A stretch of DNA of 49,629 nucleotides from Calothrix sp. C42_A2020_038 (lineage in GTDB: Bacteria > Cyanobacteriota > Cyanobacteriia > Cyanobacteriales > Nostocaceae). Below are positions 1 through 49,629 of the stretch, one piece after another. Where the stretch lies: positions 1 to 49,629 of the forward strand of contig JACYLQ010000030.1 of the NCBI GenBank assembly GCA_015272395.1. The letters run 5' to 3'. Each line of letters starts with the position of its first letter. Within the stretch, counting starts at the first letter, position 1. The position numbers were made by a program, and so were the translations under genes. The notes below the pieces were generated by a model. That model saw only the letters and a list, made by a program, of their open reading frames with translations. It was not told where the DNA came from and did no database searches.

Positions 1-138
1 ATTGAAGTTCAAAATCTTGACCATTTAGGTATAGTTGCGGGAATAATTGATTCAAAACCTATAGGTATGTTTTATTTACAAGGCTTACAGGCACATAAAA
101 ACTATAAAATTAGCCGCAAAGCTAAACAAGTTACTTGA
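1..138 (+). pseudogene. Transposase remnant (DUF4277-like N-terminus), cut by window edge
   Basis: An open frame runs from the window edge to a stop at 136-138. Its first ~17 residues (IEVQNLDHLGIVAGIID) resemble the N-terminus of IS transposases with a DUF4277 domain, from memory of that family. After that the sequence no longer follows the family, so the gene is truncated or internally deleted. It lies immediately upstream of the isolated nifH 3' end and is therefore probably part of whatever separates the two parts of nifH. The family call rests on a short match. Confidence 0.45.
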
Positions 139-248
139 TGGCTTAACTAAGAATTACATTATTGCCCAAATATGTTGTTGTATAAGGGTTATAGGAAGAA
201 ATTTATCTATTCAATAAAATAATTTAACGGGATTACCTTGTATTTTCT

Positions 249-359
249 ACTCCAATGGAAATGGATGAGCTAGAAGCATTGTTGATCGAATACGGTATCT
301 TAGATGACGATACCAAGCACGCAGAGATCATCGGTAAACCTGCTGAAGCTACCAAATAA
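249..359 (+). CDS. nifH: nifH 3' segment (C-terminal ~36 codons of nitrogenase Fe protein)
   Basis: Reading from 249 gives [21 protein letters not shown] and ends ...[10 protein letters not shown]-stop at 357-359, the characteristic C-terminus of cyanobacterial NifH. Upstream of ~249 the similarity stops and an in-frame TAA lies at 225-227, so the remaining ~260 codons are not here. The segment has no frameshift or stop, which argues for selection. It lies 130 bp before nifD, the normal nifHDK order. The simplest reading is a nifH interrupted by a DNA element extending beyond the left edge; an inactivated or second nifH copy is the alternative. NifH is the dinitrogenase reductase that passes electrons to NifDK. 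Confidence 0.85.
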
Positions 360-489
360 CTGACAGTTTAGGAAAAGAGAAGGAAAGAAGGATAAAGATA
401 AATTTTTCCCTCCCCCTTTATCCCTTCTCCCTCTCTACAAAAATGCACTTATCTACACATACTTACTTACACAGTAACAGAGGCAAGAT

Positions 490-1977
490 ATGACACCTCC
501 CGACAAGAATCTTGTAGAAGAACATCAGAAGCTAATCAACGACGTTCTCGAAGCTTATCCTGAGAAATCAAAGAAAAAACGCGCGAAACACCTCAATGTA
601 CACGAAGAAGGTAAGTCTGATTGTGGCGTTAAGTCAAATATTAAGTCAGTTCCTGGTGTAATGACCGCGCGTGGATGTGCTTACGCAGGTTCCAAAGGTG
701 TGGTTTGGGGACCAATCAAAGATATGGTTCACATCAGCCACGGTCCTGTAGGTTGTGGTTACTGGTCTTGGTCAGGTCGTCGTAACTACTATGTAGGTAA
801 AACAGGTATTGATAGCTTTGGTACCATGCACTTTACCTCTGACTTCCAAGAACGTGACATCGTGTTTGGTGGTGATAAAAAACTCACCAAAATCATTCAC
901 GAAATCGAAGAACTTTTCCCCCTCAACAAGGGTATTTCGATTCAATCTGAGTGTCCAATTGGTCTAATCGGTGATGACATCGAAGCTGTAGCCAAGAAGA
1001 CATCAAAAGAAATCGGTAAACCTGTTATTCCCTTGCGTTGTGAAGGTTTCCGTGGTGTATCGCAATCATTAGGTCACCACATTGCAAACGACGCAATCCG
1101 TGACTGGGTATTCCCTCACTTCGACAAAGCTAAGAAAGAAAACAAACTTGACTTTGAACCCGGTCCTTACGACGTTGCGTTAATCGGTGACTATAATATC
1201 GGCGGTGACGCATGGGCAAGCCGGATGTTGTTAGAAGAAATGGGACTGCGCGTTGTCGCCCAATGGTCTGGTGATGGTACCATTAACGAACTTATCCAAG
1301 GACCTGCTGCTAAGTTAATCCTCATCCACTGCTATCGCTCGATGAACTACATCTGCCGTAGTTTGGAAGAAGCTTATGGCTTGCCTTGGATGGAATTTAA
1401 TTTCTTCGGTCCTAGCAAAATAGCTGCATCACTCCGTGAAATTGCTGCTAAGTTCGATGACAAAATTCAAGCTAACGCAGAAAAAGTTATCGCGAAGTAT
1501 CAGCCCATCATGGACGCGGTTGTTAAGAAATACCGCCCTCGTCTCGAAGGCAACACCGTAATGCTTTATGTAGGTGGTTTACGTCCTCGTCACGTTGTTC
1601 CTGCATTTGAAGACCTTGGTATCAAGGTTATTGGTACAGGTTATGAGTTTGCACATAATGATGACTACAAACGTACTACTCATTATATAGATAACGCCAC
1701 CATTATTTATGATGACGTTACCGCGTATGAGTTTGAAGAGTTTGTTAAGGCTAAAAAACCTGACTTAATTGCTTCTGGGATCAAAGAGAAGTATGTCTTC
1801 CAAAAAATGGGCCTACCTTTCCGTCAAATGCACTCCTGGGATTACTCCGGTCCTTATCATGGTTACGACGGTTTTGCAATCTTTGCGCGCGATATGGATT
1901 TAGCTCTCAACAGCCCAACCTGGGGATTAATTGATACTCCTTGGAAAAAAGCTGGTGTTACTGCTAAAGCTGCTTAA
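490..1977 (+). CDS. nifD: Nitrogenase MoFe protein alpha chain NifD
   Basis: Full-length NifD (495 aa), alpha subunit of the molybdenum-iron protein that reduces N2. The P-cluster cysteines are visible at C63 (RGCAYAG), C89 (GPVGCGYW) and C155 (SECPIG). The FeMo-cofactor ligands are C281 (LIHCYRS) and H448 ([11 protein letters not shown]). It starts at ATG 490 with an AGAGG-like site just upstream. nifD is one of the genes most often split by an excisable element in heterocystous cyanobacteria (xisA element), but here it is continuous. It is followed by a 188-bp repeat-rich spacer and nifK, with which it is probably co-transcribed. The identity is certain. Confidence 0.99.
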
Positions 1978-1989
1978 TTAACAAGTTAG

Positions 1990-2110
1990 GAGTGAAGATG
2001 CAATTAATTGCGTCTGTACAGAGTTAAGAGTTAGGAGTGAGGAGTTAAGAGTTAAAGTTAATTTCTTTATCTGTGGCTCCTAACTCCCCTTACTCCACAT
2101 AACTCAATAC
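1990..2110. repeat. STRR-type short repeats and inverted repeat in nifD-nifK spacer
   Basis: The spacer carries repeated GAGTTAG/GAGTGAG/GAGTTAA-type heptads (about 2025-2058) followed by the complementary CTCCTAACTCC / TTACTCC motifs (about 2077-2097). In RNA these can pair into a long hairpin. Similar short tandemly repeated repetitive (STRR) sequences are common between nif genes of heterocystous cyanobacteria. A role in mRNA processing or stability is inference. Confidence 0.6.
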
Positions 2111-2165
2111 CTATAAATCCTAACTTTCTCCCGATACCCCATTACTCAACAAAAGAGATAAAGAA

Positions 2166-3704
2166 ATGCCACAGAACCCAGAAAAAATAGTTGACCACTT
2201 AGACCTGTTCAAGCAAGAAGAATACACAAAACTCTTCAAGAACAAGCACGAACAGTTTGAAGGCGCCCATCCAGCGGAAGAAGTTGAACGTGTTTCTGAA
2301 TGGACAAAAGGTTGGGAATATCGCGAAAAGAACTTTGCTCGTGAAGCATTAACTGTTAACCCAGCTAAAGGTTGCCAACCAGTAGGCGCCATGTTTGCTG
2401 CACTAGGTATTGAAGGAACTCTTCCTTTTGTTCAAGGTTCACAAGGATGCGTAGCTTATTTCCGTACACACCTCAGCCGTCACTACAAAGAGCCTTGCTC
2501 GGCAGTTTCCTCTTCAATGACTGAAGACGCGGCAGTATTCGGTGGATTGAACAACATGATTGAAGGTTTGGAAGTTTCTTACAAACTTTACAAGCCTAAA
2601 ATGATTGCCGTTTGCACCACCTGTATGGCTGAGGTAATTGGAGACGACTTAGGCGCCTTCATCACCAACGCTAAAAATGCAGGTGCTGTTCCCCAAGACT
2701 TACCCATTCCTTTCGCTCATACTCCTAGCTTTGTTGGTTCACACACCACTGGCTATGACAACATGATGAAGGGTATTCTTCTACACCTCACTGAAGGCAA
2801 GAAAAAGAGTACCAGCAACGGCAAGCTAAATATTATTTCTGGTTTTGATACCTACGTAGGTAACAACCGTGAAGTGAAGCGGATGCTCGATTTGATGGGA
2901 GTTGACCACACCATCGTTTCTGACACCAGCGACTACTTCGATGCACCTAACGATGGTGAGTACAAAATGTACCCAGGTGGTACCAAGATTGAAGATGTAG
3001 CTGATACTATCAACGCAAAAGCAACTGTTTGTCTGCAACGCTACACTACTCAAAAAACTCGCGAGTACATCGAGAAAAACTGGAAGCAAGAAACAAAAGT
3101 TCTTCGTCCCTTTGGTGTTAAAGGTACTGACGAATTTTTGATGGCTATATCAGAACTTACTGGTAAATCTATTCCTGCTGAGTTGGAAGTTGAACGTGGT
3201 CGTTTAGTTGACGCAATGACCGACTCTTATGCATGGATTCACGGTAAGAAGTTTGCTATTTACGGCGACCCCGACCTCATTTACAGTGTTACCAGCTTCT
3301 TGCTCGAAATGGGCGCCGAACCCGTTCATATTCTTTGCAACAACGGTGACGAAGAATTTAAGGCTGAAATGGAAACTATGCTCAAAGCTAGCCCATTTGG
3401 TCAAGGCGCCACAGTTTGGACTCAAAAAGATTTGTGGCACTTCCGTAGCTTGTTATTCACAGAGCCTGTTGACTTCTTTGTTGGTAACTCCTACGGTAAG
3501 TACTTGTGGCGTGACACCAAGATTCCAATGGTACGCATTGGTTATCCTTTGTTTGACCGTCACCACTTGCACCGCTATGCAACCCTTGGCTACCAAGGTG
3601 GCTTAAATCTCCTCAACTGGGTTGTCAACACACTTCTTGATGAAATGGATCGCAACAGCAACATCACTGGTGTAACAGACATCTCCTTCGACTTAATTCG
3701 TTAA
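2166..3704 (+). CDS. nifK: Nitrogenase MoFe protein beta chain NifK
   Basis: Full-length NifK (512 aa), beta subunit of the MoFe protein, which forms the alpha2-beta2 tetramer with NifD and shares the P-cluster. The P-cluster cysteines are at C70 (AKGCQPVG), C95 (SQGCVAYF) and C153 ([12 protein letters not shown]), the last following the typical spacing. The C-terminus ends ...TDISFDLIR. The start ATG 2166 follows AAAAGAG. There is no frameshift or interruption. GGCGCC palindromes are frequent in this gene, as in the rest of the host sequence. The identity is certain. Confidence 0.99.
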
Positions 3705-3744
3705 GAATTAATCAAATGCGGCGTGCCAATAAAGGAAAAGGAAA

Positions 3745-3835
3745 AGTCTTGAGGTAATAACTAATGGGTAATCGGTAATGGGTTAAGCAAATATTCACTC
3801 TCTACCCATTACCACTTACCAATTAACGTTAACCT
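3745..3835. repeat. Inverted short repeats in nifK-nifE spacer
   Basis: The 282-bp spacer contains TAATGGGTAATCGGTAATGGG (two near-copies of GGTAATGGG) and, about 25 bp later, TACCCATTACCACTTACC, its approximate reverse complement. The two can form a stem-loop in the transcript. Nothing else recognisable lies between 3836 and the nifE start. Confidence 0.55.
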
Positions 3836-3986
3836 GTTGCTTTCCTTTACCTTTTTTCTTTTAAGTAGTCAACATATTTATACGCAAAAAGATATTGAAT
3901 ATTGAAGTAACGAACTACAAACCAAGAACAAATTTTATATCAAGCAAATAAATATTAGACATTACCCGATCTCATCCATATTAGCC

Positions 3987-5423
3987 ATGAAAATCAACCA
4001 AGCTAAAATCAACGAACTACTTACCGAACCGGGTTGTGAGCATAATCACCAAAAAAACGGTGAAAAGAAAAAAGTATGTAGCCAGCAAGCTCAACCCGGT
4101 GCCGCGCAAGGTGGTTGTGCTTTTGATGGCGCCATAATCGCTCTTGTACCTATCACTGATGCTGCTCATTTAGTTCACGGGCCTATTGCTTGTGCTGGTA
4201 ATTCTTGGGGAAGTCGTGGCAGTTTATCCAGTGGCCCAACTCTCTACAAAATGGGCTTTACAACCGATTTAAGTGAAAATGATGTTATCTTCGGCGCCGA
4301 AAAAAAGCTGTATAAAGCTATCTTGGATATTCATAATCGCTACAACCCCGCAGCAATATTCGTATACTCGACGTGCGTTACCGCGCTCATCGGCGAAGAT
4401 ATGGATGCGGTGTGTCAAGCAGCAGCAAAAAAAATTAACATACCCGTTATTCCTGTTAATGCAGCTGGCTTCGTAGGTAGCAAGAACCTTGGCAACCGTA
4501 TCGGTGGTGAAGCATTACTTGAATATGTTGTTGGTACGTCAGAACCAGAATATACAACTCCATACGATATTAACTTAATTGGTGAGTATAATATTGCCGG
4601 TGAAATGTGGAACGTTCTACCGTTGCTAAAAAAATTAGGCGTTCGCGTTTTATCAAAAATTACAGGTGACGCGCGCTTTGCTGAAATTTGTTACGCTCAC
4701 CGTGCCAAATTAAACGTAATGATTTGCTCAAAAGCATTAATCAATATGGCACGGAAAATGGAAGAACGTTATGGTATCCCCTACATCGAAGAGTCATTCT
4801 ATGGTGTTGAGGATATGAACCGTTGCTTACGAAATATTGCTGCAAAATTAGGAGACCCTAAATTGCAAGAGCGCGCCGAAAAATTAATCGCACAAGAAAC
4901 TGCAAAGCTAGATGTTGAACTGGCGCCGTATCGTGCCCGTCTGAAAGGAAGACGTGTTGTCATATATACCGGGGGAGTGAAGAGTTGGTCTATCATCTCA
5001 GCTGCACAAGACTTAGGCATGGAAGTGGTAGCTACTAGTACCAAAAAGAGTACAGAAGAAGACAAAGCTCGTATTAAACAGTTATTAGGAACAGATGGTA
5101 TTACTCTGGAAAAAGGTAATCCTCAAGAAATTTTGCGAGTAATTAACGAAACGAAAGCCGAAATGTTAATTGCTGGAGGTCGCAACCAATATACTGCCCT
5201 CAAAGCTCGAATTCCCTTCTTAGATATTAACCAAGAACGTCATCATACTTATGCTGGCTACAGCGGAATGGTAGAAATGGCTCGTGAATTAGATGAAGCG
5301 TTGCATAGTCCCGTGTGGGAGCAGATACGCAGACCTGCGCCTTGGGATATGGAAAGCGAAATTCTTAAAGGGTCACATTTTGAGTTTGATTTATTCGATT
5401 TGTCAGAAGAAATTTTAGTTTAA
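3987..5423 (+). CDS. nifE: FeMo-cofactor scaffold subunit NifE
   Basis: NifE (478 aa) pairs with NifN as the alpha2-beta2 scaffold on which the NifB-cofactor is matured to FeMo-co before transfer to NifDK. The protein is a NifD paralogue: the N-terminal [32 protein letters not shown] block and later [15 protein letters not shown] keep the cluster-binding cysteines. The length is normal for the family and the frame is intact. It is followed after 31 bp by nifN, so the two are clearly co-transcribed. The identity is certain. Confidence 0.98.
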
Positions 5424-5454
5424 TAGCTTAACTCATCACTCCTAACTAAAAACT

Positions 5455-6774
5455 ATGGCGATAGTATCAAGTCCAAATAAACCTGTTGCAGTTAATCCTC
5501 TTAAACAAAGTCAGACGTTGGGTGCGGCAATGGCTTTTTTAGGACTTAAGGGGATGATACCGCTTTTACATGGTTCTCAGGGGTGTACTGCATTTGCGAA
5601 AGTGGTGATGGTGCGGCACTTTCGAGAGGCAATACCGCTGGCAACAACTGCAATGACTGAAGTCAGTACTATTCTTGGTGGTGAAGAAAATATCACACAA
5701 GCAATTCTGACGTTGATGCAAAAGTCTAAACCTGAAATTATTGGGTTGTGTACCACTGCACTAACAGAAACGCGAGGGGATGATATGCAAGGTATCCTTA
5801 AGGATTTTCGTAAACGTCACCCTGAATTAAATGATTTGCCGATAGTGTTGGTTTCTTCGCCAGATTTTAAAGGCGCCTTACAAGATGGTTTTGCAGCAGC
5901 AGTAGAAAGTATTGTTCGAGAATTACCACAACCAGGTAGAACAATACCACAACAAGTTAATATTTTAGCAAGTTCGGCGTTTACACCAGGTGATATTCAA
6001 CAAGTTAAAGATATTGTTACTGACTTTGGATTAACACCGATTGTTGTGCCAGATTTATCAGCTTCAATGGATGGGCATTTAGCTGATTCTTGGAGTCCAA
6101 TTACTGTTGGTGGTACAACTTTAGAGCAGCTACGAAAAGTTGGAAGTTCTGCTTTTACTTTAGCATTGGGCGAAAGTGTACGTACAGCAGCATCAATATT
6201 AGAAGAACGTTTTCAAATACCATACGAAGTATTTACCGAGTTGACGGGTTTGCAACCTGTCGATGAGTTCATGCAGGCACTCTCAGATTTGAGTGGAACA
6301 AGCGTACCAGATAAATTTCGATTTGAAAGGCGCCAGTTACAAGATGCGATGTTAGACACGCACTTTTATTTTGGGCGCAAGCGTGTATCTTTAGCATTAG
6401 AGCCAGATTTATTATGGTCAACAGTTCTGTTCTTACAGTCAATGGGAGCAGAAATTCAAGCGGCAGTAACTACAACACGTTCTCCACTTTTGGATGATTT
6501 ACCAATTGACAAAGTGGTTATAGGGGACTATGAAGATTTTGAGGAATTGGCAGCAGGTTCTGATTTATTAATTGGGAACTCTCATGCTGGAAGTATTGCA
6601 AGACGTTTAGGAATTCCATTATATCGCCAAGGTATTCCAATCTTTGACCGCTTAGGCAATGGCCAAATCACGAAAGTTGGATATAAAGGCACGATGGATA
6701 TTTTATTTAACATTGGCAATATCTTACTCGAAACAGAAGAAAGAAAAGCTAGAGAATTAAGCTACGAGTTATGA
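5455..6774 (+). CDS. nifN: FeMo-cofactor scaffold subunit NifN
   Basis: NifN (439 aa) is the NifK-like half of the NifEN scaffold. Visible family signatures are NPLKQSQTLGAAMAFLGLKG at the N-terminus, then LLHGSQGCTAFAKVVMVRHFREAIPL and IGLCTTALTETRGDD. NifN normally lacks some of the P-cluster cysteines of NifK, as here. It begins 31 bp after nifE and ends in the repeat-containing spacer before nifX, whose first repeat overlaps its stop region. It is full length and intact. Confidence 0.97.
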   Translation: MAIVSSPNKPVAVNPLKQSQTLGAAMAFLGLKGMIPLLHGSQGCTAFAKVVMVRHFREAIPLATTAMTEVSTILGGEENITQAILTLMQKSKPEIIGLCTTALTETRGDDMQGILKDFRKRHPELNDLPIVLVSSPDFKGALQDGFAAAVESIVRELPQPGRTIPQQVNILASSAFTPGDIQQVKDIVTDFGLTPIVVPDLSASMDGHLADSWSPITVGGTTLEQLRKVGSSAFTLALGESVRTAASILEERFQIPYEVFTELTGLQPVDEFMQALSDLSGTSVPDKFRFERRQLQDAMLDTHFYFGRKRVSLALEPDLLWSTVLFLQSMGAEIQAAVTTTRSPLLDDLPIDKVVIGDYEDFEELAAGSDLLIGNSHAGSIARRLGIPLYRQGIPIFDRLGNGQITKVGYKGTMDILFNIGNILLETEERKARELSYEL

Positions 6775-6908
6775 GTGAAGAGTTATGAGTCAAAAGTTAG
6801 GAATTACAACTCATAGCTTATTTATTCCAGCAACTTAACTCATTCTTGAAAAGAAAATTTCAACTGATAAGTCACAACTTCTAACTTACAGTTCCCAACT
6901 CATAACTC
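6766..6908. repeat. Inverted STRR repeats between nifN and nifX
   Basis: GAGTTATGAGT occurs at 6766-6776 and again at 6780-6790. Its exact reverse complement ACTCATAACTC lies at 6898-6908. The 167-bp spacer could fold into a long-range stem in mRNA. The last codons of nifN overlap the first copy. Confidence 0.65.
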
Positions 6909-6947
6909 CGCTCCTCCGCTCCTCCTAACTAGAAAAAGAGGTTGTCA

Positions 6948-7361
6948 ATGAAGATTGCTTTTACTACAAGTGACCGGATTCATATTAATGCTCATTTTGG
7001 CTGGGCAAGAGAAATTGATGTCTACGAAATTTCAGATCAGGGATATGAATTTATCGAAACTCTGAAATTTGAAGGTGACCTCAAGCAAGATGGAAACGAA
7101 GACAAAGTAACACCAAAACTTGAGGCTCTATATGACTGTACAATTGTCTATGTTTCTGCGATTGGTGGTACTGCCGCAGCTAAATTAATCAAAAAGGGTG
7201 TTACACCTGTTAAAGCCAAATCTGAGCAAGATAAAATCGTTGATGTATTGGATAAGTTGGTACAAACTCTGAAAGGTAGTCCACCACCTTGGCTACGCAA
7301 AGCATTACAGCAAAAACCAAGTAGCTTTGAGGATGACTTAGAGGAGGAAACTGTTGTATGA
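6948..7361 (+). CDS. nifX: FeMo-cofactor carrier/assembly protein NifX
   Basis: NifX (137 aa from ATG 6948) binds the NifB-cofactor or the VK-cluster and passes it to NifEN during FeMo-co synthesis. The sequence starts MKIAFTTSDRIHINAHFGWAREIDVYEI, the typical dinitrogenase iron-molybdenum cofactor-binding fold, with the conserved HFGWA and GGTAAAKLIKKGV stretches. An upstream in-frame TTG (6942) would add two residues. I prefer the ATG at 6948 because AAAGAGG lies just upstream at a suitable distance. The stop overlaps the next start (ATGA), so the two genes are translationally coupled. Confidence 0.95.
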   Translation: MKIAFTTSDRIHINAHFGWAREIDVYEISDQGYEFIETLKFEGDLKQDGNEDKVTPKLEALYDCTIVYVSAIGGTAAAKLIKKGVTPVKAKSEQDKIVDVLDKLVQTLKGSPPPWLRKALQQKPSSFEDDLEEETVV

Positions 7362-7834
7362 GTGATACAAATAGCGTTAAACCAGATAGTTCGTTTGAAG
7401 TTAAAAGTTCACCTTTTCTGCAAGCTATTGTACAACAGATTCGCGGTCAAGATACCTATGGTGTTTACCGTGCTTGGTCTGATGAATTACTACTTAAACC
7501 TTATGTAGTCAGTAAACAGAAAAAGCGCGAAATTCCCATTGATGGTGACGTTGACCCGATGACGATTAGTCGGATTAATGCATTTTACCGCGCGGCTGCA
7601 GCCTGTATAGAAAAAGAAACAGGATTTTTATCACAGGTTGTAGTTGACTTGAATCATGAAGGTTTTGGTTGGATATTAGTTTTTGCTGGTCATCTGATAC
7701 TGATTCGCAAAACAATGCGCGATGCTCATCGCTTTGGTTTTGATTCTCTCGAAAAAACTGCTGAAGAAGGCGATAAGATAGTTGCAAAAGCTGTTGATTT
7801 AGCCAAGCGTTTTTCAGAAGTAGGAAAGCTGTAA
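7358..7834 (+). CDS. NifX-associated protein (DUF269 family)
   Basis: A 158-aa member of the NifX-associated DUF269 family, which sits directly after nifX in nearly all cyanobacterial nif clusters. Visible family features are FLQAIVQQIRGQDTYGVYRAWSDELLLKPYVVSK and the C-terminal RDAHRFGFDSLEKTAEEGDK. Its biochemical role is not firmly established; association with FeMo-co handling is inferred from constant linkage to nifX. It overlaps nifX by 4 bp. Confidence 0.93.
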   Translation: MSDTNSVKPDSSFEVKSSPFLQAIVQQIRGQDTYGVYRAWSDELLLKPYVVSKQKKREIPIDGDVDPMTISRINAFYRAAAACIEKETGFLSQVVVDLNHEGFGWILVFAGHLILIRKTMRDAHRFGFDSLEKTAEEGDKIVAKAVDLAKRFSEVGKL

Positions 7835-7835
7835 A

Positions 7836-7930
7836 ATTTGAGATTTGAGATTTGAGATTTTGGAATTTGAATTTTAGATTTCAACCAAAAAACTAAAAAA
7901 TTTGTAACTCAATCTAAAATCTAAAATCTA
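7836..7930. repeat. Heptamer tandem repeats and their complement before the DUF683 gene
   Basis: GAGATTT is repeated in tandem at about 7840-7859, followed by TTTTAGATTT. From about 7911 the complementary ATCTAAAATCTAAAATCT appears. These are STRR heptads able to form a hairpin in the transcript. The same AAATCTAAA motif recurs between hupS and hupL and before hypD. Confidence 0.65.
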
Positions 7931-7951
7931 CAATCCTAAATGGAGGTGTGG

Positions 7952-8170
7952 ATGACTCAAGCTAATCAAGTAAATGTTGAGGAATTAAAAACTCAAATTA
8001 GGCGCCTGAATAGTAAAGCTGGTCAAATGAAGATGGATTTACATGACTTGGCTGAAGGTTTGCCTACAAATTATCAGCAACTTATGGATGTTGCAGCAGA
8101 AACGTATGAAATTTTTCGTAAGTTAGATGAAATGAAGCAGCAACTCAAACAGATGGAGAAAGGAATATGA
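7952..8170 (+). CDS. Small nif-cluster protein (DUF683 / CCE_0567 family)
   Basis: A 72-residue, mostly helical protein of the DUF683 family found between the DUF269 gene and nifW in cyanobacterial nif clusters. Known structures of the family are alpha-helical hairpins; two long amphipathic helices are readable here (VEELKTQIRRLNSKAGQMKMDLHDLAE and QLMDVAAETYEIFRKLDEMKQQLKQME). I choose ATG 7952 rather than the in-frame ATG at 7940 because a strong ribosome-binding site, GGAGGTG at 7942-7948, lies between them and serves the second. The stop overlaps the nifW start (ATGA). The function is unknown. Confidence 0.9.
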   Translation: MTQANQVNVEELKTQIRRLNSKAGQMKMDLHDLAEGLPTNYQQLMDVAAETYEIFRKLDEMKQQLKQMEKGI

Positions 8171-8484
8171 GCAAAGATTTTGAGACTTTCAAAAAAATTG
8201 TTGATGCGGAAGATTATTTTAAGTTTTTTGAGCTTCCTTATGATGCAAAAATTGTAAATGTTAACCGTCTACATATTTTGAAGAAGTTTTCTATATACAT
8301 TAAAGAAGTAGACGAACAAAATCCGAGTTTGAGCTTTGCTGAAAAACTCGATTTTTATAGCGCTGCATTAAGTAAAGCTTATGAGGTTTTTCTTGACTCA
8401 ACACCTCAAGAACAAAAGCTGTTCAAAGTGTTTAATCAGAAGCCTAAAAATGTAGTCACGCTGACAGAAATCACTTCTGATTAG
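8167..8484 (+). CDS. nifW: Nitrogenase-stabilizing/protective protein NifW
   Basis: NifW (105 aa) associates with MoFe protein during its maturation and is linked to protection from oxygen in other diazotrophs. The diagnostic motif AEDYFKFFELPYDAKIVNVNRLHILKKF is present, followed by the YSAALSKAYEVFLDSTPQEQKLFKVF segment typical of the family. It overlaps the previous gene by 4 bp. hesA follows after 10 bp with a strong GGAGG, so these genes form one transcriptional unit. Confidence 0.95.
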   Translation: MSKDFETFKKIVDAEDYFKFFELPYDAKIVNVNRLHILKKFSIYIKEVDEQNPSLSFAEKLDFYSAALSKAYEVFLDSTPQEQKLFKVFNQKPKNVVTLTEITSD

Positions 8485-8494
8485 GAGGTACAAA

Positions 8495-9292
8495 GTGATT
8501 GACCTAACGCCTACCGAGTTGGAACGTTATCGGCGCCAAATGATGCTCCCTAACTTTGGCGAACTTGCACAGAAGCGTCTCAAGTCAGCAACTGTGCTAG
8601 TAACTGGTGTGGGAGGATTAGGCGGTACGGCAGCACTATACCTGGCTGTTGCTGGCGTTGGGCGGCTGATTCTAGTTCGAGGTGGTGACTTGCGGCTTGA
8701 CGATATGAACCGTCAAATTCTAATGACGGATGACTGGGTTAATAAACCGCGAGTCTTCAAAGCTAAAGAAACTCTCGAAGCTATCAATCCTGATGTGCAA
8801 GTAGAAGCAGTTTTCGATTATATCACCTCAGATAACGTGGATTCACTAGTGCAATCTGCTGATATGGCACTCGACTGCGCCCACAATTTTGCAGAACGCG
8901 ATTTACTCAACGAAGCGTGTGTGCGCTGGCGTAAGCCAATGGTAGAAGCCGCAATGGACGGAATGGAAGCTTATCTAACTACTATTATTCCTGGTGTAAC
9001 TCCTTGTTTATCATGTTTGTTTCCTGAAAAGCCTGTTTGGGATAAGCGCGCGTTTGCAGTTCTCGGCGCTGTATCAGGAACACTAGCATGTTTAACTGCA
9101 CTCGAAGCAGTAAAGTTAATTACAGGGTTTAGCCAACCACTACTTTCCCAATTATTGACAATTGACTTAAACAGAATGGAATTCGCCAAACGGCGTTCAT
9201 ACCGTGACCGCGAATGTCCAGTGTGTGGGAATAATGCACCGTGGCGCTATTCTGCCTCAAAGCAGATAGAAACTACCAGCAATTGTAAATAG
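8495..9292 (+). CDS. hesA: HesA, ThiF/MoeB-type adenylyltransferase-like protein
   Basis: HesA (265 aa) is an E1-like/ThiF-fold protein encoded with nif genes and expressed in heterocysts; it is thought to act in molybdenum or sulfur handling for nitrogenase cofactor synthesis. The nucleotide-binding glycine loop is at VLVTGVGGLGG (residues 34-44), followed by RGGDLRLDDMNRQ. Two CxxC pairs, C171/C174 and C241/C244, form the zinc site of the family. The start is GTG 8495, 7 bp after TAGGAGGT. The hesAB-fdxH order is the standard cyanobacterial arrangement. Confidence 0.94.
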   Translation: MIDLTPTELERYRRQMMLPNFGELAQKRLKSATVLVTGVGGLGGTAALYLAVAGVGRLILVRGGDLRLDDMNRQILMTDDWVNKPRVFKAKETLEAINPDVQVEAVFDYITSDNVDSLVQSADMALDCAHNFAERDLLNEACVRWRKPMVEAAMDGMEAYLTTIIPGVTPCLSCLFPEKPVWDKRAFAVLGAVSGTLACLTALEAVKLITGFSQPLLSQLLTIDLNRMEFAKRRSYRDRECPVCGNNAPWRYSASKQIETTSNCK

Positions 9293-9397
9293 TGTTGATA
9301 ATCCCAATATTCCCCTGCCAATCAAAGCGTTGATAACTATTGCTTTCCTTTTCACTTTCCGAAGGCAAACATAACTATCTAATAACTAGGAGGATTG

Positions 9398-9769
9398 ATG
9401 GGTGTTACTTTGACAGAAAAAGCAGAATCACGATTACACACATTTTTACTTGGTTCTGCATCTGCGACATCGGTACCAACTAAAGGTATTCGCATCTCAG
9501 CATCAGATGGCGGATGCAATGGTTACGAATACGGAATGGAAATCACTTCGTCACCAAAACCTGATGATATCGTTATGTCGCAAGGTAATGTACTGATTTA
9601 TATCGATGCTAAAAGCGCACCGTTATTAGAAGGGATGGTTGTTGATTTTGTTGAAGGTGTAATGGAAAGTGGTTTCAAATTTATAAACCCCAACGCTACC
9701 AACACTTGTAGCTGTGGAAAGTCATTCAGCGCAGGTGATTGCACTCCCAACGGAACACCGTGTAAATAA
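9398..9769 (+). CDS. hesB: HesB, A-type iron-sulfur carrier (IscA-like)
   Basis: A 123-aa A-type Fe-S cluster carrier. The three conserved cysteines are visible: C40 in GGCNGYEYGM and C104/C106 in NTCSCGKSF. The protein probably delivers Fe-S clusters to nitrogenase-related targets in heterocysts. The start is ATG 9398, directly downstream of AGGAGG at 9388-9393; an in-frame TTG at 9395 overlaps the Shine-Dalgarno region and is less likely. The C-terminal tail (SAGDCTPNGTPCK) has two additional cysteines. Confidence 0.94.
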   Translation: MGVTLTEKAESRLHTFLLGSASATSVPTKGIRISASDGGCNGYEYGMEITSSPKPDDIVMSQGNVLIYIDAKSAPLLEGMVVDFVEGVMESGFKFINPNATNTCSCGKSFSAGDCTPNGTPCK

Positions 9770-9896
9770 TCCAGAAATAGCTTAGTCAATTAGTCAGCTG
9801 TCCCAAATCAAGCCAATAGTTTATTAGTAAATAGCTATTAGCAATTAGTCAGGGAAATAAATTGTCAATTTTTTATTACTTTGAGGAAAACACGAA

Positions 9897-10196
9897 ATGG
9901 CTACCTATCAAGTCAGATTAATTAACAAGAAAGAAGACCTCGATACTGTTATCGAAATCGATGAAGATACTACCATTCTTGATGGTGCTGAGGAAGCTGG
10001 TATTGAGTTACCTTTTTCTTGCCACTCTGGTTCTTGCTCTAGCTGTGTTGGCAAAATAGTTGAGGGTGAAGTTGACCAATCTGACCAAATTTTCTTGGAT
10101 GATGAGCAAATGTCTAAAGGTTTTGCACTACTTTGTGTTACCTACCCTCGCTCTAACTGCACTATTAAAACCCATCAAGAACCTTACCTCGCATAG
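9897..10196 (+). CDS. fdxH: Heterocyst [2Fe-2S] ferredoxin FdxH
   Basis: A 99-residue plant-type [2Fe-2S] ferredoxin. The cluster ligands are C42, C47 and C50 (CHSGSCSSC) and C80. The position directly after hesAB identifies it as fdxH, the heterocyst-specific electron donor to nitrogenase, rather than photosynthetic PetF. The linker [12 protein letters not shown] differs from the CRAGACSTC typical of PetF, in line with the FdxH type. A stem-loop followed by a T-run 70 bp downstream ends the operon. Confidence 0.97.
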
Positions 10197-10269
10197 GTAA
10201 TTTATCTATTTCCAGATCAATGATTTTCTAAATTTAAAGTAGTTCTTTCGTTGACTAATTTTGAAGTCG

Positions 10270-10298
10270 TAGCTTAAATCAAGCTATGGCTTTTTTTT
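10270..10298 (+). terminator. Rho-independent terminator after fdxH
   Basis: TAGCTT (10270-10275) pairs with AAGCTA (10281-10286) across a 5-nt loop. It is followed, after TGGC, by eight T residues (10291-10298). Its position 70 bp past the fdxH stop fits the end of the nif operon. Confidence 0.7.
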
Positions 10299-10869
10299 GC
10301 TCTTAGATTTTAATTAAGTCACTTATCTATAACTAAAATATATAATAGCATTAATATAAATTAATTAATCATATATCAATATTTTTTTAATTTTTATTTT
10401 TGGTAACAATTTTAACTAATTACATTTAAAAATATATTAACATGTCAAAAGTGAAATATTACTTATTTTGATGAAAATTAATTTTATGAGTATTTTTGAA
10501 TACTGTAATTTTAAGAGGATGTTTCAAAAATCTAACAGCATATATGAGACTTCTCTGGTAATCCTAAAGGCTTGGCTTTGAAAGCAGTATTTTCTACCCT
10601 TCCCTACCTGGGAAGGTGTTAGGGGTTAGGCTCGATCGTTAGTATTAATACTTTTCAATCCTAAGCAAGGCGCCTGGTATATAGCGCCTTTACATTTAAG
10701 CAGTAAATTATTTAGAGATAAGCAAAGCTAATAGCTGGATTTAAGTATTTTTACATGGTATGTGTTCAGGTTTTCTAAAATGTCAGATAGATTTAATCTA
10801 AATAGAGAAAAGAAAATGTTAAATATAGAAATTATAAGAAATTGTTGTTTGTATAAGAGGAATCATTAA
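10299..10869. other. Non-coding spacer, nif operon to heme O synthase gene
   Basis: This is about 570 bp of AT-rich sequence. Around 10590-10635 it contains a GC-richer stretch (CCTACCTGGGAAGGTGTTAG, then GGGTTAGG) resembling dispersed intergenic repeats of cyanobacteria, and a GGCGCC at about 10668. AAGAGG lies about 8 bp before the next start. I see no ORF, tRNA or clear promoter box. Confidence 0.5.
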
Positions 10870-11805
10870 ATGATACGCATAAGTATTACACGTGAGCATG
10901 AGAACGTATTGCAAGTAATATACAGTTACTATGAATTAACTAGACCACGTATTATTCCATTGTTATTGATGATAGCGGCTGCGAGTATGTGGATTGCCAG
11001 TAAAGGTATGGTTAATCCCATGTTGTTGCTAATAACGCTTACTAGTATAACGTTGGGAGTTGCCAGCGCGCAAACGCTAAATGCTATCTATGACCGTGAT
11101 ATTGACTATCAGATGGAACGTACACGACATTTACCGATACCATCGGGTAGAGTACAACCAGTTCATGCATTGATCTTTGCGATTATACTTGCAACTCTTT
11201 CTTTTTATTTGTTGGCAACATTTGTAAATTTTTTAAGCGCAATTTTAGTAATATTTGGTATTTTTTTCTATGTGGTAATTTATACCCATTTTCTGAAGCG
11301 TAATACATCAATGAATGTTGTTATTGGAGGTGGTGCAGGTGCCATTCCAGCTTTAGTGGCTTGGGCAGCAGTAACAGGTACATTAAGTTGGACAGCATGG
11401 TGGATATTTTGCATAGTGGTTTTATGGACACCACCACATTTTTGGTCATCAGCGCTAGTATTACGCGATGATTATGCCAAAGTTGGTATACCAATCCTTC
11501 CAGTTGTTTCTGGAAGTGTTGAAACTGCACGACAGATATTTATATATACAGTTTTACTAATTTTAAGTACATTTTTTATGTATGACCCACTGGGAATGAC
11601 AGATGTTTTTTATATATGTGGTGCTTTCTTTCTAGGAGCAATTTTTATACAAAAAGCTTGGGTTGTACTAGAAAATCCTGACAATCATAAAGCAGCAAAT
11701 AACCTTTTTAGTTACTCTATCTTTTACATGATATTACTTTGCATTTTTATGGTAATCGATAGTCTTCCCATTACACATCAAATAATCAAGCTAATTTCAA
11801 GCTAA
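10870..11805 (+). CDS. ctaB: Protoheme IX farnesyltransferase (heme O synthase, CtaB/CyoE)
   Basis: A 311-aa polytopic membrane protein of the UbiA superfamily that adds a farnesyl group to heme b to form heme O, the precursor of heme A for cytochrome oxidase. The first aspartate motif is N71-A-I-Y-D-R-D-I-D79; the CtaB-specific YTHFLKRNTSMNVVIGGGAGAIP (138-160) and WTPPHFW (186-192) are present. Seven to nine hydrophobic helices are readable. In cyanobacteria ctaB usually neighbours ctaA and cox genes; here it stands alone between nif and hup genes. This suggests, as inference, service to a heterocyst terminal oxidase that consumes O2. Confidence 0.9.
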   Translation: MIRISITREHENVLQVIYSYYELTRPRIIPLLLMIAAASMWIASKGMVNPMLLLITLTSITLGVASAQTLNAIYDRDIDYQMERTRHLPIPSGRVQPVHALIFAIILATLSFYLLATFVNFLSAILVIFGIFFYVVIYTHFLKRNTSMNVVIGGGAGAIPALVAWAAVTGTLSWTAWWIFCIVVLWTPPHFWSSALVLRDDYAKVGIPILPVVSGSVETARQIFIYTVLLILSTFFMYDPLGMTDVFYICGAFFLGAIFIQKAWVVLENPDNHKAANNLFSYSIFYMILLCIFMVIDSLPITHQIIKLISS

Positions 11806-11819
11806 TTTCAAGCTAATTC
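11785..11819 (+). repeat. Three tandem copies of an 11-bp unit over the ctaB stop
   Basis: AAGCTAATTTC is repeated three times (the third copy is imperfect) across the end of the heme O synthase gene. The stop codon TAA lies inside the second copy, so unit-number changes could alter the last few residues. Confidence 0.7.
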
Positions 11820-12789
11820 AACAATTCCAAAACTAAAATTTCATGAAAACCTTAATACAAATACAGACCTGTAGAAACACCTAAAACCCAATACAGTTCA
11901 GTTAAGGCTGAAAATTAAAATTAATTAGATGTACGTTGGGTGTAAGTAAAGCTTTCTTGAAGGGTTACGCTGCCGCTCCAATGCTACGTTAGCCAAGGTC
12001 GGGAGCCTCCACACTCTCTGTGGCTCCCAAACCTACTTTTGGACTAACTGAACCGTATGAACCTAAAATCTAAGTATCTCTACAAGATTTGTTTGTATTG
12101 TAATTCGCGTGAAATGGTATAACTTGTAATTACCTATGTTTAATAATTTTATTTTTCAATAATTAATAGATTTAAATAGTAGTAATTAGCAAATATTTCT
12201 TAGTTAAGCTGATTATATATAGATATAAAGCTTTTCTTTGGTTCATTTGTATAAGCACTTAATATAAACGTGAATAATAAAAAGTTTAATAGATATACAA
12301 TACTTGTTTAGCAACAAAATTAATATTTTTTTACTAAAAATATAATTAATTATTAAAGATTTTCTAGGAATAAAAATAATTATGCTAGCAGTCTAATATT
12401 CATAAATTATTTATGATTGAATTTGAGATTGATGATAGGATAAAAATGTGAGCAAGGTTGGAGCTAAAAAAACTGAAATCTCCAAATCAGTGTTGACTAA
12501 ATGTTGACAGTTTCAAGCCACTCTACAAATCTGATAAATAGGGAATCAAAACATTGGGCTATTGATTAATATCAAAGAAACGTAAATCTTTTAGCGTACA
12601 AGCCAGTATTTGTAGACATTTTATAGATTTAAGCCATTCTCAAATAGCAGTTTGATTCTGTCCAAAGTTTTTACTAACGGCGCTATTGTCTAGTTTTTGA
12701 AGATAATTTACTGATGAAGCGCGTGACTAAAAAACTAAATTTAGTCAAATCAACTTGCTTTTACTTAGATAATTTAAGGAGCAGTAATT
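11820..12789. other. Long spacer with hairpin and possible operator before the CBS-CP12 gene
   Basis: Nearly 1 kb without a gene. A strong stem, GGGAGCCTCCACA / TGTGGCTCCC, lies around 12000-12029, inside a GC-richer block (about 11940-12060) unlike the surrounding AT-rich DNA. The rest is AT-rich with many A/T runs. A symmetrical GACTAAA-N8-TTTAGTC is at 12725-12746. AAGGAG precedes the CBS gene. No ORF is convincing. Confidence 0.55.
12725..12746. promoter_or_regulatory. Palindrome GACTAAA-N8-TTTAGTC upstream of CBS-CP12 gene
   Basis: A perfect 7-bp inverted repeat with an 8-bp spacer ends 43 bp before the ATG at 12790. The geometry fits a dimeric regulator site, but it matches no motif I know (it is not the NtcA GTA-N8-TAC). 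It could also be a chance palindrome in AT-rich DNA. Confidence 0.3.
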
Positions 12790-13410
12790 ATGCGAGCTAA
12801 ACAAATTATGACTCAAGACGTAGCTACTATTCGTGGTTCAGCTAGCGTTGCAGAAGCAGTTCAACTAATGCGTTTAAAAGGACTACGTGCTTTGATTGTA
12901 GAACCTCGCAATGACGGCGATACTTACGGTATCGTTACTGAAACAGATATTACATATAAGGTTGTTGCTTATGGCAAAGACCCTCAAAGAGTTCATGTTT
13001 ATGATGTCATGACCAAACCTTGCATCATTGTCAATCCTGACCTTGATGTTGAGTACGTTGCTCGGTTGTTTGCAAATACCGGAATAAGACGCGCTCCTGT
13101 TATCCAAGGCGAACTTCTTGGTATTATTTCTGTCACTGACATTCTTACCAAAGGCAACTTTGTTGATAAACCAAAACTTCTGTTCTTGCAAAAAGAGCTT
13201 CACAAAGCTGTCTCTGATGCACGCTCCATTTCCGCTAACTACGGTGCAGACTCTAAAAGAGCAATCGAAGCTTGGGATTTGGTGGACGAACTTGAAGCAG
13301 AAGCTGGTTACTATGGGGCGCCAAAACCTGAAAAAACTGCACGACAAATATTTGCAGACCAAATCGAAAGTGCGTCAGTTAAAAACTCACAAGTTAAGCA
13401 AACTGTTTAA
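12790..13410 (+). CDS. CBS-domain pair fused to a CP12-like C-terminus
   Basis: A 206-aa protein with two CBS motifs (about residues 5-60 and 72-125), which form a Bateman module for binding AMP/ATP-type nucleotides. The C-terminal segment (about 136-180) contains AWDLVDELEAEAGYY (161-175), matching the AWD-VEEL-AEA core of CP12, the small Calvin-cycle regulator. The cysteine pairs that give CP12 its redox switch are absent here. CBS-CP12 fusions are known in cyanobacteria. An energy-sensing role in carbon metabolism, perhaps in heterocysts given the nif/hup neighbours, is inference. The start is ATG 12790 after AAGGAG. Confidence 0.88.
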   Translation: MRAKQIMTQDVATIRGSASVAEAVQLMRLKGLRALIVEPRNDGDTYGIVTETDITYKVVAYGKDPQRVHVYDVMTKPCIIVNPDLDVEYVARLFANTGIRRAPVIQGELLGIISVTDILTKGNFVDKPKLLFLQKELHKAVSDARSISANYGADSKRAIEAWDLVDELEAEAGYYGAPKPEKTARQIFADQIESASVKNSQVKQTV

Positions 13411-13534
13411 CTTGCGATTCGTATCATTAATTCTCAAGGGTAGAAAAACTGACAACTAATGATTTACGGATGTAATCAATAACTCATTTGTTATATTTAT
13501 TACATCTGCTGTCAAATTAATCATTAACTCAATG

Positions 13535-13564
13535 TCCGAGGTGGTCAAAAAAAGAAACCTCGGA
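13535..13564 (+). terminator. Stem-loop after the CBS-CP12 gene
   Basis: TCCGAGGT (13535-13542) pairs perfectly with ACCTCGGA (13557-13564) across a 14-nt A-rich loop, followed by TATTGAGGTATTTTTAT. The T-tract is weak, so this may be a terminator or an RNA-stabilising hairpin. Confidence 0.5.
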
Positions 13565-14820
13565 TATTGAGGTATTTTTATATGTATGGTTTTAGTAAGT
13601 AAAAATACATAGTTAAATATAAAACAATATTTATTTGATAAATAAAGCATACGATAACCTAGATTTAAACAACCTAGGTGAGAATAGTAATGCAGGATTA
13701 TTGAAAGCGACCAAATAGGGCGCCTACACCATTGCAAAATAATTCAGTCAATGTGGGTGCAAAGTTACTATTTTCGTCAATTAAGTATAAGTCTATACTT
13801 AATTTTAGCATTTAGCTTACTGATTATGCTTGTCCAGAAAAATAGGAGTTTTTATTTGTAAAATATTTGCAAATAGCTTTGGCAGTCATCCTAAAACTAC
13901 TTCATTCTTGTGCGTAGTAATTTTTGTAATAATTTACTTCCTTAATTCTTAGAATAGCATTTCCTAAAGGTGCTAGGCTCTATCAACAAAGAGAGGTTGC
14001 TAAGAATGAAGTTTATAACAATATTAACTACGTCAAAAGAGAAAGTGATGACGAACTTAAATAGATAGTTGCAAATAATTCTCTGATTCAAGTTTATCAA
14101 TTTATCTATTAAGTTTGCATGATTCTTTTTTTTACCAATATATTGTATCTTTTAATTCTTTTTTTTACCTATTAGCATTTATCATATGTCTATCTGTATT
14201 GATATAGCGTCATCAAGATATATTAGTTCAGTGTTGCAGACAATATACTTAGGAAGAGAAAAGATAGTCTTGACTTTGAGAATTGATTGTATTGAACAAA
14301 ATATATTGAATTGTCGCTGCTATAAATATGAACAGTAGCTTATGTATAAAACTGGTTAAGAATATATTTAGCTTAACTTCGGATTTCATACTTTTTTTCA
14401 TTGTCAAAATTATCTATCTTTAAAATTTAAATTTAAGTCGGAAACCAATTGACAAAACTCAGTGTTAAGTAGTAAAAAAAACTATAGAAATGCATATGAA
14501 AGAGGGAGCCAATTGGAGTTATTAAAGCTGACTTATATAAAAATCAGTTAATTGAAACTGATAGTTAGCGTGTGCATTTCCCCATCACCAGAACAGTATG
14601 CCTGTATGGCTAATTAAAAAATCCAAATCTTCATTAAAGCTAACTGGTGATGTCAACTCAAGGGTGTATTTAGACAATACTGAATTTAGAAATTCTATGA
14701 TTAATCAAATTCACGCTGTTACATTGCGATTCCGCAACAGAATTTCTAAACACAGGATACAGTTTATTTGCTTGCTTTTTGTACATTGAAAACTAACATC
14801 TAACATCAAGAGAAAGAGAA
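13565..14820. other. 1.25-kb AT-rich spacer without a convincing gene
   Basis: The sequence is strongly AT-rich. It contains a GGCGCC at about 13719 and an inverted repeat, TTTAGAAATTCT (about 14686-14697) with AGAATTTCTAAA (about 14739-14750), ~40 nt apart, which could fold in RNA. A 63-codon open frame at 14598-14789 overlaps this inverted repeat and looks non-coding. The region could hold a small RNA, but no promoter/terminator pair is clear. Confidence 0.45.
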
Positions 14821-15198
14821 ATGGCAAGATACTTTTTTAACCAAGATGATTCACACCCAGTTCAACTGACATCTGCTGATATTATCCTGCGTCAACAACT
14901 TGAGCATTCGATAGGTAAATATTTTTATAGTGGTTGCGACCGCACCATCACAGACTTGCTATCGGCGTGTCGATGGTATGTAACCACAATTTCTGGTGTT
15001 TTAACTTTAGTTATTGAATGTCCTGACCAAATTACTAACTGGCAGGTCTTACGTAAAATGGTACCGATGGCAAAATTACTTAAACAGGTTGTGAACAGTG
15101 CAAAAATTCGTGTCTGTCCTCCCGAAGGACAAGGATTACCTTTTGAAATGCGTGTTGATGAATTGGGAGTTTATAGAGAGCATAAAGAAGGTGCATAA
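14821..15198 (+). CDS. Conserved unknown protein, paralogue of the gene at 35555-35923
   Basis: A 125-aa soluble protein. I do not recognise a named domain. It shares with the protein encoded at 35555-35923 the pattern LE-SIG-x5-CDR-T-x2-LL-x2-C-WY-T-x5-L-L-I-CPD, followed by AK-RV-PP-G-G-PFE-V-E. Conserved cysteines and the CDR and CPD motifs suggest a compact fold with possible metal or redox role. It ends 65 bp from the convergent hupW. Start ATG 14821 follows AAGAGAAAGAGAA. Both copies flank hydrogenase genes, so a hydrogenase- or heterocyst-linked role is possible but unproven. Confidence 0.75.
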   Translation: MARYFFNQDDSHPVQLTSADIILRQQLEHSIGKYFYSGCDRTITDLLSACRWYVTTISGVLTLVIECPDQITNWQVLRKMVPMAKLLKQVVNSAKIRVCPPEGQGLPFEMRVDELGVYREHKEGA

Positions 15199-15263
15199 AA
15201 GGAAGTGGGAAATGGGGAATAAAAAATAGAAACCAAACCCCAATTCCCATTGCCTAATTATTA

Positions 15264-15716
15264 CTACAAACTTTTAACTATCTCCTCAAATACAAAATCT
15301 GCTGCGTGTTGTACCACAGGACTTAACTCCCACCCAAAATTTAAGTTAGCCGCTTCAATCAGGTATACTATAACGTCTTTGGGAAAGTCTTCAAAGATTT
15401 GTCGTCCAGAGGCAATAGCATTATCCCAACGAAAATTGTGCAAGTTGTAGCTACGATTTGGTAATGTTTCCAATTCCTCTCCAGGAATTTTATACACGGC
15501 GCCAGGTTGGGAACCTGTTGAACTGGCATCAATAATTATTAATTTAGTACTATTACGGGCAAAAAACATAACCTCTATTCCAGCTGTGCCACAATCGTAT
15601 ACGCGCACATTAGGATTCGGATTTTGAAGAAAATACTGTTGTAAGCGTTGAGCAATTATTACACCAACAGCATCATCACTGCGATTGAGATTTCCACAAC
15701 CAATTATTGCAATCAT
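15264..15716 (-). CDS. hupW: Hydrogenase maturation protease HupW
   Basis: A 150-aa member of the HyaD/HybD/HoxW endopeptidase family, which removes the C-terminal tail of the hydrogenase large subunit after Ni insertion. The N-terminal signature IIGCGNLNRSDDAVGV contains the first conserved acidic Ni-binding residues; the DCGTAGIE and IIIDA segments follow, as does H93-type NLHNF. It lies on the same strand as hupL, two genes downstream, so it is most likely the protease dedicated to HupL. The length is typical. Confidence 0.92.
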   Translation of the reverse strand: MIAIIGCGNLNRSDDAVGVIIAQRLQQYFLQNPNPNVRVYDCGTAGIEVMFFARNSTKLIIIDASSTGSQPGAVYKIPGEELETLPNRSYNLHNFRWDNAIASGRQIFEDFPKDVIVYLIEAANLNFGWELSPVVQHAADFVFEEIVKSL

Positions 15717-15738
15717 TAAATCAACTTAAAATATTAAC

Positions 15739-16449
15739 TTAATCAGCATTTTTGAACGCAGTTAAATCTAATAGGTGCGAGGTTTGTATACCACTTAACC
15801 AAATTTCTTGATTTTTACCTTCTGAGTCAAGAATATCGGAAATACTTTCGCTTCCAGAAACTAGTTGACTGTATAGTTTTAAAATTGCACCATTAGGGAT
15901 TGTAAATAAATCAAGTAATGCTCGAACTTGTTGCATACTCTCAACACTTGCTTTAAGACTGTTGAATAAAAGTGACCATAAAAATGCACGCATAAACATG
16001 CCGTGAGTGAATATAACAACAAATTCTTCATCAAGATTTTGAATTTGTTGTTTCAAGTTATTTACACGACTCACCATGTCCGCAAAGGATTCGGCACCTT
16101 CTCCATCAACATAAAAGGGGTCACATCGCTGCCAGTATTCTTGAGCCATTGGTATCCGTTGGGCTAGAGTAGTGTTTTTGCGTCGTGCAGTTGCTAAGTA
16201 ATTAAATTCTTGAACTTGCCACTCGGTATGTGAAGTAGAGGGGAATCGTTCGATAGTAGGTTGAGCCGTTTGCTTGGTTCGCAGGAAAGGAGAAGTGACG
16301 ATTAAGGAAGGTTGCTGCGAAAAAAATGAAGCAATTTGTCTAGCTTGCTGGTGTCCCTTCTGAGTTAACTTGATATTAACTTGTTCGTCAGTAGGCAATC
16401 CAGAATTTGCTTCGCTTTCCCCATGTCTAATTAACCATACTATAGCCAT
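15739..16449 (-). CDS. Histidine phosphatase superfamily protein (phosphoglycerate mutase-like)
   Basis: About 236 aa. The catalytic LIRHGESEAN motif at the N-terminus (phospho-accepting His) and FVVIFTHGMFMRAFL near the C-terminus (second catalytic His) define the histidine phosphatase superfamily. The substrate cannot be told from sequence. I take the ATG at 16447-16449, directly before AIVWLIRHGE; an upstream in-frame ATG at 16467 adds six residues. It begins 23 bp upstream of hupW on the same strand and may be co-transcribed. Confidence 0.88.
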   Translation of the reverse strand: MAIVWLIRHGESEANSGLPTDEQVNIKLTQKGHQQARQIASFFSQQPSLIVTSPFLRTKQTAQPTIERFPSTSHTEWQVQEFNYLATARRKNTTLAQRIPMAQEYWQRCDPFYVDGEGAESFADMVSRVNNLKQQIQNLDEEFVVIFTHGMFMRAFLWSLLFNSLKASVESMQQVRALLDLFTIPNGAILKLYSQLVSGSESISDILDSEGKNQEIWLSGIQTSHLLDLTAFKNAD

Positions 16450-16609
16450 TGCTGCCCCATTCCCCAATACTTGTCAGGGAATGGTATCATGAGGCTGAGT
16501 ATTTTGTATGCTAGGTAGTTAGCAAACAAGGTGTCGATTGTGAAATAACTACTCCTATGGTTAAGTCTTCAGGTGGTAACGATGTTTGTATTGTTATGAC
16601 AATTTGAGT

Positions 16610-17038
16610 TTAATTCTTTAAATTAACACCATATTTATTCGCAATTTCACATAGTTTATCAAATTGCTCTTGTTCGGCTTGAGCTAGTTTTTCATCGACT
16701 GGGAGTATATTTTTTGGTCCTTTAGGAACTAAAAATTTGATGTAAAGCGAAATAAAATCAACTACAATTGCTATTCCTTGAAGTCCATGATTATCAGCTT
16801 GCTTGCCAGCAGCAAGAGCAGCCATACCCCCTTCAATGGTATTTCTTGTTGCCTGGATAAATTGGTCTACAAGTTCTTCTATGTAGTAAGCAGGTTCAAG
16901 GTCAAGTAATTTACTATTGTCAGTTACTAACTCAAATCCAGCTTCCGCAGCTTGCTTTAGTACACACCAATCAGTAAATTCTTTTAGTGCTTCATCTGAT
17001 AGGCGCGGAAGATAAGGATATAATTCTAATTGAGACAC
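16610..17038 (-). CDS. Conserved unknown protein between hupL and hupW
   Basis: A 142-aa, acidic, mostly helical soluble protein that I cannot assign to a family. The C-terminus has a charged helical stretch (PVDEKLAQAEQEQFDKLCEIANKYGV). No signal peptide or metal motif is visible. It lies on the hupL strand, 277 bp after hupL, followed by the phosphatase and hupW. Location inside the hup cluster suggests a role in hydrogenase or heterocyst function, but this is only context. Confidence 0.7.
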   Translation of the reverse strand: MSQLELYPYLPRLSDEALKEFTDWCVLKQAAEAGFELVTDNSKLLDLEPAYYIEELVDQFIQATRNTIEGGMAALAAGKQADNHGLQGIAIVVDFISLYIKFLVPKGPKNILPVDEKLAQAEQEQFDKLCEIANKYGVNLKN

Positions 17039-17315
17039 AAGCTTTCCTTTGTTTCTATAATTTACGTTTGATTTTTTGTCTTACGATGTCAAATTTTCAA
17101 TGTCAAATACCAGTTTTAACGATTAGAATTTGATTTTCTGTATTTTTTGTCAACCTGTACAAATCATTTAATTTGTCAAGTAGTGTGTTCGTGTCATTAA
17201 TTCTAGTGGGCAGGAAGATTGGCAACGGATGACAAACTGATGTAACGGATGGCTGATTTGACGTAGCTAAAATTTTGTTTCAAACCAATAATTAATCCGT
17301 TACATCCGCTGCTGA

Positions 17316-18911
17316 TTATGCTGTCCGAAAGCGCGCTAATTCCTCACCTGTTTTTGCATCATGAGCATGAACTGTACAAACGAGACAAGAGTCAAAAGAA
17401 CGCGCGACGTGTCCAACTTCGATTGGGTCGGTTGGGTTTTGAACAGGAGTACCAACCAAGGCTTCCTCAATTGGACCACGCATTCCTTGACTATCGCGCG
17501 GGCCTATATTCCAGTTACCTGGTGTAATAATTTGGTAATTTTTAATTTTGCCACCTTGAATGTCAATCCAATGGCATAGGGCACCGCGAGCTGCTTCAGT
17601 AGCTCCCCAACCATGTCCGTCTTTCTCGGTGGGCTTTACATACCAATCATCATTAAGGCGGAATTCACGTAGGCAGTGTTCTGCTTGTCGATATAGTTTA
17701 ACAATTTCGTGCATTCGTGCGAGTTGTCGGAGGTGAACATTGGCGCCACCCATTTTTTTGAAAACATCGAGAATAAATCCGTCACGGTGCTGCCAAGACT
17801 CACCATGTTTACCACCAGCAACAAGTTGACGGGCAAGAGGTCCAGCTTCAAGTCTACCTTGGTTTTGATGCAGTGCTGCTGTTGACCATGAGTAAGCATT
17901 GTTGAAGTCTTTTTTATTATTTGCACTGGGTTTAGTAATACGGTCGCGTGGGTGAATATCTGTTTCGCTTTCCTCATACCAAGAGTGGGTCATATTCTCT
18001 CGTACAAACCCCTCATCCATCGAAGTGTGAGTATCTGTAAAGCTATCATACACACCACTCTTCATAATCATTGCCGCATTTCGTCCTTCGATAGTCGGTT
18101 TTTGGTATTTAGTCTCGTGTGGTAAATATCCCCAACTTACATACCGTCCAACACCGGCGCCAAATTTGTCGAGTCCAATATCCAAACCCATTCGCCAATA
18201 TAATCCCAAATCAGAATTCCAGTGTTCAGGCTTTTCATTTAGCCAACTCATAAAATCATCGTAAGTACGAATTTCCTCATACCTTTCCAACGAACACCCT
18301 AACCATATAGATTCAATCCAATTGCGCCGGAAAAACTCTAATATTGACCAAGCGCGCGTTATATCGGTCAAAGTTGGGGCGCACATTACACCACCTGGCA
18401 CCATATAACTAGAGTGAGGCCACTGTCCGCCAAATAGTGCGTAAATTTCTACAGGTTTGGCTGAAAGAGTTATACCTTGTTCATAAGACTTACCGATAAA
18501 AGCTGTAAAACGTTTACAAGCTTCCAAATAATAAGGACTGTGACGGTATTTTTGGTGTGTTAAGTCAATTGCAAACAGCCCATAAAAATACCGTGGTATA
18601 CTTTGCAGTGTCTCAGCTAATTGACCAAGGTTACGTGCTAAAATTGCATTACGTGGAACATATGTCCCCCATGCGGTATCAAGTGCCCATGCCGCACTAG
18701 TTAAGTGAGAAGCACCGCAAATTCCACATACACGAGGTGTTACAATTAACCCAGCTTGTGGATCTTTGCCACGCAAAATCACTTCAAACCCACGAAATAG
18801 TTCAGCGTGTGTCCAAGCATTAACTACTTGCCCTTCTTCAATTTCAACACGAACATCTAAATCACCTTCAACTCTACCAACAGGTGAAATATCTAATATT
18901 TGAGTTCCCAT
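17316..18911 (-). CDS. hupL: Uptake [NiFe] hydrogenase large subunit HupL
   Basis: Full-length HupL (531 aa), the catalytic subunit that oxidises H2 released by nitrogenase. The N-terminal nickel motif is RVCGICGASH (C62, C65); the C-terminal motif is DSCLVCTVH, followed by a 16-residue tail (AHDAKTGEELARFRTA) that HupW should remove. The conserved RGxE appears as LFRGFEVILRG. In several heterocystous strains hupL is split by the xisC element; here it is continuous and the interruption lies in hupS instead. It is preceded by a repeat-rich 108-bp spacer after hupS. Confidence 0.98.
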   Translation of the reverse strand: MGTQILDISPVGRVEGDLDVRVEIEEGQVVNAWTHAELFRGFEVILRGKDPQAGLIVTPRVCGICGASHLTSAAWALDTAWGTYVPRNAILARNLGQLAETLQSIPRYFYGLFAIDLTHQKYRHSPYYLEACKRFTAFIGKSYEQGITLSAKPVEIYALFGGQWPHSSYMVPGGVMCAPTLTDITRAWSILEFFRRNWIESIWLGCSLERYEEIRTYDDFMSWLNEKPEHWNSDLGLYWRMGLDIGLDKFGAGVGRYVSWGYLPHETKYQKPTIEGRNAAMIMKSGVYDSFTDTHTSMDEGFVRENMTHSWYEESETDIHPRDRITKPSANNKKDFNNAYSWSTAALHQNQGRLEAGPLARQLVAGGKHGESWQHRDGFILDVFKKMGGANVHLRQLARMHEIVKLYRQAEHCLREFRLNDDWYVKPTEKDGHGWGATEAARGALCHWIDIQGGKIKNYQIITPGNWNIGPRDSQGMRGPIEEALVGTPVQNPTDPIEVGHVARSFDSCLVCTVHAHDAKTGEELARFRTA

Positions 18912-18961
18912 GTTCTCCTCTCTGGATTTTGGATTTGTCGCGCGACAATGAATGGATTTTA

Positions 18962-19003
18962 GATTTTAGATTTTGGATTTGTCTTCATCCAAAATCTAAA
19001 ATC
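18962..19003. repeat. Perfect 17-bp inverted repeat between hupS and hupL
   Basis: GATTTTAGATTTTGGAT (18962-18978) and its exact reverse complement (18987-19003) flank an 8-nt loop, giving a strong hairpin in the hupSL transcript. It consists of AGATTTT heptads of the STRR type. Hairpins in the hupSL spacer are known from other Nostocales. An effect on the ratio or stability of hupS and hupL mRNA is plausible. Confidence 0.75.
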
Positions 19004-19019
19004 GTGTAATCGCAAATTG

Positions 19020-19145
19020 CTAAACAGTAAAAAAGTCTTCTTCAGCCCATTCTGGCATCATATCTTTTGATACCATTGTCAAAATTGCATAGCCTGTTTT
19101 ATTTACACCAGGTGGTAAATCTTTTGGTACACCCATAAGTGTTTG
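19020..19145 (-). CDS. hupS: hupS 3' segment (C-terminal 41 codons)
   Basis: On the minus strand 19145 to 19020 reads QTLMGVPKDLPPGVNKTGYA, then ILTMVSKDMMPEWAEEDFFTV and stop, the conserved C-terminus of cyanobacterial HupS. It has no start codon of its own and is cut from the rest of hupS by ~5 kb. Its first five bases on the coding strand, CAAAC, also occur at the end of the hupS 5' segment (24165-24161). Joining there restores ...KTQT-LMGVPKD... in frame and gives a 320-residue protein (279 + 41). Confidence 0.93.
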   Translation of the reverse strand, partial: QTLMGVPKDLPPGVNKTGYAILTMVSKDMMPEWAEEDFFTV

Positions 19146-19164
19146 GCTATATACTACAAGTAGG
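19141..19164. other. Left att-like end of the hupS element
   Basis: The core direct repeat GTTTG (19141-19145) is followed by nine bases and then TACAAGTAGG (19155-19164). The last is the inverted partner of CCTACTTGTA near the right end. The recombinase gene starts 18 bp further in, the usual arrangement for a serine integrase and its attachment site. The exact cross-over dinucleotide cannot be fixed from sequence alone. Confidence 0.7.
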
Positions 19165-19182
19165 TCTTTTTAAGAAAATGCT

Positions 19183-20499
19183 ATGAAGGTAGGATATGCA
19201 AGGGTTTCAAGCCGTCGTCAAGCTGATACGGAAGCCCTAGAGCAACAATGTAGTAGGTTAGAAAAAATGGGGTGCGATCGAGTGATGCTGGATGTGGGGT
19301 CGGGTCGATCAGATCGAAGAAAGGAATTCAATCAGATATTGAAAATGGCGAAAGATGGTCTGATTAAGGAGGTGGTTGTTACCCGTCTTGATCGATTGGG
19401 TCGCAACGTCATCGCCATCAATAGGGCAATGCAGCTATTTAAGGAGTGTGGTGTTAAGCTAACGATGCTCGATTCCCCGATCGGAGATACGGAATCGGCA
19501 TTTGGTTGGCTGACTGCTAATAATATCGCGGGTTTAGCAGAGTTTGAATCGCGATTGTTGGCGGAGCGAGTAGAGCATGGGGTCGCTTACTACCGAGAGA
19601 ATTTAAGATATTTTGGGAATCCACCGTTTGGGTATACCAAAAATAAGGATGGGAGACTGGAGCCACACCCATCTAATTGGCTGATTGCAAAGGAAATTGT
19701 CAAACGTTTGTATTCCAACTCTTACGGATCGATCGCTCGTTGGCTGATAGAAAGTTTTGAAATAAAGATGTATGGTTCAAGCCTACGAAATTGGATACAT
19801 AATCCTTGTCTACGGGGACACACCTTCTACAAATTGAAGGGGGGAGAGGTGGAAAAACACTACAACACCCACGAAGCCCTAATTACCGAGGCTGAGTACG
19901 CAGAATTGGCACGATTGACATCATACCCCGACAAAAAAGACCCAAACAAATTTAAACCCCATATCCTTGGCGGAGTTTTTAAGTGCATGGAGTGTGGGCA
20001 CGCCATGACAAAATCAAAAGCTGGGAAACAATTCCAGTGTGCCCAATATCGCAAATTTGGTAATGCTGGATGTACAAACGGTTGCTCGATTGCTAAGACC
20101 ATTGTCAAAAAAGAAGTAGCCAAAGTCTTAGTCCAACATGCTCGGCAAATCCTCAAATTAACCAACGACCAAACGGTTAATGCTGATGCTGTTGACGATG
20201 AGATGCTAAAGTTGCAATCCCAACTGGACACGCTTCGATCGCTCCCACAAAATGAAGCCATCGACAAGGCGATCGCCGATACCCAAATTCAAATCCAAGC
20301 CCGCAAAGCCCAGAGCAAACAGAGGGCATCCCGTAGCAAAGACGACTTCTTAATTCTTAACTCGTTTCTTCATCCTGATTTCTGGGAATCGTTGTCGGAT
20401 GAGGAATTTAAAGCTGTTGCATCGCGTTTTTTGGAGCGGGTTGAGTTTTCACGTAATCGTAAATTTTCTTTCTTTTTACGTTCTAACTCCAACCCATAG
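19183..20499 (+). CDS. Large serine recombinase, XisF-like, element excisionase
   Basis: A 438-aa serine recombinase. The catalytic resolvase domain covers about residues 1-135, with the nucleophile in YARVSS (S9) and the arginine-rich TRLDRLGR (67-74). A recombinase domain follows (FGNPPFGYTKNKDGRLEPHP; NWIHNPCLRGHTFYK), then a zinc ribbon (C267, C270, C285, C296/C300) and a helical, coiled-coil-like region (about 320-385). This matches XisF of the fdxN element and related excisases. It starts 38 bp inside the left end of the element. It contains HIP1 octamers (20269-20276 and, at its stop, 20500-20507) that I do not see in the flanking host genes. Confidence 0.92.
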   Translation: MKVGYARVSSRRQADTEALEQQCSRLEKMGCDRVMLDVGSGRSDRRKEFNQILKMAKDGLIKEVVVTRLDRLGRNVIAINRAMQLFKECGVKLTMLDSPIGDTESAFGWLTANNIAGLAEFESRLLAERVEHGVAYYRENLRYFGNPPFGYTKNKDGRLEPHPSNWLIAKEIVKRLYSNSYGSIARWLIESFEIKMYGSSLRNWIHNPCLRGHTFYKLKGGEVEKHYNTHEALITEAEYAELARLTSYPDKKDPNKFKPHILGGVFKCMECGHAMTKSKAGKQFQCAQYRKFGNAGCTNGCSIAKTIVKKEVAKVLVQHARQILKLTNDQTVNADAVDDEMLKLQSQLDTLRSLPQNEAIDKAIADTQIQIQARKAQSKQRASRSKDDFLILNSFLHPDFWESLSDEEFKAVASRFLERVEFSRNRKFSFFLRSNSNP

Positions 20500-20618
20500 G
20501 CGATCGCTTTGCGGCGAATAGACCACCAAATCGAATCCTGACTCATAATGTTCTCTGTAGCGCTTAATTAAGCGTAGTTTTTTCTGAGAATTTTTCTGTT
20601 AATAGCGATCGACTTTTG

Positions 20619-20640
20619 GCGGGATTCCCGCAATTTTTTT
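20619..20640 (+). terminator. Terminator-like hairpin downstream of the recombinase gene
   Basis: GCGGG (20619-20623) and CCCGC (20627-20631) form a GC-rich stem with a 3-nt loop, followed by AA and seven T residues. It lies 120 bp after the recombinase stop and can serve as its terminator. Confidence 0.6.
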
Positions 20641-20876
20641 GTGAACGCCACCGGACTTGCTGTGAGTTCATATTTAGCTTTCGATGGGTGAAGCCCAGTC
20701 CACGAACATCGACATCAGAGCGCTTACTCTATGACTCTGGGGAAGGGGTAGCCTATCTAAAAGATGCTGAGAACCCCCGCGTTTCAACCGGGGGATGAAA
20801 GCTAACTCAGGGATGCAGCGCCCGTTGTGTGTCCGGGTTTGGTCTTCCAGTATCTACGCTTTATCTCAACTTCTAC
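20641..20876 (+). other. Decayed insertion-sequence DNA with CCCCC/GGGGG hairpin
   Basis: No intact gene. At 20774-20794 a CCCCC...GGGGG hairpin is embedded in a context (GAACCCCCGCGTTTCAACCG) typical of cyanobacterial IS200/IS605-family ends. It precedes the broken tnpB below, so this stretch is probably the end of one such element joined to the remains of another. Confidence 0.45.
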
Positions 20877-21120
20877 AAAAACAGGCTATGGAAAGAAAGA
20901 ATTAAAGGACAGAGTTCACGCTTGTCCTGAATGTGGTTACACGACTCATCGAGACGTAGCAGCCGCACAAGTGATCCGCAATCGCGGCATCACTGCGCTG
21001 GGAAGCAGCGTAGAAGAAATTGCCTGTGGAGACGGTCTGACGGGGACTGGTAACAGTCTAGTTAAGAGTCTGCGAAGCAGGAAGAAGGGTGGAGAGGCAC
21101 GGCTTCAGCCTGCCTCGTAA
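20827..21120 (+). pseudogene. IS200/IS605-type TnpB, C-terminal remnant
   Basis: About 80 recognisable codons of a TnpB (OrfB) transposon nuclease: KELKDRVHACPECGYTTHRD, then VAAAQVIRNRG, which is the second half of the zinc-ribbon and the final catalytic Asp region (RDVAAAQ). The first CxxC of the ribbon and the entire RuvC core are missing, so the protein cannot be active. The downstream CTTCAGCCGGGGGAGTACTTC (about 21143-21163) resembles the 3' end of IS605 elements. Confidence 0.75.
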
Positions 21121-21246
21121 CATCCTTTGAGAATCCTCCATGCTTCAGCCGGGGGAGTACTTCAATCCAAGATTATCCAAAATATTTTCGATAGTTCCAA
21201 AATCCAGCATTTTTAGAGATTCTGGAAAAGTCTTCATTGCTGGTGG

Positions 21247-21615
21247 ATGTGCGGTCGAATCTCAACCTTATCCTTATTACTTTCGCGTTCGTTAATGAAT
21301 GAGTATCCGCCAAAATTGTCTGTATCTCAGTCAACAGCAGTGTTGGCTGGGTTAGTATTAGATCAGGAACTGATTAAAAGGTTATTGCGGAGTGATGCTA
21401 TGCGCGAGTCTGTAATTTATCAGGATATCCAACAGGAAAGAGCGTTATCGATTGTGATGCGGCAGCTTAGTCGTGAAGTTGGAACTGTTCCACCTGCACA
21501 GTTGTTGAAAATTCAAGCTTTAGATTCAACACAGTTGGATAATTTAGCTGAGGCTTTACTCGATTTTAACGGTTTGGCTGATTTAGAAACTTGGTTAGCA
21601 CAAGATCGAGGCTAA
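21247..21615 (+). pseudogene. Fragment of Rpn/DUF4351 family nuclease-like protein
   Basis: The C-terminal ~70 residues (MRQLSREVGTVPPAQLLKIQALDSTQLDNLAEALLDFNGLADLETWL) match the DUF4351 domain, and the preceding LAGLVLDQELIKRLLRSDAMRESVIYQDI is the usual linker of these cyanobacterial proteins. The N-terminal PD-(D/E)XK/Rpn domain (about 200 residues) is missing. It is probably a relic rather than a working gene, unless it starts at the internal ATG 21295 as a small stand-alone protein. Confidence 0.65.
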
Positions 21616-21785
21616 ATAATCGCTCAACTAGCTGGATGATAAATCGCCAAAGGTTACATTTCCCGCAATGCCGATATTAATCCCAACCCATGCGATCCCT
21701 ATATTTCCCACACCGTTGTTTACTTGATTGCTAATTCCGCCAATCTTCTAAATAATTAGCTTATTAATATCAAGATGGTATAATT

Positions 21786-22028
21786 ATGAGTCCAGAGCAA
21801 GAATTATTAGCAAAGTGGCGTTCCTTACCTAAAGAGAAACAGGAGGAAGTTTTAGATTTTGTTGAATTTCTTCACGTAAAAAACTCTGTTAATAAAGTCT
21901 CTTTAGGAGATAATTTAAGAAAAATTCGTGCCAAAATAGTTGCTTCTGGCGAACCTTTATTGACCCAGGATGAGATTGTAAAAGAAATTGCTAGTCGTCG
22001 TGGGGGATTACGGGAAACAGATGCATGA
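21786..22028 (+). CDS. DUF2281/VapB-like antitoxin
   Basis: An 80-aa protein beginning MSPEQELLAKWRSLPKEKQEEVLDFVEFLHVKN, the DUF2281 signature seen in cyanobacterial antitoxins paired with PIN toxins. The C-terminal half is charged and probably wraps the toxin. It overlaps the PIN gene by 4 bp (ATGA), which is the classic toxin-antitoxin arrangement with the antitoxin first. Inside the hupS element the pair may punish loss of the element. Confidence 0.82.
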   Translation: MSPEQELLAKWRSLPKEKQEEVLDFVEFLHVKNSVNKVSLGDNLRKIRAKIVASGEPLLTQDEIVKEIASRRGGLRETDA

Positions 22029-22429
22029 AGATAACTTTTATTGACTCTGGAGTCCTAGTAACTGCGGCACGTGGTGTGGGAGAAGATTCAGAAAAAGCTT
22101 TGGAAATTTTAGCAGATTCAAGCCGTGAATTTGCTTCGAGTGATTTTGTCAAAATGGAGGTAATACCTAAAGCAATTTATCATCAAAAAACAGCAGAAGC
22201 TGAATTTTACGAATCATTCTTTAGTGCCGTTACTTATTGGGCTAACGATACAGAAAAAGTAATACGAGATGCTTATAATATCGGCTGTCAATATGGTTTA
22301 GCTGCTATGGATGCGTTACATGTTGCAGCAGCTTTGTCAACTAGCGCAGAGGAATTTATCACCACAGAGAAGCCGAATAAACCTATGTTTAGAGTTCCAG
22401 GTATTAAATTAATTTCTATTTTTAATTAA
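22025..22429 (+). CDS. PIN-domain toxin (VapC-like ribonuclease)
   Basis: A 134-aa PIN-domain protein. The acidic active-site residues are visible as D7 (FIDSGV), E45 (KMEVIPKA) and D96 (AAMDALHVAAA), with further acidic or Thr residues in the C-terminal part (FITTEKPN). Such proteins cleave RNA when released from their antitoxin. It is translationally coupled to the upstream antitoxin. It seems intact, so the toxin-antitoxin pair is likely functional. Confidence 0.85.
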   Translation: MKITFIDSGVLVTAARGVGEDSEKALEILADSSREFASSDFVKMEVIPKAIYHQKTAEAEFYESFFSAVTYWANDTEKVIRDAYNIGCQYGLAAMDALHVAAALSTSAEEFITTEKPNKPMFRVPGIKLISIFN

Positions 22430-22921
22430 TTTTTTGTGAATATTCTTAAACCGATTTGTCAGGATACGGACAGCGATTTACTGAACTACCCCATAACTAA
22501 AGTTAGGGGGTTCCAACTTGCATTGCAAGTTTCGTTTGTCCTCTCAGAAATCAAATATTCGCCCTGCTGCATACGCAAAAGTCCAGATATTCAACCATGC
22601 AGTGGCTTGTTTTGCGTACCTGAAAGTCCAAGTTGTTGAGTTATTGCCATTTCAAGAAGTTGAAAGTTTGCCTACCTGACCATTTGTGATACTATTAGAC
22701 AGTAACTGGTTTTGAGTAGCTGGACTTTTGCGTACCTGAAAGTCTGGAACTTCAACAACTCAGACTTTTAACATTTCACCATGCTTCCAAGCAGAGGTTG
22801 CCTTGGATTTGCTGGATCTAATCATTTAACTTTTTGCGTACTCAAAAATTCAGCGATTCAAGTTTTTAGCGAGGCGAGTATCCAAGTACTCAACAACCCA
22901 AACATTCAAGGGGTGTAACTC
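22430..22921. promoter_or_regulatory. Iteron-like repeats (probable centromere/operator) upstream of parA
   Basis: A gene-free 490 bp with four direct copies of TTTGCGTACCTGAAAGTC or variants: 22611-22628, 22667-22680 (TTTGCCTACCTGAC), 22727-22744 and 22833-22851 (TTTGCGTACTCAAAAATTC). One inverted copy (ATACGCAAAAGTCC) is at 22571-22584. In small ParA (type Ib) plasmid partition systems, repeats upstream of parA act as centromere and as operator bound by the RHH partner; that role is inferred here. A short hairpin (CCCCATAACTAAAGTTAGGGG) at about 22490-22510 follows the PIN gene. Confidence 0.7.
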
Positions 22922-23515
22922 ATGATTATCACCGTAGCCTCCTTCAAGGGAGGTGTGGCTAAAACTACCACTGCTATTCATCTAGCTGCCTATCTGCAAA
23001 CCAAAGATGAAACGCTACTGATTGATGGCGACCCCAACCGCTCGGCTAGTAACTGGGCTAAACGAGGAGAGTTGCCGTTTAAAGTTATAGACGAGCGCAT
23101 GGCAGCTAAATATGTCCCTAAGTACAAGTATATTGTAATTGACACCCAAGCCAGACCAGAAAAAGATGACTTGGAAGCTTTAGCTGAAGGGTGCGACCTA
23201 TTGGTACTGCCGACCACTCCTGACGCTTTATCCCTTGATGCTTTGATGCAGACTGTTGATACCCTCAAATCTTTAGGAGCTGACCAGTACCGTATTCTCA
23301 TCACCCGTATTCCACCAAAGCCCAGACGGGACGGCGAAGAAGCACGAGAGATGCTGCTGGAAGCGGGACTACCAACCTTTACGGGCAGCATTCGGGATGC
23401 GGTAGCTTTTCAGAAAGCAGCTTTAGCGGGTGTACCAGTAAATAAGGTGGGAGATGCCAGAGCCAAGATAGCCTGGAAAGATTATGTAGCGGTAGGCAAG
23501 GAGATACTGCAATGA
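22922..23515 (+). CDS. Small ParA-family partition ATPase
   Basis: A 197-aa ParA/MinD-type ATPase with the deviant Walker A motif KGGVAKTT (9-16), the DGDPN switch region and the Walker B-like YIVIDTQARPEKDDLE. It has no N-terminal DNA-binding domain, so it belongs to the short (type Ib) plasmid partition class. It overlaps the next gene by 4 bp. An iteron-bearing region lies directly upstream. A plasmid-type partition ATPase within a gene-interrupting element is unusual. Confidence 0.9.
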   Translation: MIITVASFKGGVAKTTTAIHLAAYLQTKDETLLIDGDPNRSASNWAKRGELPFKVIDERMAAKYVPKYKYIVIDTQARPEKDDLEALAEGCDLLVLPTTPDALSLDALMQTVDTLKSLGADQYRILITRIPPKPRRDGEEAREMLLEAGLPTFTGSIRDAVAFQKAALAGVPVNKVGDARAKIAWKDYVAVGKEILQ

Positions 23516-23907
23516 GCAAGTTTAAAAGTATTCTTACAGCAGCAAAAGACAAATCGGGCGAACTTGAACTTAAGCCAGCGCAGCAGATGGAAACTTTAAT
23601 TGAACAGACACCAACAGAAGTTGAAACTGCACCAATACCGACTCAAACACCTACACGAGAGGATTCCCAACCTCAACCAACGGAGCAAATACCAACTCAG
23701 CCACCCCAGACAAGCGAACCCAAACAGATGGGGCGACCCAAAGGTAAGGGTAAGCGCTCCAACCCTGACTATGAGCAAGTAACGGCTTATATCAAGAGCG
23801 CTACCTATAACAACGTCAAAATCGAACTGTTAAAAGAAGGGAAAAAACGGGAGTTCAGCGAACTGGTGCAGGAAATGTTGGACGATTGGCTGCAAGGGCG
23901 GAGGTGA
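23512..23907 (+). CDS. Ribbon-helix-helix partner of ParA (ParB/ParG-like)
   Basis: A 131-aa protein with a long, proline- and glutamine-rich, probably disordered middle (about 30-80), a basic GRPKGKGKRS patch, and a C-terminal ~45-residue segment (YEQVTAYIKSATYNNVKIEL, then a helix-rich LVQEMLDDWL) that fits a ribbon-helix-helix DNA-binding domain. Being coupled to parA by a 4-bp overlap, it is most likely the centromere-binding protein that recognises the iterons at 22571-22851. Its N-terminus should stimulate ParA. Confidence 0.78.
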   Translation: MSKFKSILTAAKDKSGELELKPAQQMETLIEQTPTEVETAPIPTQTPTREDSQPQPTEQIPTQPPQTSEPKQMGRPKGKGKRSNPDYEQVTAYIKSATYNNVKIELLKEGKKREFSELVQEMLDDWLQGRR

Positions 23908-24144
23908 ACTTTTACATTTGATGAAGTGGAAACACTGAAACAATCAGTCGCTTACGTTACTCGTGAATTCAGTATAGTCTCCTTACCAAAATTTTAAGCG
24001 AGAGCCAAAATAGCACAAAGTAATATTGTGTCAAAGCAGTTTATGTTTAGAAAGTTTAATAATTTTGAAATGCGTACTTTACTATTTTGGCATTTTCCTA
24101 AAAGTTTAGCCCACTAACTACGGAAGAACCAGAATAACAGAGTG

Positions 24145-24165
24145 CCTACTTGTACAGTAAGTTTG
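24145..24165. other. Right att-like end of the hupS element
   Basis: CCTACTTGTA (24145-24154), reverse complement of the left-end TACAAGTAGG, is followed by six bases and the core GTTTG (24161-24165). The core is the last part of the hupS 5' segment on the minus strand (CAAAC). Together with the left end it defines the 5,020-bp excision unit. Confidence 0.7.
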
Positions 24166-25002
24166 AGTTTTAAAAACAGTTCCTGGTTTCAGATCATAGA
24201 AAGGAAACTCTGGTTCAGTGCAACCAATACAAGGCATTCCCACGCGCGTTTTTGAGGAAACACGATTCCAAAGGATGCGGTTACAAGAAGAATGAGTCAT
24301 CGGTCCACGACAGCCAAGGTCATAAAATAGACAACCTTTACGCTGACCAAATTCACCTGTTGAAGCTTTGTAAGCAAAGTGAATATTGCGAGTACAACCA
24401 GTTTGTGTAAAGGTTTTAAAGAAAGTCTGAGGACGATGAAGTTCATCGAAGGCAATATCACCGATGCGTCCGGTGGCAATTGCCACTAAAATCTGCGTTA
24501 TCCAATCAGGGTGTGCGGGACATCCGGGAATATTAATTACAGGTAATCCTGATTTTGCTTTGAAGTCTTTACCTAAAAATCCACCTTCAGAACGTTTGAG
24601 AAACTGTAAACCTTTTGACTCGCTAGGGTTCGGCGCCATTGCTGGTATCCCTCCCCAGGTCGCGCAGTCACCTACAGCCACAATGTAGTTAGCAACTTTA
24701 GATAAGTCAGCTAACCAATCTTTCATTGGACGGTCAGCAAATCGGTTCCATTCACCTGTCCCATTTGGTGCATTAACAACCGAACCCTCAAATACCAAGA
24801 TATCTAAAGGTGTGTTACCCAAGACACAATTCCATAGTAAAGTTTGTAGGTTCTCACCTAATTCTAAACCAAGTGATGGATGCCAAAGCAGATTGATGCC
24901 GAAATCAGCTATTAAATCACAAGCTGTAGGGTCGTTGGCATTTAAAAACGACATGGTGTTCCCAGAACAGGCGCCACCTTGCAGCCATAATACGTTAGTC
25001 AT
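24161..25002 (-). CDS. hupS: Uptake hydrogenase small subunit HupS, 5' segment (279 codons + CAAAC)
   Basis: Starts MTNVLWLQGGACSGNTMSFL and shows the Fe-S cluster motifs of hydrogenase small subunits: GACSGN, VGDCATWGGI, NIPGCPAHPDW, QTGCTRNIHF, RKGCLFYDLGCRGP, and CIGCTEPEFPF. There is no Tat signal peptide, as usual for cyanobacterial HupS. The genuine sequence stops after ...TVFKTQT; beyond that the frame runs into the element and ends after a foreign tail (YCTSRHSVILVLP, stop at 24118-24120). The missing 41 codons are at 19020-19145. HupS carries electrons from HupL via three Fe-S clusters. Confidence 0.96.
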
Positions 25003-25395
25003 TTGTTATGTACTTTGCAATTGTTTACCCTGCCTATATAAATATGCTAAACAAAGGATAAAAGAAGGAAAATTACAAGTAATTAAACCTATCAACTTTG
25101 AGGTAGTTTCGGCTTTATCCTTTAGTTGAACATGTTTCTGTAATTTATTGTTTCAGATTCGGCTGGTGGTAATTGTATTGTATTGGATTAAATACTTTTT
25201 TGAGCTTTCCAAAATAACCAAAAGTCAAAATTATGTAAAGTGCTACAATCATTTTATGCAAAGGGTTAGCTATTAACTGTGAATTGTTAACCACATATAT
25301 ATGCTTATTGAGGTGAGAAACTAGATTTATTACGCGCGGATAGCTGCTACACAGACCTGATTACCAGTCCTTTTACATCTTATAAGAGAACAGCC
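25003..25395. promoter_or_regulatory. Divergent intergenic region between hupS and the hyp operon
   Basis: About 390 bp of AT-rich DNA that must hold the hupSL promoter (leftward) and the promoter of the extended hyp operon (rightward). A near-palindrome TGTAAAGTGCTACA lies around 25234-25247; it resembles an NtcA site but has 6 rather than 8 bases between GTA and TAC. I find no canonical GTA-N8-TAC. No ORF is credible here. Confidence 0.5.
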
Positions 25396-26367
25396 ATGTC
25401 CTCTAGCATTACAGATTCAACAGTCAAAGCGGCAATGGAAGCAATAGCATCCAATGCAACAACCGAAGAAAAAATTCAGATGCTAATCGAACTGGCACAG
25501 GGTTTTCAGAAAGTACCCAAAACACCAAAAGATTTACGTTCTGCCGTGTCACTGTATTATCAAGCATATGAATTATGCAACAAAGATTACCCTTTGCTTA
25601 AAGCAAGGGCAAAAGCAGGAATGGCTGGTGCTTTACAAGCAATACCTACAGCAGGGACTGATTTACTTTTACAAGCCAAAGCTTCCTATGAAGAAGCTTT
25701 GTCAGTAATGCTTAAAGAGAATGTACCGCAAGAAGTAGCAGAAGTTCAAATGAATTTAGGTTTGGTATTGCAATCATTAGCAAACCATAACTTAGCGCGC
25801 ATTACCGATAGTATTAAATCGTATCAAGATGCATTAAAATTCTTTACATGGAAGGAGTTTCCACAAGAATACGCAATTTTGCACAATAATATTGCGATTG
25901 CGTATCTATCAATGCCTTTATCATCAGAAAAAGAATATCTACAACATGGTTTAGCAGTTCAATCGTTTGAAACTGCGCTCAAGTATATAAACTTGATAAA
26001 CCATCCTAGAGAATATGCAATGCTTCAAAACAACTTAGGTAATGCGCTCCAATATCTACCTAGCTCACATCCAGTTGAGAATAATTTACGTGCTTTAAAA
26101 GCTTATGACGAAGCATTAAAAGTTCGTAACTTTTACGATACCCCACTTGAATATGCTAATACTATCGCTAATAAAGCCAATGTTTTATTAAATCTTCCTG
26201 ATAACTTAGAACACCCAGAACTAGGAAACTCACAAAATTTGATGCAAGCGCGCGAGTACTATCAACAAGCACTCTCAATTTTCACTCAGCATGAACAAAC
26301 TGAACAAGCCGAAATTGTAACACAAGCACTAGCAGAAATTACAAGCATGATTAAGATTTATGAGTGA
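25396..26367 (+). CDS. TPR-repeat protein, first gene of the extended hyp operon
   Basis: A 323-aa soluble, almost entirely helical protein with repeated ALxxY/YxxAL-type units (AVSLYYQAYELC; AKASYEEALSVML; SIKSYQDALKFF; AVQSFETALKYI; ALKAYDEALKVR; AREYYQQALSIF), i.e. about six tetratricopeptide-like repeats. TPR proteins act as protein-binding scaffolds. A similar gene heads the extended hyp operon of Nostoc sp. PCC 7120, whose extra genes have been suggested to help mature the hydrogenase small subunit. That function is unproven. Confidence 0.85.
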   Translation: MSSSITDSTVKAAMEAIASNATTEEKIQMLIELAQGFQKVPKTPKDLRSAVSLYYQAYELCNKDYPLLKARAKAGMAGALQAIPTAGTDLLLQAKASYEEALSVMLKENVPQEVAEVQMNLGLVLQSLANHNLARITDSIKSYQDALKFFTWKEFPQEYAILHNNIAIAYLSMPLSSEKEYLQHGLAVQSFETALKYINLINHPREYAMLQNNLGNALQYLPSSHPVENNLRALKAYDEALKVRNFYDTPLEYANTIANKANVLLNLPDNLEHPELGNSQNLMQAREYYQQALSIFTQHEQTEQAEIVTQALAEITSMIKIYE

Positions 26368-26414
26368 GGGGTTAGGAATCAAAATTCATTTCTTATAAAT
26401 CAAGGGATAAAAAC

Positions 26415-26681
26415 ATGGAAGAAATTATCAACGACCCACTTATTAACAAACTCATTACCAGTTTAGCCGCAGGTGATATTAATTTTGTTACAGGAGTAAT
26501 CTGGCTAATTGTAGCTGCTATTACTTCAATGATGGGAGGCGCCATTGGTGGTTTGCTATTGGCAAGAAAAGATTTAGGCTATGAATTATCTGCAATACTA
26601 GGGGGATTTTTTGGACCAGCAGGCGTAATTCCAACAATGTTAATAGGACTGGCAGCTTTAAATATAATTATGCATCTGTAA
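26415..26681 (+). CDS. Small membrane protein of the extended hyp operon (1)
   Basis: An 88-aa protein with two to three hydrophobic, glycine-rich segments (FVTGVIWLIVAAITSMMGGAIGGLLLA; LSAILGGFFGPAGVIPTMLIGLAALNIIM), so an integral membrane protein. I do not recognise a family. It lies 48 bp after the TPR gene and 10 bp before the next membrane protein, clearly in one operon. It could anchor the peripheral HupSL enzyme or its maturation complex to membranes; this is inference. Confidence 0.75.
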   Translation: MEEIINDPLINKLITSLAAGDINFVTGVIWLIVAAITSMMGGAIGGLLLARKDLGYELSAILGGFFGPAGVIPTMLIGLAALNIIMHL

Positions 26682-26690
26682 GGAGAAATT

Positions 26691-26915
26691 ATGTTAGAGA
26701 TAGCGTGGTTTGCGACTCGTCTATTTCTCAAAGGTAAACTATTACGTGACCCTGTTCACTTCATCAGACAAGTTTTTTTTGGTACATTGATTGGTTTAGT
26801 ACTATTTCTATCGTTAGCACAAGTTGAAATACCACTAGGTGTAACGGTAGTTGTATCTAGCTTATTAACTGGAGTATTAATGCCCTATTTATTTCGAGAC
26901 TTCAAAATGAAATAA
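26691..26915 (+). CDS. Small membrane protein of the extended hyp operon (2)
   Basis: A 74-aa protein with one or two membrane segments (FGTLIGLVLFLSLAQVEI, then PLGVTVVVSSLLTGVLMPYLF) and a basic cytoplasmic start (RLFLKGKLLRDPVHFIRQ). It begins 10 bp after the previous gene, with AAGGAG in between. The family is unknown to me. Together with its neighbour it forms a two-gene membrane module within the hydrogenase maturation operon. Confidence 0.72.
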   Translation: MLEIAWFATRLFLKGKLLRDPVHFIRQVFFGTLIGLVLFLSLAQVEIPLGVTVVVSSLLTGVLMPYLFRDFKMK

Positions 26916-27086
26916 ATAGTAGTGTAGATTGAGTATAATCAAAAACTTCGCTTTTAATATAGGTTAGTGAAATCTTGGGTTCCGCTTACCGGACAGATCA
27001 ATCAACGGAGTATACCCGCACGTGATTTTTCTCTGCAACTCACTATCTGTCTAACCTAAAAATGCTACGAATGCTTACGCTAATTT

Positions 27087-27563
27087 ATGAATGATCTAGA
27101 AGAGTTGGTTAGAGAAATTAGTCGCTTTGAGGCAATTATAGTTGATTGGGATGAGAGCCAAAGAGGTGTAGTTGCTGGTTTAAAAAGAGCAATTGAAACA
27201 TTACATAAAGAAGCATTTGCCCGCTTAATTAAAAGTGTCAAGCAAGAATCAATGTCAGCATTGCGTAATGCTGTACAAGACGAAGTAGTGTATGGTGTGT
27301 TGGCTTACCACGAACTGGTTAAACCACCAAAACCTTCGCTTGAAAAACGCCTTCAAACAGCTATCGAAGAAGTTCGTCCTAGCTTAAAAAGTCATCATGG
27401 AGATGTAGAATTGGTAGCAATTAAACTACCAGACACAGTAGAAGTGCGATTAATCGGAACATGTAATAATTGTCCTGCTTCGACTTTTACTTTGTCTCAA
27501 GGGATTCAGCAGACGATTCAAGCATACTGTCCTGAAATTACAAAAGTTATCGCAGTTAAGTAA
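27087..27563 (+). CDS. NifU C-terminal-domain-like Fe-S scaffold protein
   Basis: A 158-aa protein. The C-terminal ~75 residues (about 85-158) form a NifU-C/Nfu domain with HHGDVELVAIKLPDTVEVRL and the cluster-binding CNNCPAS (CxxC). The N-terminal half is helical and specific to this cyanobacterial type. A matching gene (alr0692-type) sits at the same place in the extended hyp operon of Nostoc PCC 7120. It is a good candidate to deliver [4Fe-4S] clusters to HupS. Confidence 0.88.
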   Translation: MNDLEELVREISRFEAIIVDWDESQRGVVAGLKRAIETLHKEAFARLIKSVKQESMSALRNAVQDEVVYGVLAYHELVKPPKPSLEKRLQTAIEEVRPSLKSHHGDVELVAIKLPDTVEVRLIGTCNNCPASTFTLSQGIQQTIQAYCPEITKVIAVK

Positions 27564-27582
27564 GAAATGAAACCTTTTTACA

Positions 27583-28746
27583 GTGCTTAATTCTTCAAAG
27601 TTGCCCTTTTCAGATTTAGGCGCCGAAGTTATTTTAGGTAAGATTCCTGCACCTGGTCAATTAGCAGTACCTCTGGCACCTAGTGCTAGTGAAATGTTTG
27701 CCCCACGTGGGGCCTGTTTAATATCAGCAAATGGCCCTCTATGGGTTGCAGATACAGGACATCATCGGTTATTGGGATGGCAGAACCTGCCAACTCAAGA
27801 TAGTCAACCTGCTAATTGGGTTATTGGACAACCGGATTTTTTTCACGAAGGACAAAATTCTAAAACTACACCTGGAAATACTACCCTTAGCGTACCGACA
27901 GGCATTTGTGTTTGTGGTCATGGTTTGGCAGTAGCAGATGCTTGGAACCATCGCGTTTTAATTTGGAAAGAAACTCCTCAAGACAGCAATGTCCCAGCAG
28001 ATATAGTATTAGGGCAAGCAAATTTTACCGATAATCAACCAAATCGAGGTCAGCAAATTGCTGCGGCAAATACTCTAAACTGGTGTTATGGTGTTTTTTA
28101 TCATCAAGGAAAGCTGTTTGTTGCTGATACTGGTAATCGTCGGGTATTAGTTTGGTATGAATTGCCAAGCGAAAATGGTCAAGGGGCTGATTTAGTTTTA
28201 GGACAGCCAGATATGATTTCGCGTAATGAGAATGGTGGTGGAAATGCCTCTGCATCTAGTATGCGTTGGTGCCATGATATTACATTCTGGGGAGAAAATT
28301 TAGTTATCACTGATGCTGGTAATAATCGGGTCATGATTTGGGAAGGAATGCCAGTAAGAAATAATACTCCTTGTGCTGTAGTTTTGGGGCAAAAAAGCTT
28401 TGGTTTTGTTGAACTAAATCAAGGAATTTATTTTCCTAACGCCAGTAGTCTCAGTATGCCATATGGTGTTGATGCAGTTGGTGATTGGTTGATAGTCGCA
28501 GATACAGCAAACTCGCGGTTGTTAGGATGGAAGAAAGCAGATTCGATCTTAGAATTGCATGGAGCAGATGCTGATGGGTTAGTGGGACAAAAAGATTTTA
28601 AGAGTAAATCAGAAAACGGTGACTTTGGATTACCAAAACGAGACAGTGTAAATTGGTGTTATGGTGTCAAAATATGTGGCAATACTGCTGTAATTTCTGA
28701 CTCAGGAAATAATCGAATTTTATTATGGCGCCTGTTGTATGTATGA
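27583..28746 (+). CDS. NHL-repeat beta-propeller protein of the extended hyp operon
   Basis: A 387-aa protein with six NHL-type blades marked by VADTGHHRLLGW, VADAWNHRVLIW, VADTGNRRVLVW, ITDAGNNRVMIW, VADTANSRLLGW and ISDSGNNRILLW, alternating with VLGQ/VIGQPDF strands; together they would close a six-bladed propeller. No signal peptide. The start is GTG 27583 (no better ATG upstream). The stop overlaps the hypF start by 8 bp. A protein-interaction platform for hydrogenase maturation is the likely role. Confidence 0.85.
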   Translation: MLNSSKLPFSDLGAEVILGKIPAPGQLAVPLAPSASEMFAPRGACLISANGPLWVADTGHHRLLGWQNLPTQDSQPANWVIGQPDFFHEGQNSKTTPGNTTLSVPTGICVCGHGLAVADAWNHRVLIWKETPQDSNVPADIVLGQANFTDNQPNRGQQIAAANTLNWCYGVFYHQGKLFVADTGNRRVLVWYELPSENGQGADLVLGQPDMISRNENGGGNASASSMRWCHDITFWGENLVITDAGNNRVMIWEGMPVRNNTPCAVVLGQKSFGFVELNQGIYFPNASSLSMPYGVDAVGDWLIVADTANSRLLGWKKADSILELHGADADGLVGQKDFKSKSENGDFGLPKRDSVNWCYGVKICGNTAVISDSGNNRILLWRLLYV

Positions 28747-31114
28747 AGAAATACGAGTACGTGGTACAGTTCAAGGAGTAGGGTTTCGTCCAACAGTTTA
28801 TCGCATTGCCGTAGCGCATGGATTGTGTGGTGAGGTTTATAACGACGGTGAAGGTGTTGTAATTAGGGCATCGGGAAGTAAAGAATCTTTAGAAAAATTT
28901 GTTCGCCAATTACAGCAAGAATGCCCTCCTTTGGCAAGAATAAATGAAATAACGCGGACATGCCATATGTCTGAGGATAAATTTAATTTTGATGGTTTTG
29001 TAATTTCTCAAAGCATTAATAATGTAATCAATACTGAAGTTACTCCTGATGCTGCCACCTGCGTACAATGTCAAACCGAAATCTTTGACCCTCAAAGTCC
29101 TTGGTTCCGTTACCCTTTTACTAACTGTACTCATTGTGGACCCCGCCTAAGCATCATATATTCGATACCTTATGACCGTAGTAATACAAGCATGGCAAGC
29201 TTTGTCATGTGCCCAGACTGTTTTAACTCATACAACGATATCAAAAATCGTCGCTTTCATGCCCAACCAATAGCTTGTCATATTTGTGGACCAAAGGCAT
29301 GGTTAGAACGCTCTGATGGCAAACCTTTTACAGCTTCTATGTTCTCAATGCTAGATGAAGTTGATGCAGTTTGCACTTTGTTACAAAAAGGGGAAATTGT
29401 TGCCATCAAGGGTCTCGGTGGAGTTCATCTGGCGTGTGATGCGACGAACGAAAGCGCAGTTCAAAAACTCCGTCACCGAAAACAAAGATACCACAAACCC
29501 TTCGCTTTGATGGCGCGCGATATTGCTGTGATTGAAAAATACTGTACTCTTAATGCAAAAGAACGTGACTTACTGCAATCTCCTGCGGCGCCTATTGTTT
29601 TAATTAAGAAAAAGGAACAACGGGAATGGGGGAGTAACAAAAATGCTCCTCTTTCTCCTAGTGTGGCGCCGTTCTCAAGTAGCCTCGGTTTTATATTGCC
29701 TTACACCCCTTTACATCATCTCATTCTCAAGCGGATGAATCGTCCGATTGTATTTACTAGTGGTAATATTTCTGATCAGCCGCAGTGCATTGACAACGAT
29801 GAAGCGCGCGAAAAATTAGGACAAATTGCCGATTATTTTCTACTCCACAATCGAGATATAGTTAACCGTGTGGATGATTCAGTAGTTAGAGTCGTTGGTG
29901 ATAAAACCCTAATTATTCGACGTGCCAGAGGATATGCACCCGCTTCGATAAATTTACCATCGAGTTTTGCTTCTGCACCTTCAATTTTAGCAATGGGAGG
30001 TGAGTTAAAAAATACTTTCTGCTTACTACGTCAGGATAAAGCGATTATTTCACAACATTTGGGAGATTTAGAAAACGCTGCTACATTTCAAAGTTATCAA
30101 GAAACACTCAACTTGTACTCAAATCTATTCCACCATCAACCAGAAGTAATAGCTATAGACAAGCATCCAGAATACCTATCTGCAAAGCTTGGCAAAGAAT
30201 TAGCAGCCAATAAGCATCTAGTTGAAATACAACATCACCATGCACATATTGCTGCTTGTATGGTGGAGAATGGTTTAGAACTAGGTACGGTGCCTGTTTT
30301 GGGTATTGCTTTTGATGGTTTAGGTTATGGTGACGATGGAACGCTTTGGGGAGGAGAGTTTCTTTTAGCTGACTACCGCGACTTTATAAGAATAGCAACA
30401 TTTAAACCAGTTCCAATGATAGGAGGCGCCAAAGCTATTCACCAACCTTGGCGTAATACGTATGCTCAATTAGTATCAAATTTTAATTGGCAAGATTTAA
30501 ATACTAAATATGGAAATTTAGAATTATTTAAGTTTTTGCAATCAAAGCCAGTTGTATTACTTAATCAACTAATTGACAAACGAATTAATTCACCTCTAAG
30601 TTCCTCTGTTGGGCGCCTATTCGATGCTGTTGCCGCTGCCATCGGTATTTGTAGAGAGGAGTGTAGCTACGAAGGGCAAGCCGCTATTGAAATGGAAGCA
30701 TTAGTTGATACTTTTAGATTTAATCAAGCTTACGAAAATAAAGAATCACTAAGTTATAGCTTTGAAATTGAAAAATCAAATAATATTAGATATATTAATT
30801 CAGCCTCAATGTGGATTCAACTTTTAGATGACTTGCTGCAAAATACCCCAAGCCCAGTTATTGCAGCTAAATTCCATCAAGGCTTGATTAATCTTATCGT
30901 TCAAATGGTCAACCATCTCCGGCAAGAGTATAAATTTAATTACATTGCATTAACCGGTGGAGTCTTCCAAAATACTATCCTTCTGGAACAACTTCAATCT
31001 AGATTAGTAACATTAAATACAAGTGTAATTACTCATAGCTTAGTTCCTTGTAATGATGGTGGTATATCTTTAGGACAAATGGTAATTGCTGCGGCAAAAT
31101 TAATTAATAAATAA
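28739..31114 (+). CDS. hypF: Carbamoyltransferase HypF
   Basis: HypF (791 aa) converts carbamoyl phosphate to a carbamoyl-adenylate and transfers the group to the HypE C-terminal cysteine, the first step of cyanide-ligand synthesis for [NiFe] hydrogenase. Domains in order: acylphosphatase (RVRGTVQGVGFRPTVYRIA), zinc-finger pair (CVQC...CTHCGP; CPDC...CHICGP), YrdC-like domain (GEIVAIKGLGGVHLACDA), and the Kae1/HypF domain with HHHAHIAACM and GIAFDGLGYGDDGTLWGGE. Full length. It overlaps the upstream NHL gene and precedes hypC by 7 bp. Confidence 0.97.
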   Translation: MYEEIRVRGTVQGVGFRPTVYRIAVAHGLCGEVYNDGEGVVIRASGSKESLEKFVRQLQQECPPLARINEITRTCHMSEDKFNFDGFVISQSINNVINTEVTPDAATCVQCQTEIFDPQSPWFRYPFTNCTHCGPRLSIIYSIPYDRSNTSMASFVMCPDCFNSYNDIKNRRFHAQPIACHICGPKAWLERSDGKPFTASMFSMLDEVDAVCTLLQKGEIVAIKGLGGVHLACDATNESAVQKLRHRKQRYHKPFALMARDIAVIEKYCTLNAKERDLLQSPAAPIVLIKKKEQREWGSNKNAPLSPSVAPFSSSLGFILPYTPLHHLILKRMNRPIVFTSGNISDQPQCIDNDEAREKLGQIADYFLLHNRDIVNRVDDSVVRVVGDKTLIIRRARGYAPASINLPSSFASAPSILAMGGELKNTFCLLRQDKAIISQHLGDLENAATFQSYQETLNLYSNLFHHQPEVIAIDKHPEYLSAKLGKELAANKHLVEIQHHHAHIAACMVENGLELGTVPVLGIAFDGLGYGDDGTLWGGEFLLADYRDFIRIATFKPVPMIGGAKAIHQPWRNTYAQLVSNFNWQDLNTKYGNLELFKFLQSKPVVLLNQLIDKRINSPLSSSVGRLFDAVAAAIGICREECSYEGQAAIEMEALVDTFRFNQAYENKESLSYSFEIEKSNNIRYINSASMWIQLLDDLLQNTPSPVIAAKFHQGLINLIVQMVNHLRQEYKFNYIALTGGVFQNTILLEQLQSRLVTLNTSVITHSLVPCNDGGISLGQMVIAAAKLINK

Positions 31115-31121
31115 TTTTATT

Positions 31122-31382
31122 ATGTGTTTAGGAATTCCTGGTCAAATTGTTGAAATTACTGATATAAAAAATAAATTAGCCGTTGTAGATATTGGCGGAG
31201 TCAGGCGCCAAGTAAATATTGCTTGTATTGTTGACGAAAATCACCCTCCGACTGATTGTGTTGGAGATTGGGTATTAGTTCATGTTGGTTTTGCAATGAA
31301 TAGAATTAACCAGAAAGAAGCGGCTGAAACTCTGCAAATATTGCAAGAACTTGCAGCCGCGCAAGCAGCACTTAGCAATTAA
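31122..31382 (+). CDS. hypC: Hydrogenase maturation chaperone HypC
   Basis: HypC (86 aa) starts MCLGIPGQIVEI, with the essential Cys2 that, after Met removal, binds the Fe(CN)2CO unit. Later VLVHVGFAMNRINQKEAAETL is also typical. It works with HypD to assemble the Fe centre and with the hydrogenase large-subunit precursor. The next gene, hypD, starts 71 bp downstream after a short AAATCTAAA-type repeat. Confidence 0.96.
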   Translation: MCLGIPGQIVEITDIKNKLAVVDIGGVRRQVNIACIVDENHPPTDCVGDWVLVHVGFAMNRINQKEAAETLQILQELAAAQAALSN

Positions 31383-31453
31383 TTGGCTAAGGGCTATGAT
31401 ATCTAAACTTTCAAAAATCGATCTATTAAATTAATCTAAAATCTAAACATAAT

Positions 31454-32584
31454 ATGAAATACGTTGATGAATACCGAGAACCCAAAAAAGGAGAAATATT
31501 ACTCCGTGAAATCGAAACATTATCTAAAACCTTAAATAAACGTATAAAAATTATGGAAGTATGTGGTGGACATACCCACTCAATTTTTAAATATGGTATT
31601 GAAGATGCTTTACCAAATACAATCGAATTAATTCATGGTCCTGGTTGTCCAGTATGCGTAATGCCAAAAGGAAAACTTGATGATGCCATAGCTATAGCCA
31701 AGCATACAAATGTAATATTTACCACATTTGGTGATGCAATGCGGGTTCCCGGTTCCAATACTAGCTTATTACAAGCTGCTGCTGAAGGCGCCGATATTCG
31801 TATGGTTTACTCACCGTTGGACAGTTTACAAATCGCGCGAGACAATCCTAGTAAAGAAGTAGTTTTCTTCGGTATCGGGTTTGAAACAACTGCGCCTAGT
31901 ACAGCTTATACTATTCTGCAAGCAGCGGTAGAGAATCTGAACAATTTCAGTTTATTTTCTAATCATGTTCTGGTAATTCCAGCACTACAAGCTTTACTTG
32001 ATAATCCAGATTTACAACTTGATGGATTTGTTGGCCCTGGTCATGTCAGTATGGTAATTGGCTGTAATCCATATAAATTTATACCGGAAAAATATAATAA
32101 ACCAGTAGTGATATCAGGTTTTGAGCCAATAGATATTCTCCAATCAATTTGGATGTTATTACGACAATTAACCGAAAATCGCTGCGAAGTCGAAAATCAA
32201 TATAGTCGTGTTGTTGAAACACAGGGAAACATCAAAGCAATAAACGCGATGAACCAGGTATTTGAAGTGCGTGAACAATTTGAATGGCGAGGTTTAGGGT
32301 ACATTCCTGAATCTGGTTTTAAAATTCGTCCTGAATACGCGCGTTTCGATGCTGAAGCAAAATTTGCCATTCCAAATAATCAAGTTGCCGACCATAAAGC
32401 ATGTCAATGTGGAGAAATACTCAAAGGTGTTCTCAAACCTTGGCAATGTAAAGTTTTCGGCACCGCTTGTACACCCGAAACTCCAATCGGCACTTGCATG
32501 GTTTCTTCAGAAGGCGCCTGTGCTGCATACTATAAATATGGTCGATTTTCCAAAGTTTTGATCGAGTCAGCAATTGTAGCATAG
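31454..32584 (+). CDS. hypD: Hydrogenase Fe-centre assembly protein HypD
   Basis: HypD (376 aa), the [4Fe-4S] protein on which the Fe(CN)2CO moiety is built. Hallmarks are EVCGGHTHSIFKYGI, HGPGCPVCVMP, FFGIGFETTAPST and GFVGPGHVSMVIG, plus the C-terminal cluster-binding cysteines (KACQCGEILKGVLKPWQCKVFG, and ACTPETPIGTCMVSSEGACAAYYKY). The frame is full length. Confidence 0.97.
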   Translation: MKYVDEYREPKKGEILLREIETLSKTLNKRIKIMEVCGGHTHSIFKYGIEDALPNTIELIHGPGCPVCVMPKGKLDDAIAIAKHTNVIFTTFGDAMRVPGSNTSLLQAAAEGADIRMVYSPLDSLQIARDNPSKEVVFFGIGFETTAPSTAYTILQAAVENLNNFSLFSNHVLVIPALQALLDNPDLQLDGFVGPGHVSMVIGCNPYKFIPEKYNKPVVISGFEPIDILQSIWMLLRQLTENRCEVENQYSRVVETQGNIKAINAMNQVFEVREQFEWRGLGYIPESGFKIRPEYARFDAEAKFAIPNNQVADHKACQCGEILKGVLKPWQCKVFGTACTPETPIGTCMVSSEGACAAYYKYGRFSKVLIESAIVA

Positions 32585-32701
32585 ACCTCCTCGCCTGTGC
32601 AGTGAATTGTATTTTTTCACTACAGAGGAGAAGATTGGCAACGGATGTAACGGATAACTCCGGTTCTGGGCTTGACCCGAATGGTGTGTGTATAAAATTT
32701 T

Positions 32702-33772
32702 ATGAAAAATCCTCTTAACAGTATTCAACTCAACAAACGCGCGCAAATACGAGATAAAAATATTACTCTCGCGCATGGCAGTGGTGGTAAAGCGATGCGC
32801 GATTTAATCGATGATATTTTTGTTAATACATTTAATAACTCATATTTGGCACCGCTTGAAGACCAGGCAACTTTTGATATGGCATCTTTGATGCAACATG
32901 GAGATAAACTTGCCTTTACTACTGACTCCTATGTTGTTGACCCGCTATTTTTTCCTGGTAGTGATATTGGTGAGTTAGCTGTAAATGGTACAGTTAATGA
33001 TTTAGCTGTTAGTGGTGCCAAGCCATTATATTTAACTTGTAGCGTGATTTTAGAAGAAGGTTTAGCAGTAGAAACACTGCGACGTGTTGTCAAAAGTATG
33101 CAAGCTGCTGCAAATAAAGCAGGTGTACAAATAGTTACAGGTGATACGAAAGTAGTGCATCGCGGCGCTGCGGATAAGCTTTTTATTAATACTACTGGTA
33201 TTGGAATAATACCAAATAAAGTAAATATATCTACGCAAAATATTCAACCTGGTGATGTAGTCCTAATTAACGGTGAATTAGGAAATCACGGAACAGCTAT
33301 TTTAATCGCGCGCGGTGAGTTAGCGTTAGATACTAATATAGAGAGTGACTGCCAACCCTTGAATGATTTAGTCACAACCATAATTAATGTATGTCCTCGT
33401 ATTCATGCAATGCGAGATGTAACGCGCGGTGGTTTAGCAACTGTTTTAAATGAATTTGCTGCGAGTGCCAATGTGGGTATACTTCTTGATGAAGCAGCAA
33501 TACCAGTTCGGGAAGAAGTTAAAGGTGTATGTGAAATACTTGGTTTCGATCCTTTGTATTTAGCTAATGAAGGAAAACTAGTAGTTGTTGTCAAAAGCGA
33601 AGACGCTGATACAGTTTTATCAGCAATGAAATCTCACCCTGCGGGAATAGACGCGCGCGTAGTTGGAGAAGTCATTGACGCACCAGCAGGAATTGTATTA
33701 TTGAAGACTGGTTTTGGCGCCGAACGGATTGTTGATATGTTAGTAGGGGAACAATTGCCCAGAATTTGCTAA
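32702..33772 (+). CDS. hypE: Carbamoyl dehydratase HypE
   Basis: HypE (356 aa) dehydrates the carbamoyl group on its C-terminal cysteine to thiocyanate, the source of the CN ligands. The protein ends PRIC, exposing C356. N-terminal ITLAHGSGGKAMRDLIDDIF and DVTRGGLATVLNEFA are ATP-binding (PurM-like) signatures. The 117-bp gap before it contains a copy of an 18-bp sequence also found downstream of hupL. Confidence 0.97.
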   Translation: MKNPLNSIQLNKRAQIRDKNITLAHGSGGKAMRDLIDDIFVNTFNNSYLAPLEDQATFDMASLMQHGDKLAFTTDSYVVDPLFFPGSDIGELAVNGTVNDLAVSGAKPLYLTCSVILEEGLAVETLRRVVKSMQAAANKAGVQIVTGDTKVVHRGAADKLFINTTGIGIIPNKVNISTQNIQPGDVVLINGELGNHGTAILIARGELALDTNIESDCQPLNDLVTTIINVCPRIHAMRDVTRGGLATVLNEFAASANVGILLDEAAIPVREEVKGVCEILGFDPLYLANEGKLVVVVKSEDADTVLSAMKSHPAGIDARVVGEVIDAPAGIVLLKTGFGAERIVDMLVGEQLPRIC

Positions 33773-33905
33773 TTTAACGCTCTTAGTCACAACTTCAATG
33801 CCTAATATACTATGATTGGCTCACTAGTATCATTTGTAAAATTTCTTGAGTATTGTTATTTAACACATATATTTTTCACTACGTTCCACCCAACCTACGA
33901 TAGTT

Positions 33906-34247
33906 ATGCATGAATTGAGTATTACTCAAAATATAGTAGCAATTGTTGCTGAACATGCTGAAGGTAAGAAAGTACAGCGTGTTTTGTTAGAAATTGGTAA
34001 ATTCTCGGCAATAATGCCTGATGCAATTAAGTTTTGTTTTAATATTTGCTCGCAAGGAACTGTTTTAGAAGGCGCCATGTTGCAAATTAGAGAAATCCCT
34101 GGTAAGCTACGCTGTCGCAACTGTGGTTTGGAAATTGTACTTGAAAAACCTTTTGGTCGATGTATGTGTGGTTGTACAGAGTTAGACTTAGTAACAGGTG
34201 AAGAGTTAAAAATAAAAGAAATTGAGATAGAAGAATTATGTGTGTAA
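33906..34247 (+). CDS. hypA: Nickel-delivery protein HypA
   Basis: HypA (113 aa) inserts Ni into the hydrogenase large subunit together with HypB. MHELSITQNIV provides the Ni-binding His2. The first zinc pair is C-R-N-C; the second is written RCMCGC, offset by one residue from the textbook CPxCG, so the coordinating pair may differ. It overlaps the hypB start by 10 bp. Confidence 0.95.
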   Translation: MHELSITQNIVAIVAEHAEGKKVQRVLLEIGKFSAIMPDAIKFCFNICSQGTVLEGAMLQIREIPGKLRCRNCGLEIVLEKPFGRCMCGCTELDLVTGEELKIKEIEIEELCV

Positions 34248-35080
34248 ATTGTGGCTGTTCGGATGATGGAGATATAAAAGTTACTAATCTTGAAACGGGT
34301 AATGTTGCTATGATTGATTCACATCATGATGATAATCATCACCATAATCACCATACACATGTGTTACCCGATGGTCGTGTTATAAGTCATACCCACCATC
34401 ATCAGCATACTGAACCTGCTCATATCCATGCCCAAGTACATAGCACTACAATATCGCTAGAGGCTGATATCTTAGCAAAAAACAATTTATTAGCGGCTCA
34501 AAATCGTGGTTGGTTTAAAGGTCGAAATATTCTAGCTTTGAATTTGATGAGTTCACCAGGCGCCGGGAAAACAACTTTACTTACCCGCACTATTAAAGAT
34601 TTAAAGCAACAATTAGAGATTAGCGTTATTGAAGGCGACCAAGAAACTATTAATGATGCTCAGAAAATTCAGGATACTGGCTGCAAGGTTGTACAGATTA
34701 ATACAGGAACAGGCTGCCATTTAGATGCAGCAATGATAGAAAAAGGTTTACAACAGCTAAACCCACCTCTAAATTCTGTAGTCATGATTGAAAATGTTGG
34801 TAATCTCGTTTGTCCGGCATTATTTGATTTGGGTGAAAATGCAAAAGTTGTAATCTTGTCAGTTACAGAAGGAGAGGATAAACCAATTAAATACCCACAT
34901 ATGTTTCGCGCTAGTCAAGTAATGATTATTACTAAATTAGATTTACTTCCTTACGTACAGTTTGATATTCAAAAATGCATTAACTACGCGCGTCAAGTCA
35001 ATCCACAAATTCAAGTTTTTCAACTGTCAGCCCAAACAGGTGAGGGCTTGAATGATTGGTATAAGTGGTTAATAAGTTAA
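34238..35080 (+). CDS. hypB: Nickel GTPase HypB with His-rich N-terminus
   Basis: HypB (280 aa) is the GTPase that drives Ni insertion. N-terminal MCVNCGC is the high-affinity metal site. A histidine-rich stretch (about residues 29-68, with runs such as HHNHH and HTHHHQH) can store nickel. The G domain starts with SPGAGKTT (106-113), followed by EGDQET, the GCHLD metal site and ITKLDLLPY (G4). It closes the hyp operon. Confidence 0.97.
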   Translation: MCVNCGCSDDGDIKVTNLETGNVAMIDSHHDDNHHHNHHTHVLPDGRVISHTHHHQHTEPAHIHAQVHSTTISLEADILAKNNLLAAQNRGWFKGRNILALNLMSSPGAGKTTLLTRTIKDLKQQLEISVIEGDQETINDAQKIQDTGCKVVQINTGTGCHLDAAMIEKGLQQLNPPLNSVVMIENVGNLVCPALFDLGENAKVVILSVTEGEDKPIKYPHMFRASQVMIITKLDLLPYVQFDIQKCINYARQVNPQIQVFQLSAQTGEGLNDWYKWLIS

Positions 35081-35125
35081 ATCAAAGTATGTCGAAGAAA
35101 GCAAAAAATCTCATATTTAAAAGTT

Positions 35126-35297
35126 ATGAATCAAACCTTACCTGAACTAAAACTATACACTTTCGATGAATTTATCGCGTGGTATCCTGAAGACTCTGTA
35201 AACGCGATATGAACTATACAGAGGTAACGACCAGATTGTGTCTCCTACTTTCCCAAACTTAAATTTAACCGCTCAACAGGTTTTTGATTCGGTTGCT
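35126..35297 (+). pseudogene. Uma2/DUF820 family N-terminal remnant, frameshifted
   Basis: The frame MNQTLPELKLYTFDEFIAWY, then PEDSVN, matches the start of cyanobacterial Uma2/DUF820 (PD-(D/E)XK-like) proteins, but then hits a stop. The expected continuation (RYELYRGNDQIVSP) is in another frame immediately after, ending at a stop soon afterwards. Only ~55 of the usual ~190 codons remain, so this is a dead fragment. Confidence 0.65.
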
Positions 35298-35335
35298 TAA
35301 ACTTTTTTACCAGAAATCTAGTCTAGTATTGAAAC

Positions 35336-35447
35336 AACGGGTTATATCATGTCCGGTTAATTACCCACCCCAGTAGAGACGTTACATGTAAAGTCTCTAC
35401 AAGGTTTTTATTACGCTTACGCTACCGGACATGATATTAAAACCCGT
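35336..35447. repeat. MITE-like nested inverted repeat
   Basis: The outer arms are 35336-35357 (ending CATGTCCGGT) and 35424-35447 (starting ACCGGACATG); the pairing extends outward as AACGGGTT against AAACCCGT with a small bulge. Inside lies a second pair, GTAGAGAC / GTCTCTAC, around 35374-35400. The 112-bp unit has no ORF. It looks like a miniature inverted-repeat or palindromic interspersed element next to other mobile debris. Confidence 0.6.
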
Positions 35448-35554
35448 CGCATTTATCGTTTCATCCGCTCCTTGAAAGGTAGGGGTTCTCACCCGTAGCG
35501 TGTCCTGTTTGATCGGTTTTACGTTGGTTTTTCCACCTAAACGTGAAAAGAGTG

Positions 35555-35923
35555 CTAAATCCAATCACGATATGCTGAAATTTCGTTTACGCTGATTTCA
35601 AAAGGCATTCCCTTGCCTGTGGGAGGGTAAACTCGAACTTTGGCATTTTTAGAAAAACGTTCAAGCCGACTACCAATTTGAGGAATGTTGCTGACGATAT
35701 GCCAGTAGCTTACAACATCAGGACAATCAATCGTTAATCTTAACGTTGAAGCTTCGCTTGTGATATACCACTGACAGTTTAATAATAATGCTTGAGTGAT
35801 TCGGTCACAGTCTTCATAGACGCATCTACCAATCGAACGTTCAAGTTCTACCTGCATCATTTTATCTAACTGCGAAATAATCGCAGGTGGCATATCATCG
35901 GGAGACTGAGAATATTTATTCAT
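35555..35923 (-). CDS. Conserved unknown protein, paralogue of the gene at 14821-15198
   Basis: A 122-aa protein from ATG 35923. An upstream extension to 36010 is possible in frame, but its sequence overlaps the TnpB relic on the other strand and is not shared with the paralogue, so I reject it. Shared pattern with the 14821 gene: LE-SIG-x5-CDR-T, LL-x2-C-WY-T, L-IDCPD, AKVRVYPP-GKGMPFE-VNE. No known domain recognised. One copy lies beside hupW, this one after hypB. Confidence 0.75.
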   Translation of the reverse strand: MNKYSQSPDDMPPAIISQLDKMMQVELERSIGRCVYEDCDRITQALLLNCQWYITSEASTLRLTIDCPDVVSYWHIVSNIPQIGSRLERFSKNAKVRVYPPTGKGMPFEISVNEISAYRDWI

Positions 35924-35927
35924 AAAA

Positions 35928-36122
35928 GGATTGTACAGAACAAAAGATGGACATTTGGTTAATAGTGATCTGAATGGTTCGCTAAATATTGGTAGAAAAA
36001 GTAAGCACAATGGTTTTACCGGAGTGTCTAGGGCTGCATTGACCCAGCCTAGAAGAATTAATCTTCTTAAATTGGAGAAGTTCCGAAGCGAGGACTTATC
36101 CCGCTTCAGAACAACTTCTTAG
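35928..36122 (+). pseudogene. IS200/IS605-type TnpB C-terminal remnant (second, different copy)
   Basis: The frame GLYRTKDGHLVNSDLNGSLN, then IGRK, is the end of a TnpB protein: the final catalytic Asp region (N-S-D-L-N-G-S-L-N-I). Only ~60 codons survive. The following CTTAGAATCCCCTCGGCGCC (36118-36137) resembles the transposon end. It differs in sequence from the TnpB relic in the hupS element. Confidence 0.7.
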
Positions 36123-36137
36123 AATCCCCTCGGCGCC

Positions 36138-36514
36138 GATTCCAGGGCAGGGTCAAAGTATAAGCCCTTCTGAGCTAAAATTTCATCGCGTTAATAGTAT
36201 TGCCTGTTAAATTACACATTTGTTTTATCAAAAAGTTTCTTAATTAAGCCAAATGTCTTTAACGGCAATACTCTAGCCAAATCCAACCAAATTTTTGAGA
36301 TGACAACTATACTTGTGCGCTATTAAAGCCAAAATTGAGGGTTGAAATTCAATTCATTAAAATCATGTTTGTTTAACTAGTTTTTCACCAATGCCACCTG
36401 AGAAAAACGCAACAGGTCTTGAAGTTGTGTTCTCATTATTACAAAAAATTCTGGCTTGTCTGATTTGGACTATTGACGATGGGTGGTTACACAACTCTTG
36501 AAAGCGTCATGTTT
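36138..36514. other. Spacer with no visible gene
   Basis: About 380 bp following the TnpB remnant. It is moderately AT-rich with no ORF, strong hairpin or repeat that I can support. Confidence 0.4.
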
Positions 36515-36850
36515 TTATGCTGCTATTAAATGCAATTCCAGCCATAACCGTGGGTCGGCATTTTTCAAGCTAGATTTTGGGTCGCGTAATAGCCTTGTTG
36601 CATTTAAAAATACAACTTGCATTAATCCCATGTTATCTGCTATTTCTCTTAACACCTCTTTTTTCGCTTGTATATAGGGCATTATTTCGTCTGTACAATA
36701 AATTCCTATATACCGGATGCGTTTCGGAGGGCGCCCCCAATAAGAGACTATAACTTTAACATAACAGCCGTCTAATAGTTCACCGACTGTTGGGTAGTAT
36801 TGTTTTAATATTCTCGTGAATTCTTTTGCGAGAAGGTCTTCAGTAATCAT
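36515..36850 (-). CDS. Unknown protein, 111 aa
   Basis: A basic 111-aa protein (MITEDLLAKEFTRILKQYYP...). No motif recognised. The sequence has a plausible alternating beta/alpha pattern (CYVKVIVSYWG; RIRYIGIYC; GLMQVVFLNATRLL) and normal codon use, so it is probably real. It stands alone between mobile debris and a three-gene minus-strand group. Confidence 0.5.
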   Translation of the reverse strand: MITEDLLAKEFTRILKQYYPTVGELLDGCYVKVIVSYWGRPPKRIRYIGIYCTDEIMPYIQAKKEVLREIADNMGLMQVVFLNATRLLRDPKSSLKNADPRLWLELHLIAA

Positions 36851-37081
36851 TGCAATAACGATTTACGGTAGCGCTCATCACACTATTCAATATAACATGA
36901 ATATGTTCTTGAATCCTGATAAAAAAGTTAGATTCATAAATATTTAATTAGTTAAAATTAAACTTTAAAATCTATTTCTCAAGATTTTAAATTTCATCTT
37001 GATTATGTTGAAAGTATACTAAATATTTTTAAAAAATAACAAGAAAAAAGGATGATGATTGTTTCCTTCTTTCTTGTATAA

Positions 37082-37393
37082 TTAACGAGAATTACGTTCT
37101 GATACTAAGATTTCTGCAATTAGGGGAGGTATTTGCTCTAGGTCAGTGTAGCGTTCAGAAGCACTAACGGGGGAAGTAAAAGTATAATTTGGGTCACACT
37201 CGCCAGTATCGTAAACTTGAATAAACCATCTATCTGGTAGTCCGGCAACACCGACTTCTGCTACATACCAATACTGACCTAACAACCGCGCGCTAAAAAT
37301 CACGAACCATTCGATTTCTGGTTCTGATATATTCCACTCCTCCATCAAAAATTCTAACGCTATGTCACCAGCTTGTCGTGCAGACAATAGCAT
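37082..37393 (-). CDS. Unknown small protein, 103 aa
   Basis: A 103-aa acidic protein rich in aromatic residues (EIEWFVIFSARLLGQYWYVAEV; PDRWFIQVYDTG). The layout, an N-terminal helix (ARQAGDIALEFLMEEW) followed by strands, resembles small single-domain proteins such as Imm35-like folds, but I cannot assign it. It is third in a minus-strand group, 2 bp downstream of the next gene. Confidence 0.6.
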   Translation of the reverse strand: MLLSARQAGDIALEFLMEEWNISEPEIEWFVIFSARLLGQYWYVAEVGVAGLPDRWFIQVYDTGECDPNYTFTSPVSASERYTDLEQIPPLIAEILVSERNSR

Positions 37394-37395
37394 TA

Positions 37396-37680
37396 TTACT
37401 CCTTTGCTGGAATTTCTGGATATAAACCTAGTTGTTTTGATAACTCACGAGCAACATGAACTAAAAACTCGGCACCCTCAGAATTATTCTCATGAACAAA
37501 TATAGCAGAAACTCGTAACATCGTCCGAATTAGTCCTGCATCAAGTAATTCTAAGTTTTCTTCTAACACTTCCGGTTCTTGACCGTTTGGACAGTTAAGG
37601 AGCTTATCAATCAAATCAAAATATTGATTTAGCTTTTCTGGTGGTTCTTCTTGATTGATTAGTTGAGGAGTTGTGTTCAT
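37396..37680 (-). CDS. Unknown small helical protein, 94 aa
   Basis: An acidic helical protein: LNQYFDLIDKLLNCPNGQEP, then EVLEENLELLDAGLIRTMLRVSA. I recall the LLxCPxGxE-xxIL-xNxxLLDxGL pattern from the N-terminus of some cyanobacterial TPR proteins, so this may be a stand-alone version. Function unknown. Coupled to the 103-aa gene (2-bp gap) and 4 bp after the membrane protein gene. Confidence 0.65.
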   Translation of the reverse strand: MNTTPQLINQEEPPEKLNQYFDLIDKLLNCPNGQEPEVLEENLELLDAGLIRTMLRVSAIFVHENNSEGAEFLVHVARELSKQLGLYPEIPAKE

Positions 37681-37684
37681 AATT

Positions 37685-38077
37685 TTACCAAAAATTACTT
37701 TTATTCCACATTTCTTCTAATTTTTCTACCTTTTTTCTGTAGAATTCAGCTCGATAAATAAGATATTTTTCATAAACGTAAACGCTTATACCAATACCAA
37801 CAGGAATAGATATTAACAGAAATTCTAAAAGAAAAATTATCCGAAATTTGTTAATGATAAACCAAAAATCATGATTAAATCCATTATATGGGTTACTTAT
37901 AAATGTATCATGGGGATAGATATGATGTTGCAATGGACTAACTTGATGAATAGATGAATAATTTTGATTTAATTGTAACCGTTGTTGCCAAATAATTCCA
38001 AATACTACGATTTCAGGAGAAAGTATTGCTAAAGTAACCAAACAAACAGTACAGATATTTAATAATTTGGTCTTCAT
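37685..38077 (-). CDS. Unknown two-helix membrane protein, 130 aa
   Basis: The protein has an N-terminal membrane segment (LLNICTVCLVTLAILSPEIVVFGIIW), a ~50-residue external loop, a second segment (IIFLLEFLLISIPVGIGISVYVY) and a charged C-terminal tail (KKVEKLEEMWNKSN). I choose ATG 38077 because AAGGAG lies 7 bp upstream (38085-38090 on the + strand); an upstream in-frame ATG at 38104 precedes that site. No family recognised. It leads the three-gene group 38077-37082. Confidence 0.65.
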   Translation of the reverse strand: MKTKLLNICTVCLVTLAILSPEIVVFGIIWQQRLQLNQNYSSIHQVSPLQHHIYPHDTFISNPYNGFNHDFWFIINKFRIIFLLEFLLISIPVGIGISVYVYEKYLIYRAEFYRKKVEKLEEMWNKSNFW

Positions 38078-38104
38078 CTCAGTTCTCCTTACTCTTTGCT
38101 GCAT

Positions 38105-38713
38105 TTAAATATCAGCAGGTATTTTGGTTTTTAGTCCATACAAATACATCTTTCTCCGTATGAAGCAACCACTTCAACTCTCCTCTTTAGTTAAGAAGTC
38201 CCCCCCAATTGCTTGAGGGGGTAGAGGGGAATCTCTGCGTAAATCCTATAGTTTTTATATCAGTTGCTTAAAAACCAGACTTAAACAGCGAGTCGGTTGA
38301 GTTTATTAAGTTTATTAAGCTGGCGCCAATAGCGCTCAAATATATATATAACAAGCTATATAATAATTTATGGGGATAGGGGTTCTAGTATTTCCGGGGT
38401 CAGGGACTAGACTTAAAGACTAGTGGTACTAGCATTTGTGTACTCGCATCTTAATTCTTCTCACTGATTGAGAGGGTCACTGTTGATTGTGTTGTCGCGT
38501 CAAAAAATCTTTACAATCGCCAACTACTCATCAGATTTAGGAATACACGTCGAATAGTCAAGCCGTGCTTAAAATAAATTAAGAACTACTTGATCAGATT
38601 CTCAAAAAAGTGCTGCGAAGATTAAAGCAGTTATTTCTATGCCAGAAGCTGCACTCAGTAATTTCAAGATTGTTTTCTGGTGTAGTAGATTTAGTATTTT
38701 AGGAGCTATATAA
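38105..38713. other. Spacer before cysK
   Basis: About 600 bp. A CCCCCC...GGGGG stem with an ~11-nt loop sits around 38200-38222, and a short AT dinucleotide stretch (ATATATATATA) around 38339-38350. TAGGAGC precedes the cysK start. No ORF is convincing. Confidence 0.45.
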
Positions 38714-39673
38714 ATGCGGATTGCTCACGACGTGACAGAATTAATTGGGCGCACTCCTTTGGTTCAACTCAACAAAATTCCTTATACAGAAGGATGTGTT
38801 GCTACTATTGTTCTCAAACTTGAAGGAATGAACCCAGCTGCTTCGGTAAAAGACCGTATCGGCGCCAACATGGTTAAAGTTGCTGAAGAACAGGGATTAA
38901 TTCAACCAGGTAGAACTATTTTAGTAGAACCAACATCGGGAAATACAGGAATTGCTTTAGCAATGGTCGCAGCAGCGCGCGGCTATAAGTTAATTTTGAC
39001 AATGCCTGAAACAATGAGCTTAGAGCGTCGGGCAATGCTGCGCGCATACGGTGCTTCTCTGGAGTTAACACCGGGAAGCGAAGGAATGCGAGGTTCAATT
39101 CGACGCGCGGAGGAAATAGTTGCCAAAACTCCTGATGCCTACATGTTGCAACAGTTTCGTAATCCTGCAAACCCCCAAGTACACCGCAATACCACTGCTG
39201 AAGAAATTTGGTCCGACACCGATGGGCAAGTAGATTTTATCGTGGCAGGAGTCGGTACTGGTGGCACAATTACTGGTGTGGCAGAAGTAATTAAACAACG
39301 CAAACCCAGTTTTCGTGCCATCGCTGTCGAACCTGTTAATAGTCCTGTGCTTTCCGGTGGCAGTCCTGGGGCACATAAAATTCAGGGTATTGGTGCTGGT
39401 TTTATCCCTGATATTCTCCGCACAGATTTGATTGATGAAGTGATTCGCGTTAGCGATGAAGATTCAATGGCTTATGGAAGAAGACTTGCGCGCGAAGAAG
39501 GTTTATTATCTGGCGTCTCCTCTGGGGCAAATTTATACGCAGCGATACAGATTGCCAAACGTGCGGAAAATGCCGGAAAACTAATCGTAGCAATTCAACC
39601 TTCCTTTGGTGAACGCTATTTGAGTACCCCAATGTTCCAAGATTTAGCACTCGAAACTGTAGGAGTCAGTTAA
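38714..39673 (+). CDS. cysK: Cysteine synthase A (O-acetylserine sulfhydrylase)
   Basis: A 319-aa PLP enzyme that makes cysteine from O-acetylserine and sulfide. The PLP-binding lysine is in [11 protein letters not shown]; the substrate loop is [11 protein letters not shown]; the phosphate-binding GTGGTITG and GVSSGAN motifs are present. It is a normal-length, intact housekeeping-type gene. Several CysK paralogues are usual in cyanobacteria. Cysteine supply could feed nif/hup Fe-S cluster assembly, but nothing in the sequence ties it to that. Confidence 0.95.
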
Positions 39674-39685
39674 TCATATTACTGA

Positions 39686-39721
39686 GTGTAGAGATGATTT
39701 GGAAGCGAAGCGTCTCTACAC
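39686..39721 (+). terminator. Stem-loop after cysK
   Basis: GTGTAGAGA (39686-39694) pairs with TCTCTACAC (39713-39721). The GTAGAGAC/GTCTCTAC theme also forms the inner arms of the repeat at 35336-35447, so this could be a dispersed repeat acting as terminator. The T-tract is weak. Confidence 0.5.
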
Positions 39722-40432
39722 TAAGCACTTTTGACTCTAGCAAAAGACAATATTAAAAAAATATTAAATCTTTATGAGAAGCTGAATCAGAGCTATAAGC
39801 TGGTTCTTGGCTTTTAAGTTCGATAAATAAAACCACAAAATATTACAAAATGTTAAGTATTGTATATTTTTTTATAGGATGTGGTTTTCTCAGGTGATTA
39901 AGTTGTAGAAAATAAAGAAAATATAAAATCAGGCCTGTGTGGGCATACACGGGATATCTACTCTCAGTGTCTAATATTCAAACTCACCGAAAGGTTCTGC
40001 TTATTCTGAACACAATTTTTAGTTGAGTTATATTGAACTGAATTGAGCAGGATTGCTAACTTAGAATGGTTAGATAAGCCAGCCTAAAATCATGTAGGTG
40101 AAGCTAAAATCTAGCTAAGTTAGTTGTTTTCACTGGAATTATGTCCTTTGTGGATTTTTCTTTGAAAGCATATTTTTAACGTTACCCAAATCCTTCGATA
40201 GTTCTTTAATAATTAGGAATCCTTTTAAGTACGTGGGCAAAATAAAACATCAAAAATTCTATAAGTTAGTAGTTAGTGCTACAAACTCCAAAATTAGTTC
40301 TTTGTATCTGTACTTAGAACACCTCTTTTTGGAGTTTAAACCGCTAGCTGCAAGCTTTTATTTATTGATACCCATCTACTTACAACAGTTCATTTAGTTT
40401 AATATTTTTACGTACTGAGGAGCCGTATCCGA
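39722..40432. other. 700-bp spacer between cysK and the NYN gene
   Basis: AT-rich, without a credible ORF or tRNA. A GAGGAG lies 10 bp before the ATG at 40433. No clear promoter can be singled out. Confidence 0.4.
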
Positions 40433-41065
40433 ATGCAGCTACTTCCACGACCTCAGATGAATAATCAATTACGATTGAAATTGGAATCTGAGCAGTCACA
40501 TGAACTACCAAATCTTGAAGTTGTAAAAAAATCGCAGCCACATCGTAGTCGGCGAGAAGATTTTCAACAAGAATCAGGGCGTGTTGCTATTTTCATCGAT
40601 GGGTCAAACTTATTTTACGCTGCAATGCAGCTCAACCTTGAAATTGATTATGCAAAACTGTTACGCTGTCTAGCTAAAGACCGTCAATTAATTAGAGCTT
40701 ATTTTTATACTGCATGTGATAGCACCAATGATAAACAACAAGGTTTTCTGCTATGGATGAGCCGTAATGGTTATCGTGTGGTAACAAAAGAGTTAATTCA
40801 ATTTCCTGATGGTTCTAAAAAAGCCAATCTTGATGTTGAGATAGCAGTAGATATGCTAACGTTAGCAAGGCATTGTGATACTATAGTACTATTAAGCGGT
40901 GATGGCGACCTTGCTTATGCAGTAAATTCGATTGCTTATCAAGGTGTGCAAGTCGAAGTCGTAAGTTTGGCATCGATGACCAGTGATAGTTTAATTAACG
41001 TCGCTGATTGTTACACTGATTTGGAAGAAATAAAAGGAGAAATTCAGCGAAAGAAAGGAGAATAA
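40433..41065 (+). CDS. NYN-domain (LabA/DUF88-type) putative ribonuclease
   Basis: A 210-aa protein. After a ~48-residue basic, probably flexible N-terminus comes a NYN/PIN-like domain: VAIFIDGSNLFYAA (51-64) with the first catalytic Asp, KANLDVEIAVDML with further acidic residues, and LLSGDGDLAYAVNSI. This matches the LabA/DUF88 group of PIN-fold nucleases common in cyanobacteria. A role in RNA processing is likely; the target is unknown. It ends 38 bp before the convergent 387-aa gene. Confidence 0.88.
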   Translation: MQLLPRPQMNNQLRLKLESEQSHELPNLEVVKKSQPHRSRREDFQQESGRVAIFIDGSNLFYAAMQLNLEIDYAKLLRCLAKDRQLIRAYFYTACDSTNDKQQGFLLWMSRNGYRVVTKELIQFPDGSKKANLDVEIAVDMLTLARHCDTIVLLSGDGDLAYAVNSIAYQGVQVEVVSLASMTSDSLINVADCYTDLEEIKGEIQRKKGE

Positions 41066-41102
41066 GCATAGCAGTTCAAAGTTAAAAATTTAAAATTTAC
41101 AT

Positions 41103-42266
41103 TTACGATGAACGAAACAAGACTCGACCTGGTAGTATTTCATCATTAATTTTTGCATAAGCGCGCAAGCAGGCAGATACCTCTCCAGGTATCCCACCGA
41201 TATCAAGTTGCAAGTCGTCTTTTGAATATGCGTATATATCAGCATAGGTTCCCCAAAGTGGACGAATTTGGACTTGATACCCAGCATTGCGCGCGCGTTC
41301 AACGACATTATCGAGAGTGCGACGGGTTTCTTGTTGAAGTTTTCCCCACCATGAATAGCGGTTACAGGGTGGTAAATATACTAGTGAATGAATTGCTTCA
41401 TCTAAATCAAGTCTTGCGCGTAGTATTACAGCAAGGTCAGAATTATTAGCAGTGCATTGAACGCGACGAAACCTTTCAATTAAAACTGTCATATACTTAG
41501 TACGCTCGCCTTCACTGCTTAACGACCTGACTCCGAATCGGTCTACACTTTTAAGAGCATGATGAAGTGATGGGTCAATATTAATAAATTTTATACAAGT
41601 TGATACTACTCCTGCTAAAAAATTTAATTCATCATTAGTATTATCTGCTACTAATTGTTGCGATATTGGCGCCCGGTCAGATAAGCATAAACCTGTAGCT
41701 TTTATACTTCCCATTAGCCCCGGATACATAATTTCGCAGCGAGTAAAAGGCAATTGTCTATACACACGATGGTCTGGTTTGGCACCAACTTCTTCTGCTA
41801 GTTGAAGCGAAAGCTGGCGCCAATTTTCTGCTATTTTTTCAGGAACACGTAGTAACAACCGTTGAATTTCATTCCACAAATCTCCGTCACTGGTACTGCG
41901 AAACTCATACTCACCGATATACTGTAATAACTCTCGGTCAGCATATAATTTATTAACTATATGCTGTAACTTAAGTTCACTCACATGTGATTCAAACGCA
42001 TCTTCTACAGAAGTTGATGTATGAGTAGTATCTGCCGTGTCTTGGTCTGACTCTAAAGTCCTATCATCTGATTCTGAAACTGGGTCTTTTGGCTCTAAAA
42101 GCAAATCTAGTTCTTCTACAAGTGCTTGGCAAGTAGCGCTACCTAAATCAAAATCAGTAGTTTGAAGTGCTTGAGTCAGCTGACTTCGCAAACCGTGTAA
42201 ACCTAATCGCAGTATCCAAGCAAGCTGTGATTCTTCAAGTGCGAGTAATTTACTAAGATGTTCCAT
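41103..42266 (-). CDS. Unknown 387-aa protein, possible third partner of the GTPase/Hsp70-like pair
   Basis: A soluble protein with a helical N-terminal third (about 1-60), an acidic Ser/Thr/Asp-rich linker (about 61-90, SESDDRTLESDQDTADTTHT) and a C-terminal half with LVYLPPCNRYSWWGKLQQET and YQVQIRPLWGTYADIYAYS. I recognise no named domain. It is on the same strand as, and downstream of, the Hsp70-like and GTPase genes; the ~1 kb in between is occupied by a restriction-modification remnant on the other strand. An original three-gene operon later split by that insertion is possible. Confidence 0.7.
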   Translation of the reverse strand: MEHLSKLLALEESQLAWILRLGLHGLRSQLTQALQTTDFDLGSATCQALVEELDLLLEPKDPVSESDDRTLESDQDTADTTHTSTSVEDAFESHVSELKLQHIVNKLYADRELLQYIGEYEFRSTSDGDLWNEIQRLLLRVPEKIAENWRQLSLQLAEEVGAKPDHRVYRQLPFTRCEIMYPGLMGSIKATGLCLSDRAPISQQLVADNTNDELNFLAGVVSTCIKFINIDPSLHHALKSVDRFGVRSLSSEGERTKYMTVLIERFRRVQCTANNSDLAVILRARLDLDEAIHSLVYLPPCNRYSWWGKLQQETRRTLDNVVERARNAGYQVQIRPLWGTYADIYAYSKDDLQLDIGGIPGEVSACLRAYAKINDEILPGRVLFRSS

Positions 42267-42388
42267 AATAAATCTTGTAGGCGCCTAAATATATTGAGTT
42301 CAAAATTGTAATTTAGCTTTATTGAGAAAAGTTATTGTTTACACTAATTTATATAGTTTTAAAGTATTCTAATAATGTAAATATTAAG

Positions 42389-42511
42389 AATCGTTTTCAA
42401 GAGTGGATAAATAAAGTATCTAGCCAATTATATTTACCTAAAGAAACTGTTCAAAATATTAAAGGTATAGTGATTGAGGCAAGACAAGGATACAAATTTG
42501 TCGTCTCATGA
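42389..42511 (+). pseudogene. Restriction-endonuclease-like remnant
   Basis: The frame N-R-F-Q-E-W-I-N-K-V-S-S-Q-L-Y-L-P-K-E-T and then VQNIKGIVIEARQGYK resembles the beginning of a cyanobacterial type II restriction enzyme (KGIVFEARQGYKSKD-type), from memory. It has no start codon and breaks off after FVVS at a TGA that overlaps the methylase-like ATG. About 40 codons remain. Confidence 0.4.
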
Positions 42512-43245
42512 TTGAACGCGCTAATGTAAGTTTTGGGCATCAGTCTATGTCTTTCCAAAAAAGTAATACTCCTAAATTTCCATTATTAGAAATGCTTGAA
42601 AATCCAATTGTACTTCAATGGAAAGAAATAGTTCATTCAATTAAGCAATCAGCAACCTCAACAATTATTACTCAGCCGCGCATTGTTCTTTGTGATGCTC
42701 GCAATTTAAGCTTCAAATTAGAACCGAATCGCTACACATGCGTAATTACTTCTCCTCCTTATCCGAATCGTATGAGCTACATACGTGAACTGCGTCCTTA
42801 TATGTATTGGTTGGGTTATTTACAAAGTGGTCGAGAAGCTGGTGAGCTTGATTGGAAAGCAATTGGTGGAACTTGGGGTTGTGCCACTAGTAATGTCGGA
42901 AAATGGGCGCCAGAATATGATTTTAAAATTCCCTATGAGAATTTTTACACAATCATCGACCAAATTAGTCAAATAAGTGATTTGCTCGCACGCTATGTCC
43001 ATAAATATTTTTATGATATTGTACTTCATAGTCAAGAACTTTATAAGGTAGTACAGCATGGGGGTTTTATTCATTATATTGTGGGTAACTCCAAGTTTTA
43101 TGATGTTATGCTTCCTGTAGAATCAATTTTTGCTAGCATCTTTCAAGATGTAGGGTTTATTAATATTAACATTCAGACAATTCGTAAACGCACATCTAAA
43201 AAAGAACTTTTTGAGTTTTTAGTTTCTGCACAAAAACCTTGGTAA
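42508..43245 (+). pseudogene. DNA methyltransferase-like protein lacking the SAM-binding motif
   Basis: A 245-aa frame with catalytic motif TSPPYPNRMSYIREL (TSPPY at residues 81-85; amino-methyltransferase motif IV) and a preceding LCDARNL. In enzymes of this arrangement, the SAM-binding block (F-A/G-G-S-G-T) lies N-terminal to TSPPY; here no such motif is visible before or after it. With the adjacent nuclease remnant this points to a decayed type II restriction-modification system. The frame itself is open, so residual function cannot be excluded. Confidence 0.6.
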
Positions 43246-43287
43246 GGGAAGGGTATTGTAGCATTTATTTAGTTACATGTTTTTCAT

Positions 43288-46200
43288 TTAATGTTCTCCA
43301 GAAAATGGGTCGCGTTTTGCTTCTATGTCATTAGGTTGAGGTTGGAGTGCGTCGCGAAATACACACCCTTCTTGAAGTAAACATTCAGAGCTATTTGATG
43401 TCCAATAAGGTATTTCAAATGCATGAACCCTTAATATTCCTTTGGATGTTAGTGATACATAATACCTACATGGGAATTCGCTACTGATTTGTGGCTGTGG
43501 TAATTCACCAATTAATTCCCACTGTTTTGATTTGGGGTTGTGGTACTGGAAGTAAAATGTGTGTTTACCACTCACTGGAAAAGGTGGTAGTTCAGCTATA
43601 AGTCCAGTGAATTGCGATGCTGTATTGTCTTCATCACGGAAGATTTCAAGATGATTGCTGTAATCTTTTTCACCTGAGAATAATAATGTATGAGCGTCTG
43701 TTTTTAGAGCATTTGCAGATTCGACGACATTTACCGCAATATCACCTGCGACTTTACCATCATCGGTAATTAGGATTGGAATGTTAATGGCTTTTGCTGC
43801 ATCAATATAAGGAATATTGCTGGAGATAAAATAGTGTGGTGTGCCGCGACACAGTAATAAATCAATTTCTAGTTTTTGATTGATTTCAAACTGGACTTTG
43901 ATGTAATTCTTAAAATTATCCTCGCTCATGTCAAGCTGTCTACGCAGTGCATCACCGTTGTAACTACCCCAAAGCTGCGGTTTGATATTTTCAAAGTCTT
44001 GTCGGATTATATTGTTTGTTAACTGCATTCCTTGCCAACCACTGCGGAATTTTGCAATCCCATCTTTTGGTTGAAGTTGGTAAAGTTCCTGTCCAGCATA
44101 AAATATTGGTTCAGGACTGGCGCCAATAACCTCGCGTGTAAATGAGCAAGGCAGAAAGTAGAATAAATTTTTAACATCTACATACAACTGGTTGGCACCT
44201 TTTCGCAGTAGTTCTTTAGATTCTTTAGGCGCAAATCCAAGTTGACGAAGTTTTTCAGCAAAACAGGCGCCTGCAGATGTGGCTAATTTCGTATATTCAG
44301 GTTCAAAAGTGACTCGTTCTTCGTTCCAAACAAAATAATCAGACTGACTAAATACCTGATAAAGTTCGCGTGTAACTAAATCTAAATTGCAGGTTTTGCC
44401 CGAAAGAATTAACCAATCAACTTGTTCGTCGTAGTTATTGTAGTTTGGTTTCTCGTGGTATTGATGGGATGTTCCCGGTTTATGCGAAAGCGCGTTTTCG
44501 ACCAAACCCTGAGCAATTGCTACAGCCTCCTTGACTACAGGTGTCGTTGCTTTTTCAAACTGCTCTACTGTTAGAGTAACGCTTAAACTATCTATGAGCG
44601 CACTTGGTAAATTGATATCATTTTGTGCTAGCAGTTCAGCAATCTTCTGCCCGTCGAGAATGTAAATTGGTTCGGGTGCATCTTTTTGACGCTTTTGCCC
44701 TAATGTCAACTTAGCATCTTCAGCATGTTCCCACAAACTGTAAAAACTTTGAGCGCGCGAGGGTGAATTTTTCCACCTCGTAGGAATAACCCTTTCAGCA
44801 GCATTTAGCGCTTCCTTGTAAGCTTCGTCTTCACGAATTTCTTTATCAACACATGCAAGTAGCGAACCTGGTTGAAATCTACCGCTATCAAGAAATCGGT
44901 CGCTTAATTCTTCTGGCTGTATTTTTAAAATGTCTTTACCCATTCGTTCTGAAGCTACAGCACTTAATAAACAATCAGCAACAGCAGCTTTCAACAGCAG
45001 AAACAACCGCAGTGTGATTAACTCCCCACCTAACTGTAAATGTCCCGATGACCCCAGTAACTTCGGAGTTAGCTTATAATATCTACCTCCATCACCTCGG
45101 TCTTCTCCCGGTTCAAATGGGTTAATTTCTTCCAAAGTTAGCCTAATTAGGGCTAAATCTGTCGTTCCTCCACCAATGTCTAAAACCAATACATTTTGCC
45201 ACCATTTTTCATTGTCATAGCGACAGCGACTCTTGAATGATTCAATTCCTACATTCAAATCACCGCTAAACTCTCTCCATAAAAAGAAAATAGCTACCGA
45301 TACCGCTTCGTCATACGCCATTTGTACATCGGTAATATCAAGTTTCTGCACTAAGTTTTCAATTTCACGACGCATAAACGGTGATGCAATCGTTGGATAC
45401 GTAACAACCGCGCGGTAAAATTTGCCTTCCGAACATTTACCTGGGTTCGAGACGCGATATTTCTCAATTAAATCAATCAAGTGTGCGTATGCAGACTGTA
45501 ACAAAGTATTTATTGGTATCGTCTCAACATCACCATCAAGCGTGATTTTACAGGGTTTTTCTTGTCCAAAGTAGCGCTTGGGTGAATGTAAAAATCGTCC
45601 TTCGATATCTTCCTCACCCCTTTTGATCGCATCCAACCGATGCTGCTTGGCTTGTTCACCCAAAATAACTTTGACTTCAGTATGAGTGTCTAATGTATTT
45701 ACTTTATGCAGACTAATAACTTCTAACTCACTTGGTATTTCTGAAGAACGCCGATTTTTATCCAGCTCTACTGGTATTAAACTTTGCCACTCTAACGCAG
45801 GTACTCGAAAGACTTCATGGTATATTAAATTTAGATGCTTACTAGCTGCACGGCGAAACCAATCCATTCGTTTACCTAAACAGATTTCGATTTGGCGAAT
45901 CACCTCAAGTAACTGTGTACTATTTACACCTTGAATTAATAACTCGCCAAAGTTATAACGATTAGCTGAGTTAGTATGAGGATAATCTTTACCTAATTCT
46001 GAGAGAAACTTTTGCCATTCCCCATCCCAGGCGCCGCGACTTGAAGTTGTAGCTTCTTCTACAGGACGCTTGTTTAACCAAGATGTAATACGCTCGCGTA
46101 GTCTTGTTTCTTGCTCTATAGGCAAAGTATCTGGTGTAACAATGACTTTAGGGTCATAAAGTGTGACAGTTGAGTTAGAGGTTCCAAAGTCAATTGCGAA

Positions 46201-46686
46201 CCAACCGGGATAGGTGAGATGTGACTTAATAAACATCGGTTCTGGTGGAATTAATTGTGCATTCATTTGAACAAAACGTGAGGATTCAGCAGCAAAAGTC
46301 CAGATATTACACTCAGCAGTTGCTTTTTTCATCACACCTAGAATTGGGTTGCTTGCAGCGTCCGAATCAAAATATTCGACAGTCACTTGCAAAGTGCAAT
46401 TTACTCCCGCAGGTAAAGGTTGATACCATGTGCAGTTATTTTGTTTCAACCGTTGTGGGGTTGTTAATTTTAGTAGTTTGTTACCACTAAAAGCGACACT
46501 CTTATACGCAGATTGGATGGCAATTGCCAAATCCTCCGGGAAACCGCTCACTGTAATATGAATTCGAGATACAAACGGAAAATTGGCGCCATCAGTTGGC
46601 TTGATTTCAATAACAGGTAAAACAAGTAAATCCTGTGCCTTCGCGCGTAATTGGTAGCGATTTAAAAGTTCAATTTTTATGGTCAT
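43288..46686 (-). CDS. Large Hsp70/actin-fold ATPase (SrfB-like arrangement)
   Basis: A 1,132-aa protein from ATG 46686, two bases after the GTPase stop; an in-frame extension to 46740 overlaps the GTPase and is less likely. The N-terminal ~160 residues are strand-rich and unknown. The ATPase fold has phosphate-1 AIDFGTSNSTV (D166), phosphate-2 LDIGGGTTDLAL (503-510) and a modified adenosine loop LILSGKTCNLDLV. The C-terminal ~300 residues are beta-rich. Size, motifs and coupling to a dynamin-like GTPase recall the enterobacterial SrfB/SrfC pair; homology needs a profile search. Confidence 0.8.
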   Translation of the reverse strand: MTIKIELLNRYQLRAKAQDLLVLPVIEIKPTDGANFPFVSRIHITVSGFPEDLAIAIQSAYKSVAFSGNKLLKLTTPQRLKQNNCTWYQPLPAGVNCTLQVTVEYFDSDAASNPILGVMKKATAECNIWTFAAESSRFVQMNAQLIPPEPMFIKSHLTYPGWFAIDFGTSNSTVTLYDPKVIVTPDTLPIEQETRLRERITSWLNKRPVEEATTSSRGAWDGEWQKFLSELGKDYPHTNSANRYNFGELLIQGVNSTQLLEVIRQIEICLGKRMDWFRRAASKHLNLIYHEVFRVPALEWQSLIPVELDKNRRSSEIPSELEVISLHKVNTLDTHTEVKVILGEQAKQHRLDAIKRGEEDIEGRFLHSPKRYFGQEKPCKITLDGDVETIPINTLLQSAYAHLIDLIEKYRVSNPGKCSEGKFYRAVVTYPTIASPFMRREIENLVQKLDITDVQMAYDEAVSVAIFFLWREFSGDLNVGIESFKSRCRYDNEKWWQNVLVLDIGGGTTDLALIRLTLEEINPFEPGEDRGDGGRYYKLTPKLLGSSGHLQLGGELITLRLFLLLKAAVADCLLSAVASERMGKDILKIQPEELSDRFLDSGRFQPGSLLACVDKEIREDEAYKEALNAAERVIPTRWKNSPSRAQSFYSLWEHAEDAKLTLGQKRQKDAPEPIYILDGQKIAELLAQNDINLPSALIDSLSVTLTVEQFEKATTPVVKEAVAIAQGLVENALSHKPGTSHQYHEKPNYNNYDEQVDWLILSGKTCNLDLVTRELYQVFSQSDYFVWNEERVTFEPEYTKLATSAGACFAEKLRQLGFAPKESKELLRKGANQLYVDVKNLFYFLPCSFTREVIGASPEPIFYAGQELYQLQPKDGIAKFRSGWQGMQLTNNIIRQDFENIKPQLWGSYNGDALRRQLDMSEDNFKNYIKVQFEINQKLEIDLLLCRGTPHYFISSNIPYIDAAKAINIPILITDDGKVAGDIAVNVVESANALKTDAHTLLFSGEKDYSNHLEIFRDEDNTASQFTGLIAELPPFPVSGKHTFYFQYHNPKSKQWELIGELPQPQISSEFPCRYYVSLTSKGILRVHAFEIPYWTSNSSECLLQEGCVFRDALQPQPNDIEAKRDPFSGEH

Positions 46687-46688
46687 TT

Positions 46689-49316
46689 TTAATCTTCTGG
46701 ATAACTGATTGCAACAATTTGTGCCATTGCTTCTAACCAAGCTGGTTGTGGTGCTGCACCTGAACGACTACTTCGCTCTTCAGCAGATGCGATGTACCTG
46801 AGTAACGGCTCATTCTTTGACTTGAGCAAATCCTGCAAGCTATCAATAATTTCTTTTGTGGCAACTGTAAACGATGCTTTTACCTGTTTAGTTAACTGAC
46901 TCACATACTGAATTAAATGTAAAGAAGCACTAGTAGTAATTTCATCACGCAATCTCAGAACTGCAATTTGATGATTAAATGGTCGTGGTGAAACTGGATA
47001 TGATTTTTGAGGACTCCAGTCAAAAATTTGACATTGATTATGCTTGCTATCTCTTTGCGCCAATGGAAATAAAGCATCAGCTTGAATAGGTTGAATGCTT
47101 CCCGATAATGCGCTCCGCTCTATAATTAACTTTTGCCACTTACTTACAGGTTCAATTGCTCTAAGAAGATTTCGGTACAGACGAGCTTGTTTATTACCAA
47201 AATTATGCAGAATATACTGTTCCATTTCTGGAAGAATAATTGCGTTGATTTTACTGCGTTCAAGTTCGACATTACGAGAAATTTTACCGAACAAGTCGAT
47301 GACTGCTTCTGTAGTGCGGTCGTGAGCAAAAGCTTGCATTTCTCGAAGTGTCTGGACAAAAGCTGGGTAAAAATCTTCGGATGTAGTAGGTATCAAATCA
47401 TCAAACTCATCATCTTCAAAAAATCTTTCACCCTTATCGAGCGAAATAATACCGTTTTTAGTACGGTCAAACAACAGCGTCCACTCACTCCAATCAAAAA
47501 ATATCTTGTTTGTCAATTCATCCTTAACAATATCACTGACTGCAACGCCGCTACGGTTGCTTAAGATAGGCTGTTTGTCTAAATCTTCTTGAAATTGTCT
47601 GTAAACACCAACTAAAGTTTCTACAGCTTGCCGTAGCGTTAAAAAAGCAGGGTTTTCGACTACAGGCATGTATGCAGTAATTTCCTGCAATGTATTCTCT
47701 AAAGTCACCTGTTCGTTTCTTAACATTTGGGCAGTTCGCTGCGCGTCTTCGAGTAACTGCTTCATGCCGTGAACTGCTACATGTTCTTTAAGTAAAGAAC
47801 GTAATCGACTGATTCCACCGTCATCTACATAGTCACTAAGCTGTTTAGAAAGGGCACTTGATGCAGGTAATAAATCGCTTAACTGTTGCCACTTATCACG
47901 CGCGCGTAATTCCTCTATTTTATTTGGGATCTCTAAATCAGGTAAAAACTCAGGTGAACAAACCTGTACTAATCGCGAAATTTCAGCCAGCTTATTCAAA
48001 CCGTGTAGCTGTGACAACAATACAATATTTTTCTTCTCTGTCGTTAAATTGCTAGCACTAGCGATAATCAATTGCAAAATAGGCAACTGTTCCAATACCA
48101 CTTCTTCGTTTAGCGGTTCATTGAACACCGAAAATATAGCTTCATCATCTCCAGGTTCTGACACCTGCTGCACCAGTATATCCAAAGCTCGCTCATCACT
48201 CGGACTCATTGGCAACTGATTAAACCGTCCCACCCCAACGATAATCCGGTCCTTGAGATCTTCACCCTTATTACGCTCCAACATGCTACGAATCTTCGCT
48301 GCTGTTGCACCTCCCGGATATCTACCATTGAGTAATAGTAATATTGTTTGTACTTCTGCTAATTCTCGTAGCGACAAAAAAGTATCACGAACACTCGAAT
48401 CTGCGGCGCCTAATCCTGGAAAATCGAGCAAAATAAACTCGTTCGTTCCCTGTAAACCCGACAAATCCCAAATTTCTCTTGATAATTCAACGGTGACATC
48501 AATTCGACTAATCAAAGAAAATGTATGCTGCAAATCTTCTGAGGAAGGCGCCTGAGTAGTAATATTATTCCAACGTTTGTAAGGAGTTGGGATTCGCTCG
48601 AACTCTAGTTCTAAAATATTCATCGGCGGCTCAACAAGACGTAACCCCTTTTTTGCTATCGTCTGGTCAACTTGGTAAACTTTGCCACAAATATCTGTAC
48701 CGTATAAAGTATAAGTTCGTACAAATATTACTAATTCACGCAGTAAAGACCGCAATTCTAAACTCTGCGTCTGATTCCAAGCTAATTCACACCATGTCAG
48801 AATACTTTTGGCATCAATAAAAGTTGTCGGTTGTAAAGAACGTAATGTTGCAATTGGCGCCGGAGGTAATTTTGCAGCTTGCGCGCGCTGCTCAACTTCT
48901 TTCAGCATAAATCGTAAGCACTCACGGACACCTTCATGCGATAGATACTGTACTGTAAATTGACCGACCTTAGTAGTTTGCAAATTATGCTGTTGCACTA
49001 AGTGAATTGCCGTCACATTACCTGTTGTTGGGGTTTCACTAACAGGTAAAGCGTCTGCATATCCCATCAAACTTCCTAGCAGTAGTGTTTTACCACTACT
49101 AAATTCTCCCATGATGGCAATCTTGACCGGAGAAGAAGAAATTTCAATCGTCTTCTGGGCGTAGTGTCGAAAATTTTGAATCGACTCACTAATTGTTGTT
49201 TGTGTCCAAACTTGTGCTGGAGGAGGATTTTCCGAAACTAGATTCAAACACTGAAGTATCGATTCACCATACTCTTTGTAGCGACGCAATAACTCGACTG
49301 CTGTATCGTTTTTCAT
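46689..49316 (-). CDS. Dynamin-like large GTPase (SrfC-like arrangement)
   Basis: An 875-aa protein from ATG 49316 (GTG 49322 is two codons upstream in frame). The GTPase domain shows P-loop IMGEFSSGKTLLLGSLMG (GEFSSGKT about 70-77), switch-I-like TPTTGNVTAIHL and G3 FILLDFPGLGAADSS. A canonical N/TKxD G4 is not obvious (VGVGRFNQLP is in its place). The remaining ~500 residues are helical with coiled-coil stretches, like the stalk of bacterial dynamin-like proteins. It is the first gene of a minus-strand operon with the Hsp70-like ATPase. Confidence 0.82.
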   Translation of the reverse strand: MKNDTAVELLRRYKEYGESILQCLNLVSENPPPAQVWTQTTISESIQNFRHYAQKTIEISSSPVKIAIMGEFSSGKTLLLGSLMGYADALPVSETPTTGNVTAIHLVQQHNLQTTKVGQFTVQYLSHEGVRECLRFMLKEVEQRAQAAKLPPAPIATLRSLQPTTFIDAKSILTWCELAWNQTQSLELRSLLRELVIFVRTYTLYGTDICGKVYQVDQTIAKKGLRLVEPPMNILELEFERIPTPYKRWNNITTQAPSSEDLQHTFSLISRIDVTVELSREIWDLSGLQGTNEFILLDFPGLGAADSSVRDTFLSLRELAEVQTILLLLNGRYPGGATAAKIRSMLERNKGEDLKDRIIVGVGRFNQLPMSPSDERALDILVQQVSEPGDDEAIFSVFNEPLNEEVVLEQLPILQLIIASASNLTTEKKNIVLLSQLHGLNKLAEISRLVQVCSPEFLPDLEIPNKIEELRARDKWQQLSDLLPASSALSKQLSDYVDDGGISRLRSLLKEHVAVHGMKQLLEDAQRTAQMLRNEQVTLENTLQEITAYMPVVENPAFLTLRQAVETLVGVYRQFQEDLDKQPILSNRSGVAVSDIVKDELTNKIFFDWSEWTLLFDRTKNGIISLDKGERFFEDDEFDDLIPTTSEDFYPAFVQTLREMQAFAHDRTTEAVIDLFGKISRNVELERSKINAIILPEMEQYILHNFGNKQARLYRNLLRAIEPVSKWQKLIIERSALSGSIQPIQADALFPLAQRDSKHNQCQIFDWSPQKSYPVSPRPFNHQIAVLRLRDEITTSASLHLIQYVSQLTKQVKASFTVATKEIIDSLQDLLKSKNEPLLRYIASAEERSSRSGAAPQPAWLEAMAQIVAISYPED

Positions 49317-49322
49317 ACTCAC

Positions 49323-49548
49323 TTCTTCCAGATTTTACCCTATAGCTTTTATAAGTTTTAAGCGAAGATTACTTCAGTAAAATTTTTTTGATTTTGTTAA
49401 GTTTATACCTCTATTTCCAAAAAAAACCGGATAAAGACTATAATATTTTTTTTAACCACATAAATATCTATTAGCTATAAATTACAGTTTACTGATACAC
49501 ATAATAATTTATTAATTTTTCCACAACTTGATAACAGCATAATATTAA
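49323..49548. promoter_or_regulatory. Upstream region of the GTPase/Hsp70-like operon
   Basis: About 225 bp of very AT-rich DNA that must hold the operon's promoter (leftward). I cannot single out -10/-35 boxes among the many A/T runs. Confidence 0.35.
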
Positions 49549-49629
49549 GCGCACTTAATGCGCTTAGATGTCTGAACGCGCACTTAATGCGCTTAGATGT
49601 CTAAACGCGCACTTAATGCGCTTAGATGT
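49549..49629. repeat. 29-bp tandem direct repeat with internal palindrome, cut by window end
   Basis: Two full 29-bp units (49549-49577 and 49578-49606, differing at one base) and 23 bases of a third (49607-49629). Each unit contains GCGCACTTAATGCGC, in which GCGCA and TGCGC are inverted repeats around CTTAA, followed by TTAGATGTCT. Units abut with no spacers, so it is not a CRISPR array. The array continues beyond the window. Confidence 0.9.

What the first reader, a model, noticed from the sequence alone, without database searches (positions are those of the whole stretch)
19020..25002. hupS is split by a 5,020-bp element; joining at CAAAC restores a 320-aa HupS
Seen: the HupS frame is authentic to ...TVFKTQT (24165) and resumes with LMGVPKD... 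at 19145-19020. The five bases CAAAC occur at both junctions on the coding strand, and recombination there reads K-T-Q-T-L-M-G-V-P with no gap. A serine recombinase gene sits just inside one end. Known: heterocystous cyanobacteria excise elements from nifD, fdxN and hupL during differentiation. Inference: hupS is switched on here by DNA excision, so uptake hydrogenase would be restricted to heterocysts at DNA level, while hupL, the better-known target, is intact.
Basis: partly seen in the sequence, partly recalled or inferred. Interest (0 to 1): 0.85.

Follow-up and report, generated by a model that had tools for sequence, protein, structure and literature searches.

The report
Excisable DNA element splitting hupS
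In this nitrogen-fixing cyanobacterium the gene for the small part of the hydrogen-recycling enzyme is cut in two by a 5-kb piece of DNA that carries its own recombinase and should pop out precisely in heterocysts; such elements were already known in this gene, but comparison with relatives suggests they move between species and land again on the same spot.

Summary
Confirmed: hupS (minus strand) breaks at codon 280/281 (24161) and resumes at 19145; CAAAC lies at both junctions, 5,020 bp apart, and joining restores a 320-aa HupS. Six congeners carry that stretch unbroken; no second hupS was found. The recombinase just inside one end passes NCBIfam's XisF model; its four closest relatives found, in Calothrix, Tolypothrix and Plectonema, adjoin the same hupS fragment. 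Four site pairs put the crossover at one CA dinucleotide, and the element ends form an inverted repeat centred on it, as in an attP of a large serine recombinase. So this is most likely a heterocyst excision element. The kind, hupS included, was published in 2016 (PMC4874684: 4 hupS elements, 2 variants). The genome also has a nifH element ending at window 247. Less expected: recombinase and host-gene divergences at this site conflict, so elements seem to have been exchanged between genera and re-inserted; and the cargo includes a plasmid-type partition cassette. Excision was not observed; the assembly holds no joined form.

The parts
24161..25002 (-). hupS 5' part, codons 1-280 and the first two bases of codon 281
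   Evidence: Pfam Oxidored_q6 and NiFe_hyd_SSU_C
19020..19145 (-). hupS 3' part (codons 282-320 and stop; the repeat copy supplies codon 280-281 letters)
24161..24165 (-). junction repeat CAAAC, 5' side; crossover CA at 24164-24165
19141..19145 (-). junction repeat CAAAC, 3' side; crossover CA at 19144-19145
24145..24154 (+). attP half-site arm CCTACTTGTA, 9 nt from the CA core
   Evidence: 10-base run, symmetric only when centred on CA
19155..19164 (+). attP half-site arm TACAAGTAGG, 9 nt from the CA core
19183..20499 (+). XisF-type large serine recombinase, 438 aa (presumed excisionase)
   Evidence: Pfam Resolvase, Recombinase, Zn_ribbon_recom; NCBIfam NF041201 XisF 424 bits, cut-off 375
20827..21120 (+). 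C-terminal remnant of a TnpB-type gene
21247..21615 (+). DUF4351 protein, cargo
21786..22028 (+). VapB/DUF2281-like antitoxin, cargo
   Evidence: below the NCBIfam cut-off
22025..22429 (+). PIN-domain (VapC-like) toxin, cargo
22571..22910 (+). repeats upstream of parA (TTTTGCGTAC at 22610, 22726, 22832), centromere-like by inference
   Evidence: all 3 exact copies in the window lie here, 0.16 expected; the same decamer, on either strand, lies upstream of parA in two Nostocales plasmids
22922..23515 (+). ParA partition ATPase, plasmid type
   Evidence: 79-83% identical to six Nostocales plasmid records
23512..23907 (+). small partner gene of parA, overlapping it by 4 bases
   Evidence: 57% (over 77 aa) and 40% (over 133) to the gene in the same place on two plasmids
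17316..18911 (-). hupL, intact, 531 aa
247..359 (+). nifH 3' fragment behind a second excision element of the same genome (5' part on contig C6)
   Evidence: 13-bp direct repeat CTACTCCAATGGA, join gives 295-aa NifH

Best explanation
A 5,020-bp developmental excision element of the XisF (large serine recombinase) kind sits in codon 280 of hupS. Vegetative cells carry the split gene, whose product lacks the conserved last 39 residues. In differentiating heterocysts the recombinase would join the two ends at the CA dinucleotide, restoring hupS and releasing a circle with a symmetric attP; XisH/XisI of the nifH element in the same genome may act in trans. Shown here: anatomy, recombinase family, site symmetry, recurrence at the same codon, maintained reading frame. 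Inferred: excision, its timing, the XisH/XisI role.
For: Exact join to 320 aa; stretch unbroken in 6 of 6 congeners. XisF equivalog model passed; four Cys of the zinc ribbon invariant among four hupS recombinases. Same codon and same CA in 4 of 4 site pairs compared. Arms symmetric about CA: 14 of 25 matches, run of 10, against 2-10 matches and runs of at most 4 for 16 slid centres; 200,000 random pairs from the element reach these with frequency 0.0016 and 0.0001; the other three sites give 15, 18 and 18 of 25. Detached 3' fragment: 9-13 synonymous against 1 nonsynonymous codon difference from each of 6 congeners; 15 against 3 and 4 against 1 within two pairs of interrupted genomes. The missing tail aligns to the last residue of the mycobacterial hydrogenase-2 small subunit (7uur, 7utd). 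No second hupS. HetR-family gene PF03574, XisH, nifH element with XisH and XisI; xisH and xisI are required for fdxN excision (PMC4874684).
Against: No joined gene or circle junction in the assembly, up to 2 mismatches; a consensus from mostly vegetative cells would not be expected to show it. The insertion is absent from the six congeners, so it may be young, and conservation of the 3' fragment may largely predate it: only 3 synonymous and 1 nonsynonymous codon changes are unique to this genome. The attP arms differ from those of the other three hupS elements. No XisH/XisI among the element's gene products tested. In a 22-row tree this recombinase is not grouped with the other hupS ones.
Confidence: 0.85

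Rival explanations
1. A selfish integrative element (plasmid- or island-like) uses hupS codon 280 as its attB; it is not removed on schedule, and hupS is simply inactivated in this strain.
For: Insertion absent from six congeners; cargo of partition and toxin-antitoxin genes typical of plasmids; recombinase and host-gene divergences conflict at this site.
Against: Both hupS halves, hupL and the recombinase are open; the same arrangement with open halves exists in three other genomes, G012, G184 and G185; no spare hupS was found; nifH in the same genome has an element too. Being mobile does not exclude developmental excision.
Confidence: 0.1
2. The 294-aa truncated HupS works without its last 39 residues, so excision is unnecessary.
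For: The Pfam matches to the small-subunit domains (residues 12-175 and 196-268) lie wholly in the 5' part.
Against: The tail is present in the six congeners and, detached, in the five interrupted genomes compared, and is similar in the solved mycobacterial enzyme.
Confidence: 0.03
3. Assembly artefact: the two halves are wrongly joined to foreign DNA.
For: Draft genome in 50 contigs.
Against: The ends form a symmetric attP about the same CA seen in three other genomes, with a related recombinase in the same place; both junctions lie inside one contig.
Confidence: 0.01

Closest known systems
hupS interruption elements of Hilton, Meeks and Zehr 2016 (PMC4874684)
   Same: hupS split by an element with its own recombinase; [quoted passage not shown]
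   Different: Four elements in two variants; their positions are in a supplement I could not read. From recombinase types I infer that the variants are the sites near codons 16 and 209, which would make codon 280 a third; not proven
fdxN element and XisF of Anabaena/Nostoc PCC 7120
   Same: XisF-family large serine recombinase (NCBIfam NF041201)
   Different: Target gene; no xisH/xisI found inside this element (they are in the nifH element of the same genome)
hupL element (XisC)
   Same: Same enzyme, partner subunit
   Different: hupL is intact here; by tblastn it looks split near codon 170-220 in NIES-22, FACHB-123 and LEGE 06105
sigK skin and SPbeta/spsM elements of spore-forming Firmicutes
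   Same: Elements excised in a sporulating cell to rebuild a gene (start of abstracts only)
   Different: Different lineage and cell type; not compared by sequence here

Membership tests
Heterocyst gene-interruption (excision) element | Element inside a gene of heterocyst metabolism, flanked by short direct repeats, precise join restoring the frame | tested here: met
Heterocyst gene-interruption (excision) element | Site-specific recombinase gene near one end of the element | tested here: met
   37 bases lie between the 3'-side repeat and the start codon
Heterocyst gene-interruption (excision) element | Excision during heterocyst differentiation | not testable with these tools
   needs DNA from heterocysts; no joined form in the assembly
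Heterocyst gene-interruption (excision) element | Host makes heterocysts | tested here: inconclusive
   Peptidase_S48 (PF03574; the HetR family, name recalled) found, absent from 14 control genomes; its family in the search holds Calothrix and Tolypothrix records; morphology not testable
XisF-type large serine recombinase | Resolvase, recombinase and zinc-ribbon domains; score over the curated XisF cut-off | tested here: met
XisF-type large serine recombinase | attP with half-sites symmetric about a central dinucleotide | tested here: met
   site layout as described in passages of PMC3783163
fdxN-type element | xisH and xisI within the element | tested here: not met
   not among the seven cargo and recombinase products scanned; the three XisH matches of the genome lie on contigs C6 and C32

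The most novel reading that the evidence does not exclude
Codon 280 of hupS is a standing attachment site that circulating integrative elements invade repeatedly: elements there have been lost, exchanged between genera and re-inserted, each keeping the excision that spares the host's hydrogenase. The present one would be a recently captured small plasmid, still carrying partition genes with their centromere-like repeats and a toxin-antitoxin pair, so developmental gene rearrangements would arise from ongoing plasmid traffic rather than from one ancient insertion.
Probability: 0.45. Interest if true: 0.6.

Novelty: new member of a known kind. Interest (0 to 1): 0.42.

Why it matters
It adds a compact, well-delimited hupS element, small enough to clone. 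The abstract of the 2016 survey asks whether such elements were retained ever since their entry or lost and reintroduced; at this site host-gene and recombinase divergences disagree in both directions, which favours reintroduction. The plasmid partition cassette points to where such elements may come from.

Tried and rejected
CAAAC as the recombination core: rejected, since the attP symmetry and three other genomes centre on CA. A second hupS in the genome: none. Joined or circular form in the assembly: none. Circle junction and recombinase relatives among viral contigs: none, so no support for a phage origin there. Cargo shared with the NIES-22 (about 55 kb) and NIES-267 (about 110 kb) elements, other than the recombinase: none at E 1e-4, all nine stretches of both elements being in that database; DUF4351 matched only the Cyanomargarita contig L038 (43%). 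PADLOC hits were to the TnpB remnant only. AlphaFold model of the recombinase: poor (mean pLDDT 57, 4 sequences), not used for a fold search. A first tree of 22 recombinases left this one unplaced within a 10-row clade; with 10 rows the five hupS recombinases group at 92/89, not starred, and this row is long. A first attempt to pull intact hupS from congeners missed three because of my search code and was redone.
Full report
Observation. On the minus strand hupS runs from 25002 to 24161 and continues at 19145-19020. CAAAC occurs at both breaks, 5,020 bp apart, and the join gives 320 aa. In 6 of 6 same-genus genomes compared, the last 45 codons are unbroken; five have a 320-aa gene and one (G061) is split near codon 16 instead. 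The search with the 294-aa product found only this copy in the genome; the joined query at E up to 1 found only the two halves and one 10.9-bit match.

The recombinase. The 438-aa gene begins 38 bases beyond the 3'-side repeat. It has Resolvase, Recombinase and zinc-ribbon domains and scores 424 bits against NCBIfam's XisF model, cut-off 375. In 217 family genomes its three best relatives (61%) lie in G184, G012 and G185, each beside the 3' fragment of hupS and the start of hupL. The named collection gives the records that fit them, Calothrix parasitica NIES-267, Calothrix brevissima NIES-22 and Plectonema cf. radiosum LEGE 06105, and adds Tolypothrix sp. FACHB-123, of which I saw only the 3' side. 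Matching names to handles is mine: contig lengths and coordinates agree for G012 and G185; for G184 the coordinates agree but the contig lengths differ by 100 bases. The next relatives, 47-55%, adjoin nifD in five loci and a hesA-like gene in one; these two genes I named by reading the translations against the window's own nifD and hesA. One further 48% match (G185 contig C250) was not looked at.

The site. In the four genomes with both sides in hand, the crossover common to all is CA in codon 280 (read by eye). Placed around that CA, the two ends of the element are an inverted repeat: 14 of 25 positions with a run of ten in this genome, 15, 18 and 18 of 25 in the others. Moving the centre by 1-8 bases either way in this genome leaves at most 10 matches and a run of 4; random pairs from the element reach 14 matches with frequency 0.0016 and a run of ten with 0.0001. 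That is the layout of a large serine recombinase attP (passages of PMC3783163). This element's arms (TACAAGTAGG) differ from the GTGGTA-type arms of the other three, but the nifH element of the same genome has TACAAGGTAA at the same 9-base distance from its centre (there the centre was chosen as the best of those tried).

Selection. The detached 39-codon fragment differs from each of six congeners by 9-13 synonymous and one nonsynonymous codon. Between two interrupted pairs the counts are 15 to 3 (NIES-267, LEGE 06105) and 4 to 1 (FACHB-123, NIES-22); the more distant pairs among the five have 10-14 nonsynonymous codons, with 4-14 synonymous. Only three synonymous and one nonsynonymous change are unique to this genome, so for this strain alone the test is weak. 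The tail aligns to the end of the solved mycobacterial small subunit.

How common. In the family search 35 of 217 genomes had two or more hupS matches; I listed all pieces for 33 of them, leaving out G093 and G094. Four are split at codon 280 (G000, G012, G184, G185), 19 near codon 13-21 and 2 near codon 209 (G186, G190); G184, G186 and G190 are split twice. Together 22 of 217 genomes have a split hupS; four of these (G013, G015, G016, G019) also have a full-length copy. G078 is unclear and not counted. G028, besides an intact hupS, has a copy in two pieces (codons 1-94 and 84-320) with an integrase-like gene beside the 5' piece, judged by eye; it is not counted in the 22. The other 184 genomes were not listed piece by piece, so 22 may be too low.

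History. FACHB-123 and NIES-22 have nearly identical hupL (160 codons, 97.1% nucleotide identity, dS 0.13), yet their recombinases are 76.3% identical (dS 1.90). LEGE 06105 and NIES-22 are far apart in hupL (dS 1.85) and in the hupS 5' part (dS 1.82), yet their recombinases are 86.9% identical (dS 0.58). NIES-267 and LEGE 06105 agree (hupL 0.96, hupS 0.81, recombinase 0.92). Vertical inheritance alone does not explain the first two; exchange or re-insertion at the same site does. dS values near or above 1 are rough. The five hupS recombinases form one group at 92/89 in a 10-row tree; a 22-row tree left this row unplaced.

Cargo. TnpB remnant, DUF4351, a VapB-like and PIN pair, ParA and a small partner. 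ParA is 79-83% identical to six Nostocales plasmid records; on the two I looked at, a small gene follows it directly and is related to the one here. The decamer TTTTGCGTAC occurs three times in the window, all within 320 bases upstream of parA (0.16 expected in the window). On those plasmids it lies upstream of parA three times (opposite strand) and twice, with two and one further copies elsewhere in the 8.6-kb stretches; of the 95 loci then held, L042 and L079 have it too. This looks like a plasmid partition cassette; no replication gene was recognised among the products scanned.

Context. The genome has a HetR-family gene, three resolvase-family genes and three XisH matches. One resolvase-family gene sits in nifH, whose 3' end is at window 247-359; the join over a 13-bp repeat gives 295 aa, and XisH and XisI follow it. 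XisH and XisI are required for fdxN excision (PMC4874684), and XisI is described as a likely directionality factor (passage of PMC4853749). nifD and hesA are intact in the window.

Known or new. Hilton et al. 2016 (PMC4874684; abstract, part 1 of Results, part 1 of Discussion and passages seen) list hupS with four elements in two variants and report that the Rivularia PCC 7116 hupS recombinase is of the tyrosine type. The split near codon 209 in G186 holds a gene with a weak, below-cut-off phage-integrase match, and that near codon 16 a serine recombinase, so I infer that those are the two published variants and codon 280 is a third; this is not established. Five library searches showed no other paper that I recognised as being about hupS elements. 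Of the listed papers that hold both kinds of terms I looked at passages of three: PMC3610870 (splits nifD, nifH1 and hupL, hupS named as one gene), PMC2821919 and PMC4853749 (no cyanobacterial hupS element in the passages). Verdict: a new member of a known kind, with an informative history.

Noticed in passing
window 247-359; L057 14667-15454: nifH of the same genome is also split (repeat CTACTCCAATGGA); its 5' side runs to the end of contig C6 and its 3' side is at the start of this window's contig, so the element likely links the two contigs.
   Followed up: yes
L038, L091, L092 (G038, Cyanomargarita calcarea): hesA is split near codon 50 beside a 55% relative of this recombinase, halves on two contigs, exact junction not resolved; hesA is not in Table 1 of PMC4874684.
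   Followed up: partly
L094, L095 (G028): A second hupS copy lies in two pieces about 25 kb apart, overlapping at codons 84-94, with an integrase-like gene beside the 5' piece; an intact hupS exists elsewhere in that genome.
   Followed up: partly
G184 C1:6990313-7142951: hupS split twice, at codon 280 (about 110 kb) and near codon 16-20 (about 42 kb).
   Followed up: partly
L036, L037, L042: hupL looks interrupted near codon 170-220 in three genomes that also have the codon-280 hupS recombinase and fragment.
   Followed up: no
genome G000: 6.5 Mb against 8.7-12.4 Mb for the six congeners searched: a small genome for its genus.
   Followed up: no
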